The notes under the pieces were generated by a model. It had not been told where the DNA came from. It ran no database searches and saw nothing but the letters and a program-made list of their open reading frames with translations. A stretch of DNA of 58,017 nucleotides from Alphaproteobacteria bacterium (GTDB taxonomy: Bacteria > Pseudomonadota > Alphaproteobacteria > Reyranellales > Reyranellaceae), in NCBI GenBank assembly GCA_016870115.1, contig VGCH01000019.1:1-58017 (forward strand), given 5' to 3'. The position numbers and the translations under genes are program-made. Shown here in pieces: positions 1-58,017 of this stretch (position 1 is the first letter of the stretch; every line of letters starts with the position of its first letter).

Positions 1-86
1 TCGCTCGGACGGCGAACTCGGTGTCACAGATTTCTGTCTCATCTCGTTCCCCTCAGGTTAACGATGAGCCGGAAATCCTCTCTTCC

Positions 87-1310
87 TCAAGACGTCAAAT
101 CTGTATCAGTGCTCCTGACGCCGGACACCTTGCGTTCGCTCGTCCTCAGCACATCCAGATGGTCAGCCCACTGCTGCATCATCGCCTTGCGCTCCTCCAG
201 GTACTGGCTGCGATGGTAGGCCGCCCTCACGGCATTCCGCTCTACATGGGCGAGCTGCCGCTCGATCACGTCCGGCCGGTAGCCCATCTCGTTGAGCGCC
301 GTCGAGGCCAGCGCCCGGAAGCCGTGACCCGTCATGCGACCGTGGTAGCCCATGCGGTAGAGCGCAAAGAGCACCGTATTCTTGCTCATGGGCGTAGTGG
401 GCGCGCGTCCGGCGAAGACCCACGGCCACTTCCCGTTCATGTCCTGAAGGCTCCTGAAGGCCGCCACCGCCTGCTGGGACAAAGGAACATGATGCGGGGC
501 CTTGGTCTTCATACGCTCTGCCGGAATCGTCCATTCCGCCCGGTCTAGGTCCAGTTCCGCCCAGGTCGCGCCACGTAGCTCGTTGGTCCTGACGAAGGTC
601 AGCGCCAGCAGGCGCAGCGCCAGCTTCGTCTGCACCTCGCCCTCGTACTCTTCGATCTTGCGCAGGAAGGCCGGCAGCTCGGTCGCCGGCAGGGCAGCCA
701 TGTGCTGCGGCTTCGGCCGGGCTTTCAACGCACCGCGTAGATCGGCGGCCGGGTCGCGCTCGCACCGCCCGGTGGCGATGCCGTACCGAAAGACCTGGCC
801 GCAGGCCCTGGCGACCTTGTGGGCCGTCTCCACGGTCCCGCGCGCCTCGATCTTGCGCAGCACAGCCAGCAACTCGGGGGCCGTCACGTCGGCAATGGGG
901 GTGCGGCCGATGTCCGGGAACACATACGTCTCGAATCGGGTCGTGGTGTCGCCGTGATAGACGGCTGCCCACTTGGGCTTCACGTTCTCCAGCCACTCCT
1001 TGGCGACGGTCGCGAAGGTGTTGGCCCCCGCCTCCTGCACCGCCCGTTTCTCCTGCCGCCGCACGGCTGACGGATCGATCCCCTTGGCCACCAGCTTGCG
1101 GGCATCGTCTCGCGCCTCCCGTGCCTGCCTCAACGTCACGTCGGGGTAAATCCCCAGCGACAGCAGCTTCTCCTTGCCCGCGAAGGCGTAGCGGTAGCGC
1201 CACCACTTGCCGCCCGACGGTGCGAGCAACAGGAACAGCCCGCGCTCGTCCATGAGCTTGGTCGGCTTGGCGGGCGGCTTGGTCTTGCGAATCAGGGTGT
1301 CAGTGAGCAC
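87..1310 (-). CDS. P4-type tyrosine recombinase/integrase
   Basis: Site-specific recombinase of the P4 integrase family, expected to integrate and excise a genomic island at a tRNA 3' end. The 407-residue product has the N-terminal DUF4102 arm-binding domain (about residues 1-90, beginning VLTDTLIRKTKPPAK) and a C-terminal catalytic domain. Catalytic residues are visible: the first Arg in FVRTNELRG, HGFR with His329 and Arg332, a second His near 355, and nucleophile Tyr365 in RAAYHR. The GTG start at 1310 is preferred because GGAG lies about 10 nt upstream and it fits family N-termini; the frame stays open further upstream to 1412. The gene sits 161 bp from the 3' end of tRNA-Sec, the classical arrangement for an island inserted in selC. 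It appears intact. Confidence 0.93.
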   Translation of the reverse strand: MLTDTLIRKTKPPAKPTKLMDERGLFLLLAPSGGKWWRYRYAFAGKEKLLSLGIYPDVTLRQAREARDDARKLVAKGIDPSAVRRQEKRAVQEAGANTFATVAKEWLENVKPKWAAVYHGDTTTRFETYVFPDIGRTPIADVTAPELLAVLRKIEARGTVETAHKVARACGQVFRYGIATGRCERDPAADLRGALKARPKPQHMAALPATELPAFLRKIEEYEGEVQTKLALRLLALTFVRTNELRGATWAELDLDRAEWTIPAERMKTKAPHHVPLSQQAVAAFRSLQDMNGKWPWVFAGRAPTTPMSKNTVLFALYRMGYHGRMTGHGFRALASTALNEMGYRPDVIERQLAHVERNAVRAAYHRSQYLEERKAMMQQWADHLDVLRTSERKVSGVRSTDTDLTS

Positions 1311-1311
1311 T

Positions 1312-1373
1312 GGGGTAACTCTCCGGGGGCTACAAAAGTTACCCCGAAAGTTACCCCGGAAAGTGGGGTAACT
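1312..1373. repeat. Four copies of 9-bp motif AGTTACCCC upstream of integrase
   Basis: The 9-mer AGTTACCCC occurs at 1337-1345 and 1349-1357, and its exact reverse complement at 1312-1320 and 1365-1373. The second and fourth copies form a perfect inverted repeat with a 7-nt spacer. The cluster lies between the integrase start codon and the tRNA-Sec 3' end. It could be arm-type integrase binding sites or an operator for control of int. The repeats are read directly; the role is inferred. Confidence 0.7.
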
Positions 1374-1418
1374 TCCAGTGGACGACCAAAGACTGTCCCG
1401 GATGCCAGACACATGAAA

Positions 1419-1447
1419 AGCCCGAAATTTCGGTCTGTTTCGGGCTT
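1419..1447 (-). terminator. Rho-independent terminator after tRNA-Sec
   Basis: A perfect 10-bp stem, AAGCCCGAAA (1419-1428) with TTTCGGGCTT (1438-1447), encloses a 9-nt loop. On the minus strand it follows the tRNA-Sec 3' end by about 25 nt and is trailed by a short T-containing run. This fits termination of selC transcription before the integrase. Confidence 0.6.
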
Positions 1448-1471
1448 CTTCAGACGGTGTTGGATGTGAAT

Positions 1472-1567
1472 TGGCGGAGGAGAGCGGGAGTCGAACCCAC
1501 CCAGAGCCGGCGAACGACCCTCTCTGGCTTTGAAGGCCAGCCGGCCCACCGGGACCGATTCCCCTCC
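1472..1567 (-). tRNA. selC: tRNA-Sec (anticodon TCA)
   Basis: Selenocysteine tRNA that reads UGA. Reading the minus strand, the gene starts GGAGGGGA and ends TCTCCTCC-G-CCA, giving the 8-bp acceptor stem typical of tRNA-Sec, with CCA encoded. The T-stem GTGGG/CCCGC encloses TTCGACT. The anticodon loop CTTCAAA carries TCA inside a stem of GGC/GCC type, and a long variable arm lies between anticodon and T arms. Total length is 96 nt, longer than ordinary tRNAs and normal for bacterial tRNA-Sec. Its 3' end faces the integrase at 87-1310. SelA and SelB are encoded nearby. Confidence 0.95.
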
Positions 1568-1834
1568 ACCGCGGATCATGCCGGGGAAGCCCCTCCCTGT
1601 CACGGGGCGGCCGTCGGTCGGCGAATTGACGCTATCCGTCTATAGTCCTATTATCCGTTCATGCCGCGTCCACACCCTCAGCACGCCCCGATCACCGCCC
1701 GCCGAAACGCTTGTGCCGTGTCGTGCCCGGGATCTCTGTTTTTCGACAGAAATCGCGACAGGAACACCGCGATTCGCGAGACAAATCAGACAGTTGGGCG
1801 TGTCCAGGGGTATGTGTCGAAAATCGACAGAATC

Positions 1835-2839
1835 CTATCGTCGATCGACAACTCCGAGCTGCCGCGCGGCCTCGATGTCGGTGCGGGCGCGCCCGAAATC
1901 GCCCCGGCTGCGGTGCGCCTTGCCGCGCGCCAGCAGCGCCTCGCCGTTGGTCGGATTGAGCTCGATCGCCCGATCGTAGGCTTCGATGGCCGCCTCGTGG
2001 CGGCGCGCCGACGCGAGCGCGTTGCCGCGATTGAAGTGGGTCTGGGCGTCGTCGGGCTGCAGCTTCAGGGCCGCTTCGTAGTCGTCCAGCGCCTTGTCGA
2101 TCAGGCCGCGCCGGTGGAACGCAATGCCGCGGCGGGCCAGCGCCAGCGCGAAGTCGGGTTTGAGCCGCAGCGCCCGGTCGTAGTCGGCGAGCGCGCGTTC
2201 ATAGTCGCCCTTCGAAACATGGTCATTGCCGCGCATGTAAACCGCCACGGCGTCCTCAGGGTAGGCGCCAACGAAGCGATTGTAGTCGGCGAGCGCGCGA
2301 TCGACATCGCCCAGCCGATGCAGGACGAGACCCCGATTGAACAGCGCCGTCCAGAAATCGGGCCTGAGCCGAAGCGCCTCGTTGTAGTCCGCAAGCGCGC
2401 GGTCGAGCCGGTCCAGCGTCTCATGGCCGAAGCCGCGGTTGTTGAAGGCCTCGGCGTAGTCGGGTTGCAACGCAATCACGCGGTCGTAGTCCTCGACGGC
2501 GCGGTCGTGCCGTTCGAGCCGGCGCCACGCCAGCGCGCGATTGTAGACCACCGTGGCGTCGCGCGGCGCCAGCGCCGCCGCGCGGTCGTAGTCGGCGATG
2601 GCGCGTTCGTACTGGCGCAGGTCGGCGAGCGCATCGCCCCGGGCGCGGAACAAACCGGCCCGGTCGGGGCCACTCGCTTCAAGGGCCACGTTGCAGGCCT
2701 CCAGCCGCGCCTCGACCGTGGCGCCGGGCGGGGGCGCGAGGCAGGCGCCGGGAGAAGCCTGGGCGGCGATCGGACCGGCCAGCAGCGCGGCCGCGATCAG
2801 GATCGCGTTCTTGAGGAAGGCATGTCCCGGTCCGGGCAT
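1835..2839 (-). CDS. Secreted TPR-repeat protein
   Basis: A 334-residue protein with an N-terminal signal peptide (hydrophobic stretch FLKNAILIAAALLAGP, then AQA) and about seven consecutive tetratricopeptide repeats. Each repeat ends in the typical ALADYDRALRLKP-like pattern. TPR arrays usually mediate protein contacts, here probably in the periplasm; no catalytic domain is visible. It is the last gene of the selA-Sel1-selB-TPR cluster, starting 12 bp after the selB stop. The placement suggests co-transcription, but no role in selenium metabolism can be read from the sequence. The start is the ATG at 2839. Confidence 0.85.
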   Translation of the reverse strand: MPGPGHAFLKNAILIAAALLAGPIAAQASPGACLAPPPGATVEARLEACNVALEASGPDRAGLFRARGDALADLRQYERAIADYDRAAALAPRDATVVYNRALAWRRLERHDRAVEDYDRVIALQPDYAEAFNNRGFGHETLDRLDRALADYNEALRLRPDFWTALFNRGLVLHRLGDVDRALADYNRFVGAYPEDAVAVYMRGNDHVSKGDYERALADYDRALRLKPDFALALARRGIAFHRRGLIDKALDDYEAALKLQPDDAQTHFNRGNALASARRHEAAIEAYDRAIELNPTNGEALLARGKAHRSRGDFGRARTDIEAARQLGVVDRR

Positions 2840-2851
2840 GCGGGAATCATA

Positions 2852-4750
2852 TCACGGCTTTGCCACCGGCCCGAATTGTTCACGCTTCTGGGGCACGATG
2901 CGTCGCAGGTCCCCATCGCGTTTGGCGATCCCCAGCCGGTCGAAGAACTCCAGAATCTGGATCGCGACCTTGCGGCCATTGTCGAGACGATCGCGGAACT
3001 GCGCGGCGGTGAAGCCCTCGCCCAGCGCCTCGGCGATGCCGATCATCTCGGCCACGGTCGGCCGCAGGAAGTACTGGTCGGTGGCGATCTCGACCACACG
3101 CCCGAGCTTGGCGACTCGGCGCATCAGTCGGCGCATTTCAGGCTCGGGCACACCATGCGCCTGGGCAAAGTCGCGCACCCGGGGTGGCCGGAAGCGGTCG
3201 GCAACCAGCGCCGCCTGCACCCTCTTCCACAGCGCCTCGTCGCGCGCGCCGAGTGTCAGCGAGTGACCGGGCAGGCGCACATACGGGCCGTCGACCGCGA
3301 CCGTGCGTGCCTTCACCTCGCGGTCGAGCAGGGTCTTGAAGATGTCGGCGGTCCAGCGCCGCGCCATCGCCACCCGCAGCCGCTCCGGCTGCAGGCCGGG
3401 CGAGTCGGGGCTGGTCTCGTGCCAGTTCTTGAGGGCCGCCAGCAGATCGGCCTGGGCCGTGGCGAGGGTTTCCGCCGCGAAGCCGAAACCGCCCAGCGCC
3501 TGACCGCCCGCCTCGTCGAGAAACCGCGCGACCTCCTCGGGTCTGAGGTTGCGCGCGACGCCGAAGCGCGCGAGGTCGAGATGGCCTTGCTCCAGCGACA
3601 GGAGGCTCGCCACCGCCATGTCGTCGGGCTCGGCGAGCGCGTCCAGCTCGGCCAGCCGGCGCGGCGTGCGCCGGTTGCGCGGCGGACCGAACGGATCGAT
3701 CACCGCCGCGCCGGCGATCGTGCGCGTCGCCGACGGATCGCGCAGGATCGCGCGGTCATGGGCGAGCGCGCCGACCTTCTCCTCCAGCACGAGCTGGGCG
3801 CGCATCGTCTCGCCGGGTGCCAGCTTGTCGCCATCGAGCAGGGCCACGCGCCCCATGACATGGGCAGCACCAAGATGGACATGCACCGGCGACCAATGGC
3901 GCAACGGCGCCTTTTCGCTGCGCAGCAAGGTCAGGCCGACATCGATGCGGTCGGTGGGGCGGTGCAGCTCGGGCGCCACGATCCAGTCGCCGCGCCGTAC
4001 CGACTGTCGCTCGAGACGGGCGCCCACCAGGTTGAGTGCGCAGCGCTCGCCGGCGCGCCCCGCCTCGGCCGGGCGGTTCTGGGCGTGGATCGCGCGCACG
4101 CGGGCCTCGATGCCCGACGGGGTGAGCAGCACGCGATCATCGACCGCGAAGCGGCCGGCATGGACGGTGCCGGTCACCACAACGCCGGCGCCAGCCAAGA
4201 CGAAACAGCGATCGACCGCGAGTCGTGCGAACCCCGCGACACCGCGCCGACTCTCGCCCAGCGCCGGCAGCCGGGCCTTCAGCTCGGCGATGCCCTGGCC
4301 GGTGAGCGAGGAGACCGGCAGGATCTCCGCGCCCTTGAGCGACGTCGCGTCCAGCAGCGTCTCGATCTCGGCCATGCGCTCGAGCTGCTCGTCCTCGCTC
4401 GCCAGATCGGCCTTGGTGAGCGCCACCAACCCACGATCCAGCCCCAGCAGGTCGAGGATCTGCAGATGCTCGACGGTCTGGGGCTTGATGCCCTCGGCCG
4501 CCGACACCACCAGGAGGGCCGCATCGATGCCGGTAGCACCGGCCAGCATGTTGTGCACGAAGCGCTCGTGGCCGGGCACGTCGACGAAGCCGAGTTGGCG
4601 CCCGTCGCCGAGGTCGGAATAGGCGTAGCCGAGATCGATGGTGATGCCGCGCGCCTTCTCCTCTTTCAGGCGGTCGGCGTCGACACCGGTCAGCACCTTC
4701 ACCAGCGCCGTCTTGCCATGGTCGATATGGCCCGCGGTGCCGACGATCAT
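2852..4750 (-). CDS. selB: Selenocysteine-specific elongation factor SelB
   Basis: SelB is a GTPase that brings Sec-tRNA(Sec) to the ribosome at UGA codons marked by a SECIS hairpin. The 632-residue protein starts [16 protein letters not shown]. GTPase motifs are visible: P-loop GHIDHGKT (7-14), switch II DVPGHE (57-62) and TKAD (112-115). EF-Tu-like domains II and III follow, and the C-terminal third is the Lys/Arg-rich winged-helix region that binds SECIS RNA. Length matches bacterial SelB. The start ATG at 4750 overlaps the stop of the upstream Sel1-repeat gene (ATGA), implying translational coupling. The UGA-containing fdoG in this window is its obvious client. Confidence 0.96.
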
Positions 4751-5512
4751 GAGGCGAGTTCCAGGGCCGCACGCCGCTCGGCCTCGGCGCGCTGCGAGGG
4801 CCTGGCATGGGCCCGCGCCTCTTTCAGGAAGCCGACCGCGAGTTCGCCCGCGCCGCCGGCTTGCGCGCGCAGCAGCCAGTGCAGCGCCTCGACCGGATCG
4901 CGTGCCACGCCCTTGCCGGCAAGATACGCGGCTCCCAGCATGGTCTGCGCCTCGGCATGGCCGCGCCGTGCCGCCTCGCCCCACCAGCGCGCCGCTTCCG
5001 CCGGATCGCGCGCCGTCCCGAGGGCGTTGTGATGGATGTCGCCCAGCCGCGCCATGGCGCCGGTGCGGCCTTCGCTCGCGGCGCGCTCCGCCCAGCGCCG
5101 CGCGCCCGGGTAGTCCTGCGGGCAACCGCCGCCCACCAGCTTCATCCAGGAGATCATGTCGGCCGCATCGATGTCGCCCTGCTCCGCCGCCCGCTCGTAC
5201 CAGACGGCCGACTGAGCATGGTCCTGCTCGGTGCCCCACCCCTCATAGAGGCAGAGCGCCCAGTTGCGCTGTCCACCGGAATCCCCACCTTCGGCCGCCG
5301 CCTTGAGCCAGGTCGCGGCCTTGGCGTGATCGCGCTCGACACCTTTGCCCTCCAGAAACGCGGCCCCCATGTTGCTCTGGGCGCGAGGATGGCCGGCGCG
5401 AGCGAGCGGCGCCCAGATATCGAGGGCCAACCCGAACTCGCCGTCCGTCCAGGCGCCAAGCGCGCGGGCCAGCCGGCGTTCGACCCGCGCCGGCACGAGC
5501 CGATCGAGCGTG

Positions 5513-5529
<17 letters not shown>
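4747..5529 (-). CDS. Sel1-like repeat (SLR) protein
   Basis: About 260 residues with a short N-terminal segment followed by roughly five Sel1-like repeats, recognised by motifs such as [39 protein letters not shown] and [19 protein letters not shown]. Such alpha-solenoid repeats scaffold protein contacts. No signal peptide is clear from the chosen start, so it is likely cytoplasmic. The GTG at 5529 is chosen because it overlaps the selA stop by only 17 bp; an ATG at 5601 would overlap by about 90 bp. Its stop overlaps the selB start by 4 bp. The name Sel1 derives from a worm gene and has nothing to do with selenium, so its place between selA and selB is unexplained. Confidence 0.85.
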
Positions 5530-6901
<1,372 letters not shown>

Positions 6902-6936
6902 GGGTGATATCCCTCAGGAACGGACCCGCGGACCAT

Positions 6937-6966
6937 GCCCCGAACGGGGCGGCGGATCAATCCGCC
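6937..6966 (-). terminator. Double hairpin after pilin-like genes
   Basis: Two adjacent perfect inverted repeats are present: GCCCC-GAAC-GGGGC at 6937-6950 and GGCGGA-TCAA-TCCGCC at 6951-6966. They lie between the 3' end of the small pilin-like genes and the start of selA. No U-tract follows, so intrinsic termination is uncertain; the hairpins may instead stabilise the upstream mRNA end. Confidence 0.35.
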
Positions 6967-6988
6967 AGCGCCGCGGTGCGGGCTGGGC

Positions 6989-7144
6989 TCAGAGTCCGAT
7001 CAGGCCCGCAATCCAGGCCGGAACGGACTGGCCCGCACCCTCGCCGATCGCAACGGCGACCGCCGCGAATATGGCAAGAGAGGCGTAGAGGAAGGTGGTG
7101 CTACCGCCCTCGTCGCGGGCGACGCGCTGGGTGGTGCGGATCAT
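6989..7144 (-). CDS. Small Flp-pilin-like protein (divergent copy)
   Basis: A 51-residue protein starting MIRTTQRVARDEGGST, with one hydrophobic helix (FLYASLAIFAAVAVAI) followed by a short tail. Layout and size resemble Flp/Fap type IVb pilins: a basic leader, a Gly-Gly before the helix, then the membrane segment. The Glu expected five residues after the leader Gly is not present, so it may be a minor pseudopilin or unprocessed. It starts 3 bp after the stop of the next pilin-like gene, so the two are co-transcribed. No Tad secretion genes are in the window. Function is inferred from layout only. Confidence 0.55.
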   Translation of the reverse strand: MIRTTQRVARDEGGSTTFLYASLAIFAAVAVAIGEGAGQSVPAWIAGLIGL

Positions 7145-7147
7145 GGC

Positions 7148-7330
7148 TCAGCCCCCCAGCGTGAGCGACACGGTCTGGAACGCGCGAACGATCTTGGGCG
7201 CGACGCCCGCGATGATAAACACGCCGGCCGCGGACATGCCGATGAGCGCGGCGCTCTCGAGAGCGGTGTTGCCGGAGCGATCGGCGAGCAGCGCGCGAAC
7301 GAGCGCGATGGAGCGCGAAATGGTCGTCAT
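7148..7330 (-). CDS. Flp/Fap-type small pilin-like protein
   Basis: A 60-residue protein with a basic leader (MTTISRSIALVRALLADRSG), a prepilin peptidase-like site G|NTALE with Glu at +5, and one hydrophobic helix (about residues 28-45). This is the standard plan of Flp/TadE-like pilins of the Tad system, which form adhesive or type IVb pili after cleavage at the inner membrane. GGGGA lies 7-8 nt before the ATG at 7330. A second small pilin-like gene follows after 3 bp. The tad assembly genes are absent here, so these could serve a Tad machine elsewhere in the genome. Confidence 0.65.
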   Translation of the reverse strand: MTTISRSIALVRALLADRSGNTALESAALIGMSAAGVFIIAGVAPKIVRAFQTVSLTLGG

Positions 7331-7344
7331 GTGAATTCCCCAAG

Positions 7345-7790
7345 TTTGAAATGGGCCGACCCGCCGGACCTATCCCCTGTCCGTGTCGGCCGGCGCTCCC
7401 ACCCCTGGAAGCGCCGGGTACTCGACAACGCTTACGCTACGCTTCTCCCCACTCTCGCTTCCTCCGGGTCCCGTCCAGATGCGGCTCGCGGATCCCCTCC
7501 CCAGGGGAGGCCGCGGACACAGCTCGGGCGTCGCGGGAAATGCTTCCCGCCGGACTTTCGGTTGAAACGATCACCCCACACACGGGTCCGGCTTCAAATG
7601 GCCACGCCCTCCCAAGGGCTGAGACCGCCGGACGAACTCAAGAAACGCTTTTGAATAGTCCCCAGTATCAGTGGGCTTCGGGACCCCTCCCGTCGCTCAC
7701 GGGCGAGTGTATAGCCCGGACGAATGTAACAAGGGTGTCGGAATCGCCCGGCTTTCGTTTCAATTCAATTTGCAGCGTATCGGCGCCGTT
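7345..7790. other. Hairpin-rich non-coding region upstream of pilin-like genes
   Basis: No convincing gene lies in these roughly 450 bp. The stretch is unusually rich in perfect inverted repeats: 7390-7397/7410-7417 (8 bp), 7533-7539/7544-7550 (7 bp, 4-nt loop), 7586-7592/7627-7633 (7 bp) enclosing 7606-7610/7615-7619 (5 bp), and 7689-7693/7699-7703 (5 bp). The nested pair at 7586-7633 resembles a folded RNA domain. It could be a structured leader of the pilin-like transcript or an independent small RNA on the minus strand. I could not match it to a known riboswitch, 6S RNA, tmRNA or RNase P consensus. Confidence 0.35.
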
Positions 7791-8729
7791 CTAGCCTTCT
7801 TGCGGTTCCATCGCGGCCTGAACGAACGGATTGGGCGCGCGGCCGAAACCTTCCTCGCCCACCAGCAGGTCTAGTCCCAGCGAGGCGAGGTCGTCGGCCA
7901 GCGGCTCCACGGCCCGCGCCTTCTCCGGATAGAAGAGCTTGGTGTAGCCGTGGCAATTCTCGCAGCATTCGGCCCGCAGAAACGTCGTGCCAGCAAGATT
8001 GCGGAAGGAGATCTTGTCCGTCGACCCGCAATGCGCGCACTTCACGCGCGCGTAGCGCCACGCCGTCCCGCACAGGGAACAGTTCAGCAGGCGATGTCCA
8101 AAGCGAGTGCCGCCGGGCAGCACCGTACCGGCGACGGCATGACTGCCGCAAACCGGACAGCTGCCGTTCTCCTCGGTCTGGCCCGCGAAGTCCGCTGGAT
8201 CGAGGAGCCCCGCCATGCGCGTCCAGGCGACCTGCAGCGCAGCGGCGACGAAGGGCGCGCCGGCCTTGTCGTCCGCTCTCAGCTCTCCCTTCAGCACGCG
8301 GTCCGCGACGGCCTCCAGCTCACCGTCCGCCGCCCCCGCCAACCGCGCCTGGGCGGCGCGCGCATCATCGGTTAGAGCCTCAGGCGGCAGCGCAGCCAGG
8401 ATCGCCTTGAGGGCGGCGCGCCAGTCCGGATCGCGGGGCCAGCGACCCGGATCGAGCGGCGCGCTGCCGCGCCCCAGGGCCGTGGCCACGTCCTCCCGCC
8501 CCGGTAAACGACCCGGTGGCAAGCTGCTCAACGCCGTGTGCTGGGCGCGCACGATCATCGCCACCAGACGCAGGAAACCCTCGAGCTCGTTGCCCGCCGC
8601 GAGTGACTCCAGCCGTTCGGCACGGCGCGCGAAGAACGTCGCGAGGTCGGGTAGCTTGACGAGCGGCGAGTCGGCGAACTCGCCGAGGGTGCCTTCGCCG
8701 AAGGGCGGTTGGTCCGCAGGATTGCTCAT
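7791..8729 (-). CDS. fdhE: Formate dehydrogenase accessory protein FdhE
   Basis: FdhE is a cytoplasmic rubredoxin-like protein needed for maturation of respiratory formate dehydrogenases. The 312-residue product has a variable N-terminal half and a C-terminal half with four Cys pairs, CPVCGS, CSLCGT, CAHCGS and CENCHG, the metal-binding signature of the family. Length fits E. coli FdhE. It is the last gene of the fdoG-fdoH-fdoI-fdhE run, 73 bp after fdoI, with a strong hairpin in the gap that may lower its expression relative to the structural genes. Confidence 0.93.
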   Translation of the reverse strand: MSNPADQPPFGEGTLGEFADSPLVKLPDLATFFARRAERLESLAAGNELEGFLRLVAMIVRAQHTALSSLPPGRLPGREDVATALGRGSAPLDPGRWPRDPDWRAALKAILAALPPEALTDDARAAQARLAGAADGELEAVADRVLKGELRADDKAGAPFVAAALQVAWTRMAGLLDPADFAGQTEENGSCPVCGSHAVAGTVLPGGTRFGHRLLNCSLCGTAWRYARVKCAHCGSTDKISFRNLAGTTFLRAECCENCHGYTKLFYPEKARAVEPLADDLASLGLDLLVGEEGFGRAPNPFVQAAMEPQEG

Positions 8730-8748
8730 CGAGCCGCCTCCAATAGAA

Positions 8749-8772
8749 CAGGCCGCCCCACGGGGCGGCCTG
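8749..8772 (-). terminator. Intercistronic hairpin between fdoI and fdhE
   Basis: A perfect 11-bp GC-rich stem, CAGGCCGCCCC with GGGGCGGCCTG, has a 2-nt gap at its apex, so the actual loop takes in neighbouring bases. It sits 20 nt upstream of the fdhE start. It lacks a U-run, so it more likely acts as a processing or partial attenuation site than a full terminator. Confidence 0.5.
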
Positions 8773-8802
8773 TCGCTCCGGCCCTTGCGAACCGGACAGG
8801 GT

Positions 8803-9432
8803 TCAGGACTTGCGCGTCTCCTCGCGCAGCCACTTGCGATGGTGCTTCCAGGCCCAGCCGCCGCTCACGGTGCCCCGGGTCATGGCGCGCAACGTCCCCT
8901 TGACCCAGATGGCCGCGTAGACGTGCACGATCCAAATCAGGATCGCGCCGATGGCGCAGAGTGCGTGGGCGACCGCCGCGAGACGCTTCTGGTCGACTGA
9001 GGTCATGTCCTCGAAATAGACGTCCCACAGGACGATGCCGCTCGCGAACAGCAGCACGATCAGGATCGACTGACCCCAGAAGACGAGCTTCTGGCCGGCA
9101 TTGTACTTGCCAAGCTCCGGCAGGCCCTCGTCCTGGTTGTTGATGACCTTGCCGAGATTCTTCATCCAGACCGTGTCGTCCTTGTTCCACATGTTCAACG
9201 CCGCGAAGCGGATGAACATGCCGAGGAAGCTCACGGCCAGCACGACGCCGATCCAGGGATGGATCGCGCGGGTGGCTTGGCCGCCACCGAACAGGTGCGT
9301 GAGGAAAAACAGCGAGGGATGGAAGAGAGCGAGCCCGCTCAGCGCCAGGAGCACGAGCGAGATCGCCGTGATCCAGTGGTTGATGCGCGCGCCCGTGGTG
9401 TACCGAGAGACGCCTTGGGGACCCTCGCTCAT
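8803..9432 (-). CDS. fdoI: Formate dehydrogenase cytochrome b556 (gamma) subunit
   Basis: Membrane anchor and quinone-reducing subunit of the periplasm-facing formate dehydrogenase. The 209-residue protein begins [20 protein letters not shown] and contains four transmembrane helices with conserved haem-ligand His residues ([11 protein letters not shown], the His of IHPWIGVV, and IVHVYAAIW). This is the cytochrome b561-like fold of FdnI/FdoI. The ATG overlaps the fdoH stop by 4 bp, so translation is coupled. Electrons pass from the molybdopterin alpha subunit through the beta Fe-S chain to haem b and quinone. Confidence 0.93.
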
Positions 9433-10331
9433 GCGCCGCGCCCTCCGGTCAGCTCGGCGGCCTTGCGCTCATCACTCTCGGCGACCTCGTTCGGTCCCTT
9501 GGTGATGTAGTGCAGGAAGCCGAAGGCGCCGGCGAAGGCGATGGCGGCCAGCGAAAGGGGCTTCATCACGCCCTTCCACACGCCGACCAGCGGGCTGATC
9601 CTCGGGTTCTCCGGCAGGCCCGAATAGAGCATGGGCTTGTCGGCATGATGCAGCACGTACATGACGTGGGTGCCGCCCACGCCCGGCGGGTCGTAGAGGC
9701 CCGCGTTCTTGTAACCGCGCGACTTCAGGTCGGCGATCCGGCCCTCGGCATGGACTTTCATGTCCTCCTTGGAACCGAAGTAGATCGCCTGCGTCGGGCA
9801 AGCCTTGGCACAGGCGGGGGCCTGGCCGACCGCGACGCGGTCGGAGCAGAGCGTGCACTTGTAGGCCTTGCGGTCGAGCTTGGAGATGCGCGGCACGTTG
9901 AAGGGGCAGCCCTTCACGCAGTAGCCGCACCCGATGCAGTTCTCCGACACGAAGTCGACGATGCCGTTGGTGTACTGCACGATCGCGCCCGGCGCCGGGC
10001 AGGCCTTCAGACAGCCCGGATCGTCGCAATGCATGCAGCCGTCCTTGCGGATCAGCCATTCGAGATCGGGGCCGGTCTCGACCTCGGCGAACTTCATCAC
10101 CGTCCAGGAGGTCGGGGTGAGGTCGCGCGGATTGTCGTAGACGCCGTCGGTGACCCCGACCGGCTCGCGCAGGTCATTCCACGTCAGGCAGGCCGTTTGG
10201 CAGGCCTTGCAGCCGATGCACTTCGAGACATCGATCAGCTTGGCGACTTCAACGCCGCCCTTGCGGATCTGGGGCGGCGCCTCCGTCGAGGCGGAGCGGC
10301 GGCGAATGTCGAGGGACTGGAGCGTAGCCAT
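9429..10331 (-). CDS. fdoH: Formate dehydrogenase iron-sulfur (beta) subunit
   Basis: Electron-transfer subunit with four [4Fe-4S] clusters. The 300-residue protein shows four Cys motifs: [35 protein letters not shown], and CTLC continued by CAKAC. A C-terminal hydrophobic helix ([18 protein letters not shown]) anchors it in the membrane, as in FdnH. GGGAGG lies about 10 nt before the ATG. The gene starts 13 bp after the fdoG stop and overlaps fdoI by 4 bp. Confidence 0.95.
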
Positions 10332-10344
10332 GATGATCCTCCCT

Positions 10345-13300
10345 TCAGACCGTTGCCGTCGCGGGAGCCGACGTCTTCTTCACGTCGACCAGGAATGCCT
10401 TGTACTCCGGCGTATTCACGCTGGCGTCGCCGACCGAAGGCGTGATGACGTTGGTCGGGTAGCCCTTCTTGGTGAGGCCGACGAAGCCATAGTGGATGGG
10501 CAGGCCCACCACATCGCAATCCTTGCCGTCGACCTTGATGGGCCGCAGTCGCTTGGTGACGACCGCCTTGGCCTTGATCGCTCCGCGCTGGCTCGAAATC
10601 TCGACCCAGTCACCGTTCTTGACGCCCTTGGCCTTGGCTAGCCGCTCGCCCACCTCCACGAAGAGCTCAGGCTGCATGACGGCGTTGCCGTGCACGGCCT
10701 TCGTCCAATAGTGGAAGTGCTCGGTGAGACGGTACGTCGTCGCCACGATCGGGAACTTGTCCGGTTTACCGAACGAGTCCTTGTCGGCGGCGAAGATGCG
10801 CGCCACCGGGCTGGAGCTGACCTTGGGGTGCAGCGGGTTCGCGATGTAGGCGTCCATCGGCTCGTAGTGCTCGGGGAACGGCCCCTCGCGCATCGCGCCC
10901 CGGACATAGAGCCGGCCCGCGCCTTCGGGGTTCATGATGAACGGACCCGCAGCGCGGTTCGGGGCGACCGTCGGGCCATAATCCGGGACGTCCGCGCCGG
11001 TCCAGCGCGTGCCGTTCCAGAAGACGTACTTCTTGCGCTCGCTCCACGGCTTGCCGTCGGCATCGGCCGACGCCCGGTTGTAGAGCACACGCCGGTTGGC
11101 CGGCCAGGAAAAGCCCCAGTTGCCGTGCACGCCAAGACCCGTCGGATCGCTGGCATCGCGGCGCTTGGTCATGTTGCCGCCGTCGGTATAGCAGCCGGTA
11201 TAGATCCAGCAGCCGCCGGCCGTCTTGCCGTCCGCCGTCATCATGGCGAAGGACGGAAGCTGCTGGCCGGCGCGCAGGAGCACGCGGCTGGGGTCGGCCG
11301 GATCGGTCACGTCCTGCAGGACGTAGCCGTTGATCTCCTTCAGCACCTCGTCCGCCGCCGGGCTGGCGGGGTTGCTGTAGTTCCAGGTGAGGTTCATCAC
11401 CGGATCCGGGAAGGCGCCACCGTCCTTGGCGTACTTCGCCTTCAGGCGCCGGTAGATGCCGGTCATGATGTCGATGTCGCTGCGCGACTCGCCCGGTCCG
11501 TCCGCCGCCTTCCAGTGCCAGGTGATCACCCGGCTGGAGTTGGTGAAGCTGCCGTCCTCCTCGACATAGACCGAGACCGGAAGCTGGATCACCTCCGTCT
11601 GGATCGTCTTGGGGTCGACGTTGTGGAACTCGCCGTGGTTCTCGAAGAACCGCGCCGTCTCCGTCTCGATCGGGTCGGCCACGACCAGGAACTTCAGCTT
11701 GGCCAGGCCGCGCTGGGTCTTCTGCTTGTCGGGACCGGCCAGCAGGATGTTGAGGCCCTGACAGATCAGGCCGTTCATCTGGCCCGCCGCCATGGCATCG
11801 ATGATCTTCATCGTGTCGAAGGGCGTGCCGAACTTCGGCAGGTAGTCGAACGCGAAATCGTTTTCCGCCGTCGCGGCTGCTCCGAAGAAAGCCTTCTGCT
11901 GGCTGACGAAGAACTTGTTGTAGTTCTGCCAGAAGCTGGTCTGGTTAGGCCGGATTGGCTTGAAGGCGCGCGTCTTCAGGTAGTCGGCGAGCGTGGTCTC
12001 GCGCTCGTTGGGCAGCACGAGGTAGCCTGGCGTCGAGGTCGAGAGCAGACCGATATCGGTGATGCCCTGGACGTTGGCATGGCCGCGCAGCGCGTTCACG
12101 CCGCCACCCGGCACGCCCATATTGCCCAGCAGCAGCTGGATCATGGCCATGCAGCGGATGTTCTGCGCCCCCACGGTGTGCTGGGTCCAGCCCAGAGCGT
12201 AGAGGCACGTCATCGACCGCTCGCCGTTGGCGGTGGTCGCCAGCATCTCGCAGACCTTCAGGAACTTGTCCTTCGGCGTGCCGGTGATGCGCTCCACCAT
12301 CTCGGGCGTGTAGCGGGCGGCATGCGCCTTCAGGAGGCTCATGACGCAATTGGGGCTTGTCATGGTCTCGTCGACGCGCGCCATGCCCTGGTCGTCGAAC
12401 TGGTACTCCCACTGCGAGCGGTCCGTGTAGTCGCGGCGGGCCGGGTCGTAGCCGGTGAAGAGCCCGTCCTCGAACTTGAAGCCCTCGCGCACGAGATACG
12501 TCGCGTTGGTGAACGCCTTGACGTAGTCGCGGTGGATCTTGTCGTTCACCAGCAGGTAGTTGATCACGCCCATCAGGAAGGCGATGTCGGTGCCGGGCCG
12601 CAGCGGCGCGTACATGTCCGCTACCGCCGCCGAGCGCGTGAAGCGCGGATCGACCACGATAAGCTTGGCACCGTGCGTCGACTTGGCTTCCGTCACCCAC
12701 TTGAAGCCGCAGGGATGGGCTTCGGCGGCATTGCCGCCCATGATCAGGACAACATCAGCGTTCTTGATGTCGTTCCAGCTGTTGGTCATCGCGCCGCGGC
12801 CGAAAGAAGGGGCCAGACTGGCCACCGTCGGTCCGTGTCAAATTCGTGCCTGCGTTTCTATGGGCACCATGCCCAGACCACGCATGATCTTGTAGGTCAG
12901 GTAGCCTGCCTCGTTGGTCTGCGCCGACGTCGCGAAGATGCCGGTCGTCTCCCAGCGGTTGACGGTCACGCCGTCGCGGTTCTTCGCAATGAAGTTCTTG
13001 TCGCGGTCCTCTTTCAGAAGCGTCGCGATGCGATCCAGCGCGAAGTCCCAGGTGACGCGCTCGAACTTGTTCGAGCCGGGCTTGCGGTGCATCGGGTACT
13101 TCACGCGCAGAGGGCTGTGCACGAAGTCGAGCGAGGCCGCGCCGCGCGGACAGAGTGTGCCGCGGTTCACCGGGTTGTCGGGGTCGCCTTCGATGTGCAC
13201 GACCTCCGCCTTGGCATTCTTGGACTTGTCGCCCATCGTGTAGACGAGCACGCCACAGCTCACGGAGCAGTAAGGGCAGGTACTGCGCGTCTCCGTCGCG

Positions 13301-13431
13301 CGTTCCAGCTTGAAGGGCCGGACGCTGGCGGCGAGCGCGTCGCCCGCACCGGTGAAGCCGAGCGCTCCAACCGACGAAGCCGCGATTCCCGCGGCGCTGA
13401 CCTTCATGAAGGTGCGACGTGTAACAGTCAT
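10345..13431 (-). CDS. fdoG: Selenocysteine-containing formate dehydrogenase alpha subunit (UGA read through)
   Basis: Catalytic molybdopterin subunit that oxidises formate to CO2 on the periplasmic side. In a standard reading the frame is split by a TGA at 12838-12840. Read as selenocysteine it gives one 1,028-residue protein, with the Sec (residue 198) in [23 protein letters not shown], the same context as Sec196 of E. coli FdnG. The N-terminus has a twin-arginine signal (TRRTFMK, residues 4-10), and the [4Fe-4S] motif CPYCSVSCG starts at residue 52. The ATG at 13431 is chosen for its GGAG site and the Tat signal at residue 1. Neighbouring selA, selB, tRNA-Sec and fdhE support function. It is not a pseudogene. 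Confidence 0.96.
12800..12840 (-). promoter_or_regulatory. SECIS-like element at the fdoG UGA
   Basis: Directly downstream of the TGA on the coding strand, GGCC-AGTCT-GGCC (12811-12823) forms a small stem with apical loop AGUCU. E. coli fdnG has a comparable hairpin with AAGUCUU at the same distance. SelB recognises such apical loops. The hairpin is read from the sequence; SelB binding is inferred from the homologous context. Confidence 0.7.
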
Positions 13432-13492
13432 GTGTCTCCATCCCTCCGGCGCGCGGACTTTGGCCCGTTCTGCTGACAGTGCGCCTGTCGGA

Positions 13493-13521
13493 ATTGAAAA
13501 CCCGCACGGCCCCGCGGTCAA
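13493..13521 (-). promoter_or_regulatory. Possible sigma70-type promoter of the fdo operon
   Basis: On the minus strand TTGACC (13516-13521) and TTCAAT (13493-13498) are separated by 17 bp, about 60 bp upstream of the fdoG start. A small palindrome GACAG-N5-CTGTC at 13475-13489 lies just downstream and could be an operator. Both are matches by eye only. Confidence 0.3.
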
Positions 13522-13561
13522 CCCGAATTGCCGCTCGGCCCTGTAGAATAATACCCCTACG

Positions 13562-14809
13562 TCAATTGGGGCGACGGGCCAGTGACCAGGCCTCGGCCAC
13601 GCGGTCGGCAATCGCGGCGGCGACCAGGCTGTTCCCTCGGCTCACCCCCCCCGACGATTGTAGGAAGTGGATGTGGTCCTCGTAGATGGGACCAGCTTCG
13701 GCCCGGAAGACCTCGCCTAGATCGTGGATGGCCAATCCTTCGTCCCGCAGCGAAAGCATCCCCGCCACGATCTTCCGGTAGAGATCGCGGTAGGAGAGAT
13801 CACCCACAGCCCGGCGCTCCTCATCGGTCAGTACCTTGCCAAAGGCCGGAGCTGGCTGGAGGAAATAGGCGGCCTTCACCCCCTGGGCACGGGCGATCGC
13901 TTCCATGCTGCGGGCATACTTGCGGTAGAGGTCGAGTTGCACCGCAAAGATCGCGTCGGCATCGCCGCGCACTTCGGGTGGCAGCCGGAACATGCCCTCC
14001 AGGGTCGTCTTCTTGGCTCTGGCGGTGGTGATATCCCTTCCCTTGGCGAGCTGCTCGATGCCGCGGACCGTCATGTAGGCGGCATGCGACTGGCCAAGCA
14101 CGGGCTGCGCCGCCAGCGCACCGGCAACCCGCCCAGCGACCCAGCCGACCGCGGCATCGCCGAAATTCTCGTCGGCAACGAACGGGTTCACGTCGAGAAA
14201 GTTGTTCGCCGGCCGCTCCAGCCTGTCTTGGGCCACTGGCCGAAAGAAGTAGAATTCGTTGAAACCGTCGAGAGTCACCACAGCGTCGACGGCGGTCGCA
14301 TAGAGCGCGAACAGGATCAGCTGCTGCGGCTGCTTCCACGCGCCGGCGCCGCCGTTGAGAACCAGAAACGGCTTGCCGTTCGGGCTGACATACCGGCGGT
14401 TCAACTCGTCCTCGAGGTATCGCGGCGCCGGAGGCGGCCCGATCTGCCCCAGCTGCCCCGCCACCGAACCGCCGGTCAGTAAGACGGTAAAGCGATCGGC
14501 CCGGCGCAGCGTTGGAAAATCCTCGCCCAGCAACCCGATATTGTTGGCCGCCGCCAGACCGCAGGGCGCATTCCCGTGATGGACGAACCCGAGATAGGGG
14601 TGCGGGTAGAGCGTATCGACGTAGCGACACGACGAGCCCCTCGTCACGTCACGCACGTAGGTGTTCTGTGACCTCTCGAACAGCTCGCTGGCCGTGCTGT
14701 AGCGCCCCTCCTCCAGCGTCAGCCAGACGATCGCCACGACCTCGATCGTAGCGAGCGCAAGGACGAACCCGATGAACGTGCTGATCCAGCCGAAAAGACG
14801 CTGCTTCAC
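13562..14809 (-). CDS. SGNH/GDSL hydrolase-like membrane-anchored protein
   Basis: A 415-residue protein with one N-terminal transmembrane helix ([24 protein letters not shown] split around the bilayer) and a large extracytoplasmic region. SGNH-like blocks are suggestive: TGGSVAGQ for the nucleophile Ser, [14 protein letters not shown], and a late DHIHF that could supply the Asp-His pair. Such proteins act as esterases or modify cell-surface polymers. The GTG at 13 bp past the upstream stop is chosen because the hydrophobic helix follows directly; the frame is open further upstream but would overlap the CoxL-like gene. The exact family is uncertain. Confidence 0.6.
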
Positions 14810-14819
14810 GGCGCCGCCA

Positions 14820-17117
14820 TCAGCCGCGCGCGGCGCGGATCGCCTGCCACACGCGGTGCGGCGTGGCGGGCATCTGGAGGTTGCGCACGCCGAGCGGCCA
14901 GAGCGCATCCATGATCGCGTTCATCACGGTCGGCGTCGAGCCCACCGTACCGGACTCGCCCACTCCCTTGGCGCCCAGTGGATTGCTGCGCGCGGGAACA
15001 CCGTCGTCGAGACGATTGTCGAAGGTCGGGAAGTTGTCGGCCCGCGGCATGGCGTAGTCCATGAACGAGCCGGTGATGAGCTGGCCCGAGTCGCGGTCGT
15101 AGACGTTCTCCTCCAGAAGCGCCTGGCCGATGCCCTGGGCGCAGCCACCATGGATCTGGCCAAACACGATCGGCCGGTGCAACGGGCGGCCGACATCATC
15201 CACCGTGGTGTAGCGCTTGAGCTCGACCTGGCCGGTCTCGGGGTCGATCTCGACCTCGCCGACATGCGCGCCGTTCGGCCAGGCGATTCCGTCGACAGTG
15301 TTCACGTTCTCGATATAGATGCGCTTGTCCGGCTGACGCGCCGCGAGATCGCCGAAACCGATCCCGCGATCGGTGCCGGCGATGGTGAAGCGGCCGGTGC
15401 CGTAAACGATGTCGGCAGCGCTGGCTTCCAGCGCATCAGCCGCGAGCTCCTTGCCCTTTGCGACCAGCTTCTCGGAGCCGGACAGAACCGCCGAACCACC
15501 GATATAGGCCGAACGCGATCCCATCGAGCCGACGCCGCCCACCCGATCGGAGTCGCCCATCGCAATCTCGATCTGGCCCGGCTCGACACCGAGCAGCTCC
15601 GAGGCGAGCTGGGTGAAGCTGGTCTGGAGCCCCTGCCCCATCCCTTGGGTGCCCATCCAGATGACGATCTTGCCGTCGGCGCGCACCTCGTAGTGCGCCA
15701 TCTCGTTCATGACGTTGGCGCTCGTCCACTCGACATAGCTCGCGAGACCGCGGCCGTAGAGCTTGCCGCGCTTCTCGGCCTCGGCTTTGCGCGCACTGAA
15801 GCCCTTCCAGTCGGAATGCTCGAGAGACGCCGTCAGGAAGCGGTCGAAGTCGCCCGAATCGTACTTCTCGCCCATCGCGGTCGTGTAGGGCATCTGCGCC
15901 GGCTTCACGAAGTTGCGCCGCCTGAGCTCCGCCGGATCCATGCCGATCTGGCGTGCAGCGGTATCCATCAGCCGCTCGAGATCGAGGATGCACTCGGGCC
16001 GGCCCGCGCCACGATAGGCGCCGATAGTTGCCGAGTTGGTGAGCACGGTATGGAGGGTGAGCGCGAGGACCGGGATGTCGTAGGTGCCGGTCACGACCTT
16101 GGGCCCGACGAACAGCGGGATCACAACGCCGGCGCGCGCCGGATAGGCGCCGATATTGGCCCACCCCTCCAGCCGCAGCGCGAGGATGCGGCCATTCTTG
16201 TCGAGAGCGAGCGAGGCCTTGTGGAGCTGGTCGCGACCGGCCGTGGTGGCCTGGAACTCCTCGCCGCGCTCGGCACGCCAGCGCACCGGGCGCTTCAGCA
16301 TCTTGGCCGCCCACACCGCGATCGCCTCGTCAGGCTGGATGCCGACCTTCATGCCGAACCCGCCGCCGATGTCGCGTACCAGCACGCGCACCTTGTCCTT
16401 CGGCATCTTCAGGATCACGTCACAGAGCGTGTCGCGCGTTACCGACGGGTTCTGGCTGCCGATATGCACGATCAGGCGGTCGCCTTCCCACTCGGCCATG
16501 ACCGCGCGTGGCTCCATCGCGTTCACGATCAGTCGCTGGTGGGCGATCTCCATCGACACGACGTGCGCAGCGCCCTTGAACGCGGCATCGACCTTGGCGG
16601 CATCGCCGAAGCGGTTCTCGCCGGCCAGGTTTCCCGGTGCGCCGGCAAACACTTGCGGCGCGCCCGGCTTCAGCGCGTCCTCGATGGTGGCGACGGCGGG
16701 CAACGGATCGTAGTCGACCTCGACCAGTTCGGCCGCGTCCTGCGCCGCGCCGCGCGTCCCGGCCACCACTGCCACCACCGGCTCGCCGACATGGCGCACG
16801 ACCTCGTGAGCGAGCGACCGGCGCGGCGTCATTTCGGGCTTGCTGCCGTCAAACAGCGGGAACATCGCGGGAAACGCGAACGTGCCTGCGCCCGAGGCCT
16901 CCATATCCGTCCAAGTGTAAACCGCCACGACGCCAGGGGCGGCCTTCGCCGCGGCCGTGTCGATCTTCACGATGCGCGCGTGAGCGTGCGGCGAGCGCAC
17001 GAGGACCACATGAGCCTGATTCGGCCGCGACAGATTGTCGGTAAAGCCGCCGGTGCCGGTCAGTAGCCGGTTATCCTCGACCCGCGCGATGTACTGGGCC
17101 TTGCCGAACGCCGCCAT
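14820..17117 (-). CDS. Form II CoxL-like xanthine dehydrogenase family molybdopterin subunit
   Basis: A 765-residue molybdopterin-binding large subunit of the molybdenum hydroxylase family. It has the N-terminal hammerhead domain ([28 protein letters not shown]) and Moco-binding motifs such as GGGFGMK and [16 protein letters not shown]. The active-site loop reads AYRGAGR, as in form II CoxL-like proteins, rather than the AYRCSFR of genuine CO dehydrogenase. CO is therefore unlikely to be the substrate; an aldehyde or N-heterocycle is more plausible. The expected FAD and [2Fe-2S] subunits are not adjacent. It is followed by the SGNH-like gene. Start ATG is at 17117. Confidence 0.85.
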
Positions 17118-17210
17118 ACGCCACTCCTGAAGTCACGCCACCCGATCCGGGAACCGGCGGACTATAGCGGCGAGACCGCGCGCGACAAGCCGGGGCGCGC
17201 CCGAACCTCT

Positions 17211-18008
17211 CTACGCGGCGAAGACGGGCAGATCGGGTAGCGGCACGACGCGGATGCCGGCGCTCTCCAGCCCATTCCGCACAGCCGACGACAGCGCGAG
17301 CGCCGTCGGTCCGTCGCCATGGACGCACACCGAATCCACCTGGCAGGGGATGCGCTTGCCCGAAGTCGAGAAGATCGCCTGCGCATCGATCATGCGCCGA
17401 ACGTTGGCGACCGCCTGGACCGGGTCCTTGACCATGGCGTTGGCTTCCTTGCGCGGCGTCAGGAAGCCAGCGTCGGTGTAGGTCCGGTCGGCGAACACCT
17501 CTTCCGCGGCACGCAGCCCGTACTTGCGCGCCGACCTGCCCTGCTCAGAATTGGCCTGGGCAAGGAAGATGATCTCGCGATCGACCGCGCGGGTCGCGCG
17601 TGCGATCGCATCCGACATGTCTGCGTCCTCGGCCGACATGTTGCCCATCATGCCGTGCGGCTTGATGTGGGTGACCCGGGTGCCATGCATGGCCGCGATC
17701 GCCTGCAGGGCGCCGAGTTGATAGGCGATGCAGGCTTCAAGCTCCGCCGCGGTCATCTTCATCGCGCGCCGGCCGAACCCCTGCAGATCGGGGAAGCCCG
17801 GATGCGCGCCGACCGACACGCCATTGTCGACACAGAGCTTCACGGTCTGGACCATCACCGTGGGGTCGCTGGCGTGGAAGCCGCACGCAACATTGGCCGA
17901 GCGCACGATCTTCAGCAGATCGGCGTCGTTGCCCATAACCCATGGCCCGAAGCTTTCGCCCAGATCTGCGTTGATGTTGACGTGGCCGGCGTTGCTGGCG
18001 GCGGACAT
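17211..18008 (-). CDS. pxpA: 5-oxoprolinase subunit A (LamB/YcsF family)
   Basis: PxpA with PxpB and PxpC forms the ATP-dependent prokaryotic 5-oxoprolinase, which opens 5-oxoproline to glutamate. The 265-residue protein carries family signatures NINADLGESFG (about 10-20), ANVACGFHASDP, SVGAHPGFPDLQGFGRR and VKPHG-like HIKPHGMMGN. Length is typical. The ATG at 18008 has GGGGAA upstream. It is transcribed away from pxpB-pxpC, with only 33 bp between the two start codons. Confidence 0.95.
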   Translation of the reverse strand: MSAASNAGHVNINADLGESFGPWVMGNDADLLKIVRSANVACGFHASDPTVMVQTVKLCVDNGVSVGAHPGFPDLQGFGRRAMKMTAAELEACIAYQLGALQAIAAMHGTRVTHIKPHGMMGNMSAEDADMSDAIARATRAVDREIIFLAQANSEQGRSARKYGLRAAEEVFADRTYTDAGFLTPRKEANAMVKDPVQAVANVRRMIDAQAIFSTSGKRIPCQVDSVCVHGDGPTALALSSAVRNGLESAGIRVVPLPDLPVFAA

Positions 18009-18041
18009 GGCGATTCCCCGTGGAAAGGACTGGCGGGATGG

Positions 18042-18803
18042 ATGGCGGCCGTTATCCTAGCAGACGTGCGCCCGCGTTACCTGTCCTGCGGCGATACCGC
18101 CTTTACCGTCGAGTTCGGCAACGAGATCGCGCCCGGGATCAATGCCCGGGTGATGGCGTTGCACGCTGCCATCGCCGCCCGCCAGGCCGAGGGCGGCCTG
18201 ACCGGGCTGGTCGAAACCGTGCCCACCATGCGCTCGCTGATGGTGACCTACGATCCGCTCGCCACAACGCGGGCCGCGCTCCAGCCCGCCATCGACGCGC
18301 TGGTGGGCGACGGTCCGGCTGCGCGCCTCGCGGGCCGGCGCGTGCGCGTCCCCTGCTGCTATGAGGGCGAGGACTTCGCGCCTGACCTCGCCGATGTCGC
18401 GGCGCGCGCTAAGTTGTCGCCGGCCGAGGTCGTCGAGCGACACCTTGCCTCGGCGTTCACGGTCTATGTGCTGGGCTTCATGCCAGGGCTCGCCTACGTC
18501 GCGGGGCTCGATCCGACGCTCTACTTGCCGAGACGCAGCGAGCCGCGCGTGCGCGTGCCGCGCTCGTCGGTCGCCATCGCAATGGACATGACCACGATCT
18601 ATCCCTTCGAGAGCCCGGGTGGTTGGCATCTAATCGGTCGCACGCCACTTCGTCTGTTCGACCAGCGCCGCCAGCATCCGGTCTTGCTGGCACCTGGCGA
18701 TCGGCTGGTGTTCGAGCGGATCGATCGCGCCGCCTTCTCGCGCCTCGACGCGAGGGTCACCGAGGGCACGCTCGACTGGACCGACCTGATCGAGGCGGCA
18801 TGA
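18042..18803 (+). CDS. pxpB: 5-oxoprolinase subunit B (KipI/Ahs1 family)
   Basis: A 253-residue PxpB. Visible family features are PRYLSCGDTAFTVEFG at the N-terminus, VPCCYEG in the middle and the highly conserved FTVYVLGFMPGLAYVAGLD, followed by LPRRSEPRVRVPRSSVAIA and YPFESPGGWHLIGRTP. The ATG at 18042 is chosen with a GGCGGGA stretch upstream; a GTG at 18066 is an alternative closer to the usual family start. The stop overlaps the pxpC start (ATGA). Confidence 0.93.
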   Translation: MAAVILADVRPRYLSCGDTAFTVEFGNEIAPGINARVMALHAAIAARQAEGGLTGLVETVPTMRSLMVTYDPLATTRAALQPAIDALVGDGPAARLAGRRVRVPCCYEGEDFAPDLADVAARAKLSPAEVVERHLASAFTVYVLGFMPGLAYVAGLDPTLYLPRRSEPRVRVPRSSVAIAMDMTTIYPFESPGGWHLIGRTPLRLFDQRRQHPVLLAPGDRLVFERIDRAAFSRLDARVTEGTLDWTDLIEAA

Positions 18804-19864
18804 CCGCTCATCTGCTCGTCCGCCGCGCCGGACTCTTCGACACTTTCCAGGACCTCGGGCGAATCGGATTCATGGCGCTCGGCATGCCGACCGCCGGCGC
18901 GATGGATCGCGTCGGCTTGCGCCTCGCCAATGCGCTCGCGGGCAATCCGGCCGACACCGCCGCGCTGGAGCTTGGAGTCATGGGCCCCGAACTGGAAGTG
19001 CAGGCCGCTTCGCTGCGCGTGGGGCTGGTTGGCCCCATCACCGCGGACCTGGTGGACAACCCGGATGCATCGCCGGTGCGGCTGGAAAGCGATCGCAGCC
19101 ACCTTCTGAAGCACGGCCAAATCCTTCGGCTGGGCATGATCGACGGCACCAGCACCGCCTATCTCGCGGCAAGTGGCGGCTTCGCGCTGCCCGCCTTCAT
19201 GGGGAGCCGTTCGACCTACAGTCGCGCGGGCGTCGGCGGCTACGAGGGTCGCAAGCTTGCCGCGGGCGATCGGCTCCCCCTCGCTCTCGCCTCGGCGCCG
19301 GTGCGCGACGAGTTGCGACTCGCCGCGCCCTTCGACTACGGCAGCGGGCCGATCCGAGTCGTGCTGGGACCGCAGGAAGACTATTTCACCGAAGCCGGCA
19401 TCGCGGCCTTTCTGGGCGGTCCGTACCGCGTCTCGCGCGAAGCTGATCGCATGGGCATCCGGCTCGAAGGCCCGAAGATCGAACACGCCAAGGGCGCCGA
19501 CATCATCTCCGACGGCATCGCGCCGGGCGCCATCCAGGTCCCGGGCGCCGGCCAGCCCATCGTCATGCTGGCCGACCGACAGACGGTGGGCGGCTACCCG
19601 AAGATCGCGACCGTGGCGTCGGTCGACCTGCCACGGCTCGGTCGCGCGCTACCCGGTGCCGAGTTCCGTTTCTCCGCCGTGTCGGTCGAGGAGGCCGAAA
19701 CGCTGCGCGCCGAGCAGGAAGGGCGGATCGCGCGCGCGATCGCGGGGCTGGTCGTCGCCCGCCCGCCCGGCGGCATCGACACCGCCCGCCTTTACGACAG
19801 CAACCTGATCGACGGCGTGGTGTTCGAAGCCACGCCAACCTCTCCCCGCCGGAGCGCGCGATGA
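18800..19864 (+). CDS. pxpC: 5-oxoprolinase subunit C (KipA/Ahs2 family)
   Basis: A 354-residue carboxyltransferase-like subunit of 5-oxoprolinase, partner of PxpB. It starts MTAHLLVRRAGLFDTFQDLGR and shows the family markers GMPTAGAMDRVGLRLAN, YLAASGGF, VLGPQEDYF, ISDGIAPGAIQVPGAGQPIVMLADRQTVGGYPKIA. Start and stop both overlap neighbours by 4 bp, giving a translationally coupled pxpB-pxpC-FMN protein operon. The product acts in the cytoplasm in glutathione or glutamate turnover. Confidence 0.94.
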   Translation: MTAHLLVRRAGLFDTFQDLGRIGFMALGMPTAGAMDRVGLRLANALAGNPADTAALELGVMGPELEVQAASLRVGLVGPITADLVDNPDASPVRLESDRSHLLKHGQILRLGMIDGTSTAYLAASGGFALPAFMGSRSTYSRAGVGGYEGRKLAAGDRLPLALASAPVRDELRLAAPFDYGSGPIRVVLGPQEDYFTEAGIAAFLGGPYRVSREADRMGIRLEGPKIEHAKGADIISDGIAPGAIQVPGAGQPIVMLADRQTVGGYPKIATVASVDLPRLGRALPGAEFRFSAVSVEEAETLRAEQEGRIARAIAGLVVARPPGGIDTARLYDSNLIDGVVFEATPTSPRRSAR

Positions 19865-20466
19865 CCATCCTGTTTCACGAGGGCAACCGCGAGCTCCAGG
19901 ACCGCTTCGACAGTCGACGCATCGCCGATCGGCTCGAGGACAAGCTGACGCGGACCGCATTCACCGACGCCGATCGCGCCTTCATCGAGGGCGCGATGTT
20001 CTTCTTCCTGGCGACTGCCGACACGCAGGGTCGCCCGGACTGTTCCTTCAAGGGCGGGACGAAAGGTTTCGTGCGGGTGGTCGGTCCGTCGGAGCTGGCG
20101 TTCCCCGACTATGACGGCAACGGCATGTTCAAGAGTCTGGGCAACGTGCTGGTCAATCCCGCCGTGGGATTGCTGTTCATCGAGATGGCCGAGAAGCCGC
20201 GACGGTTGCGGGTCAACGGCTCCGCTCGCGTCCTGGAGGACGATCCGCTGCGGCAGGAGTTCCCCGGCGCCCAACTTCTGGTGCGCGTGACCGCACGCGC
20301 GATATTCCCCAACTGCCCCCGCTACATCGTTCGGCCCGGCGAGGCCGCCCCTTCGGTCTACGCGCCGCGACCCGGCCACCTTCCTCCCGAACCGGCCTGG
20401 AAAGGCTTCGATGATTTCAAGGATCACGTCCATCCCCGCGCGCCAGTGCCCGGCGACAGGGGATAG
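19861..20466 (+). CDS. Pyridoxamine 5'-phosphate oxidase-like FMN-binding protein
   Basis: A 201-residue protein of the split-barrel flavin-binding superfamily. Recognisable elements are DRAFIEGAMFFFLATADTQGRPDCSFKGG and the later GNGMFKSLGNVLVNPAVGLLFIEM, typical of the PPOX-type family. The substrate is unknown; members reduce or bind flavin, haem or F420 ligands. Its start overlaps the pxpC stop by 4 bp, so it is co-translated with the 5-oxoprolinase subunits, but no functional link is known to me. Confidence 0.8.
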   Translation: MTILFHEGNRELQDRFDSRRIADRLEDKLTRTAFTDADRAFIEGAMFFFLATADTQGRPDCSFKGGTKGFVRVVGPSELAFPDYDGNGMFKSLGNVLVNPAVGLLFIEMAEKPRRLRVNGSARVLEDDPLRQEFPGAQLLVRVTARAIFPNCPRYIVRPGEAAPSVYAPRPGHLPPEPAWKGFDDFKDHVHPRAPVPGDRG

Positions 20467-20478
20467 CGACCGCGCCCG

Positions 20479-20871
20479 TCACTCGTTGTCGAAAGCGCCG
20501 TCGAAGGACAGGCGCCCCGGCCCGGCGACATAGAGCGCCAGCAGGCCGCCCGCGATAGCGAAGTTCTTGAGGAAGTGGAACATCTGCGCACGCTCGGGAA
20601 AATTCGCGTGAAACAGCAGCGCGGTCACGATGCAGAAGCCGGCGAGACCCAGGCTGACCAGCCGCGTCTTGGCGCCGACGATCAGCAGCAGCGCGCCGCC
20701 GATCTCAATGACGATGGCCATTGGCAAGAGCGCGCTCAGCACGCCGCTCTGCATCATGAACACGGCCGCCTCATCGTAGCCGTGGATCTTGCCCACGCCC
20801 GACCACACGAACAGGCCCGCCATCAGGCACCTGCCGACCAGAAGCACGCTACTGTTGGCCGCCTCGTCCAT
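20479..20871 (-). CDS. DoxX family membrane protein
   Basis: A 130-residue integral membrane protein with four hydrophobic helices. The DoxX signature is visible: LVGRCLMAGLFVWSGVGKI near the N-terminus, then IVIEIGGALLLIVGAKTR and LKNFAIAGGLLALYVAGPG at the end. DoxX-like proteins appear in quinone-linked oxidoreductase and redox-stress contexts; the specific role is unknown. It converges on the preceding FMN-protein gene with a 12-bp gap and is divergent from the carboxyltransferase gene at 20983. The ATG at 20871 is the natural start before helix 1. Confidence 0.85.
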   Translation of the reverse strand: MDEAANSSVLLVGRCLMAGLFVWSGVGKIHGYDEAAVFMMQSGVLSALLPMAIVIEIGGALLLIVGAKTRLVSLGLAGFCIVTALLFHANFPERAQMFHFLKNFAIAGGLLALYVAGPGRLSFDGAFDNE

Positions 20872-20982
20872 CCGCCACCCGAAGCTCTGCTGGAAGTAGT
20901 GTAGCGGAACGGCGCGCCCGCCGCCGCTTCCGGCCCTGTGGGCGGTTTGGTAGGACAGGCACCGACCACGGAAGGGACTGCG

Positions 20983-22533
20983 ATGGCCTGGCAACCCGAA
21001 CTCGACGAACTGCGCCGCCGCCAGGAGCTCGCCCTCCGGATGGGTGGCGCCGACAAGGTGAAGCGCCAGCACGCCGGCGGACGGCTGACGGTGCGCGAGC
21101 GGATCGACCGGCTGGTCGATCCGGGCTCCTTCCGCGAGGTCGGGAGCATCGCGGGCAAGGCCGAGTATGACGCCCGCAACGATCTGGTCGATTTGGTCCC
21201 CGCCAATGCCGTGATGGGCCGCGCCAAGATCGACGGGCGGCCGATCGCCGTCACCGGCGACGACTTCACGGTGCGCGGCGGTTCCGCTGACGCCACGATC
21301 AAGGAAAAAGACATCTTCATCGAGCGCTACGCCCACCAGTATCGCGTGCCGCTCGTGCGCCTGATCGAGGGTTCGGGTGGCGGCGGCTCGGTCAAGACCA
21401 TCGAGACCACGGGTCGCGCCAACGTCCCCGGCGTGCGCGGCTGGGAGTGGGTGGTCCAGAACATGGGCACGGTTCCCACCGTAGGTTTGGGGTTGGGCTC
21501 GGTCGCGGGGCTGGGCGCGGCGCGCCTCGCGGCCACGCACTTCTCGATCATGGTGAAGGACACTTCCGCGATGTTCGTGGCGGGACCCCCGGTCGTGAAC
21601 CGCCTCGGCCCGCGCCAGTTCGACAAGCAGGATCTGGGCGGCTGGGAAATCCAGCTGCGCGCCGGCGCGATCGACGAGGCGACAGACAGCGAGGACGAGG
21701 CCTTCGCGCTCGCGAGGCGATTCCTCTCGTACCTGCCCTCCTCGATCCATGAGGCGCCACCCCGAGGACCGGTCACCGACGATCCGGCGCGCCGGGAGGA
21801 GTCGCTTTTCACCGCGATCCCGCGGGAGATCCGCAAGGTCTATCGCGTGCGGCCGATCATCGAGGCCATCGTCGATCGCGGCAGCTTCATGGAGATGGGC
21901 CGCCTGTATGGTCGCTCGGTCGCGACCGGACTGGCGCGCATCGACGGCTGGCCGGTCGCGCTGATGGCGAGCGACCCGATGTTCTATGGCGGCGGGTGGA
22001 CGGCCGACGCTTGCCAAAAGGTGGCGCGCTTCGTCGATCTCGCCGAGACCTTCCATCTGCCGGTCGTCTATCTCTGCGACTGTCCCGGCTTCCTGATCGG
22101 CTTGGAAGCCGAGCAAAGCGGTGTCATCCGTCAAGGTGTCCGCGCCATGTCGGCGATGTTCCAGAGCACGGTGCCGTGGTGCACCTTTATCCTGCGCAAC
22201 GCCTTCGGCGTCGCCGGAGCGGCGCACCAAAACGGCGCCCGACTCAACTGGCGCTACGCGTGGCCATCGGGGCGCTGGGGATCGCTGCCGCTGGAGGGCG
22301 GGATCGAGGCGGCCTATCGCGCCGACATCGAAGCGGCCGCCGACCCCAAGGCCAAGATGGCCGAGATCGAAGAAAGGCTGAACAAGCTGCGCTCGCCGTT
22401 CCGCAGTGCCGAGAGTTTCTGGATCGAGGAGATCGTCGATCCACGCGACACGCGGCGAATCCTCTGCGAGTTCGTCGAACTCGCCGCGCCGGTTCGCGGC
22501 AGCGGCCCGGCCCGGATGTGGATGCGACCCTGA
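20983..22533 (+). CDS. Acyl-CoA carboxylase carboxyltransferase subunit
   Basis: Carboxyltransferase (beta) chain of the propionyl-CoA/methylcrotonyl-CoA type biotin-dependent carboxylases, which moves CO2 from carboxybiotin to an acyl-CoA. The 516-residue protein has the two crotonase-like halves: the first with RLTVRERIDRLVDPGSF and IEGSGGGG, the second with CDCPGFLIG and the oxyanion-hole-type GGGWTADA and GVAGAAHQNG. The start MAWQPELDELRRR at 20983 has GGAAGGG upstream. No biotin carboxylase or BCCP gene is adjacent, so its partner must be elsewhere and the acyl-CoA substrate cannot be assigned. Confidence 0.87.
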   Translation: MAWQPELDELRRRQELALRMGGADKVKRQHAGGRLTVRERIDRLVDPGSFREVGSIAGKAEYDARNDLVDLVPANAVMGRAKIDGRPIAVTGDDFTVRGGSADATIKEKDIFIERYAHQYRVPLVRLIEGSGGGGSVKTIETTGRANVPGVRGWEWVVQNMGTVPTVGLGLGSVAGLGAARLAATHFSIMVKDTSAMFVAGPPVVNRLGPRQFDKQDLGGWEIQLRAGAIDEATDSEDEAFALARRFLSYLPSSIHEAPPRGPVTDDPARREESLFTAIPREIRKVYRVRPIIEAIVDRGSFMEMGRLYGRSVATGLARIDGWPVALMASDPMFYGGGWTADACQKVARFVDLAETFHLPVVYLCDCPGFLIGLEAEQSGVIRQGVRAMSAMFQSTVPWCTFILRNAFGVAGAAHQNGARLNWRYAWPSGRWGSLPLEGGIEAAYRADIEAAADPKAKMAEIEERLNKLRSPFRSAESFWIEEIVDPRDTRRILCEFVELAAPVRGSGPARMWMRP

Positions 22534-22540
22534 CGCCGGC

Positions 22541-23902
22541 CTAGCGCCAGAGGTATCGGTCCAGCGGCGGCAGGCGCCCGATCGCGTAGGGGTCGGGTTT
22601 GCCGTCTGCGACCGGCATCACGAGAAGCGCCTCTCCATGTCGGCGGTGCAGCAGCCGACTGAGCGCCGGCATTGTCCAGTCCTGAACGAACATCTTCCCA
22701 GGCCACTCCACCAGTTCCGTGTCGTGAACCGCGATCGCACCGGACTTGCCGGCGATCAGCCCGCGCATGGTGTCGAGCGATCGCGACCATTGCGTCGTGA
22801 GGTAGAGGTCCGGCACGCAGGCCGCCGCGAACATCAGCCCCAATCCGGCGGCAAGACGACGCGCGGCGGCGGGCGCCCGCGCGGCCCGCAACATGGACCA
22901 GTCGAGGCGCGCCGCGGCCTCGGCGATGCACAGCAGCACCAGGAGACCCGCGAGCAGAGCTCCCGCGGCAGTGCGCGCGACGTAGTGAGCCGGCGCAAAC
23001 ACCAGCGCGAGTTCATGCAGATAGCGAGTCCAGGGCGACAACCCGAGGAGCAGCGCCCCCGCCAGCGCCAACCCCAAGACAGAACGCGCCCGCGCGGTCC
23101 CGCCCGCGAGCGCCAGCGCCCCAATCGGCACCAACGCGACGAGAGCCAACACGAACTGCTGATTTTCCGTGAAGTCGAACGTCGCGGCGCGCACGCGCGT
23201 GAAATGCGGGTGGGTCCAGTAGGTCACGAGCGTATCGAGAGCCACCGCGCCTGCGGCGAGAAAGCCGAGGGCCGCGAGCGCACTCGCCGCGCGCGCGATC
23301 GTGGATCCCGCCATACGGGTCGCATGCCAGCCGGCCACGAGGGCGAGCAGTGGGCCGAGATGCACCATGGCCTCGTAGGACCGTACCGCAAGCGCCGCCA
23401 GCACCAGCAACACGAACGAGTCGCCCGGGCGCCCGGGTCGAGAGGTCAGCGCGACCGTTACGACAGCCGTCGCCAGCGCGTAGGCGACATTGTACTCGCC
23501 GACGATAAAGAACGAAGTCGGCAGGTAGACGGCGATCAGGATCGCGAGCAGACCCGCGAGCAGCAGTGGTGCGTCGCGACAGCGGTAAAGGGCGAGGCTG
23601 TATAGCCCGGCCGGGAGTGCAAACAGGCAGGCCGACCACACGAGCGCCAGCGCGGCGACGTCGCTCACCCCGGCACGGATCGCGAGCAGCACGGGCGCTT
23701 GCGTGAGCCAGGCGACATGTGCCCGTGCCGGATAGAAGTCGTGGAAACCCTGCTTGCGCAGCATCTCCACCAAAAACGCCGCGCCGTCCCAGTAGAGCCC
23801 GCGCAGGTTCCACGCGCTCCAGGCCGCGAGCAGCCACAGGATCGCCATGGCAAGACCGGCGACTCGCCGGGTCCCGCCGTCCGTCGCGCTCAACGTCGCC
23901 AA
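22541..23902 (-). CDS. Multi-pass membrane protein, tandem paralogue 1
   Basis: A 453-residue integral membrane protein of unknown function with about 9-11 hydrophobic helices. It shares its plan and motifs with the gene directly upstream: ILWLLAAWSAWNLRGLYWDG, FYPARAHVAWLTQAP and FFIVGEYNVAYALA. The early acidic residue after the first helix and the extracytoplasmic loops recall C-type glycosyltransferases, but I see no decisive motif. A TTG start at 23902 is chosen because GAGG lies about 10 nt upstream; the in-frame ATG at 23848 has no such site. It overlaps the upstream gene's end by 13 bp. Confidence 0.7.
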   Translation of the reverse strand: MATLSATDGGTRRVAGLAMAILWLLAAWSAWNLRGLYWDGAAFLVEMLRKQGFHDFYPARAHVAWLTQAPVLLAIRAGVSDVAALALVWSACLFALPAGLYSLALYRCRDAPLLLAGLLAILIAVYLPTSFFIVGEYNVAYALATAVVTVALTSRPGRPGDSFVLLVLAALAVRSYEAMVHLGPLLALVAGWHATRMAGSTIARAASALAALGFLAAGAVALDTLVTYWTHPHFTRVRAATFDFTENQQFVLALVALVPIGALALAGGTARARSVLGLALAGALLLGLSPWTRYLHELALVFAPAHYVARTAAGALLAGLLVLLCIAEAAARLDWSMLRAARAPAAARRLAAGLGLMFAAACVPDLYLTTQWSRSLDTMRGLIAGKSGAIAVHDTELVEWPGKMFVQDWTMPALSRLLHRRHGEALLVMPVADGKPDPYAIGRLPPLDRYLWR

Positions 23903-25239
23903 TGGAAGTGCCTCAACCGGTCGATGGCCGTCAGCGGATCGAACGGTTGCCAGTCGGTGTAGTGCTTCGGGACGAGCACGACCGCCGTCCCGCCCGGCGG
24001 CCGGACCAGGGCGCTGCTGAGCGGCAAGGTCCAGTTCTCGACATAGCGCGCGAACGCGGGTTCACCGAGTCGCGTCTCCTCGAACGGAATCGGACCGCTG
24101 CGCGACATCGCGAGCGATCTCAGCTCGTCGAGATAACGGGTCCACCCCATGGTCAACGCGATGTCGACGGGGATCGCCGCCATGACGGCTATGACGGCCA
24201 GGCGCGACAGCCGGGCCGTGGAGAGCGGGTCGCGCAAGGCGGCCAGCGCCATGAGCGGTCGCCAGCCTGCGGCGTGGCACCACATCGCGCCGATCGCCAG
24301 CGCCGCCACGAAGCCACCGGCGGTGCGCGCCGCATAGTGGGACTTGGGCAGCGGCTGGACGAACCAATCGGTGAAGCACAGCAATGCCGACGACGCGACC
24401 AGCGCGAGCAAGACCCAGGCCGCCCGATAGGTGGCCGGCGCACACAACGACTCCGGCCGTCGCACACCCGCGACTGCGACTGTCGCGAATGCCACGACGG
24501 TTAGCGCGAACGGCAGGTTCTGCCAGAAGTTGAAAGCCTCCCGCAGCGACTTGTGAAAGTGAGACGGCTGGTAGGGATTGCGCATCGAGTCGAAGCCCAC
24601 CCAAGCGGCGCCGAGAAACAGGATGGCGGCGCCAAGCCACGCCACCGCACCGACCGTCCAGACGATCCTACCAGCGCGGACGCGCCACACGAGGAATGCC
24701 GCCGTCAGGAGCCCGAGATAGACCATGGTCTCATAGGATCGCAGCGCCACCGCGCCGACGACGAGCAGCAACACACCGTCACCCAGGCCAGGTCGCGCGG
24801 CGCGCGCCGCGACGACCGCCGCGACAACCGCCAGCGCATAGGCCGCGTTGTACTCACCCACGATGAAGAACGACATATGCATGAAGTCGAGCGCGATCAC
24901 CGCGACGACCAGAAAGACGAGGCCGGCATCGTCACGGGCCCGCCAGAGCGCTAGGTGATAGGCTGCAGTGGGCAGCGCGAACATGCCCAACGACAAAAGG
25001 CGCGCCAGGGTTTCCAGCTCGACGACGCCGGCCCTGAGGGCCACCACCGCCGGCACCTGCGTAAGCCACATCACATGGATTCGCGGCGGATAGAAATCGA
25101 AGAACCGGCCGTTCTGCGCGATGTGGAACAGAAAGTTTGCGCCGTCCATGAAGAGCCCGCGCGACGTCCACGCATGCCATCCTGCCAGTAGCCAAAGGAC
25201 GGCTGGCACAGCGTAGGATATGGCTCGCGGACTGGTCAT
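23890..25239 (-). CDS. Multi-pass membrane protein, tandem paralogue 2
   Basis: A 449-residue integral membrane protein, clearly paralogous to the gene downstream: AVLWLLAGWHAWTSRGLFMDGANF, FYPPRIHVMWLTQVP and FFIVGEYNAAYALA align to the same positions. About ten hydrophobic helices are spread along it, and both proteins end in short soluble tails containing YLDELRSL or related segments. Function is unknown; a glycosyl or glycolipid transferase is possible. The ATG at 25239 is chosen over a longer frame start at 25281. It is divergent from the duplicated methyltransferase-like gene, 90 bp away. Confidence 0.7.
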   Translation of the reverse strand: MTSPRAISYAVPAVLWLLAGWHAWTSRGLFMDGANFLFHIAQNGRFFDFYPPRIHVMWLTQVPAVVALRAGVVELETLARLLSLGMFALPTAAYHLALWRARDDAGLVFLVVAVIALDFMHMSFFIVGEYNAAYALAVVAAVVAARAARPGLGDGVLLLVVGAVALRSYETMVYLGLLTAAFLVWRVRAGRIVWTVGAVAWLGAAILFLGAAWVGFDSMRNPYQPSHFHKSLREAFNFWQNLPFALTVVAFATVAVAGVRRPESLCAPATYRAAWVLLALVASSALLCFTDWFVQPLPKSHYAARTAGGFVAALAIGAMWCHAAGWRPLMALAALRDPLSTARLSRLAVIAVMAAIPVDIALTMGWTRYLDELRSLAMSRSGPIPFEETRLGEPAFARYVENWTLPLSSALVRPPGGTAVVLVPKHYTDWQPFDPLTAIDRLRHFHWRR

Positions 25240-25329
25240 GGTGCGGTTGGCGGCTCTACACAGACTGACCGGCTGGGGCAACCCACGCGCCTTGCACCCC
25301 GTCCAGACGGCTGATAGTCACGCCGGGCC

Positions 25330-26841
25330 ATGCCAGCCTCGACTGCCCTGACCTGGGAGCGCATTTCGGCGATCCCCGGGTGGTTCACGATCTCGTCCTA
25401 CGGTGTCTGGCGGGCCCTTCTGGATTTCCAAGAGGACGTCCGGGGAGACGTGCTCGAGATCGGTATCTGGCGCGGCCGCTCGACCGCCGTTCTCGCGGGG
25501 TACCGGCGGCCGGGGGAGAAACTCTATCTCTGCGACCTCAATCTAGATGAGGGTGCCGTCCATAGCGCACTGCGATCAGTCGGCGCCTCGACCGATGACC
25601 TAGTGCCGTTGAGCGGCCCGTCCGCCGGGCTGGAGGGGCGGCTGAACTTGTCAGCCATGCGCGATAGCATCCGCTGGATGCATATCGATGGCGAGCACAC
25701 AGGCGCGACAGTGTCGCGGGAGTTGGCGCTCGCGAACCGCGTGCTGCATCCCGACGGAATTCTCGTCATCGACGACTTTTTCTCGCCGCGCTATCCGGCC
25801 AACACGACGGAGACAATGCGCTACCTCGACCGCCACCCCTTGGCGTTCCGGCTCTTTGCCGTGGCCTTCAACAAGGCCTATCTCTGCCGCCCCCCCTACG
25901 CCGAGCGCCTGGTGACGTACCTGCGCGGCGCGTTTCCCGCGGTGCTGCGCAGTCACGGTCCGCGGGGGGCCTCAATCTACTGGAGCGGCGGTCCGTGGGC
26001 CGGCGGGCCCGTTGGCATGGTCAACTACCAGGAGGCGGTAGGCTCGCCGACCGCGGGGTCTGGCGGCACGGCGCCGCCGGGTTGGCTGACCTCGCAAACA
26101 CTGGCGACATGGCGTGCGCTGCTCGACGGGCAGCGCGAGACAGGCGACGTATTCGATATCGGCACAAGGATGGGTCAGAGCACCGCCCTGCTCGCCGGCG
26201 CGCTCGGCGCGACGGATACGCTGCATGTCTGGGATCCCGAGATCTCGATTGAGCGGCTGCGCGAATACCTCGTTCACGCCGGCGTCACCGAGGTTTCGCC
26301 CGTCGCCGTTCCCGGCCGACCACGTGAGTTCGAGAGCCGGATGGATTTGCGGGCGCTGCATGCGCGGGTTCGCTGGTTGCATCTCGACAGCGAGCGGGTC
26401 GGCAGCGACCTGGTCGCTACGCTGGAGTTCGCGGATCGCGTGATCGGACCACGGGGAATCGTCGCCGTCAGCGACTTCTTCTCGGCACGGCGGCCGGCGG
26501 TGACGATCGATCTCGTGAAGTTCCTCGATCAGAACCCCTTTGCGTTTCGGCTGTTCGCGACGGGCTTCGAGATGGCCTACCTCTGCCGCCCCGAGGCGAT
26601 GCCCCACTTCGTCGACTATATGGCCGTGGGCTTCGGGCGGGCGCTGGCCCGCCACGGCGGAAAAGCCACCATCTACAAGACGACTGGGCCCTGGGATGAC
26701 GATGCGGTCGGCATCGCCGAATACAACGACGTCGATGGACCGATCGCGGGTCCTGACGACCGGCAGCACATCTGGCACACCGTGCAGGCGCGGCCCGTCG
26801 GCTCGCTCTGGCGTCGACTGCGCCGCCGCCTCGGCTTCTAG
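25330..26841 (+). CDS. Methyltransferase-like protein with internally duplicated domain
   Basis: A 503-residue protein built from two copies of one class I SAM methyltransferase-like domain (CmcI/TylF type), offset by about 232 residues. Copy 1 has the motif DVLEIGIWRGRSTAVLAG (about 40-57), WMHIDGEHTGATVS and ILVIDDFFSPRYPA. Copy 2 has DVFDIGTRMGQSTALLAG (about 272-289), WLHLDSERVGSDLV and IVAVSDFFSARRPA. Both continue with a nearly identical FAFRLFA...YLCRP segment. Copy 1 keeps the IDGEH and IDDF acidic/His set expected for a metal-assisted methyltransferase, while copy 2 has lost the His and one Asp, suggesting a degenerate regulatory or substrate-binding half. The substrate is unknown. 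Confidence 0.75.
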   Translation: MPASTALTWERISAIPGWFTISSYGVWRALLDFQEDVRGDVLEIGIWRGRSTAVLAGYRRPGEKLYLCDLNLDEGAVHSALRSVGASTDDLVPLSGPSAGLEGRLNLSAMRDSIRWMHIDGEHTGATVSRELALANRVLHPDGILVIDDFFSPRYPANTTETMRYLDRHPLAFRLFAVAFNKAYLCRPPYAERLVTYLRGAFPAVLRSHGPRGASIYWSGGPWAGGPVGMVNYQEAVGSPTAGSGGTAPPGWLTSQTLATWRALLDGQRETGDVFDIGTRMGQSTALLAGALGATDTLHVWDPEISIERLREYLVHAGVTEVSPVAVPGRPREFESRMDLRALHARVRWLHLDSERVGSDLVATLEFADRVIGPRGIVAVSDFFSARRPAVTIDLVKFLDQNPFAFRLFATGFEMAYLCRPEAMPHFVDYMAVGFGRALARHGGKATIYKTTGPWDDDAVGIAEYNDVDGPIAGPDDRQHIWHTVQARPVGSLWRRLRRRLGF

Positions 26842-26869
26842 AGTGTTTCCGTGCAGATGGGACCTCTCA

Positions 26870-26940
26870 CGCGGTTCACCCTGAACATAACCGCGCCACT
26901 GGCGATGCCTCGTTCGTTGGCTGTCCGACCCGGCCAACGA
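26870..26940. terminator. Paired hairpins between convergent genes
   Basis: Two perfect inverted repeats lie in the 118-bp gap between convergent genes: CGCGGTT/AACCGCG at 26870-26876/26889-26895 and TCGTTGGC/GCCAACGA at 26914-26921/26933-26940. Position suggests a bidirectional terminator, although no clear T-run follows either stem. Confidence 0.4.
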
Positions 26941-26959
26941 CACCCGGATCGGCGAGACT

Positions 26960-27958
26960 CTAGGCCGCCACCAGCTTCAGCTGTTCATCGAGATCATCGG
27001 CAATGAAGTGGCGCACGACCTCATCGAGGTCGCGATCCACCTCGAAACCGAGCGATCGCGCCTTGGCGCTGTCGATGCCTTGCGGCCAGCCATTGCAAAT
27101 CGCCTGAATAGCGGGGTCGTGCTGCCACTCGACGCGCCCCGTGCGACGGTTGCCCGCGTGGCGTCCAATCGCGGCTTCCAACTCCTTCGCCGTCACACGG
27201 ATGCCATTCAGCAACAGAGCCCGCGCGGGCCCGAACGCGTCGGCCGGCAGATCGTGCGCGCGCATGAAGGCATCGACCGTCTTGCGTGGGCTCAGCACTA
27301 CCATGACCGTGTCGCCGGTCACCGGGCAGACGACGTCGCGGCCGGTCAGAGGTTCGCGCAGGATCGAGCTCGCCCAGGTGGACGCCGCCTTGTTGGGCAG
27401 GCCGGTTCGCACACAAATCGTCGGCAGTCGCACCGCCGTACCGCGGATGTACCCCTTGCGCGTGTAGTCACGCACCAGGAACTCGCCGATCGACTTCTGC
27501 GCCCCGTAGCTCGTTTGAGGGGTCAGCGGCGTGTCGTCCGAAACCGCGGGCGGCAGCGCGCCACCGTAGGCGGCGAGCGATGAGGTGAACACCACGCGCG
27601 GGCATGCCCCGCCCGCACGGCAGGCTTCAAGGACATGGCGGGTGCCATCGAGGTTGACCCGATAGCCGAGGTCGAAATCCGCCTCGGCGCCGGCGCTGAC
27701 CACCGCGGCAAAGTGAAAGACTGTCGCGGCGCCGCGCACCAGCGCCGACACCGTCGCGGCATCGGCGATGTCGCCCGCCTGCGTCCTGATGCGCGCATCA
27801 TCCAGCCCCGGGCCGCTGGCGTGGCCGACGTCGAACAGCACGAGCTCGGTTATGGGCTCGGGCTTGCCGGAGGAGCCCACGATGGCGCCATCAGCCAGCA
27901 GGCGGCGCGCCAACTTCTTGCCCAGGAACCCCGCCCCGCCCGTGATCACGACCTTCAT
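26960..27958 (-). CDS. NAD-dependent epimerase/dehydrogenase, DenD-like
   Basis: A 332-residue extended short-chain dehydrogenase. The Rossmann motif is GGAGFLGKKLA (about 7-17), with catalytic TSSLAAYGG and the YxxxK pair in SYGAQKSIGEF. The overall sequence, with RLPTICVRTGLPNKAASTWASSILREPL and SPRKTVDAFM, closely resembles D-erythronate dehydrogenase (DenD), which oxidises D-erythronate C2. The ATG at 27958 matches the family N-terminus MKVVITGGAGFLG and has a GGGGGA-type site upstream. The companion den genes (OtnK, OtnC, OtnI types) are not nearby, so the substrate remains probable rather than certain. Confidence 0.82.
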   Translation of the reverse strand: MKVVITGGAGFLGKKLARRLLADGAIVGSSGKPEPITELVLFDVGHASGPGLDDARIRTQAGDIADAATVSALVRGAATVFHFAAVVSAGAEADFDLGYRVNLDGTRHVLEACRAGGACPRVVFTSSLAAYGGALPPAVSDDTPLTPQTSYGAQKSIGEFLVRDYTRKGYIRGTAVRLPTICVRTGLPNKAASTWASSILREPLTGRDVVCPVTGDTVMVVLSPRKTVDAFMRAHDLPADAFGPARALLLNGIRVTAKELEAAIGRHAGNRRTGRVEWQHDPAIQAICNGWPQGIDSAKARSLGFEVDRDLDEVVRHFIADDLDEQLKLVAA

Positions 27959-28103
27959 GCCGACGCTCCCCCTTTTGAGGTGTGCAATCTTGCCCGCCGC
28001 GGCGCGCGGGGTCCATGCGGGCGATTGAACGTGGCGGGTGAGGCGCGTAGATTCATCGTCAACAAAGCAAGACAGCCGGCCCACCCCTCCGCCGGAGCCC
28101 GCC

Positions 28104-29024
28104 ATGGAACTGACCGTCGAACGCCTGATCCTCTGGGGCTTTGCCCTCGTGCTGGGCAGCGTGGTGCTCTTCAACCTCGATCTGATGCCCGAGAAGCGCC
28201 CGACCTGGACCGAGGGCGCGGCGTGGCGGAGCTGCGCGGTGCCCGATGCTGAACCAAATCCTGCGCAGCGGGTCCGCCGGTGCACCGAAACGATCGACGC
28301 AGGGCAGCGTGGGATGGCCGAGCAGACGGCGCCGTTGCCGGTCGCCACAACCGAGGCATTGGCGCTGGCCTTCAACAATCGCGGCCTCGCGCGCGCCGCA
28401 CGCAACGAGTTCGATGCCGCGATCCGCGACTACGACGAGGCACTGAAGCTGAGAGCGGAGTTTGCCGAGGCCTTCTTCAATCGGGCGATCGCGCACGAGC
28501 ACAAGGGCCAGTTCGACCTCGTGATCCGTGACTATACCTCGGCGATCCGGCTCCGGCCGGACGACGCCAACCTGCTCAACAACCGCGGCTTCACCTTCGC
28601 CAATCGCGGTCAGTACGAGCGCGCGCTCCGCGACTACGACGAGGCGATCAGGCTCAAGCCCGACGAGCCCGGCGCGCGCTCCAATCGCTGCCTTGCCCAC
28701 GCGCTCACCGGTCGGCCGGCACAAGCCGTCGAGGACTGCACGCGTTCCCTCGCCACGCGCCCCAATCATGCCACGACGCTCGCCACACGCGGCCTCGCGC
28801 AGCTGCAGCTCGCGCGACTGACGGAGGCGCGGGCCGATTACGACGCCGCGAACCGTCTCGATCCCCAGTCGGCCTGGGCGCTCTATGGCCGCGCGATGGT
28901 GCGCGAGGCGCAGGGTGACGGCCCCGGGGCAACTGCCGACTTCGCCGAGGCGCGCAAGCGCGCCAAGAACGACGTCGAGTGGCAGAACGTCGAACTGGTG
29001 CTTGGTCAGTACCGCAAACGCTGA
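28104..29024 (+). CDS. TPR-repeat protein with N-terminal membrane anchor
   Basis: A 306-residue protein with one N-terminal transmembrane helix (LILWGFALVLGSVVLF) and about six TPR units with the pattern YDEALKLRAEFAEAFFNRAIAHEHKGQFD. The anchor and the periplasmic TPR array suggest a scaffold for envelope proteins. The ATG at 28104 has GGAG 6-9 nt upstream; an upstream in-frame start at 28038 would add residues with no membrane logic. It resembles the TPR protein at 1835-2839 in repeat style but differs in having an uncleaved helix. It converges on the transaminase gene with a 9-bp gap. Confidence 0.82.
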   Translation: MELTVERLILWGFALVLGSVVLFNLDLMPEKRPTWTEGAAWRSCAVPDAEPNPAQRVRRCTETIDAGQRGMAEQTAPLPVATTEALALAFNNRGLARAARNEFDAAIRDYDEALKLRAEFAEAFFNRAIAHEHKGQFDLVIRDYTSAIRLRPDDANLLNNRGFTFANRGQYERALRDYDEAIRLKPDEPGARSNRCLAHALTGRPAQAVEDCTRSLATRPNHATTLATRGLAQLQLARLTEARADYDAANRLDPQSAWALYGRAMVREAQGDGPGATADFAEARKRAKNDVEWQNVELVLGQYRKR

Positions 29025-29033
29025 GCAGGCGGC

Positions 29034-30365
29034 TCACGCCGCCTGGGCGATCGCCTTTCGCGCGATGTCGATGATCTCGTCGATCTGACCGCGCTCGATG
29101 ACGAGCGGCGGCGACATGGCGATGGTGTCGGTGCTCTGCCGCACCATGAGCCCGAGCTCGAACGCCTTCACGAAAGTGTCGTAGCCGCGCGCGCCCGGAG
29201 CGCCCTTGCGGCCATCGAGATCGATCCCGCCGGCGAGGCCGAGGTTGCGGATGTCGGTCACGCCGGGCGCATCCTTGAGAGAATGCAGCCCGTCTTCCCA
29301 ATAGCTCGAGAGCTCGCGCGCGCGCTCGAACAGACCCTCGTCGCGGTAGATGTCCAGCACCGCCGAGGCGGCGGCGCAGGCCAGCGGGTGAGCCGAGTAG
29401 GTGTAACCGTGGAACAGTTCGATCACGTTCTCAGGCCCGCTCATCAGCCCGTCATAGACATGCTTGCGCACGAACACGCCGCCCATCGGAACGGTCGCGT
29501 TGCTGATCCCCTTGGCGACGGTCATCAGATCCGGGATGACGCCGAAGAAGTCGGCCGCGAAGGCGGTACCGAGGCGGCCGAAGCCGGTGATGACCTCGTC
29601 GAAGATGAGAAGGATGCCGTGCCGATCGCAAATCTCGCGCAGGCGCTGGAGATAGCCCTGGGGCGGCGGCAGGAAGCCGGTCGAGCCGGCGCAGGGCTCG
29701 ACAATGACCGCGGCGATCGTCGAGGCGTCGTGCAACGCGACCAGCCGCTCCAGCTCGTCAGCGAGTTCGGCGCCGTGCTGGGGCAGGCCGCGCGAGAACG
29801 CATTGCGCGCGGGATTGTGGGTGTGCGGCAGATGATCGACGCCCGGAAGCATCACGCCCCACTGCTTGCGGTTGTTCACCATGCCACCCACGGAGATGCC
29901 GCCGAAGCCAACGCCGTGATAGCCGCGCTCGCGGCCGATCAGCCGGGTGCGCGTGCCCTGCCCGCGCGCCCGCTGCCAGGCCAGCGCGATCTTGAGCGCG
30001 CTGTCCACCGCCTCAGAGCCGGAGTTGCAATAGAACGCGTGGTTAAGGTCGCCCGGCAGCAGCGCGGCATGCCGCGCCGCAAGCTCGAAGGACTTGGGGT
30101 GGCCCATCTGGAAAGACGGTGCGTAGTCCATTTCGTCGAGCTGGCGGGCAATCGCCGCCTTGATCTCCTCGCGACCGTGACCGGCGTTGACGCACCACAG
30201 GCCCGCCGTCCCATCGATGATGCGTCGCCCTTCCGGCGTCCAATAGTGGACGCCCTTGGCGCGCGCGAGCAGGCGTGGATTCTTCTTGAACTGCCGGTTC
30301 GCGGTGAACGGCATGAAGAAAGCGTCGAGATTGTTGGCGACGGGCGCGGTGCTGGCGGGCGTCAT
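29034..30365 (-). CDS. Class III omega-aminotransferase, beta-alanine:pyruvate type
   Basis: A PLP-dependent class III transaminase of 443 residues. Family hallmarks are GTAGLWCVNAGHGREEI, FYCNSGSEAVDSALK, RERGYHGVGFGGISVGG, the Asp-containing LLIFDEVITGFGRLG and the PLP-lysine segment LMTVAKGISNATVPMGGV. This pattern matches beta-alanine--pyruvate aminotransferases (BauA-like), which make malonate semialdehyde. The ATG at 30365 has GGAG at a good distance, unlike the ATG six bases upstream. The next gene is an AcuI-like reductase, consistent with a three-carbon catabolic pathway. Confidence 0.88.
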   Translation of the reverse strand: MTPASTAPVANNLDAFFMPFTANRQFKKNPRLLARAKGVHYWTPEGRRIIDGTAGLWCVNAGHGREEIKAAIARQLDEMDYAPSFQMGHPKSFELAARHAALLPGDLNHAFYCNSGSEAVDSALKIALAWQRARGQGTRTRLIGRERGYHGVGFGGISVGGMVNNRKQWGVMLPGVDHLPHTHNPARNAFSRGLPQHGAELADELERLVALHDASTIAAVIVEPCAGSTGFLPPPQGYLQRLREICDRHGILLIFDEVITGFGRLGTAFAADFFGVIPDLMTVAKGISNATVPMGGVFVRKHVYDGLMSGPENVIELFHGYTYSAHPLACAAASAVLDIYRDEGLFERARELSSYWEDGLHSLKDAPGVTDIRNLGLAGGIDLDGRKGAPGARGYDTFVKAFELGLMVRQSTDTIAMSPPLVIERGQIDEIIDIARKAIAQAA

Positions 30366-30396
30366 GGGCATCTCCAGGATTGCGGTCGGCAGGCTA

Positions 30397-31392
30397 TCAC
30401 TTGTTGACGTCGACAACCACGCGGCCGCGTATGGCACCCTTGAGAATTTCAGGGGCAAGCCGCGTCAGGTCGCCAAGGCCGGCGTCGCTGATCGTGCTGT
30501 CGAGGCGATCCAGCGGCAGATCGCTGGCGAGGCGGCGCCACGCTTCCTCGCGCGGGCCCTTCGGCATCATCACGGAATCGATCCCGATGATCGATACACC
30601 GCGCAGAATGAAGGGCAGGATCGACGCCGGAAACGAAGGTCCGCTCGCCAACCCGCAGACCGCCGCCGCTCCGCCATAGCGCAGTTGGGAAACCGCGCGC
30701 GCCAGCATGACGCCAGCCACAGTATCGACGATGCCGGCGAAGCGCTCGCCGAGCAGCGGGCGGTCCGGCGCCTCGACGATCTCCTTGCGGTCGATCACCG
30801 AAGTGGCGCCGAGGGCCTTCAGATAGCCGGCCTCCGCCGGTCGTCCGGTGGCCGCGGCGACAGTGAAGCCGAGCTTCGCCAGGATGGCGACCGCGACACT
30901 GCCGACGCCGCCGGCGGCGCCAGTCACCAGGACTTCGCCGGAGCCCGGCGTGATGCCGTGCTTTTCCAGCGCCATCACGCAGAGCATCGACGTGTAGCCC
31001 GCCGTCCCGATGGCCATGGCGCGGCGGGTGGAGATCGCGGCCGGCAACTTGACCAGCCAGTCGCCCTTCACCCGCGCGCGCGTGGCATAGCCGCCCCAAT
31101 GCAGTTCGCCGACGCGCCAACCGTTCAGCACGACACGATCTCCGGGCCTGAAGCCCGCATGGTTCGACTGCTCGACAGTGCCCGCGAAGTCGATCCCACC
31201 GACATGCGGCCAGGTTTTCACGAGGCCGCCGCCCGTCGTCAGGACCAGCCCGTCCTTGTAGTTCAGGGTCGAGAATTCGACGGAGACGGTCACGTCGCCG
31301 GCGGGCAGCCGTTCGTCAGGCAGGCTTTCGATGGCGCCCGAGACTTTCCGATCCGCCCCCTGCGTCAGAACCAGTGCGCGAAACCCTGTCAT
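30397..31392 (-). CDS. acuI: AcuI/YhdH-type acrylyl-CoA reductase (MDR family)
   Basis: A zinc-independent medium-chain reductase of 331 residues that reduces acryloyl-CoA to propionyl-CoA with NADPH. Characteristic segments are FSTLNYKDGLVLTTGGGLVKTWPHVGGIDFAGTV (two halves), GGYATRARV and the nucleotide-binding VTGAAGGVGSVAVAILAKLG. No catalytic zinc Cys set is present. The ATG at 31392 is preceded by AGGGAGGGG. It lies 31 bp upstream of the beta-alanine-type transaminase, and both run on the minus strand, suggesting joint use in three-carbon acid catabolism or acrylate detoxification. Confidence 0.87.
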   Translation of the reverse strand: MTGFRALVLTQGADRKVSGAIESLPDERLPAGDVTVSVEFSTLNYKDGLVLTTGGGLVKTWPHVGGIDFAGTVEQSNHAGFRPGDRVVLNGWRVGELHWGGYATRARVKGDWLVKLPAAISTRRAMAIGTAGYTSMLCVMALEKHGITPGSGEVLVTGAAGGVGSVAVAILAKLGFTVAAATGRPAEAGYLKALGATSVIDRKEIVEAPDRPLLGERFAGIVDTVAGVMLARAVSQLRYGGAAAVCGLASGPSFPASILPFILRGVSIIGIDSVMMPKGPREEAWRRLASDLPLDRLDSTISDAGLGDLTRLAPEILKGAIRGRVVVDVNK

Positions 31393-31465
31393 CCACCCCT
31401 CCCTGCGTCGTGGGCGGGCTTGTAGCACTTGCCAAGCCGGTGGGCGCGCCCCAACTCTCAATTCT

Positions 31466-32377
31466 ATGAGCGGCCTCACCTACTGTCCGATTCCGCATCG
31501 CGGCGCCGTTGCAGTGTCCGGCGCCGACCGCGTCGCCTTCCTGCAGGGGCTGGTCTCCAACGACGTGACGCGCGTCGCGGCCGACCGGGCGATCTGGGCG
31601 GCCCTGCTCACCGCGCAGGGGCGCTTCCAGTACGACATGTTCATTCTAGATGCTGGCGACGACACGCTGATGCTCGAGACTGAGCGTGATCGGGCACCAG
31701 CGCTCACCCGCAAGCTCGCGATCTACAAGCTGCGATCGCAGGTTTCGATAGATGATCGTTCGCCTGCACTGGCGGCGGGCGCACTGCTGGGCGATCAAGC
31801 CGCCGCCGAGCTGGGCCTGCCGGCTGAGCCGGGACGTGCCCGCAGACAGGGCGACGTTCTCGCCTATGTCGACCCGCGGCTCGCAACGCTGGGCGTGCGG
31901 CTGCTGGGCCCGGCGACGGCGCTCGACGCACTCGTGTCGACGCTGGGCGCAGCGCCCGCCGATCCCGCAGAATACGACGCGCATCGTCTCGCGCTGGGCG
32001 TGCCCGACGGCAGCATCGATCTTCCGCCAGACAAAGCGTTGCTCCTGGAAAGCGGCTTCGACGAGTTGAACGGCGTCGACTGGAAGAAGGGCTGCTACAT
32101 GGGTCAGGAGCTGACGGCCCGGACCAAGTATCGCGGACTGGTGAAGAAGCGCCTTTTGCCAGTTAGCGTCGGCGGCGCGGTTCCGGTACCGGGCACGCTG
32201 ATCGCGCAGAACGGCAAGGAAGTCGGCGAATTGAGGTCGGGCCGCGATGGCCGCGCACTCGCTCTGCTCCGGCTGGAAGCGCTGGACTCCGACGCGCCTT
32301 TGCTGGCGGACGGTGTGGCGATCGAAGCCTCGCGACCGCCTTGGGTGCGCCTGCCGGAACGGTCGCAGGCCGACTGA
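31466..32377 (+). CDS. ygfZ: Folate-binding YgfZ-type Fe-S cluster repair protein
   Basis: A 303-residue tetrahydrofolate-binding protein of the YgfZ/IBA57 family, assisting assembly or repair of [4Fe-4S] enzymes. The diagnostic motif KGCYMGQE is present (about residue 210), with VAFLQGLVSNDV near the N-terminus and LTARTKYRGLVKKRLLPV after the motif, all as in GcvT-like folds. The ATG at 31466 is the natural start. It is divergent from the AcuI gene, 73 bp away. Many Fe-S proteins, including the formate dehydrogenase in this window, could be clients. Confidence 0.9.
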   Translation: MSGLTYCPIPHRGAVAVSGADRVAFLQGLVSNDVTRVAADRAIWAALLTAQGRFQYDMFILDAGDDTLMLETERDRAPALTRKLAIYKLRSQVSIDDRSPALAAGALLGDQAAAELGLPAEPGRARRQGDVLAYVDPRLATLGVRLLGPATALDALVSTLGAAPADPAEYDAHRLALGVPDGSIDLPPDKALLLESGFDELNGVDWKKGCYMGQELTARTKYRGLVKKRLLPVSVGGAVPVPGTLIAQNGKEVGELRSGRDGRALALLRLEALDSDAPLLADGVAIEASRPPWVRLPERSQAD

Positions 32378-32425
32378 AAGTTTCTCGCGGGCGTCCTCGA
32401 CCCAGTTGGTTAATGTGCAAGCCGC

Positions 32426-33754
32426 ATGCGCACACTTTTCCCGCTCGCCGCGTTGGCGCTCGCTCTCTCCCTGACCGCCGTCGGCGCACAGACGCCCCCG
32501 CCCAACCCATCGCGGGAAGCCTATGATCGCGCCTTCCGCGATCAGCTCGCGCGACCCGGCGATCCGGCGACGCTGCTCCGCTTCGCCGAAGTCGCGATCC
32601 AAGTCGGCGACCTTGAAGGGGCGATCTCGGCGCTGGAGCGCCTGCTTCTGATCGATGGCGACCAGCCGCGCGTGAAGCTTGAGCTGGGCGTGCTCTACTT
32701 CCGCCTGGGCTCGCACGAGGCGGCGCGGTCGTATCTCGAAAGCGCTCGCGCGTCCGCCCGGGCGACCCAGGAGATCAAGGATCGCGCCACGACGTTCCTC
32801 GCCGAGGTCGACAGCGCGACGCAACGGTCCCGCTGGTCGGGCGACGGAATCTTCGGCTTGCGCTATTCGAGCAACGCGAACTCCGGTTCCGTTGGCGCGA
32901 TCCAGTCGTTCGGCACGGCGGTAATGCCGAGCCCGAGCGTGAGCCGGCGCCAAGATTGGAGCGCGCTGCTGGGCGCCAACCTGCGGCACCGCTACGACCT
33001 CGGGCGACAAGACGATTCCGTGCTCGACACCGCGCTTGCGGTCTTCGGCTCTCGACAGTTCCAGGTGTCGGCAGCCAACGTCGCGCTGCTCGATCTTGAA
33101 ACCGGTCCCCGCTTCGGGCTGTTCGCCGACACGATCGACGACTTCACCGTGCGCCCCTATCTCAATACGCGTTTCGTGATGGTGAACGACTACTCCAGCT
33201 ATATCGGCTACGGTGCCGGCTTGGAGTTCGCCAAGAAGTTCGGCGACGGGCTGAGCGGATCGTTCGGCGTCCTGGGTCGACGCCGCGAGTTCACGCGAAA
33301 CCCGGACGCGCCGACGAACGACAACAGCTCCGGCACCGACGCCAACGTGAACGGCGAGCTGCGCATGGAAGTGGCGTCGTGGCTGACGCTGTCAGTCCAG
33401 GGCAGCGGGAGCCGCTACACCGCCTCGGTCGGCAGCGAGAGCTACTGGGAGTACAGCTTCGGCGGGAGCGCCGAGTTCGGCTTCACCGATCCAATCGGGA
33501 TCAACGGGCGCCTCTGGTCGCTCACTCTCGCGGCGGACCATCAGGCGGCGTACTACGACGCGCCCGATAGCTCGGTGAACACCCTGATCAATCGAGTTCA
33601 GCACGACTTCAATGCCAGCGCGACGCTCGCGATCCCGCTCGACGCGACTGTGACCTTGGTAGGCCAGGTTACCTACACGGACCGCCGCGCATCGCTCAGC
33701 AATTTTTCGTACGACGCCCTGACGATGCTGACCGGCATCGCCTGGCGCTTCTAG
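32426..33754 (+). CDS. Slam-like TPR plus outer-membrane beta-barrel protein
   Basis: A 442-residue secreted protein with a signal peptide (LFPLAALALALSLTAVGA|Q), a TPR region (about 30-135, including GDLEGAISALERLLLIDGDQ), and a C-terminal domain of alternating beta-strands that ends in aromatic WRF, the outer-membrane insertion signal. This architecture matches surface lipoprotein assembly modifiers (Slam, DUF560), which move lipoproteins across the outer membrane. Two FecR-domain secreted proteins follow immediately, 8 bp after its stop, so they are the likely cargo or partners. I infer the barrel from the strand pattern; strand count is uncertain. Confidence 0.75.
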   Translation: MRTLFPLAALALALSLTAVGAQTPPPNPSREAYDRAFRDQLARPGDPATLLRFAEVAIQVGDLEGAISALERLLLIDGDQPRVKLELGVLYFRLGSHEAARSYLESARASARATQEIKDRATTFLAEVDSATQRSRWSGDGIFGLRYSSNANSGSVGAIQSFGTAVMPSPSVSRRQDWSALLGANLRHRYDLGRQDDSVLDTALAVFGSRQFQVSAANVALLDLETGPRFGLFADTIDDFTVRPYLNTRFVMVNDYSSYIGYGAGLEFAKKFGDGLSGSFGVLGRRREFTRNPDAPTNDNSSGTDANVNGELRMEVASWLTLSVQGSGSRYTASVGSESYWEYSFGGSAEFGFTDPIGINGRLWSLTLAADHQAAYYDAPDSSVNTLINRVQHDFNASATLAIPLDATVTLVGQVTYTDRRASLSNFSYDALTMLTGIAWRF

Positions 33755-33762
33755 GGGAGGCC

Positions 33763-34785
33763 ATGATGCCGCTTCGTCCCTTTGTCCTCGCCGCCGCGCT
33801 CGCCGCGCTCGCTGCACCCGCCTCTGCTCGCGTCGGCGTCACGTCGGTCACGGCCGGCGATCCTCTCGGCAAGCCGCCGGCGGCCGACGAGCGCGTGTTA
33901 CGGGTGGGCGTCGATGTCCAGCCGAACGAGCGCATCACGACCGGCGCGAGCGACCGCGCCCATGTGGTTTTCCTCGATGGCACGTCGCTCACCGTCGGGC
34001 CCAACGCCGTGATGGTGGTCGACCGCTTCGTCTACGACCCCGACAAGCGCACGGGCGAACTGGCGGTGAACGCGACCCGCGGCGTGTTCCGTTTCGTCGG
34101 CGGGGCCATCAGTAAGAACTCCGAGATCGTGGTTCGCACGCCCTCCGCCAGTATCGGTGTTCGGGGCGGCATCGCGGTCGTGAGTGTCGCGGAGGGCGGC
34201 GCGACGAAGGCGCAATTCCTGTTCGGCGAGTCCCTGCGCATGACCGGTCAGGGCGTGACCCAGACTGCGACACGGAACGGATCGGAGATGAACACGGGCC
34301 CCGGGCGGCCGCCGTCGCCGCCTGTGCCAATCGCGGTTGGTGGCTTGAACGCAGTCGCCCCCGGACTTGAGGCGGCACCCCGTAGCGGCGCACCGACCGC
34401 GACCCCCGCGCCGGCAGCCGCACCTCCCGGACAGATCGCTCGCTCGGCAGCGGTGCCGCTCGTTCAGCCCCCGCCACAGATCACGGTGGAGGCCGCGCTG
34501 GCGGGCTCGCAGCTCGGGGCGATGAACTCCGGCCTCGCCCCGCGCCAGCTTCCTCCGGTTCCCAAACCCACGCCTGGCACCCGGGGCGACGGCCAGGCCG
34601 CTGGCGGGCCGGGACCCGGCGGCCCGCCCGGTGCCGGGCCGGGACCCGGCGGCCCGCCCGGTGTGCGGGGCGGTCCGCCGCAGCGACCACCCCGGATTGC
34701 CACCGTCCGACTGGCCGACAAAGCCAACAAAGCGGGCAATCGGCAGGTCGTGAACAACAACAATGCAGGCAAGCGCAGGGACTAA
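33763..34785 (+). CDS. Secreted FecR-domain protein 1
   Basis: A 340-residue protein with a signal peptide (LAAALAALAAPASA) and a FecR-type domain (about 45-150) visible in NERITTGASDRAHVVFLDGTSLTVGPNA and VRTPSASIGVRGGIAVVSV. The C-terminal half is low-complexity and rich in Pro, Gly and Ala, with a GPGGPP repeat. There is no transmembrane helix or kinase domain, unlike iron-signalling FecR, so it is not an anti-sigma factor. Two ATGs (33763, 33766) follow GGGGAGG, and either may be used. It is paralogous to the next gene and sits right after the Slam-like gene. Confidence 0.8.
   Translation: MMPLRPFVLAAALAALAAPASARVGVTSVTAGDPLGKPPAADERVLRVGVDVQPNERITTGASDRAHVVFLDGTSLTVGPNAVMVVDRFVYDPDKRTGELAVNATRGVFRFVGGAISKNSEIVVRTPSASIGVRGGIAVVSVAEGGATKAQFLFGESLRMTGQGVTQTATRNGSEMNTGPGRPPSPPVPIAVGGLNAVAPGLEAAPRSGAPTATPAPAAAPPGQIARSAAVPLVQPPPQITVEAALAGSQLGAMNSGLAPRQLPPVPKPTPGTRGDGQAAGGPGPGGPPGAGPGPGGPPGVRGGPPQRPPRIATVRLADKANKAGNRQVVNNNNAGKRRD
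34606..34663 (+). repeat. 30-bp period tandem repeat coding for GPGGPPG
   Basis: A 28-bp sequence beginning GGGCCGGGACCCGGC is present at 34606-34633 and again at 34636-34663. It encodes the Gly/Pro-rich tail of FecR-domain protein 1. Repeats like this can change copy number by slippage, which would lengthen the tail in steps of ten residues. Confidence 0.7.
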
Positions 34786-34863
34786 AATCCGCCTGTTTTC
34801 AACGGGTTGGACAGCGCGCGACACGACGGGGCTGATTCGACTGCCCGCTGCGTATTACCGGAC

Positions 34864-35760
34864 ATGGCAACCCCCAGGAGCTTTCCGGTGCTTCGTCTCG
34901 CCACCCTTGCGCTCGCGGCGCTGCTCGTCGTCCCGACCCTCGCCGCGGCGCGCGTCGGCGTCACATCGGTCGCCGCCGGTACGCCACTCGGGCAACCGCC
35001 GCAGCAGGCCGAGCGCATGCTGCAGGTCGGGGTCGATGTGTTCGCAGAGGAACGGATCACCACCGGCGCCCACGATCGTACCCACTTGCTCTTTCTCGAT
35101 GGCACGTCGCTCACCGTCGGGCCCGAGGCGCAAGTCACGATCGACCGCTTCGTCTACGATTCCGATCGCCGCCTGGGAGAGCTGGCGGTAACCGCCAGCC
35201 GCGGGTTGCTGCGGATCGTGGGCGGCGCGGTGAGCAAGCAGGGCGTCATATCCGTCACCACGCCAAGCGCCCACATCGGCATCCGGGGCGGCATCGCGGT
35301 GATCGACGTCGATCGCGATGGCACGACCCGCGCGGACTTTCTCTACGGCATCTCGATGACCGTCGCGACCGATCTCGGCACGGAGATCGCGAACCAAGCT
35401 GGCCAACGCTTCCAGGTCCGGCGCGGCCATCGCCCGGGCCGAGCCTTCGCCATTCCACGCAATGAGCTGGTGCCCGCCACCGTGGCCCTGGAACGCCCCA
35501 GGCTTGCGCCGCCTACCGGCGCGACAGTCCCGGACGCAGCTCTTGCCGGCCTGACCGCCAGCAACTCCAACCTGCCCGCGACGACGCTCGCCGCGCGCGA
35601 TCTTGCGACCCCGCCCTGGGGAGGACCGCGACCGCAGGCGCAACCCGCCCGACCGCCCGCGGATCTCGCCAAGGCACGCGCTGCGCAGCTGAACCACATT
35701 CGCCAGCTGCCGCAGCAGCCTCCACGCCAGCGGCCCGGTCCTGGCGGCCCGCCCAACTGA
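34864..35760 (+). CDS. Secreted FecR-domain protein 2
   Basis: A 298-residue paralogue of the preceding protein. Signal peptide (LATLALAALLVVPTLAAA|R) is followed by RVGVTSVAAGTPLGQPP, then EERITTGAHDRTHLLFLDGTSLTVGPEA and VTTPSAHIGIRGGIAVIDV of the FecR domain, then a Pro/Arg/Gln-rich tail. The ATG at 34864 is chosen before the signal peptide; the frame opens further upstream at 34807. The gap to the first FecR gene is 78 bp. Together with the Slam-like gene they form one operon-like unit. Partner and substrate are unknown. Confidence 0.8.
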   Translation: MATPRSFPVLRLATLALAALLVVPTLAAARVGVTSVAAGTPLGQPPQQAERMLQVGVDVFAEERITTGAHDRTHLLFLDGTSLTVGPEAQVTIDRFVYDSDRRLGELAVTASRGLLRIVGGAVSKQGVISVTTPSAHIGIRGGIAVIDVDRDGTTRADFLYGISMTVATDLGTEIANQAGQRFQVRRGHRPGRAFAIPRNELVPATVALERPRLAPPTGATVPDAALAGLTASNSNLPATTLAARDLATPPWGGPRPQAQPARPPADLAKARAAQLNHIRQLPQQPPRQRPGPGGPPN

Positions 35761-35787
35761 CGGGGACTGTCCTCGCCCTGTGCTGGA

Positions 35788-35827
35788 GCACTATGAGTTC
35801 AGTTGGAGTCAGCTGAACGCATAATGC
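35788..35827. repeat. Imperfect palindromic repeat
   Basis: Left arm GCACTATGAGTTCAG (35788-35802) and right arm CTGAACGCATAATGC (35813-35827) pair at 13 of 15 positions around a 10-nt loop. It lies 27 bp after the FecR2 stop. It could terminate transcription or belong to an intergenic repeat family. Confidence 0.6.
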
Positions 35828-35856
35828 CTCCTGCAACACACACCGATAGCGCGCGC

Positions 35857-35902
35857 GAATGGGATCAGGTGGAACGGCTCGCGGTTCCACCTGATCCCAT
35901 TC
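35857..35902. repeat. 19-bp perfect palindrome, REP-like intergenic element
   Basis: Two identical arms of 19 bp, GAATGGGATCAGGTGGAAC (35857-35875) and its exact reverse complement (35884-35902), flank an 8-nt loop. A stem this long with perfect pairing is far beyond chance. It is followed by CGCTCTAG. Position between the FecR2 and gamma-glutamyltransferase genes suggests an intergenic REP-type element or a strong transcription terminator. A copy count across the genome would decide. Confidence 0.8.
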
Positions 35903-35947
35903 CGCTCTAGGCTGCGGGAAGCATCAACGCCTTTCCGGGAGCCGCCG

Positions 35948-37750
35948 GTGAGCTTCGTCAATCCCGATCCCTTCACAACGCGACCCGAGATCGTGGGTAC
36001 GTTCGGCGTCGTCGCCTCCACTCACTGGATTGGCACTGCCGTCGGCATGTCGATCCTGGAGCGCGGCGGCAACGCGTTCGACGCCGGCGTCGCCACGGCC
36101 TTCACTCTGCAAGCTGTCGAGCCGCACCTCTGTGGGCCGGGAGGCGACGTGCCGATCCTGGTGCACGACGTGCGACGCGGGCGTACCGAAGTGATTTGCG
36201 GTCAGGGCCCCGCGCCGGCAGGTGCGACGATCGCGCACTATCGCGGGCTCGGGCTCGATCTGATCCCGGGCACCGGTTTGTTGGCCGCCTGCGTTCCCGG
36301 AACCTTCGATGCGTACATGCGGCTGCTGCGCGATCACGGCACAATGCGGCTGCGCGACGTGCTCGAACCCGCGATCGGCTATCTCGCCAACGGCGCGCCG
36401 CTCGCCGAGCGCGCCTCGGCCACCATAGCCACGGTCGCGGAGAATTTTCGCAATCACTGGCCGACCTCGGCGGCCGTGTTCCTGCCAGGCAACGCCGTCC
36501 CGCAGCCCGGGACGCTTTTTCGCAACGTGGCGCTGGGAGCGACCTATGCCCGCCTCCTCAGTGAAGGCGAAGCGGGCGGCGGCGGGCGAGAGGCCGAGAT
36601 CGAGCGCGCGCGGGCTGCCTGGCGCGCCGGATTTGTCGCCGCGGCGATCGACCGCTTCTGCCGATTCAATGAGGTGATGGACGTCTCGGGTCGCCGCCAT
36701 CGTGGCGTGCTCGCGGGCGACGACATGGCCCGCTGGGAAGCTACAGTCGAGGCGCCACTCGCCTACGAGTATGGTCGCTACACGGTCTGGAAGGCGGGCC
36801 CCTGGACGCAGGGACCGGCGGCGCTGCAGCAACTCGCCCTACTGAAGGGCTTCGATCTCGACAAACTCGATCCGGCGGGGCCGGACTTCATTCATCTGCA
36901 GATCGAGGCGGCCAAGCTGGCCTACGCCGACCGCGAGGCGTTCTACGGCGACCCGGCCTTCGTCGACGTGCCGATGGCGACGCTGCTCTCGGATTCCTAC
37001 AACGCCGACCGGCGGAAGCTGATCGGCGAGCGGGCCTCGCTGGAACAGCGGCCCGGCCGGGTCGAGGGCTATGGTGGTGTCGTGAAGCTGCGACGTGCCG
37101 ACGGCGCGCGCACCGCCGTGGGCGCGAGCGGTGCGGGCGAACCGACGGTCGGCCGGGTGGGCCAGACCAACGGCGACACGGTGCATTTCGATGTGGTCGA
37201 TCGCGAGGGCAACATGGTCGCGGCAACGCCGTCAGGCGGCTGGTTGCAGAGCTCGCCAGTGATCCCCGAGCTCGGCTTCCCCCTGGGGACGCGCGCCCAG
37301 ATGTTCTGGCTTGAGGAAGGACTGCCGGGGTCCCTCGCGCCCGGCAAGCGTCCGCGCACCACGCTTACACCGACTATGGCCGCGCGCGACGGCAGGCCCT
37401 ATCTCGCCTGGGGGTCGCCGGGCGGCGACCAGCAGGATCAGTGGATCGTCCAGATGTTCCTGCGCCACGTCCATGCCGGCATGAATCTGCAGCAGGCGAT
37501 CGACGCACCTGCCTGGCACAGCGAGCACTTTCCCGGCTCCTTCTGGCCGCGAACCGCGCGACCGGGCGTGCTGGTGGTGGAAGGGCGCGTCTCGAAGGCG
37601 ACTGTCGAGGAGTTGCGTCGGCGCGGACACGAGGTCGAAGTCGGCGCCGACTGGTCGGAGGGCCGGTTGGTCGCGGCCTCGCGCGAGGATCCCTGGCGAC
37701 GCGCAGCGGCCAATCCGCGTGGCATGCAGGGCTACGCCGCGGGCCGCTGA
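35948..37750 (+). CDS. ggt: Gamma-glutamyltransferase family protein
   Basis: An Ntn-hydrolase of 600 residues that cleaves itself and transfers or hydrolyses gamma-glutamyl groups (glutathione-type substrates). The autocleavage site is NGDTVHFDVVDREGNMV, with catalytic Thr411. N-terminal features are VVASTHWIGTAVGMSILERGGNAFDAGVA and HLCGPGGD. No signal peptide is visible, so it is likely cytoplasmic, unlike periplasmic GGT. The GTG start at 35948 follows GGGAGCC. A DUF1028 protein starts 1 bp after its stop, a common pairing in peptide or amidase gene clusters. Confidence 0.85.
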   Translation: MSFVNPDPFTTRPEIVGTFGVVASTHWIGTAVGMSILERGGNAFDAGVATAFTLQAVEPHLCGPGGDVPILVHDVRRGRTEVICGQGPAPAGATIAHYRGLGLDLIPGTGLLAACVPGTFDAYMRLLRDHGTMRLRDVLEPAIGYLANGAPLAERASATIATVAENFRNHWPTSAAVFLPGNAVPQPGTLFRNVALGATYARLLSEGEAGGGGREAEIERARAAWRAGFVAAAIDRFCRFNEVMDVSGRRHRGVLAGDDMARWEATVEAPLAYEYGRYTVWKAGPWTQGPAALQQLALLKGFDLDKLDPAGPDFIHLQIEAAKLAYADREAFYGDPAFVDVPMATLLSDSYNADRRKLIGERASLEQRPGRVEGYGGVVKLRRADGARTAVGASGAGEPTVGRVGQTNGDTVHFDVVDREGNMVAATPSGGWLQSSPVIPELGFPLGTRAQMFWLEEGLPGSLAPGKRPRTTLTPTMAARDGRPYLAWGSPGGDQQDQWIVQMFLRHVHAGMNLQQAIDAPAWHSEHFPGSFWPRTARPGVLVVEGRVSKATVEELRRRGHEVEVGADWSEGRLVAASREDPWRRAAANPRGMQGYAAGR

Positions 37751-37751
37751 C

Positions 37752-38480
37752 ATGACCTGGTCGATCATTCTCGCCGAGCGCAACACCCGCCGCGTCGGCA
37801 TCGCGGTCGCGACGTGCTTCTTCGCGGTCGGCGCGCGCGTCCCGAGCGTCGAACCGGGACGCGGAGCGCTCTGCTCCCAGGCGCTCACCAACCCGCTCTA
37901 CGGCACCCGTGGTCGCCAGCTGTTGCGCGAGGGGGTCGGCGCCGCCGATCTGGTTCGACTGCTGACCGCGCCAGATGAGGGTCGCGCGCACCGCCAGCTC
38001 CACGCCCTGGGCGGCGATGGAAAGTTTGCCGCTCATACCGGCGCGGCGTGCGTGCCGTGGTGCGGCCACTGGATCGGCGACGAATTCTCGGTTGCGGGCA
38101 ACATGCTGGCTGGACCGGAAGTGATTGCCGAGACGGTCCGCGAACTGCGCGCGCAGGCCAGCCTGCCGATGACCCTCAGGCTGATCGCGGCGCTTAGGGC
38201 GGGCGAGGCGGCCGGCGGCGACAAGCGCGGCAAGCAGTCAGCGGCGCTCCTGATCTGGGGGACGGAGGAATACTCCGAGCTCGACATCCGGGTCGATGAT
38301 CACACCGATCCGCTGACCGAGCTTGCGCGGCTGGAGGCGGTCAGCCGCGAGCGCTGGACTCATTTCCGGCAATTCCTGCCGACCCGCGCTAACCCATCGG
38401 GAATCTACGACCGCGCAATCATCGACGCGCGGGTCGCCGAGAGCATCGCGCGGGAGTCACGCGACCAGCGAAAGCCCTGA
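37752..38480 (+). CDS. DUF1028 protein (Ntn-hydrolase superfamily)
   Basis: A 242-residue protein of the DUF1028 family, an Ntn-hydrolase-like fold of unknown substrate. It opens MTWSIILAERNTRRVGIAVATCFFAVGARVP, a stretch conserved in the family, with GDGKFAAHTGAACV and DEFSVAGNML following. It starts 1 bp after the gamma-glutamyltransferase stop, so it is cotranscribed. The 3' end overlaps the convergent ABC ATPase gene by 24 bp. A role in peptide or gamma-glutamyl compound processing is likely from context but unproved. Confidence 0.8.
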   Translation: MTWSIILAERNTRRVGIAVATCFFAVGARVPSVEPGRGALCSQALTNPLYGTRGRQLLREGVGAADLVRLLTAPDEGRAHRQLHALGGDGKFAAHTGAACVPWCGHWIGDEFSVAGNMLAGPEVIAETVRELRAQASLPMTLRLIAALRAGEAAGGDKRGKQSAALLIWGTEEYSELDIRVDDHTDPLTELARLEAVSRERWTHFRQFLPTRANPSGIYDRAIIDARVAESIARESRDQRKP

Positions 38481-39506
38481 CGGACCAAACGCGAGCCGGG
38501 TGGTCGCACCGGTGCCGAGCCGCGGCTCGCGATCCGACGCCACCACGAACAGTTCGCCCACCGGCGTGTCAAACGAGTACTCGACGTGGCCGCCCAGCCA
38601 GGTCGCCTTGCGCACCCGTGCCTCAAGACCCTCGGCCCCGGGTCGTGCCGCGCCATAGCGCGCCACCAGAGTCGCAGGACCTGGCGACACGCCGCGCGCC
38701 GGCAGTCTGAGCGCGAGCCCCGCTAGGCGCACCTCCGCGATCCCGTCGGCCACCGCCACGACCTCGCACGCGATCAGGTTCGCACCCCCCAGGAAATCGG
38801 CGACGAAGCGGTCCGCTGGCTGTTCATAGAGTTCGGCCGGGGTCCCCGCCTGCGCGATCCGGCCCTCGCGCATGACGACGATCCGATCCGAGACGGCCAT
38901 CGCCTCCTCCTGATCGTGGGTGACATAGACCGCGGTGATGCCCAACCGCGTCTGCAACTCGCGAATCTCGTCGCGCATGCGCCGGCGCAGCTTGGCGTCG
39001 AGATTGCTGAGCGGCTCGTCGAACAGCAGCACACCCGGCTCGATCACCAACGCGCGTGCGAGCGCGACGCGCTGCTGCTGGCCGCCCGAGAGCGCGCTCG
39101 GCATGCGGGCGTCGTAGCCATCGAGGCCAACCAGTTTCAGGGTCGCCAGCGCGCGCTCCCGCCGCTCTGTCGCCGAGAGCTTCGAGACTTCGAGGCCGTA
39201 CCCGACATTCTCCAGCACCGACATATGCGGGAAGAGCGCATAGGACTGAAAGACCATCCCGACGTCGCGCTCCGAGGCCGACAACCGAGTGACATCGACG
39301 CCACCGATCGCGAGGCGTCCCGCACTCGCCATCTCGAGGCCCGCGATCAGCCGCAAGGTGGTGGTCTTGCCGCAGCCCGAGGGGCCGAGCAGGGTGACCA
39401 GCGTACCGGGGGCCACGTCGAAACTCACATCGTCGACGGCTCGCACCCGACCATAGAGCTTGCTCACGCCCGCGAGCGCCACGCCCGTCGCATCCCGCCC
39501 CGTCAT
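38457..39506 (-). CDS. ABC transporter ATP-binding protein (FbpC/PotA type)
   Basis: A 349-residue ATPase of the iron/spermidine/phosphonate importer group. Walker A is GPSGCGKTTTL (about 41-51), the Q-loop MVFQSYALFPHM, the signature LSGGQQQRV, Walker B LLFDEPLSNLDA and the H-loop YVTHDQEEAM. A C-terminal TOBE-type domain follows. The ATG overlaps the permease stop by 4 bp. It pairs with the fused double permease and the periplasmic binding protein. The substrate is probably Fe3+, but 2-aminoethylphosphonate importers look similar. Confidence 0.93.
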   Translation of the reverse strand: MTGRDATGVALAGVSKLYGRVRAVDDVSFDVAPGTLVTLLGPSGCGKTTTLRLIAGLEMASAGRLAIGGVDVTRLSASERDVGMVFQSYALFPHMSVLENVGYGLEVSKLSATERRERALATLKLVGLDGYDARMPSALSGGQQQRVALARALVIEPGVLLFDEPLSNLDAKLRRRMRDEIRELQTRLGITAVYVTHDQEEAMAVSDRIVVMREGRIAQAGTPAELYEQPADRFVADFLGGANLIACEVVAVADGIAEVRLAGLALRLPARGVSPGPATLVARYGAARPGAEGLEARVRKATWLGGHVEYSFDTPVGELFVVASDREPRLGTGATTRLAFGPSGLSLVA

Positions 39507-41686
39507 GCCGCCGCTCCCGCCATGCCCCGCCGTCCCAACCGCCGCTCGCCGACCGCGAGCTGGATGAGCCCGATCATCGCCGCCATCACCGCCACCAGCA
39601 CGGCGCTGTAGAGGATCGCGCCCCCGAAATCCGAGATCTCGACGCGACCCACGATGTAGGAGGTGGCCAGATCGTGCCGCGTCGTCACCAGGAACACTAC
39701 CGCCGACAGCGACGTCATCGCTCGCACCAGTCCGAACACGAGCCCAGCCACGATGGCTGGCCGGATCAGCGGCAGGATCACCCGCCGCAACGTCGCGAAG
39801 CCGCCGTGCCGCAGGGTCAAGGAACTCTCGTCGAGATGCGGATCGATCTGGCTCATCGCCGCGACACCCGCGCGGATGCCGACCGGCATGTCGCGAAAGA
39901 TGAAGCAAATGATTAGGATCGTCAGCGTGCCGGTCAGCTCCACCGGCGGGGTGTTGAAGGCAACGATGTAGCTGATGCCGATCACCGTCCCTGGGATCGC
40001 GAAACTCATCATGGTGACGAACTCGAAGGCGCCCTTGCCTGCGAAGCGCTGGCGCGCCAGCACGTAGGCCGTGAGGATGCCCATGATGGCGGTGAGCGGC
40101 GCCGCGAAGAGGGCCGACTCCATCGTGGTGAAGAACGAGTTCCAGGCCCCGCCGCTCCAGACCAAGCCGTGATCGCCCCAGCCGATCGAGAACATGGTGG
40201 TTGCGTGCTTCAGCGTCGGCGTGTAGTCGCGACCGAAATTCTCGACGAAGCCGCCGACCGCCACCAACCCGTAGATGACGGCGGTCAGCACCGCCCAGGG
40301 GATCGCGGTCCATCGCACCGCGCGTGCTACACCATCCGCCACCGGCGCATGCAAGCCCGAATCGCCCTTCCCTGAGACCGTGGTGTAGGAGCGCTGGCCG
40401 AGCCAGAGCGCCTGGGCCGCGAAGACCGCGAGCGCAACCGCCAGCAGCACAAGCGCCAGCGCGGCCGCCCGACCCGGATCGCTTTGCGCACCGACCAGCG
40501 CGAAGTAGATCTGCACCGAGAGAACGTCGTAGTTGCCGGCAAGCACGATGCCGTTGCCAAAGTCGGAAATGCTCTCCAGCACCGTGATGAGGAAGGCGTT
40601 GGCGAGGCCCGGCCGCATCAACGGCAGGGTGACGGTGCGAAAGACGCGCGCGCGCGAGGCCCGCAAGGTCTGCGCCGCCTCCTCCATCGACGGGCTGATG
40701 CCCTGGACCACGCCCACCATGATCAGGAAGGCTACGGGCGTGAACGACAGGACCTGCGCGAAAATGAGGCCGGGCAGACCGTAGATGTAGCGGGACGGCG
40801 GAATGCCAAAGGCCCAGTCGAGGAACGCGGTCACCGCGCCGGTCCGCCCGAACAGCACGATGATGGCGAGCGCCACAACGAAAGGCGGCGTAATGATCGG
40901 CAGGAGGGCGAAGACCCGCAGCAGCCGCTTGTGGCGAAACCCGGTGCGCTCGGCCATCAACGCGAACGCGAGGCCGAGCAGGGTTGAGACCGTTGCCACG
41001 ATGACCGCGAGCAGCAGGGTCTTCCAGAGGGTGCCGCACCGGCCGACTCCCGACAGGCAATCGAAGCTCCAGATATCGCTGCCGAAGATGCGCAGCAGCA
41101 ACGCGCCTGCGTCGTAGCCGTCATCGGTCCTGCCGGCGCCGAACAGCATCAGCACGACCGGGAAGAAGACGAACAGCACCGTCGTCGCGACGACGAAGCC
41201 GACCGTCCCGAGCACAAAGGCGTCGCCCCGTAGCGCGCCGCGCAGCGCGAGCGCGTCGGTCAGCAGGAAGAGATAGGCCATCGCGACGATTGCGGCGCCC
41301 CAGCCGAAGCCGAACTGACGTCCCTCGAAGTCGGGAAACGCTTCCTTCAGCGGCGCGTGGAACAGGCCCCGCGCGCCGATCGCGAAACCCTGCCCCAGGA
41401 GCCAGACCAGGCCCGCGAGTGCGAGCGCAATCAGCCAGGCTGCGACACGCTCATCGGGCCGCGACTGGCGACCCAACAGGACAGTTGCGATCAGGAGCGG
41501 TGCCAATAGCGGCCAGAGCCACCAGCGCCCGAAGGAAAGCGCCTGGACGAGCGCCGGTGCGTTCTCCTCGGATGGCCAGCCGCGCCAAGTCGCGGCCGCC
41601 AGCAACCCGTCCTCCTGCATGTACCAAGGCAACAGGCACCAGGCCGCGATCGCGGCCAGCATCCACCAGAACGAGGCGCGACGCAC
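39503..41686 (-). CDS. Fused double ABC permease (FbpB type)
   Basis: A 727-residue inner-membrane permease with two transport domains in one chain. Two EAA-type loops are visible: EEAAQTLRASRARVFRTVTLP and DESSLTLRHGGFATLRRVILP, each followed by further helices. FbpB-type proteins are usually about 500-560 residues; here an N-terminal extension of roughly 200 residues with several extra helices precedes the first domain. It overlaps the ATPase start by 4 bp and lies 36 bp after the binding protein gene. Together these form a complete importer. Confidence 0.9.
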   Translation of the reverse strand: MRRASFWWMLAAIAAWCLLPWYMQEDGLLAAATWRGWPSEENAPALVQALSFGRWWLWPLLAPLLIATVLLGRQSRPDERVAAWLIALALAGLVWLLGQGFAIGARGLFHAPLKEAFPDFEGRQFGFGWGAAIVAMAYLFLLTDALALRGALRGDAFVLGTVGFVVATTVLFVFFPVVLMLFGAGRTDDGYDAGALLLRIFGSDIWSFDCLSGVGRCGTLWKTLLLAVIVATVSTLLGLAFALMAERTGFRHKRLLRVFALLPIITPPFVVALAIIVLFGRTGAVTAFLDWAFGIPPSRYIYGLPGLIFAQVLSFTPVAFLIMVGVVQGISPSMEEAAQTLRASRARVFRTVTLPLMRPGLANAFLITVLESISDFGNGIVLAGNYDVLSVQIYFALVGAQSDPGRAAALALVLLAVALAVFAAQALWLGQRSYTTVSGKGDSGLHAPVADGVARAVRWTAIPWAVLTAVIYGLVAVGGFVENFGRDYTPTLKHATTMFSIGWGDHGLVWSGGAWNSFFTTMESALFAAPLTAIMGILTAYVLARQRFAGKGAFEFVTMMSFAIPGTVIGISYIVAFNTPPVELTGTLTILIICFIFRDMPVGIRAGVAAMSQIDPHLDESSLTLRHGGFATLRRVILPLIRPAIVAGLVFGLVRAMTSLSAVVFLVTTRHDLATSYIVGRVEISDFGGAILYSAVLVAVMAAMIGLIQLAVGERRLGRRGMAGAAA

Positions 41687-41722
41687 GGAGGGCGTCGGCG
41701 GAACGGGCGCGCGCGGGCGGGG

Positions 41723-42745
41723 CTACTGCGGCGCGCCCACCTTGGTTTCCTCGGTCCAACGCGCCAGCAGGCGCCGACGCTCGGCCGACGAGCCATACTT
41801 GGCGAAGTCGTAGTCGATCAGCTTCACCTTGGAGAGGTCGGGCGAGAACTGCGACGCCGGCACCTTGGCGTGGCTCGGCTGCTGATAGCTCTCGCCTTTC
41901 TCGGCCAGTGCCTGGCCTTCGGGCGACAGGGCGAAGTCGTAGAACCGGCGGGCATTGGCAAGGTTGCGCGCGCCGTCGACAATCGACATCGAGCCGATCT
42001 CGTAGCCCGTGCCCTCGCAGGGCGCCACGCCTTCAACCGGGAAGCCGCGCTTCTTGTTCATGGCGCCGTCATGCAGGAAGGTGAGGGCGATCAAGGTCTC
42101 GCCGCGCGCCGCCGCCATGCCGGGAGCGGGCCCCTGCTTGGTGTACTGGTTGATGCTGCCGTGGAGCGCCTTCAGATACTGGAAGGCCTTGTCCTCGCCC
42201 ATCAGCTGCACCAGCGTGGCGATGATGGTGTAGGCGGTGCCCGAGCTGAACGGGTTGGCCGACTGAATCTCGCCCTTGTACTCGGGCTTCAGAAGGTCCG
42301 CCCAGCACGCGGGCGGCTTGAGCCCTTTCTTGGCTAGCCCCTCTTTGTTGTACACGAAACCGATCGCACCCATGTAGATGCCGGTCGTGCGCCCGCCCGA
42401 CCGCTTCCACTGCTCCTGAGCCCAAGGATGAAGATCCTTGATCGCCGCCGACTCATAGCGCGCCGTCAGCTTTTCCTCTGCTGCCTGCAAATGCGGGTCA
42501 CCCGTGCCGCCCCACCAGATGTCGCCCTTGGGATTGTCCTTCTCGGCGCGGATCTGCGCGTAGGTCTCGCCTGTGCCCTTGCGCGTGAAGGCGACGTCGA
42601 CGCCGGTCCGCTTCGCGAACTCGGTCTGCATCACCTGACACCATTCCTGGTTGGCGGTGCAGTAGATGTTCAGCTTGCCCTGCGCCGCCGCCGGTGCCGC
42701 CGCCAGCACTGCCATCGCTCCCACTGCCCATGCCCCAACGCGCAT
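41723..42745 (-). CDS. ABC transporter periplasmic binding protein (Fe3+ or related)
   Basis: A 340-residue extracellular solute-binding protein with a signal peptide (AVGAMAVLAAAPAAA|Q). The mature start GKLNIYCTANQEWCQVMQTEF and KGTGETYAQIRAEKDNPKGDIWWGGTGDPH match the FbpA/AfuA class. The C-terminus has KLIDYDFAKYGSSAERRRLLARW. The classical paired iron-binding tyrosines are not evident, so the ligand could be an aminophosphonate or another anion. The ATG at 42745 follows GGGGAGGCGGG, partly inside a hairpin. First gene of the importer operon. Confidence 0.85.
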   Translation of the reverse strand: MRVGAWAVGAMAVLAAAPAAAQGKLNIYCTANQEWCQVMQTEFAKRTGVDVAFTRKGTGETYAQIRAEKDNPKGDIWWGGTGDPHLQAAEEKLTARYESAAIKDLHPWAQEQWKRSGGRTTGIYMGAIGFVYNKEGLAKKGLKPPACWADLLKPEYKGEIQSANPFSSGTAYTIIATLVQLMGEDKAFQYLKALHGSINQYTKQGPAPGMAAARGETLIALTFLHDGAMNKKRGFPVEGVAPCEGTGYEIGSMSIVDGARNLANARRFYDFALSPEGQALAEKGESYQQPSHAKVPASQFSPDLSKVKLIDYDFAKYGSSAERRRLLARWTEETKVGAPQ

Positions 42746-42754
42746 CGCCCGCCT

Positions 42755-42775
42755 CCCCGGAGTTCACTTCCGGGG
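42755..42775 (-). promoter_or_regulatory. Hairpin overlapping the ribosome binding site of the binding-protein gene
   Basis: CCCCGGA (42755-42761) and TCCGGGG (42769-42775) form a 7-bp stem with a 7-nt loop, ending about 10 nt before the ATG at 42745. In the transcript the GGGG of the stem also begins the likely ribosome site GGGGAGG. Opening of the hairpin could therefore affect translation of the importer. This is a structural observation only. Confidence 0.4.
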
Positions 42776-42820
42776 ACGGAGTATCGCCGCGTTGACGGGT
42801 CGCCGTCGAGCCGATTGACG

Positions 42821-43108
42821 TCAGTTCGGCAGGGACAAGTCCGCCTGCGCGAAGGCGGCGGCTCCCGGCACCTGGGCAGTCACCTGTTCCTCGACCATCA
42901 GCTGCGCCACGGCAAGGAAGTGAACCAGTTCGGGATCGTTCAGACGCTCGGCTTCGGCCACGAGGTCGCGCAGGCCGTGCCACAGGCGAAACAGCGTCGT
43001 CGCCCGTTCGCGCTTGCCCAGCCGACGGCGGCGGGGCCGCTTCGGCGCCGCGCCCTGTATTGGCGCAATGGCCGCTTCCGGCGTTGCCGGCATGTCCTTG
43101 TCGCTCAT
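42821..43108 (-). CDS. Small hypothetical protein
   Basis: A 95-residue protein starting MSDKDMPATPEAA. The N-terminal third is Ala/Pro-rich, followed by a strongly basic run (KRPRRRRLGKRERATT) and a helical segment (LFRLWHGLRDLVAEAERLN, LVHFLAVAQLMVEEQV). No signal peptide, membrane helix or known motif is seen. GGGGAGG directly precedes the ATG at 43108, supporting translation. It lies between the importer and the GNAT genes; any functional link is unknown. Confidence 0.6.
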   Translation of the reverse strand: MSDKDMPATPEAAIAPIQGAAPKRPRRRRLGKRERATTLFRLWHGLRDLVAEAERLNDPELVHFLAVAQLMVEEQVTAQVPGAAAFAQADLSLPN

Positions 43109-43298
43109 GTCGCCTCCCCACTTCTCTCGTTCGTTCGGCCGCCGCATCCGCGCGCCGGCAAGTGAGCCGACGCGCGGATGGGCCGATGGCACCGTCTTCC
43201 CCAGATCGCCCCGCCGATCCGTCCGCGCGGTCCCCACGACCGTCGGACGAAGCGGCGACGCTATTGCGGTGCCGTTGTCGGGCGCCCCTCGCCCTATC

Positions 43299-43865
43299 TC
43301 AGTTCACCTCCGTGCGGCCCGGACGGGCCGGCCGGTCGAGCCACGGCTCGGGCCGCAGCGTCAGGAGCTCGGGCGTCGGTACCGCCTCAGGCGTCGCCGC
43401 CGGATCGACCGGCCGGGCCAGCGCCACGTACCCGCGATCATCCTCATCTGCCGCTGTGTCGAGACGGCGCCAGCCGAGCCGCTCCCACGCCGCCACATCG
43501 CGCGGCGGCGCCTGGGTATAAAGCATGCGGCAGCCGCGTCGCTCGGCCAGCTGGCGGCACTGCTCAAGCAGCTGGCGGGCGATGCCGCGCCCGCGATGCC
43601 GCTGAACGACACTGATCCGCTCCGGCATCGCGAAAGACTGGAACCAGCGCAGTCGAACAGCGCCCACGGGCTCGCTACCGACCAGCGCGAGGATATGCGT
43701 CGCACCGAAATCGTGGCCGTCGAACTCCTCGCTGTACGGGATGTCCTGCTCGCCAATGAAGCAAGCGGCGCAGACCGCGAAGGCCTGCAGCGACTCCTCC
43801 ATGGTCATTGCGACCTTGGTCGCCACTGGCCCTTCCTCGACGTGGATCGTTGCGTTGGTACCCAT
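43299..43865 (-). CDS. GNAT family N-acetyltransferase A
   Basis: A 188-residue GNAT acetyltransferase. Acetyl-CoA binding motif A is visible in VVQRHRGRGIARQLLEQCRQ (about 90-109), and a conserved entry motif CFIGEQDIPYSEEFDGHDFGATHILALV lies before it. It shares this entry motif with GNAT B upstream, so the two are paralogues. The ATG at 43865 is chosen because it begins just past the last residues of GNAT B; a longer frame would overlap it. The acceptor is unknown. Confidence 0.82.
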   Translation of the reverse strand: MGTNATIHVEEGPVATKVAMTMEESLQAFAVCAACFIGEQDIPYSEEFDGHDFGATHILALVGSEPVGAVRLRWFQSFAMPERISVVQRHRGRGIARQLLEQCRQLAERRGCRMLYTQAPPRDVAAWERLGWRRLDTAADEDDRGYVALARPVDPAATPEAVPTPELLTLRPEPWLDRPARPGRTEVN

Positions 43866-43894
43866 CTGGTTGCCCTCGACTCTTCCCCGTGAGT

Positions 43895-44512
43895 TCAGTG
43901 CGCCCGCCGCTCGACGTGCGGCAGGTGCGGATTGGTGGGCGCCCGGGCCTGCGACAGCTCCAGGATGCCGGGCTCGTCGAGACGACCTTCGGGCCGGTTC
44001 AGGACCAACGGCGGCAGATCGATGGCCGGCGGCGCGGCCACCGGCTCGAGATCGCACACGATCGAGTAGTACTCGTGATCCGAAAAATGGAAGACCCGGT
44101 CATCGACGCGACGAAACCCGTCCCGCTCGAAGATCGGGAAGTTGCGCAGCTGAACGTGGCCGTAGGCCTTGGTGTAACCCTTGCGGCGCGCCAGATCCTT
44201 GGAGAAGTGCAGGAGGTCGATGAAGCGGCCGGCCGAACGATACGGCTTCAGGATGACCGCGCGCTCCAGCTTGCAGAACGAATGGAACCAGCGCACCCGC
44301 ATCCAGCCGGCGGGCTCGCCGTCGACCAGCATCAGTATGTGGGTGCCGGTATAGTCGTTGCCGTCGAATTCCTCGAAGTACGGGCAATGCTGCTCGCCCA
44401 TGAAGACGGCTGCGCGGAGCGCGTAGCACATCATCAGCTCGTCGGAGCTCGCCGCCACCTTGATCTCGACGACCGGCTCGCACGCCGGCATTGCCGCTTT
44501 GGTCGAAGGCAT
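43895..44512 (-). CDS. GNAT family N-acetyltransferase B
   Basis: A 205-residue GNAT protein, paralogous to GNAT A: MCYALRAAVFMGEQHCPYFEEFDGND and THILMLVDGEPAGWMRVRWFHSF align closely. The acetyl-CoA loop is degenerate (LKPYRSAGRFIDLLHFSKDL versus QRHRGRGIARQLL in A), lacking the usual RxxGxG/A spacing, so acetyl-CoA binding may be altered or lost. It starts 2 bp after the nucleotidyltransferase stop and ends 29 bp before GNAT A, so the three genes are one unit. Confidence 0.78.
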   Translation of the reverse strand: MPSTKAAMPACEPVVEIKVAASSDELMMCYALRAAVFMGEQHCPYFEEFDGNDYTGTHILMLVDGEPAGWMRVRWFHSFCKLERAVILKPYRSAGRFIDLLHFSKDLARRKGYTKAYGHVQLRNFPIFERDGFRRVDDRVFHFSDHEYYSIVCDLEPVAAPPAIDLPPLVLNRPEGRLDEPGILELSQARAPTNPHLPHVERRAH

Positions 44513-44514
44513 GA

Positions 44515-45831
44515 TCAGGTCCCCACCCTCAGTTCGCCGTTCACATTCGCGAAGCACCGTTCCCCAGCCTTCACGACCGCGGCCCCCGCTCCCAGTTGCG
44601 CGAGCGCCTCGCTCACCGCCCCGGATGTCATGTGCTCGCCCCGACCAGCCCGGATCGCGGTCGCCGACACGTCGTCGCGTCGCATGATCCGCCAGGGATA
44701 GATCCAGCCGCACTCGTCGTAGATGTTGCGCACCGTCATGCCGCCGAAGTCGGTGCCGTGCAGGCCGTGCAACCGCTTGCCGGGATGGCGCCGCCTCACC
44801 TCGGCGATCACGCCCTGGAAGCCCCGCGCCTCGTAGATCTCCGGGTAGAAGGCGACCTCGACCTTGTCGGTGAGACCTGCCTCGGCGATCGCCACCTCGA
44901 TCAGCGCCCGGCGCGTCGGCGGCGCAAGGAACATGCGACCCGTCGGGAAGTAGTCGACATTCACGTCGGCCTTCGCGGTGGTCGCCCAGATCTGGTAACC
45001 GCGGTCGAGCCGGGCTACCTCGATCTCGCCACTGCGAAACGCCTGCGCGAAAACCCGCGGCAGGATGGTCGGATGGATCACGACCTTCTCCAGGCCGCGC
45101 TCCTCGATCGCCCGACGCACGATGCCAAGGTGCGAGTTGTGGAAGGGATTGAAGGTCCCGAAATAGACACCGACTCCGCCCTTGGGCGCGACCAGCGAGC
45201 GGATGTCCGACAGCAGACCAACGCCGAAAACCAGGGCGCCCAGCGACAGGCCCACCACCAGGAAGAGTTCGCGGGCGAACGGCACACCAGCCGTTCCCAG
45301 CGCCGTCAGAACAGTATTGACCGACAGCCCGACCAGAACGTTGCGGTTCATGTCGCCCACGCCGCGCTGGAACAGGAATGCGCCCACATACTGCGCGCCC
45401 TGCGAGGCCAGCGACGTTACCAGCGCGGCGGTCCCCACACCGCCCACGGAGGCCACACCGGTTTGATCCAGCGCTCCGCCCCACCACATCACCCCGAACA
45501 CAACGAGATTGAACACGTACTGCGGAATGAATCGGCACCGCCTGCCCGCGGTCACGAAACCGAACCGGTTGTTGGTCCACACCTCCACCTGATTGCTCAG
45601 GCGGGCATAGCTCGGCAGAAATACCCCGATGAACAGTGCCACGCCGACCAATGTGGCGTTACCTGAACCGGTGTGCGCCAGCGCATAGCTCACGAACGTA
45701 ATTGCACCGACCGCCGCCGCGAGCCGCGTGGACGGGCTGCGCAGATAGCGACGCACCCGCTCTCGCAGCGGAGGCTTAGTCGGAGTTTGTGACGACGCTT
45801 GCGACACCAGCTCACCCGATTCGACAGACAC
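44515..45831 (-). CDS. Membrane-anchored nucleotidyltransferase (six-helix domain plus cytidylyltransferase-like domain)
   Basis: A 438-residue protein with two parts. Residues about 35-215 hold around six hydrophobic helices (for example LAAAVGAITFVSYALAH, LVGVALFIGVFLPSYA, YVFNLVVFGVMWWGGAL, LFLVVGLSLGALVFGVGLL). The C-terminal half is a nucleotidyltransferase of the HxGH superfamily: GVYFGTFNPFHNSHLGIV (about 220-237, HNSH in place of HNGH) and VSATAIR near residue 400, the equivalent of ISSTxIR. Such enzymes activate a phosphorylated small molecule with CTP or ATP. Fusion to a membrane module is unusual and suggests a lipid or cell-surface substrate. Two GNAT genes follow. Confidence 0.7.
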   Translation of the reverse strand: MSVESGELVSQASSQTPTKPPLRERVRRYLRSPSTRLAAAVGAITFVSYALAHTGSGNATLVGVALFIGVFLPSYARLSNQVEVWTNNRFGFVTAGRRCRFIPQYVFNLVVFGVMWWGGALDQTGVASVGGVGTAALVTSLASQGAQYVGAFLFQRGVGDMNRNVLVGLSVNTVLTALGTAGVPFARELFLVVGLSLGALVFGVGLLSDIRSLVAPKGGVGVYFGTFNPFHNSHLGIVRRAIEERGLEKVVIHPTILPRVFAQAFRSGEIEVARLDRGYQIWATTAKADVNVDYFPTGRMFLAPPTRRALIEVAIAEAGLTDKVEVAFYPEIYEARGFQGVIAEVRRRHPGKRLHGLHGTDFGGMTVRNIYDECGWIYPWRIMRRDDVSATAIRAGRGEHMTSGAVSEALAQLGAGAAVVKAGERCFANVNGELRVGT

Positions 45832-45863
45832 GCATCAACGACCGGCAATGCACCAGCGATTGA

Positions 45864-45892
45864 TTGACAAACGAATCGGATAACCAGCTATG
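45864..45892 (+). promoter_or_regulatory. Possible sigma70 promoter in the divergent region before the LysR gene
   Basis: TTGACA (45864-45869) and GCTATG (45887-45892) are spaced by 17 bp, pointing toward the LysR gene 150 bp downstream. The -35 box is a perfect match but the -10 box is weak. The whole 213-bp gap is more AT-rich than its neighbours and separates divergent genes, so it should contain control sites for both. Confidence 0.3.
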
Positions 45893-46044
45893 GGGCCGCT
45901 CCTGATGTCACACCTTAGAAAAAGGCGCTAACTCATTACAAATGAGATCAGAAACGGCGCTCGATAAACAACGCTGTAAGGTAAACCACGTAGGGTTTTC
46001 GAAGAAAACGTTTCCACAGGCCATTCATTGTATCGTTTGTTCCC

Positions 46045-47031
46045 ATGAACACTCCGCAACCTAGACGCGGCCCCTCGACCAACATCCTCGGCGACTGGGA
46101 CGATGTGCGTTACTTCCTCGCGGTCGCGAAGACCGGCAGCTTCAGCGCGGCCGCCGACTATCTCGACACCAAGCAGACGACGGTCGGCCGCCGCATCTCA
46201 GCGATGGAGCGGCGACTCGGCGCCAAGCTCTTCGATCGGCATCGTCACGGGATGGAGGTCACGCCAGCCGCGCGTGGCGTGCTGGCGCAAGCCGAACAGA
46301 TGATGGGCAGCGCCGCGGCGATCGAACGGCACCTCGCCGGCCTCGACCGCGAGATGGCGGGCATCGTGCGCGTCACGGCGACGGAAGGCATCGCGGCGAA
46401 CTGGCTTGTGCCGCGCCTCAACGAGCTGCGTCGCCTGCACCCAGACATCATTGTGCAGGTGATCTCCGGCGACCAGGTGCTGGACCTCGCCACCCGACAG
46501 GCCGACATCGCCATCCGCTTCGTGCGTCCGTCCGCCAACCAGCTGGTGGCGGCCAAGGTAGGCGCCACGGCCATGTCGGTTTTCGTCGCACAGAACTACG
46601 TCGAATCCTTCGGAATGCCGCAGACGCTGGAGAAGTTGAAGGACCACGACCTCATCGACCAGACCGTTCTGCACAATCTGCCGGTCATGCGCTCGTGGAG
46701 CGAGGTGATCGAGCAGTGCAACAGCGTGGTGCTGCGCACCAACTCGTCCTACGCCGCGATGGAGGCGGTACGGGTGGGCTACGGCCTCTCGGTGTTCCCC
46801 GACTACGCCATGAAGGCCAATCCGCTGCTGGCCGCCCCCATCGATCTCGGGATCAGCCGCGAGATCTTCCTGGTCTCGCACGAGGAGACCAACAAGGGCG
46901 CGCGCATCCGCACGGTGATCGACTTCCTGCGCGAACAGTTCCGCCGCGACGAGAAAGAGTGGTTCTCCGGTCTGCCGCCCGTGGCCCCGCCCAGCGCGCC
47001 AGTCGCGCCGCCCGCCGCCAACCAGCCCTGA
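46045..47031 (+). CDS. LysR family transcriptional regulator
   Basis: A 328-residue regulator with an N-terminal winged helix-turn-helix (DDVRYFLAVAKTGSFSAAADYLDTKQTTVGRRISAMERRLGAKLFDR, split across about residues 19-66) and a C-terminal periplasmic-binding-protein-like effector domain (about 105-305). The tail after residue 310 is Pro/Ala-rich. It is divergent from the nucleotidyltransferase-GNAT unit with a 213-bp gap, the classical LysR arrangement for controlling the neighbouring operon as well as itself. The effector molecule is unknown. Confidence 0.92.
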   Translation: MNTPQPRRGPSTNILGDWDDVRYFLAVAKTGSFSAAADYLDTKQTTVGRRISAMERRLGAKLFDRHRHGMEVTPAARGVLAQAEQMMGSAAAIERHLAGLDREMAGIVRVTATEGIAANWLVPRLNELRRLHPDIIVQVISGDQVLDLATRQADIAIRFVRPSANQLVAAKVGATAMSVFVAQNYVESFGMPQTLEKLKDHDLIDQTVLHNLPVMRSWSEVIEQCNSVVLRTNSSYAAMEAVRVGYGLSVFPDYAMKANPLLAAPIDLGISREIFLVSHEETNKGARIRTVIDFLREQFRRDEKEWFSGLPPVAPPSAPVAPPAANQP

Positions 47032-47034
47032 GCC

Positions 47035-47463
47035 TCACATCGCGGCGAGCAGGCGGGCGTGCAGCGCGGCGACCGCCTCCCGGTCGCCGGGGCGCGGCGT
47101 CCAATTGAGGGACAGCCCGTCGTCGACCGCGCGCGGCAGAATGTGAATGTGGAAGTGCGGGACGCTCTGCGCCGCACCCGGACCATTGGCCTGGATCAGG
47201 TTGATCCCGCCGGGTGCGAGAACCACCTGCTGGGCGCGCGCCACGCGTTGCGCCGTTGCGGCGACCGCCGCCAGAACTGTCGACGGCAGCGCGTGGATCG
47301 TCGGCCAGTGACCCTTGGCCACCGCCAGCGCGTGACCGGGGTTCGCCGGATTGATGTCCATGAAGGCGATGGTGTCGGCGTCTTCCCAAAGCCTGAAACT
47401 CGGGATGCGGCCGGTGACGATGGCGCAAAAAACGCAGCCGTCTGCGACAGGGTAAGCAGTCAT
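47035..47463 (-). CDS. HIT family nucleotide-binding protein
   Basis: A 142-residue histidine-triad protein. N-terminal CVFCAIVTGRIPSF is the zinc-type signature of bacterial HIT proteins, and the triad is HFHIHILPRA (H-x-H-x-H). Members hydrolyse adenosine-5'-phosphoramidates or related nucleotides. The ATG overlaps the meaB stop by 4 bp, so it closes the glyQ-glyS-ppdK-meaB-HIT operon. It converges on the LysR gene with a 3-bp gap. Confidence 0.9.
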   Translation of the reverse strand: MTAYPVADGCVFCAIVTGRIPSFRLWEDADTIAFMDINPANPGHALAVAKGHWPTIHALPSTVLAAVAATAQRVARAQQVVLAPGGINLIQANGPGAAQSVPHFHIHILPRAVDDGLSLNWTPRPGDREAVAALHARLLAAM

Positions 47464-48392
47464 TGCGGGGTTCCCTCCTCCAGGCGACGGGTGAGCGCAG
47501 CCAGCCGCGCGAACGGCGGCTGGCCAGCGGGCAGGTCGAGCGACAGGCCGCGACGCGCAGCGCGCGCGAGCCCGCCGCGCCCGACACGATCGCGCAATGC
47601 CTCGACGATCCAATGCTCGGCCTGGCGATGACGGCGGATCGCGAGCCGCCCGTCTGCGTCCAACCAAGCCCGATGCGCCTCCAACGCCGCGTCCAGCGCG
47701 TCCAATCCCGTGCCGGTCCGCGCGGAGACCGCGACCGCCCGCCCCCGACCGTCACGATCGAGCGCCAGCGACAATGCGCCCGCGATATCGGCGAGCGCGC
47801 GGTCGGCCGCCGCACCAAGATCGGCCTTGGTGACGGCGACGACATCGGGAATCTCGACGATGCCGGCCTTCATGAACTGCAGAGAATCGCCGGAGGCCGG
47901 CTGGACGCAGAACAGCACGGTGTCCGCGAGCCCCGCGATCTCGGTCTCCGATTGCCCCACGCCCACCGTCTCGACCAGGAGTCGGTCGAACAGCGCGCGC
48001 ATCGTCACCATGGCGGGCAAGGTGAGATCGGCCAGCCCGCCCAACCGGTCGCGCGCCGCCATGGAGCGCACGAACAGCCCCTCGTCGGCGCTATCGGACG
48101 CGAGCCGCACGCGATCCCCCAGCAACGCGCCCCCGCTGTCGCGCGAGGAGGGATCGACGGCAATGACTCCGACTCTGTCACCGGCGGCGCGCCACCGTCG
48201 GATCAGCGCGGCGCAGAGCGATGACTTGCCGACACCCGGCGGGCCGGTCACCCCAACCACATGGGCGCGCGGCGCGGCCCACGCCGCGTCGAGCAGCGCA
48301 AGCTGGGCCAGGCCATCGGGGTCGCGCTCCAGCGCCGCAAGCGCGGCGGCGAGCGCGCGCTTGCCGCCGGCACGAAGCGCCTCGAGCGGCAT
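47460..48392 (-). CDS. meaB: MeaB/ArgK-type G-protein chaperone of B12 mutases
   Basis: A P-loop GTPase of 310 residues that protects and reloads adenosylcobalamin-dependent acyl-CoA mutases. Motifs: Walker A VVGVTGPPGVGKSSL (about 45-59), VIAVDPSSRDSGGALLGDRVR, LLVETVGVGQSE and the base-recognition VAVTKADLG. The ATG at 48392 follows AGGGGT and starts 4 bp after the ppdK stop. No mutase gene is in the window, so its client is elsewhere; methylmalonyl-CoA mutase is the usual partner. Confidence 0.93.
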   Translation of the reverse strand: MPLEALRAGGKRALAAALAALERDPDGLAQLALLDAAWAAPRAHVVGVTGPPGVGKSSLCAALIRRWRAAGDRVGVIAVDPSSRDSGGALLGDRVRLASDSADEGLFVRSMAARDRLGGLADLTLPAMVTMRALFDRLLVETVGVGQSETEIAGLADTVLFCVQPASGDSLQFMKAGIVEIPDVVAVTKADLGAAADRALADIAGALSLALDRDGRGRAVAVSARTGTGLDALDAALEAHRAWLDADGRLAIRRHRQAEHWIVEALRDRVGRGGLARAARRGLSLDLPAGQPPFARLAALTRRLEEGTPQ

Positions 48393-48396
48393 ACCC

Positions 48397-51072
48397 CTAC
48401 TCGGTCTTGAGCGATCCGCCGAGGGCCGCCTGCGCCGCAGCCAGACGGGCAATCGGCACGCGGTAGGGCGAGCAAGAGACGTAGTCGAGGCCCGCCTTGT
48501 GGCAGAAGAAGACCGACGCCGGATCGCCGCCATGCTCGCCGCAGATGCCGAGCTTCAGATCGGGCCGGCTGGCACGGCCGCGTTCGCGGGCGATCTCGAT
48601 CAACTCGCCCACACCCTCGGTGTCGAGCGACGCAAAGGGATCGTGCTCGAAGATGCCGCGCTGCTGGTACCGCTCCAGGAAAGACGCCGAATCGTCGCGG
48701 CTGAGGCCGAACGTCGTCTGGGTAAGGTCATTGGTGCCGAAGCTGAAGAACTCGGCGGCTCGGGCGATATCGCCGGCGCGCAGCGCTGCGCGCGGCAACT
48801 CGATCATGGTGCCCACCAGGTAGTCGAGCTTCTGGCCCGACATCTGCGACACCTCGGCCGCGACCTGATCCACCACCGCCTTCATCAGCTCGAACTCGCG
48901 CGCCGTCGCGACCAGAGGGATCATGATCTCGGGCACCACCGTGGCGCCCCGGCTCTTCTGAACCTCGGCGACGGCCCGAAAGATCGCCCGCGCCTGCATT
49001 TCGTAGATCTCGGGATAGGAGATACCGAGCCGCACCCCGCGATGGCCCAACATGGGATTAAACTCGTGCAGCTTGGCGGCTCGCGCCTCGACCTCCTGCG
49101 CCGACACCCCGAGATCCTTCGCGACCTCCGCCATCTCCGCGTGCGTCTTGGGCAGGAATTCATGCAGCGGCGGATCGAGTAGCCGGATAGTGACCGGCAG
49201 GCCGGCCATGATCCCGAATAGCTCGACAAAATCCTTTGTCTGCATTGGCTCGATCTTGGCGAGCGCCGCACGCCGGCTTTTCTCGTCGTCGGCCAGGATC
49301 ATCTCGCGGACCGCCACGATGCGGTCGCCGTCGAAGAACATGTGCTCGGTGCGGCAGAGCCCGATTCCCTCGGCGCCGAACTTGCGCGCCTGCGCGGCGT
49401 CGGCTGGCGTCTCGGCATTGGTGCGCACCTGCAGCGTGCGCACCTCGTCGGCCCAGGCCATCAGCTCTACGAAATCGCCGCTCAGATCCGGCTGCACCGT
49501 CGGCACGACGCCCAGCATGATCTCGCCGGTACTGCCGTCGAGCGTGATCGCTTCACCCGCGCGCACCGTGGTGCCGCGCACGCTCAGCGTGCCGTTGGAA
49601 GAGTCGATACGCACATCGCCCGCACCCGCGACGCAGGGTTTGCCCATGCCCCGCGCGACGACCGCGGCGTGGCTGGTCATGCCGCCGGTCGAGGTAAGGA
49701 TGCCTTCGGCGGCGTGCATGCCATGGATGTCTTCCGGGCTGGTCTCGCGGCGCACCAGAACCACCTTCTCGCCACCGCGCGCGCGCTTCTCGGCCTCGTC
49801 GGCGCTGAACACGATGATACCCGACGCCGCGCCGGGCGACGCTGGCAGACCCTTGGCGATGACCTTGCGGGCGGCTTTGGGATCGAGCGTGGGGTGCAGC
49901 AGCTGGTCGAGTGAGGACGGGACGATCCGCGCCACCGCCTCGCGGCGGTCCACAAGACCCTCGCGCACCATGTCGACGGCGATACGCAGGGCTGCCTTGG
50001 CCGTGCGCTTGCCGTTGCGCGTCTGGAGCATGTAGAGCTTGCCGCGCTGAACGGTGAACTCGATATCCTGCATGTCGCGATAGTGCCGCTCCAGCCGGTC
50101 TCGGATTGCCGCGAGCTCGCCGAACACAGTCGGCATCGTCTCTTCCATTGATGCCGCATCCGACTTCTGCGCGAGCTTGCCCGCGACCGTGAGCTGCTGC
50201 GGCGTCCGGATGCCGGCCACCACGTCCTCGCCCTGCGCATTGACGAGATACTCGCCGTAGAAGCGGTTCTCGCCGGTCGAGGGATCACGGGTGAAGGCAA
50301 CGCCGGTGGCGCAATCCTCACCCATGTTGCCGAACACCATCGCCTGCACGTTGACCGCGGTGCCCCATTCTTCGGGGATGGAATGCAGGCGGCGATAGGT
50401 GATCGCGCGCTGGTTCATCCACGAGCTGAACACCGCGCCGATCGCTCCCCAAAGCTGCTCTCGCGGCTCCTGCGGGAAGGGCTTGCCGGTGCGCTTCTCG
50501 ACTAGCTTCTTGTAGGCCGCGACCACAGCGCGCCAGTCCTCGGCCTTGAGCTCGGTATCGAGCTGGACGCCGAGATCCTCCTTGCGCAGCTCCAACACCT
50601 CCTCGAAGTGGTGGTGGTCGACGTCGAGGACCACGTTGGAGAACATCTGGATGAAGCGGCGAAAGCTGTCCCACGCGAAGCGCTCGTCGCCCGACGATCG
50701 GGCAAGCCCGATCACCGTGCGATCGTTCAGTCCGAGATTGAGAACGGTGTCCATCATGCCCGGCATCGAGGCGCGCGCGCCGGATCGCACCGACACCAGC
50801 AGCGGCGAGTCGGCATCGCCGAACCGCACGCCGACGATCCGCTCGATGGCCACCAGCGCCGCATCGACCTGCCCCGCGAGTTCGGCGGGATAGCGCCGAT
50901 CGTCGTCGTAGTAGGCGGTGCAGACCTCGGTGGTGATCGTGAAGCCCGGCGGGACGGGCAAGCCGAGGCTCGACATCTCGGCCAGGTTGGCGCCCTTGCC
51001 GCCCAGGAGATTGCGCATCTCCGCCCGGCCTTCCGCCGCGCCGCCCCCGAACCCGTACACCCACTTGGCCAT
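48397..51072 (-). CDS. ppdK: Pyruvate, phosphate dikinase
   Basis: PPDK interconverts pyruvate, ATP and phosphate with phosphoenolpyruvate, AMP and pyrophosphate. The 891-residue protein has an N-terminal ATP-grasp region (VYGFGGGAAEG, GGKGANLAEMSSLGLPVPPGFTI), a central swivelling domain with the phosphohistidine in GGMTSHAAVVARGMGKPC (about residue 463), and a C-terminal PEP/pyruvate TIM barrel with CGEHGGDPASV at the catalytic Cys. Length is typical. It starts 2 bp after glyS. The glyS-ppdK neighbourhood is common in alphaproteobacteria. Confidence 0.97.
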   Translation of the reverse strand: MAKWVYGFGGGAAEGRAEMRNLLGGKGANLAEMSSLGLPVPPGFTITTEVCTAYYDDDRRYPAELAGQVDAALVAIERIVGVRFGDADSPLLVSVRSGARASMPGMMDTVLNLGLNDRTVIGLARSSGDERFAWDSFRRFIQMFSNVVLDVDHHHFEEVLELRKEDLGVQLDTELKAEDWRAVVAAYKKLVEKRTGKPFPQEPREQLWGAIGAVFSSWMNQRAITYRRLHSIPEEWGTAVNVQAMVFGNMGEDCATGVAFTRDPSTGENRFYGEYLVNAQGEDVVAGIRTPQQLTVAGKLAQKSDAASMEETMPTVFGELAAIRDRLERHYRDMQDIEFTVQRGKLYMLQTRNGKRTAKAALRIAVDMVREGLVDRREAVARIVPSSLDQLLHPTLDPKAARKVIAKGLPASPGAASGIIVFSADEAEKRARGGEKVVLVRRETSPEDIHGMHAAEGILTSTGGMTSHAAVVARGMGKPCVAGAGDVRIDSSNGTLSVRGTTVRAGEAITLDGSTGEIMLGVVPTVQPDLSGDFVELMAWADEVRTLQVRTNAETPADAAQARKFGAEGIGLCRTEHMFFDGDRIVAVREMILADDEKSRRAALAKIEPMQTKDFVELFGIMAGLPVTIRLLDPPLHEFLPKTHAEMAEVAKDLGVSAQEVEARAAKLHEFNPMLGHRGVRLGISYPEIYEMQARAIFRAVAEVQKSRGATVVPEIMIPLVATAREFELMKAVVDQVAAEVSQMSGQKLDYLVGTMIELPRAALRAGDIARAAEFFSFGTNDLTQTTFGLSRDDSASFLERYQQRGIFEHDPFASLDTEGVGELIEIARERGRASRPDLKLGICGEHGGDPASVFFCHKAGLDYVSCSPYRVPIARLAAAQAALGGSLKTE

Positions 51073-51074
51073 CG

Positions 51075-53126
51075 TCAGCCCTCGATCTTCGAAAAATCCG
51101 CCACCCGACGGGTGACCGCGCCTATCTGGTCGAGAAGTTTGAGCCGGTTGAGGCGCAATTCCGGCCGGTTCGCCACATTCACCTGGACGCGATCGAAAAA
51201 CGCGTCGATCGGGGCACGCAAGCCGGACAGAACGCGCATCGCGCCGACGAAGTCCTCCCGCTGCAGGACGGAATCGAGTGCCCCGAGCGTCTCCGCAAGC
51301 GACGCTCCCAGCGCCTTCTCCTCGGCCGCCTCGAAGAGTCCGCTATCGGCCGCGCCGACGAGCGAGGTCGCCAGTGCCTTGTCCTTCTTGCACTCGGCCG
51401 CCACGATGCTGGCCGCGCGGGTGTAGCCAGCGAGCAGATTTCGGCCCTCCTCGGTCGCGAGGAATGCCTGGACAGCGCCGACCCGCGCCATCACCCGCAC
51501 CAGATCGTCATCCGCACCCGCCGCGAAGACCGAGTCGACCACGTCGTGCCGCACGCCACTCTCGCGCGCCTGGACCTTCAGACGCTCCGCGAAGAAATCG
51601 AGCAAGTCGCCGGTGCCCGCGAAGCGGCCAAGCGGAAGGCGTAGCCTGTTCTCGAGCACAAGGCGGATCACCCCCAACGCCGCGCGACGCAGCGCGAAGG
51701 GATCGCGCGAGCCGGTGGGCTTCTCCCCCACGGACCAGAACGAGGTCAGGATCTCGAGCTTGTCGGCCAGGGCGAGCGCCACCGAGACGGGCGTAGTGGG
51801 GCAGCGGTCGGCCGCCCCGGCCGGCGCATAGTGGTCCGCGATCGCCGTCGCGACGGCCTCTGGCAAACCCTCGTGGCGGGCGTAGTAGGCGCCCATCGTT
51901 CCCTGCAGTTCAGGGAACTCCCCGACCATGCCGGAGACCAGATCGGCCTTGGCCAATCGAGCGGCGCGCTCGACGGTCGCGCGATCGGTTCCAGGGACGA
52001 ACGCGGCAAGCTCACCCGCGAGCGTCGCGATCCGCGCCACTCGATCCGCCACCGTGCCGAGCTTGGCATGGAAGACGATCTCCGCGAGCGCCGGCAACCG
52101 CGCTTCGAGCGTCGTCTTGCGATCCTGGTCCCAGAAGAACTTGGCGTCGGCGAGGCGCGCCCGCAGCACACGCTCGTTGCCATCGACGATGGCGGCTCCG
52201 CCATCGCGCGCCTCGGTATTGGCGACCACCACAAACCTGTCGGCGAGTTGTCCGTCCGCCGTCTCGGTCGCGAAATAGCGTTGGTGCGCGCGCATGGCCG
52301 TTACCAGCACTTCGGGCGGGACGTCCATGAATTGCGGATCGATACGACCCAACAGCGCGACCGGCCAGTCGACCAGGCCAGCCACCTCGTCGAGCAGGCC
52401 CGTGTCCGCGCGGAGCCGCACCCCAGCCGCGGCGCAAAGCGCGGCGGCCTTCTCCTGGATTGCGCGCTTGCGCTCCTCGGGGTCGAGCAGCACTCGGGCG
52501 GCCCGCAGCTTCGCCGTATAGTCGGCGAACGACGCGACTTCGATCGGGCCGGCCGCAAGAAAACGATGGCCGCGCGTGACGTTGCCGTAGGGGATCGGCG
52601 CCATGCCGCCGCCCGGATCGAACGCACCAGCGAGCGTCGCGCCGTCGAACAGCGCCACGATTGACTGCAACGGCCGCACCCAGTGTCGCGTGCCGCTGCC
52701 CCACTTCATCGACTTGGGCCAGGGCAGCGCAGCCAGCGCGGCATCGAGGATCGCCGGCAAAGCGAGCGCCGTCGGTCCACCGGGTTTGCGGATGACGGCG
52801 AACCAGAAGATGCCCTTGCCCGTATCGCGCTGCTCCGCCTGATCGAGGGAGGAGAGACCCGCCCCCTTCAGGAAGCCCTGGATCGCCTGGTCAGGAGCGC
52901 CGACGCGCGGCCCGCGCTTTTCCTCGCTGGTGTCCGCGCGCACCGCGGGCAGCCCATCAACGACGAGTGCCAGCCGGCGCGGCGTCGCGAAGGCGCGTGC
53001 CGACGTGAAGGATAGTCCCGCGCCCTTCAAGCCATCACCCACGAGCCGCGCAAGGTCGGCCGCGGCCCGCGCCTGCATGCGGGCGGGAATCTCCTCGGAC
53101 ACCAGCTCCAGCAGAAGCTCGGCCAT
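51075..53126 (-). CDS. glyS: Glycine--tRNA ligase beta subunit
   Basis: Beta chain of the tetrameric bacterial glycyl-tRNA synthetase, 683 residues. It starts [18 protein letters not shown], the family's N-terminus, and continues with the HD-like and anticodon-binding regions, including RFATPRR-like [29 protein letters not shown], and [24 protein letters not shown]. The start is the ATG at 53126, two bases after the glyQ stop. Further upstream reading would overlap glyQ. It charges tRNA-Gly with GlyQ. Confidence 0.97.
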
Positions 53127-53128
53127 GG

Positions 53129-54025
53129 TCAGGCCGCCTTCTGGGTCACGAGCCACGCCTCGCAGCACGCCTTGGCAAGTGTCCGCACCCGCAGGATATA
53201 GCTCTGGCGTTCCGCCACGCTGATCGCACCGCGCGCGTCGAGCAGATTGAAGGCGTGGCTTGCCGTGATGCACTGCTCGTACGCCGGCAGCGGCAGTCCG
53301 AGCCCAACCAGCCGAAGGCTCTCGCCCTCGGCGTCGGCGAAGTGTCGCGCCAGTAGCGCGGTGTCGGCATGCTCGAAATTGTAGGCGGACTGCTCGCGCT
53401 CGTTCTGCAGGAACACATCGCCGTAGGTCAGCGGCACGTCCGAGTCGGGGCGGTTGAAGGGCAGTTCGTAGACGGTTTTCTTGTCGAAGAGATACATGGC
53501 GATGCGCTCGAGCCCATAGGTGATCTCGCCCGCCACCAGATCGACCTCGATACCGCCCACCTGCTGGAAATAGGTGAACTGCGTGATCTCCATGCCATCG
53601 CACCAGACTTCCCAGCCCAACCCCCAGGCGCCGAGCGTCGGGCTCTCCCAGTCATCCTCGACGAAACGGATGTCGTGCAGCGATGTATCGATGCCGATCG
53701 CGTCGAGCGAACCGAGATAGCGTTCGAGGATGTCGGGCGGCGACGGCTTCAGGATGGCCTGGAATTGGTAGTAGTGCTGTAGCCGGTTCGGGTTCTCCCC
53801 ATAGCGCCCGTCTTTCGGCCGACGCGAGGGCTGCACATAGGCGGCGCGCCACGGGTTGGGTCCGAGCGCGCGCAACGTCGTGGCGGTATGGAAGGTTCCC
53901 GCCCCCATCTCCTTGTCGAACGGCTGCAGGATCACACAGCCTTGCCGTGCCCAGTATTCCTGCAGGATCAGGATCAGTTCCTGAAAGCACTGCGGCTTGG
54001 CGCGCGCCGGTGAGGGGTCGGACAA
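53129..54025 (-). CDS. glyQ: Glycine--tRNA ligase alpha subunit
   Basis: Alpha, catalytic chain of glycyl-tRNA synthetase, 298 residues. Class II synthetase signatures include [34 protein letters not shown] split across about 13-47, [24 protein letters not shown], and the [22 protein letters not shown] equivalent [18 protein letters not shown]. The frame starts with a TTG at 54025 preceded by GGGGA; no ATG is available nearby, so a TTG start is likely. First gene of a five-gene operon. Confidence 0.95.
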
Positions 54026-54061
54026 CGGGGTCCCCGAAGCTGGAAGGCCAATTATTTCCGC

Positions 54062-54090
54062 GACTTAAGCCGATTTGTGCGGTGCGGCAA
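54062..54090 (-). promoter_or_regulatory. Possible promoter of the glyQ operon
   Basis: On the minus strand TTGCCG (54085-54090) and TAAGTC (54062-54067) have a 17-bp spacer, 37 bp upstream of glyQ. Both boxes are imperfect. This is a visual match in the only gap that can hold the operon's promoter. Confidence 0.3.
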
Positions 54091-54130
54091 AATAGGTAGG
54101 GGCCCACCCCGGGTCAAGCGGCGGCCGCGC

Positions 54131-54385
54131 TCACCGACGCGGGCAATCGCCGCGCCCGCAGGCCGCGCCGCCCGCCGACACATAGGCGCCGCAGGCGGTG
54201 CAGGCCTCGGTTTCGGCGACCACCTTCTTGCGGCCCCAGCCGCCAGTGCCCGGGCCCTTGTTGCGCGGCGGATCGGCGGGCTTTGCGGAACCCGGCCCCT
54301 GGACGCGGCGCAACCAGGCGCGCAGCGTCAGCCATGCCGTGGCGGCGGCGAACAGCACCAGCACGATTTTCAGCAGCATGCCCAT
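54131..54385 (-). CDS. Small membrane protein with Cys-rich zinc-ribbon-like C-terminus
   Basis: An 84-residue protein starting MGMLLKIVLVLFAAATAWLTLRAWL, one N-terminal helix, then a Gly/Pro/Lys-rich linker and a Cys-rich end with CTACG and CGRGDC that could bind zinc. The layout resembles PP0621-type small proteins, though the assignment is loose. It is upstream of the glyQ operon on the same strand and divergent from glpD. The start ATG at 54385 or 54379 is possible; the longer one is listed. Confidence 0.6.
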   Translation of the reverse strand: MGMLLKIVLVLFAAATAWLTLRAWLRRVQGPGSAKPADPPRNKGPGTGGWGRKKVVAETEACTACGAYVSAGGAACGRGDCPRR

Positions 54386-54466
54386 GGCGCCCGTTGTGCG
54401 GGCCGCGCCCCGGCGGGTCAAGCGGCCACCTCGCCAAGGCCGCCGGTGCGGGTTATTGGTCGGGCA

Positions 54467-55987
54467 ATGGACGAGACCTACGATCTATTCGTCGTCGGCG
54501 GCGGCATCAACGGCGCCGGCATCGCCTGCGACGCCGCCGGCCGTGGATTGAAGGTTGGGCTCTGCGAGATGAACGATTTCGCGAGCGCGACATCCTCAGC
54601 CTCGACCAAGCTGATCCATGGCGGCCTGCGCTATCTCGAACACTACGAGTTCCGGCTGGTGCGCGAGGCGCTGCAGGAACGGGAGGTGCTTCTCGCCAAG
54701 GCCCCTCACCTCAGCTGGCCGCTTCGCTTCGTGCTGCCGCACGAGCCGCACTTGCGCCCACGCTGGCTGCTGCGGCTCGGCTTGTTCCTCTACGACCATC
54801 TCGACCTGCGGATGGAGCTGCCGAAATCGCAGTCCGTCGAGCTCGGTCGCTCACCTTTCGGCCGCGGCCTCAAGCCCACGTTCAAGAAGGGTTTCGTTTA
54901 CTCCGATGCGTGGGTCGACGACGCCCGGATGGTGATCGCCAACCTGAAGTCCGCGCGCAACATGGGGGCCACCATACTGTCGCGCACGCGCTGTCTGTCG
55001 GCGGCGCGGACCGCCCAAGGGACCGACTGGACGATCGAATTGGAGCATCGCGGTCAGCGCCGGCGCGTCGGTGCGCGTGGGTTGGTCAATGCGTCGGGTC
55101 CCTGGGTCAAGAGTTTCCTCGATGGCGCGAGCCCGGTCCGGACGCAAAAGAGAGTCCGACTAGTCAAGGGCAGCCACGTCGTCGTGCCGCGGCTGCATGA
55201 CGGCGATCACGCCTTCATCCTGCAAAACGACGACAATCGCATTGTCTTCGTGATTCCCTACGAGCGCGATTTCAGCCTGATCGGCACCACCGACATCGCC
55301 GTCGAGGACGGCACCGCGCCGGTCTGCTCGCCCGAAGAAGTCGCCTATCTCTGCGACATCGCCGGCCACTACATGGACAAGCCGGTGCGACCACAGGACG
55401 TGGTGTGGACCTACTCCGGCGTGCGCCCGCTGTTCGACGATGGCGACGACGATCCCTCGGCGGTCACTCGCGACTATGTGCTGGAGATCGACGGCGCCGT
55501 CGGGACGGCGCCCTTGCTTTCGGTGTTCGGCGGCAAGATCACGACCTTCCGGCGCTTGGCCGAACATGCGCTCGAGGATCTCAAGCCGCACTTCCGCGCC
55601 ATGGGCGGGGCCTGGACCTCGGGCAAGACTCTGGCGGACGGGGAGCTCGCGCTGGCCGACACCTTTGAGGCGGCCTTCGATCGCTTTGTCGAGGGCGTAC
55701 AGGCGCTCCGGCCGGAGCTGCCGGCGGGACTGGTACGCGCGCTGTGTCGACGGCACGGCACCGGCGTCGATGCCCTGCTGGCAGGCGTTCGCGGTGTCGC
55801 CGATCTCGGTCGGCATTTCGGGGGCCATCTCTACGAGCGCGAGGCGCGCTACCTGATGGCCGAGGAATGGGCTCAGGAGGCCGAAGACATCCTGTGGCGG
55901 CGCACCAAGGAAGGGCTGCATCTGAGCGGCGCCCAGCGTGCCGCCTTTGGCGAGTGGATGTCCGGCCAGCCACGCAACTTTACATGA
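54467..55987 (+). CDS. glpD: Glycerol-3-phosphate dehydrogenase, FAD-dependent
   Basis: GlpD oxidises sn-glycerol 3-phosphate to dihydroxyacetone phosphate at the inner membrane and feeds electrons to quinone. The 506-residue protein has the FAD Rossmann motif DLFVVGGGINGAGIA (about 6-20), SSASTKLIHGGLRYLEHYEF, the substrate region FVIPYERDFSLIGTTDI and WTYSGVRPLF, and the C-terminal helical domain. Length is typical. The ATG at 54467 is the natural start. No glpK or glpF is adjacent. Confidence 0.95.
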   Translation: MDETYDLFVVGGGINGAGIACDAAGRGLKVGLCEMNDFASATSSASTKLIHGGLRYLEHYEFRLVREALQEREVLLAKAPHLSWPLRFVLPHEPHLRPRWLLRLGLFLYDHLDLRMELPKSQSVELGRSPFGRGLKPTFKKGFVYSDAWVDDARMVIANLKSARNMGATILSRTRCLSAARTAQGTDWTIELEHRGQRRRVGARGLVNASGPWVKSFLDGASPVRTQKRVRLVKGSHVVVPRLHDGDHAFILQNDDNRIVFVIPYERDFSLIGTTDIAVEDGTAPVCSPEEVAYLCDIAGHYMDKPVRPQDVVWTYSGVRPLFDDGDDDPSAVTRDYVLEIDGAVGTAPLLSVFGGKITTFRRLAEHALEDLKPHFRAMGGAWTSGKTLADGELALADTFEAAFDRFVEGVQALRPELPAGLVRALCRRHGTGVDALLAGVRGVADLGRHFGGHLYEREARYLMAEEWAQEAEDILWRRTKEGLHLSGAQRAAFGEWMSGQPRNFT

Positions 55988-56089
55988 CTTTACCTGGCAG
56001 CCTGGGCACGTTCGGGCCCGCCGGCGCGTAAACTTCTTGTCCCCGGCGTTGGGGACCCCTGCCAATCCCGCTGCCGATCGGAGGATCCG

Positions 56090-56683
56090 ATGACCAAGAC
56101 TTGCTTCGCCGCCCTGCCGGCGCTCACGCTTGCCGCCCTGCTCGCCAGCGTGGCCATTCCGACCCACGCCCAGACCGCCGTGCCTGATGCCTTGCTTTCG
56201 GAGATGGACATCGTCGAGGAGGACACGCTGCTGGCCCAAGCCGCGCCGACCGGCGCACCAGCCCGCACGGTCAACCTCCGCGACATGTGCAAGGAGCGCG
56301 TCGCGCGCAGCACCGGCCGCCGCGCCTATCTGAAAGCGAGGCTCGACCTCAAGCCGGAGCAGATGACCGCATGGTCGGCGTTCGAGAAGGCGGCCGAAGA
56401 GGCGACCGCCAAGCAGAGTGCGCGGTGCGGGACACTCTCGGCGGAGGTGGCGCTGCTCATGCCGTTCGCCGATCGCCTGAACATGCGCGAGGCCGCAATG
56501 AAGGCGCGGTTGGAGGCGACGCAGGCCGTGAAGCCCAGCCTGCTGGCACTTTACGGCGCGCTCAACGCCGAACAGAAAGCCGTGCTCGATCGCCCCATGG
56601 GCGGCGGTGCGCAGATGGGTGGGCAGCGGATGGGGCCGCCGATGGGTGGCGCGCCGCACCAGCAGGGCGGTCAGCGCCAGTAA
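56090..56683 (+). CDS. Spy/CpxP-like periplasmic protein (LTXXQ family)
   Basis: A 197-residue secreted protein with a signal peptide (LPALTLAALLASVAIPTHA|Q) and a helical core (about 65-165) with the LTXXQ-type pattern LDLKPEQMTAWSAFEKAAEEAT and a second LNAEQKAVLDRPM. The tail is Met/Gly/Gln-rich (MGGGAQMGGQRMGPPMGG), which could bind metal. Such proteins act as periplasmic chaperones or stress sensors. GGAGG lies 5-9 nt upstream of the ATG. It converges on the aspartate dehydrogenase-like gene with a 3-bp gap. Confidence 0.75.
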   Translation: MTKTCFAALPALTLAALLASVAIPTHAQTAVPDALLSEMDIVEEDTLLAQAAPTGAPARTVNLRDMCKERVARSTGRRAYLKARLDLKPEQMTAWSAFEKAAEEATAKQSARCGTLSAEVALLMPFADRLNMREAAMKARLEATQAVKPSLLALYGALNAEQKAVLDRPMGGGAQMGGQRMGPPMGGAPHQQGGQRQ

Positions 56684-56686
56684 CGC

Positions 56687-57511
56687 CTACCAGTCACTGG
56701 AGCGGACGAGCTTCATCAGCTCGTCCGCCATCGTGAGCGCCGTCAAGACGCCGGTCTTGGGATTGTCCGGCATGGCGCGGCCCAGCCGCTCCAGGCGGAT
56801 TTCGCCAGAATCACCCAGGACCTCGAGCTTGCTCGCGTTGGTGCCGGGCGGCAGCGTCGGATCGGCCACCAGCTCGATCTCGGTTCGCTCCAGACCCGCG
56901 CCGCACAGCGCCACCGTCACGGCGAGATTGGCGTTCTTTGGGTAGAGGCGGCCGGCATCGGCCGGCTTGCCACGGAAGATCACGGTCGGCGTCTTGATCG
57001 CCGGCAGATCGAACTCGGTCTCGGCCGGTGTACCGCTCCAGGCATGTGGCGGTTTGATCGAGATGTACTTCACCTTGTCCAGGCGGCCGAGCCGCATCGC
57101 CAGCAGCCCGTCCAGTCCCGCGATGGCGCCCGAAGGCAGGCGCAGCCGCGCGCCGCTCTCTTCGGCCGCCTTGATGTGACGCTTCCACAGCTTGGGATCA
57201 CCGTAGGCACCGGTCGCGATCACCATAAGATCGATGCCCTTGGCCAGGATGGTCTCGCCCCAGTCGCGCACCGCCTGCTGGCTCGCCGCCTCGACCACGA
57301 TATCGGGCTTGAGCTTGAGCAGCGACTTCAGGTCCTCGACGACCGCGATTTTCCGGCCGACTGCCTTCCGGGTCTCCTTGGCGCGCCCAGGCCGCACCAG
57401 CACCCCCACGACGTCGATCGGCGGCTTCTTGTCGGCGAAGACCTCAAGCAGGGTCCGCCCGATCGCGCCGAAGCCGATCACCGCGATCTTGAGACGCTTT
57501 TTCTTCGCCAT
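56687..57511 (-). CDS. L-aspartate dehydrogenase-like protein (NadX family)
   Basis: A 274-residue NAD(P)-dependent dehydrogenase. The N-terminal Rossmann motif KIAVIGFGAIGRTLL (about 8-22) is followed by VVEAASQQAVRDWGE, LPSGAIAGLDGLLAMRLG with the catalytic region, and the C-terminal NANLAVTVALCGAGLERTEIELVADP, all typical of the DUF108/NadX family. Members oxidise L-aspartate to iminoaspartate, used in NAD synthesis or aspartate catabolism. No nadA or nadC is adjacent, so the physiological role is open. GGGAGCGGG precedes the ATG. Confidence 0.85.
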   Translation of the reverse strand: MAKKKRLKIAVIGFGAIGRTLLEVFADKKPPIDVVGVLVRPGRAKETRKAVGRKIAVVEDLKSLLKLKPDIVVEAASQQAVRDWGETILAKGIDLMVIATGAYGDPKLWKRHIKAAEESGARLRLPSGAIAGLDGLLAMRLGRLDKVKYISIKPPHAWSGTPAETEFDLPAIKTPTVIFRGKPADAGRLYPKNANLAVTVALCGAGLERTEIELVADPTLPPGTNASKLEVLGDSGEIRLERLGRAMPDNPKTGVLTALTMADELMKLVRSSDW

Positions 57512-57629
57512 CGCCCGCTCCCCGACCTGCCGATTGGCCGGGACTCTAGCTGCCGACTGGCGGTCTTGCGACCCCCGGGAGCGGTCGCTATAACCCCGCC
57601 TCCCCGAGCGGCCGGCGTGGCTTTCCTGA

Positions 57630-57706
57630 CGGAGTGTAGCTCAGCCTGGTAGAGCACTAGCTTCGGGAGCTAGGGGCCGGAGGTTCGAATCCTCTCACTC
57701 CGACCA
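57630..57706 (+). tRNA. tRNA-Pro (anticodon CGG)
   Basis: A 77-nt tRNA with acceptor stem CGGAGTG/CACTCCG, encoded CCA, D-arm GCTCAGCCTGGTAGAGC, anticodon stem CTAGC/GCTAG with loop TTCGGGA giving anticodon CGG, and T-arm GGAGGTTCGAATCCTCT. It reads CCG proline codons. A rho-independent terminator follows 17 bp downstream. Confidence 0.95.
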
Positions 57707-57723
57707 ATAAACACGGGGCCTTT

Positions 57724-57751
57724 GGGGCTTCCCTTCGGGGAAGCCCCTTTT
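57724..57751 (+). terminator. Rho-independent terminator of tRNA-Pro
   Basis: A perfect 10-bp stem GGGGCTTCCC/GGGAAGCCCC with a TTCG tetraloop is followed by TTTT. This is a textbook intrinsic terminator just after the tRNA-Pro gene. Confidence 0.9.
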
Positions 57752-57794
57752 GCGTAAGGAACTCCCGTAAGGAAGCCGAAACTAGCCCCGAACG

Positions 57795-57837
57795 CAAAAA
57801 AGCGCCCGCACGACCGGCGAACCGGTGGGGCGGGCGC
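57795..57837 (-). terminator. Rho-independent terminator of a minus-strand gene beyond the window
   Basis: Read on the minus strand, GCGCCCG (57837-57831) pairs with CGGGCGC (57808-57802) and is followed directly by TTTTTT. An inner ACCGG/CCGGT stem extends it. It faces a transcription unit that comes from the right; the IS-like end at 57891 now lies between the terminator and the right edge, so the terminated gene may have been separated from it by insertion. Confidence 0.6.
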
Positions 57838-57890
57838 GATAGTTTGGGAGGAAACAGCCACGCGGCCTATGACGCCTTCGCCGGGCTGGC

Positions 57891-58017
57891 TGTAAATTCG
57901 CGCGCAATAGTGACCCCCTGAGGGGAGGTTTTCGCGTCCAATAATGACCCCCTTCTAACGCTGTGTGTCAGCGTCCCTTCCTTTTGGGGCGCTGCGCTAC
58001 GGGCGCGGGTCCCTCCT
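57891..58017. mobile_element. Left end of an IS21-family-like insertion sequence (partial)
   Basis: A TG-starting tip, TGTAAATTCGCGCG at 57891, is followed by two direct copies of a 22-bp motif, TTCGCGYSCAATARTGACCCCC, at 57897-57918 and 57931-57952. Multiple terminal repeats of this kind, ending in TGACCCCC, are a hallmark of IS21-family ends, where they bind the IstA transposase. The element would continue to the right, out of the window; no transposase reading frame is visible here. The family assignment is by resemblance only. Confidence 0.55.

Follow-up and report, generated by a model that had tools for sequence, protein, structure and literature searches.

In the selC-intL locus of E. 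coli EDL933 and in PAI I of E. coli 536, which is located at selC, the tRNA and integrase genes lie on the same strand with the tRNA first (STI shape), as they do at the locus described here. Both differ from it in host and cargo, and an integrase gene tail replaced by an insertion sequence (IS) belongs to the present locus. Panis et al. 2010 predicted that tRNA-integrase pairs arranged in this way, including SelC, are autoregulated, and measured a 4-fold repression of the intL promoter by IntL (excerpt of PMC2951348). Integrase I of PAI I likewise represses its own promoter (excerpt of PMC7286903). Negative autoregulation is also described for IntS of ICEMlSym R7A, which has five P/arm-type motifs of consensus TGKTGGTATC, the complement of which contains GATACC; this is a 502-kb conjugative element in Mesorhizobium, unlike the element described here (excerpt of PMC11963761). 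The satellite phage P4 integrates at a leucine tRNA, whereas the present element is at selC (excerpt of PMC7286903). In the P4 record (NC_001609.1) one annotated attP arm repeat covers the int start and a 12-nt pair lies upstream of it, followed by the core and by a 12-nt pair beyond.

The window, meaning the whole stretch of 58,017 nucleotides that was analysed, is contig C19 of a genome of 3.56 Mb in 59 contigs, which is at the small end of the family range of 3.5–9.8 Mb. On sequence grounds it very probably carries the attL of an integrative element of P4 type that entered selC at its 3' end, with AGTTACCCC sites that would be bound by the arm domain of the integrase, the element being damaged by an IS and probably immobile. 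This reading draws on the integrase class, the att copies at both ends, the empty sites in relatives, the array geometry with its match to P4, and an association between integrase residues and arm motif. Coordinates of the features are given in Table 1.

The longest ORF of the integrase (87–1412, minus) is on the same strand as the tRNA-Sec gene, in which the CCA is encoded. Arm-DNA-bind_3, Phage_int_M and Phage_integrase domains are present in this ORF, all above the Pfam cut-offs, and R241, H329, R332, H355 and Y365, presumably the conserved catalytic residues of a tyrosine integrase, are invariant in a 7-sequence alignment. By its sequence the protein is a P4-type, or IntSXT-group (DUF4102), tyrosine integrase. 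DUF4102 integrases have been placed within the IntSXT subgroup (excerpt of PMC8138268). The start is most likely the GTG at 1308–1310, because this codon aligns with the ATG or GTG start of the six compared homologues, and the 9-mers therefore lie upstream of the integrase gene. The gene does not abut the tRNA, as had been thought at first; 161 bp separate the tRNA end from the GTG. In this interval, from selC to the integrase gene, a sigma-70 scan found no promoter-like site. The terminator-like hairpin just 3' of the tRNA, which is absent from the output of the terminator scan, its loop being above the limit of that scan, may keep tRNA and integrase transcription apart. Beyond selC, the contig carries a TPR protein gene, selB, selA and fdhE.

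Table 1. Features of the selC-integrase locus on contig C19 and of the candidate far end on contig C32 (positions without a contig name are those of the window).
Feature	Position	Strand	Evidence or remark
Left end of IS3-family element (TGTCCGG...); C19 ends in the IS	1..127	-	Repeat copies on other contigs
Last ~12 residues of integrase frame, encoded by inserted IS	87..127	-	Alignment with homologues; IS boundary
P4-type (DUF4102/Arm-DNA-bind_3) integrase, own coding sequence, GTG start	128..1310	-	Domains, homologue alignment
Codons of integrase residues 47–49 (E47, K48, L49)	1164..1172	-	Residues 47 and 49 track arm motif in family
Arm-type site D (AGTTACCCC), directly before start codon, likely also operator	1312..1320	-	Corresponds to P4 attP arm repeat 3915–3926 over int start
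Arm-type site C (AGTTACCCC), 12 nt from B	1337..1345	+	Corresponds to P4 attP arm repeat 3942–3953
Arm-type site B (AGTTACCCC)	1349..1357	+	Corresponds to P4 attP arm repeat 3954–3965
Arm-type site A (AGTTACCCC)	1365..1373	-	Exact match; own-motif match of at least 8/9 upstream of site B in 27/60 arrays
Hairpin AAGCCCGAAA/TTTCGGGCTT, terminator-like, inside element, just 3' of tRNA	1418..1447	-	Inverted-repeat scan; function presumed
attL core, tRNA-Sec 3' end through CCA + AT	1470..1490	-	Common to C32 att copies, which carry small indels
tRNA-Sec (selC), target gene; 3' end is the attachment core	1472..1567	-	ARAGORN; 3'-end copies at attR, own genome and relatives
Further att copy	C32:200-218		One full and one cut arm site
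Own attR, tRNA-Sec 3' end without 2 nt	C32:5817-5833		Arm pair (two direct 9-mers) at 5741-5761, ~56 nt off

The preliminary description had reported four copies of a 9-mer in two orientations between the start codon and the tRNA, and exact matches to AGTTACCCC are indeed found at the four sites A to D. These are the only exact copies in the whole window and all lie inside 62 bp, against a chance expectation of about 0.4 copies for the window (2 x 58017 / 4^9). With up to one mismatch, 7 copies are found in the window and 3.06 are expected by the chance figure of the search tool. The inverted repeat among the 9-mers, described earlier as a perfect one of 25 bp, in fact consists of two perfect 10-bp arms with a 7-nt spacer.

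The array resembles that of P4, in which the upstream 12-nt pair is also opposite in orientation to the repeat at the start. Sites B and C are 12 apart in both. The distance from C to D is 26 in P4 and 27 in the window when both are placed in a common 9-base frame, the raw starts being 27 apart for the P4 12-mers and 25 for the window 9-mers. Core to B is ~113 in P4 and ~115 in the window, and the far pair is ~54 from the core in P4 and ~56 on contig C32. Arm sites in the P4 attP arrangement are thus present on both sides of the core, as the C19 array and the C32 pair. The differences are in the motif, which is (A/G)TGCCCCC with R49 in P4 and TTACCCC with L49 in the window, in site A, for which P4 has no annotated equivalent, and in one further annotated arm repeat that P4 has inside int. 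The reading of the 9-mers as arm-type sites is as firm as sequence allows. In the proposed mechanism, the catalytic domain of the integrase would cut and rejoin at the tRNA-Sec 3' end, the N-terminal arm domain would bind four AGTTACCCC sites on the side of the core that holds the integrase gene and two on the opposite side, and the integrase would bridge arms to core in an intasome. Site D is adjacent to the start codon and half of the interval from the tRNA to the integrase gene is taken up by the array, so that repression of the integrase gene by its own bound product is also expected. Arm sites and self-regulating operator had been offered as alternatives; the sites probably serve as both, as measured for comparable integrases (excerpts of PMC2951348 and PMC11963761).

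Similar arrays are found across P4-type integrases. A scan across named genomes gave 554 loci, of which the best 80 (47–84% identical) were kept; most of these adjoin tRNAs (Sec, Cys, Leu, Ser, Met, Ala and others) or tmRNA. A total of 86 upstream regions, made up of 78 of the 80 (two were too short), the window, six family relatives and contig C46, were scored for the self-similarity of three sites at the array geometry, with no motif given beforehand. Against 1720 dinucleotide shuffles, 60 of the 86 integrase genes exceed the 99th percentile, about 1 being expected by chance, and 26 do not. The B–C spacing is 12 in 50 of the 60 arrays (the choice being limited to 11–13) and the C–D spacing is 27 or 28 in 46 (placement being free over 26 values). 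Site A, which is outside the scoring, matches the motif of its own locus at 6.9/9 and those of other loci at 5.8/9 (Wilcoxon p 1.7e-7, uncorrected for kinship). Upstream of 760 at locus L182, the intA gene of CP4-57 in E. coli K-12, AGGCCCA occurs twice with a 12-nt spacing and once more, inverted, ahead of the start, which looks like the same array with a different motif. The genome under study has a second P4-type integrase, 46–48% identical, on contig C46 (9282-10776; L043) beside tRNA-Thr. Its array has the motif GATACCCG in the same kind of geometry, and its 3' end nearly touches an IS3-type right end.

The arm motif is associated with residues of the arm domain. In a discovery set of 55 classifiable sequences, P4 included (its sites taken from the annotated repeats of the record, the annotated int start being upstream of site D), the whole protein was scanned against A or G at motif position 4. 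Residue 49 ranks first, being R in 16/16 G-types and in 0/39 A-types (p 3e-14; the lowest p in 30 label shuffles is 8e-5); counted by residue, G goes with R49 in 16/16 and with other residues in 0/40. The top ten rows are all within residues 18–49, in the arm domain. E at residue 28 is second (16/16 G-types, 2/39 A-types), but is weaker than R49, with ~5/6 tree pairs agreeing and one without a difference; several L49 types among the test loci described below carry E28. The window, which is part of the discovery set, has E47 with C and L49 with A.

The test set comprised 89 further loci: 19 copies from the direct integrase search (17 off selC and 2 at selC), 30 loci, and 40 more among the matches listed. 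Two truncated copies in G006 were left out, and the 40 extra places were taken in list order with incomplete starts skipped. In the N-terminal part that was compared, no test sequence is at least 95% identical to another or to the discovery set. A usable start is present in 88, with an array in 36 and, in the other 52, no array above the 99th percentile of shuffles. For R49 alone, the rule fixed before the test loci were examined, G is found in 5/6 against 5/30 (Fisher p 0.0035). With K49 included, a reading settled with both sets in view, R or K at residue 49 goes with G in 8/9 and other residues in 2/27 (p 1.3e-5). The motif anchor is blind to position 7, where G accompanies R47 in 10/11 and other residues in 0/25 (p 4e-8), an association seen in the discovery table and not fixed beforehand; E47 goes with C in 18/18 and Q47 with A in 5/6, these two readings also having been settled with both sets in view. 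The rule broadly held in the 36 further arrays, with four exceptions (L253, L254, L188 and L193); L107 is an exception in the discovery set.

A structure model built from the 7-sequence alignment is poor overall (mean pLDDT 50) and was used for the arm domain only, where block means are 80–89 up to residue 80 and 71 for residues 81–90. It has arm-domain strands at 25–29 and 46–54, and with the latter, residues 47 and 49 should share a face of one strand. Solved relatives of the arm domain are 3ju0 and 3jtz. It is likely that the arm domain reads its sites by a two-position code from one beta strand, in which residue 47 specifies position 7 (E:C, R:G, Q:A) and residue 49 specifies position 4 (R/K:G; L, T, M, V:A). 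Specificity would then switch frequently, gene and all sites together, and the arm sites, and from these the att ends, would be predictable from the integrase. It is rather doubtful that the association instead reflects shared descent or the swapping of arm-domain cassettes with no direct reading of bases. The same pattern is expected if arm domains are exchanged along with their sites, and the motif label is as scattered on the core-domain tree as shuffled labels are. Such scatter, however, opposes simple shared descent: on the tree of the other domains the motif and R49 need 14 changes each, and 6/6 independent pairs on well-supported branches are concordant for residue 49. With ten full-length test rows added to the tree, G7 and R47 need 6 changes each, and 3/3 supported pairs agree, too few for significance. 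R–G and Q–A are usual residue–base contacts, which the identities found here fit, and the location of residues 47 and 49 on one predicted strand also argues for direct reading. The residue code is the new and unexpected part of this analysis, and the island boundary itself is of a known kind. In searches of an open-access library, no paper among those listed names an arm-domain residue code in its title or abstract opening; novelty beyond this scope is unproven.

The integrase gene had been taken to be intact. Window positions 1–127, however, are repeated elsewhere in the genome: contigs C3, C34 and C6 have this sequence at their ends, and C8 has an internal copy at 98%. Similarity among the copies ends at 127, after ...CCGGACA, and the flanking DNA differs in every copy. 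A full copy of the IS in relative G057 measures ~1.5 kb and contains two transposase frames between its inverted ends. This full copy and the end of the shared sequence at 127 indicate that the last ~12 residues of the integrase are encoded by the IS. The tail that was replaced is (K/N)V(V/I)A in six aligned homologues. C19 could not be joined onward through the IS right end: there was no target duplication common to the C19 flank and the right-end flanks on C45, C46, C38, C49, C42 and C16. Unpaired IS3-type left ends (C3, C34, C6 and C19) and right ends (the same six contigs) may represent IS-driven rearrangement.

In the proposed history, the IS3-family element would have replaced the C-terminal tail of the integrase after insertion, a second element is probably present in tandem, and another repeat appears to have truncated an arm site of the first attR. 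Given the replaced tail, the tandem element and the cut arm site, the element is probably immobile now. It is unlikely that it is still mobile, with the fused tail tolerated and attL pairing with one of the C32 att copies. The catalytic domain does align with homologues over its full length, the tail that was replaced shows little conservation and the attL side has four exact arm sites, but the IS lies in the end of the gene, the first arm site at C32:200 is cut by a repeat, both C32 att cores carry indels and the second element has no integrase.

The far end of the element was located through its arm sites. When the arm pair of relative G018, with its 12-nt spacing, was searched for in the genome allowing up to 2 mismatches, the window and C32:5741-5761 were the only places to match. 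An island to the left of selC and a second tRNA-Sec 3' end had been predicted, and this copy with its arm sites is in the same genome, on contig C32. Ungapped searches of the genome for a second tRNA-Sec 3' end (27-mer with 3 mismatches; 19-mer with 2) found selC only, because both att copies on C32 differ from the attL core by small indels. The 5.6 kb between these copies contains SDR-like, DCC1-like and photolyase-related (DPRP) genes and a transposase, with no integrase match, and has a G+C of 0.597 against 0.693 in the flank. The second att copy suggests that there are probably two elements, which would be arranged in tandem. Positions 1–127 of C32 are the end of another repeat, which is more abundant: the genome has 20 further matches to it, several of them at contig ends. 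This repeat cuts into the first arm site at C32:200. Joining the start of C32, which lies in this repeat, to another contig failed.

Beyond the att site, the C32 flank carries orf161, orf127, fdhD and mobB. Relatives of orf161 follow selC in G014, G028 and G037, and relatives of fdhD do so in G008 and G039. These five genomes have no integrase copy among the matches listed in the direct search and represent empty sites, so that the comparison with relatives lacking the island, as proposed in the preliminary description, places C32-flank genes next after selC. This indicates that selC and the fdhD region were neighbours before the insertion. The same set of flank genes lies beyond the element in G018 and G011. 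The link between C19 and C32, separate contigs in the assembly, is thus suggested by the att copies and synteny. It is very unlikely that the C32 attR belongs to an unrelated element elsewhere and that the island of the window has no surviving right end: no sequence joins C19 to C32, both of which start in repeats, but the genome has a single selC match and the C32 flank is a conserved neighbour of selC.

A match to the selC region is present in 72 of the 75 family genomes. At 30 selC loci examined (the present one and 29 relatives), integrase matches lie beside selC in 9 relatives, L021 having pieces only. The direct integrase search of the 75 genomes (E <= 1e-60) listed 33 copies; among these, all 13 that are at least 68% identical adjoin selC, in 12 genomes including that of the window, and none of the 20 weaker copies (up to 48%) is beside selC. 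The start-proximal site and its partners are ATACCCCC/GTACCCCC in L033 and L026, and not GTTACCCC. In G018 the 3' end of tRNA-Sec occurs again on the selC contig, at a distance of 15.2 kb, with an identical 23-bp core; on the island side of this copy are two 9-mers with a 12-nt spacing. G052 (9.5 kb), G011 (15.4 kb) and L083 (4.6 kb) likewise have a far att copy accompanied by a 12-nt pair, and their cores have one or two small differences each. In these four cases the arm pair beside attR is of the motif type of the genome's own integrase array. The att copy of G041 on its contig C84 (L059) has no visible arm pair. Two tRNA-Sec 3'-end copies 4.1 kb apart in G063 (C18:7260 and 11346), with no integrase copy among the matches listed, are a possible integrase-less remnant. 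L011, L024 and L031 (in G051, G047 and G013), also with no integrase copy among the matches listed, have attL-like sequence after selC, which suggests that elements have been gained and lost here more than once.

It is very unlikely that the 9-mers serve the integrase gene solely as a transcriptional operator and have no arm role in recombination. Site D does touch the start codon and comparable integrases repress themselves (excerpts of PMC2951348 and PMC11963761), but the same sites occur as a 12-nt-spaced pair near attR, at the far end of the elements and away from the integrase gene, and the equivalent P4 repeats are named attP arm repeats in the P4 record.

The locus is an ordinary P4-type island boundary, for which the other end and empty sites are now available. 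The self-similar array of fixed spacing in 60 of the 86 P4-type integrase genes reaches wider than such a boundary at selC. If the residue code is confirmed, an integrase alone could suffice to locate the far end of its island; the arm-site search has already found the attR of this genome that ungapped searches with the tRNA end missed. The joint change in specificity of integrases and their sites would also become testable.
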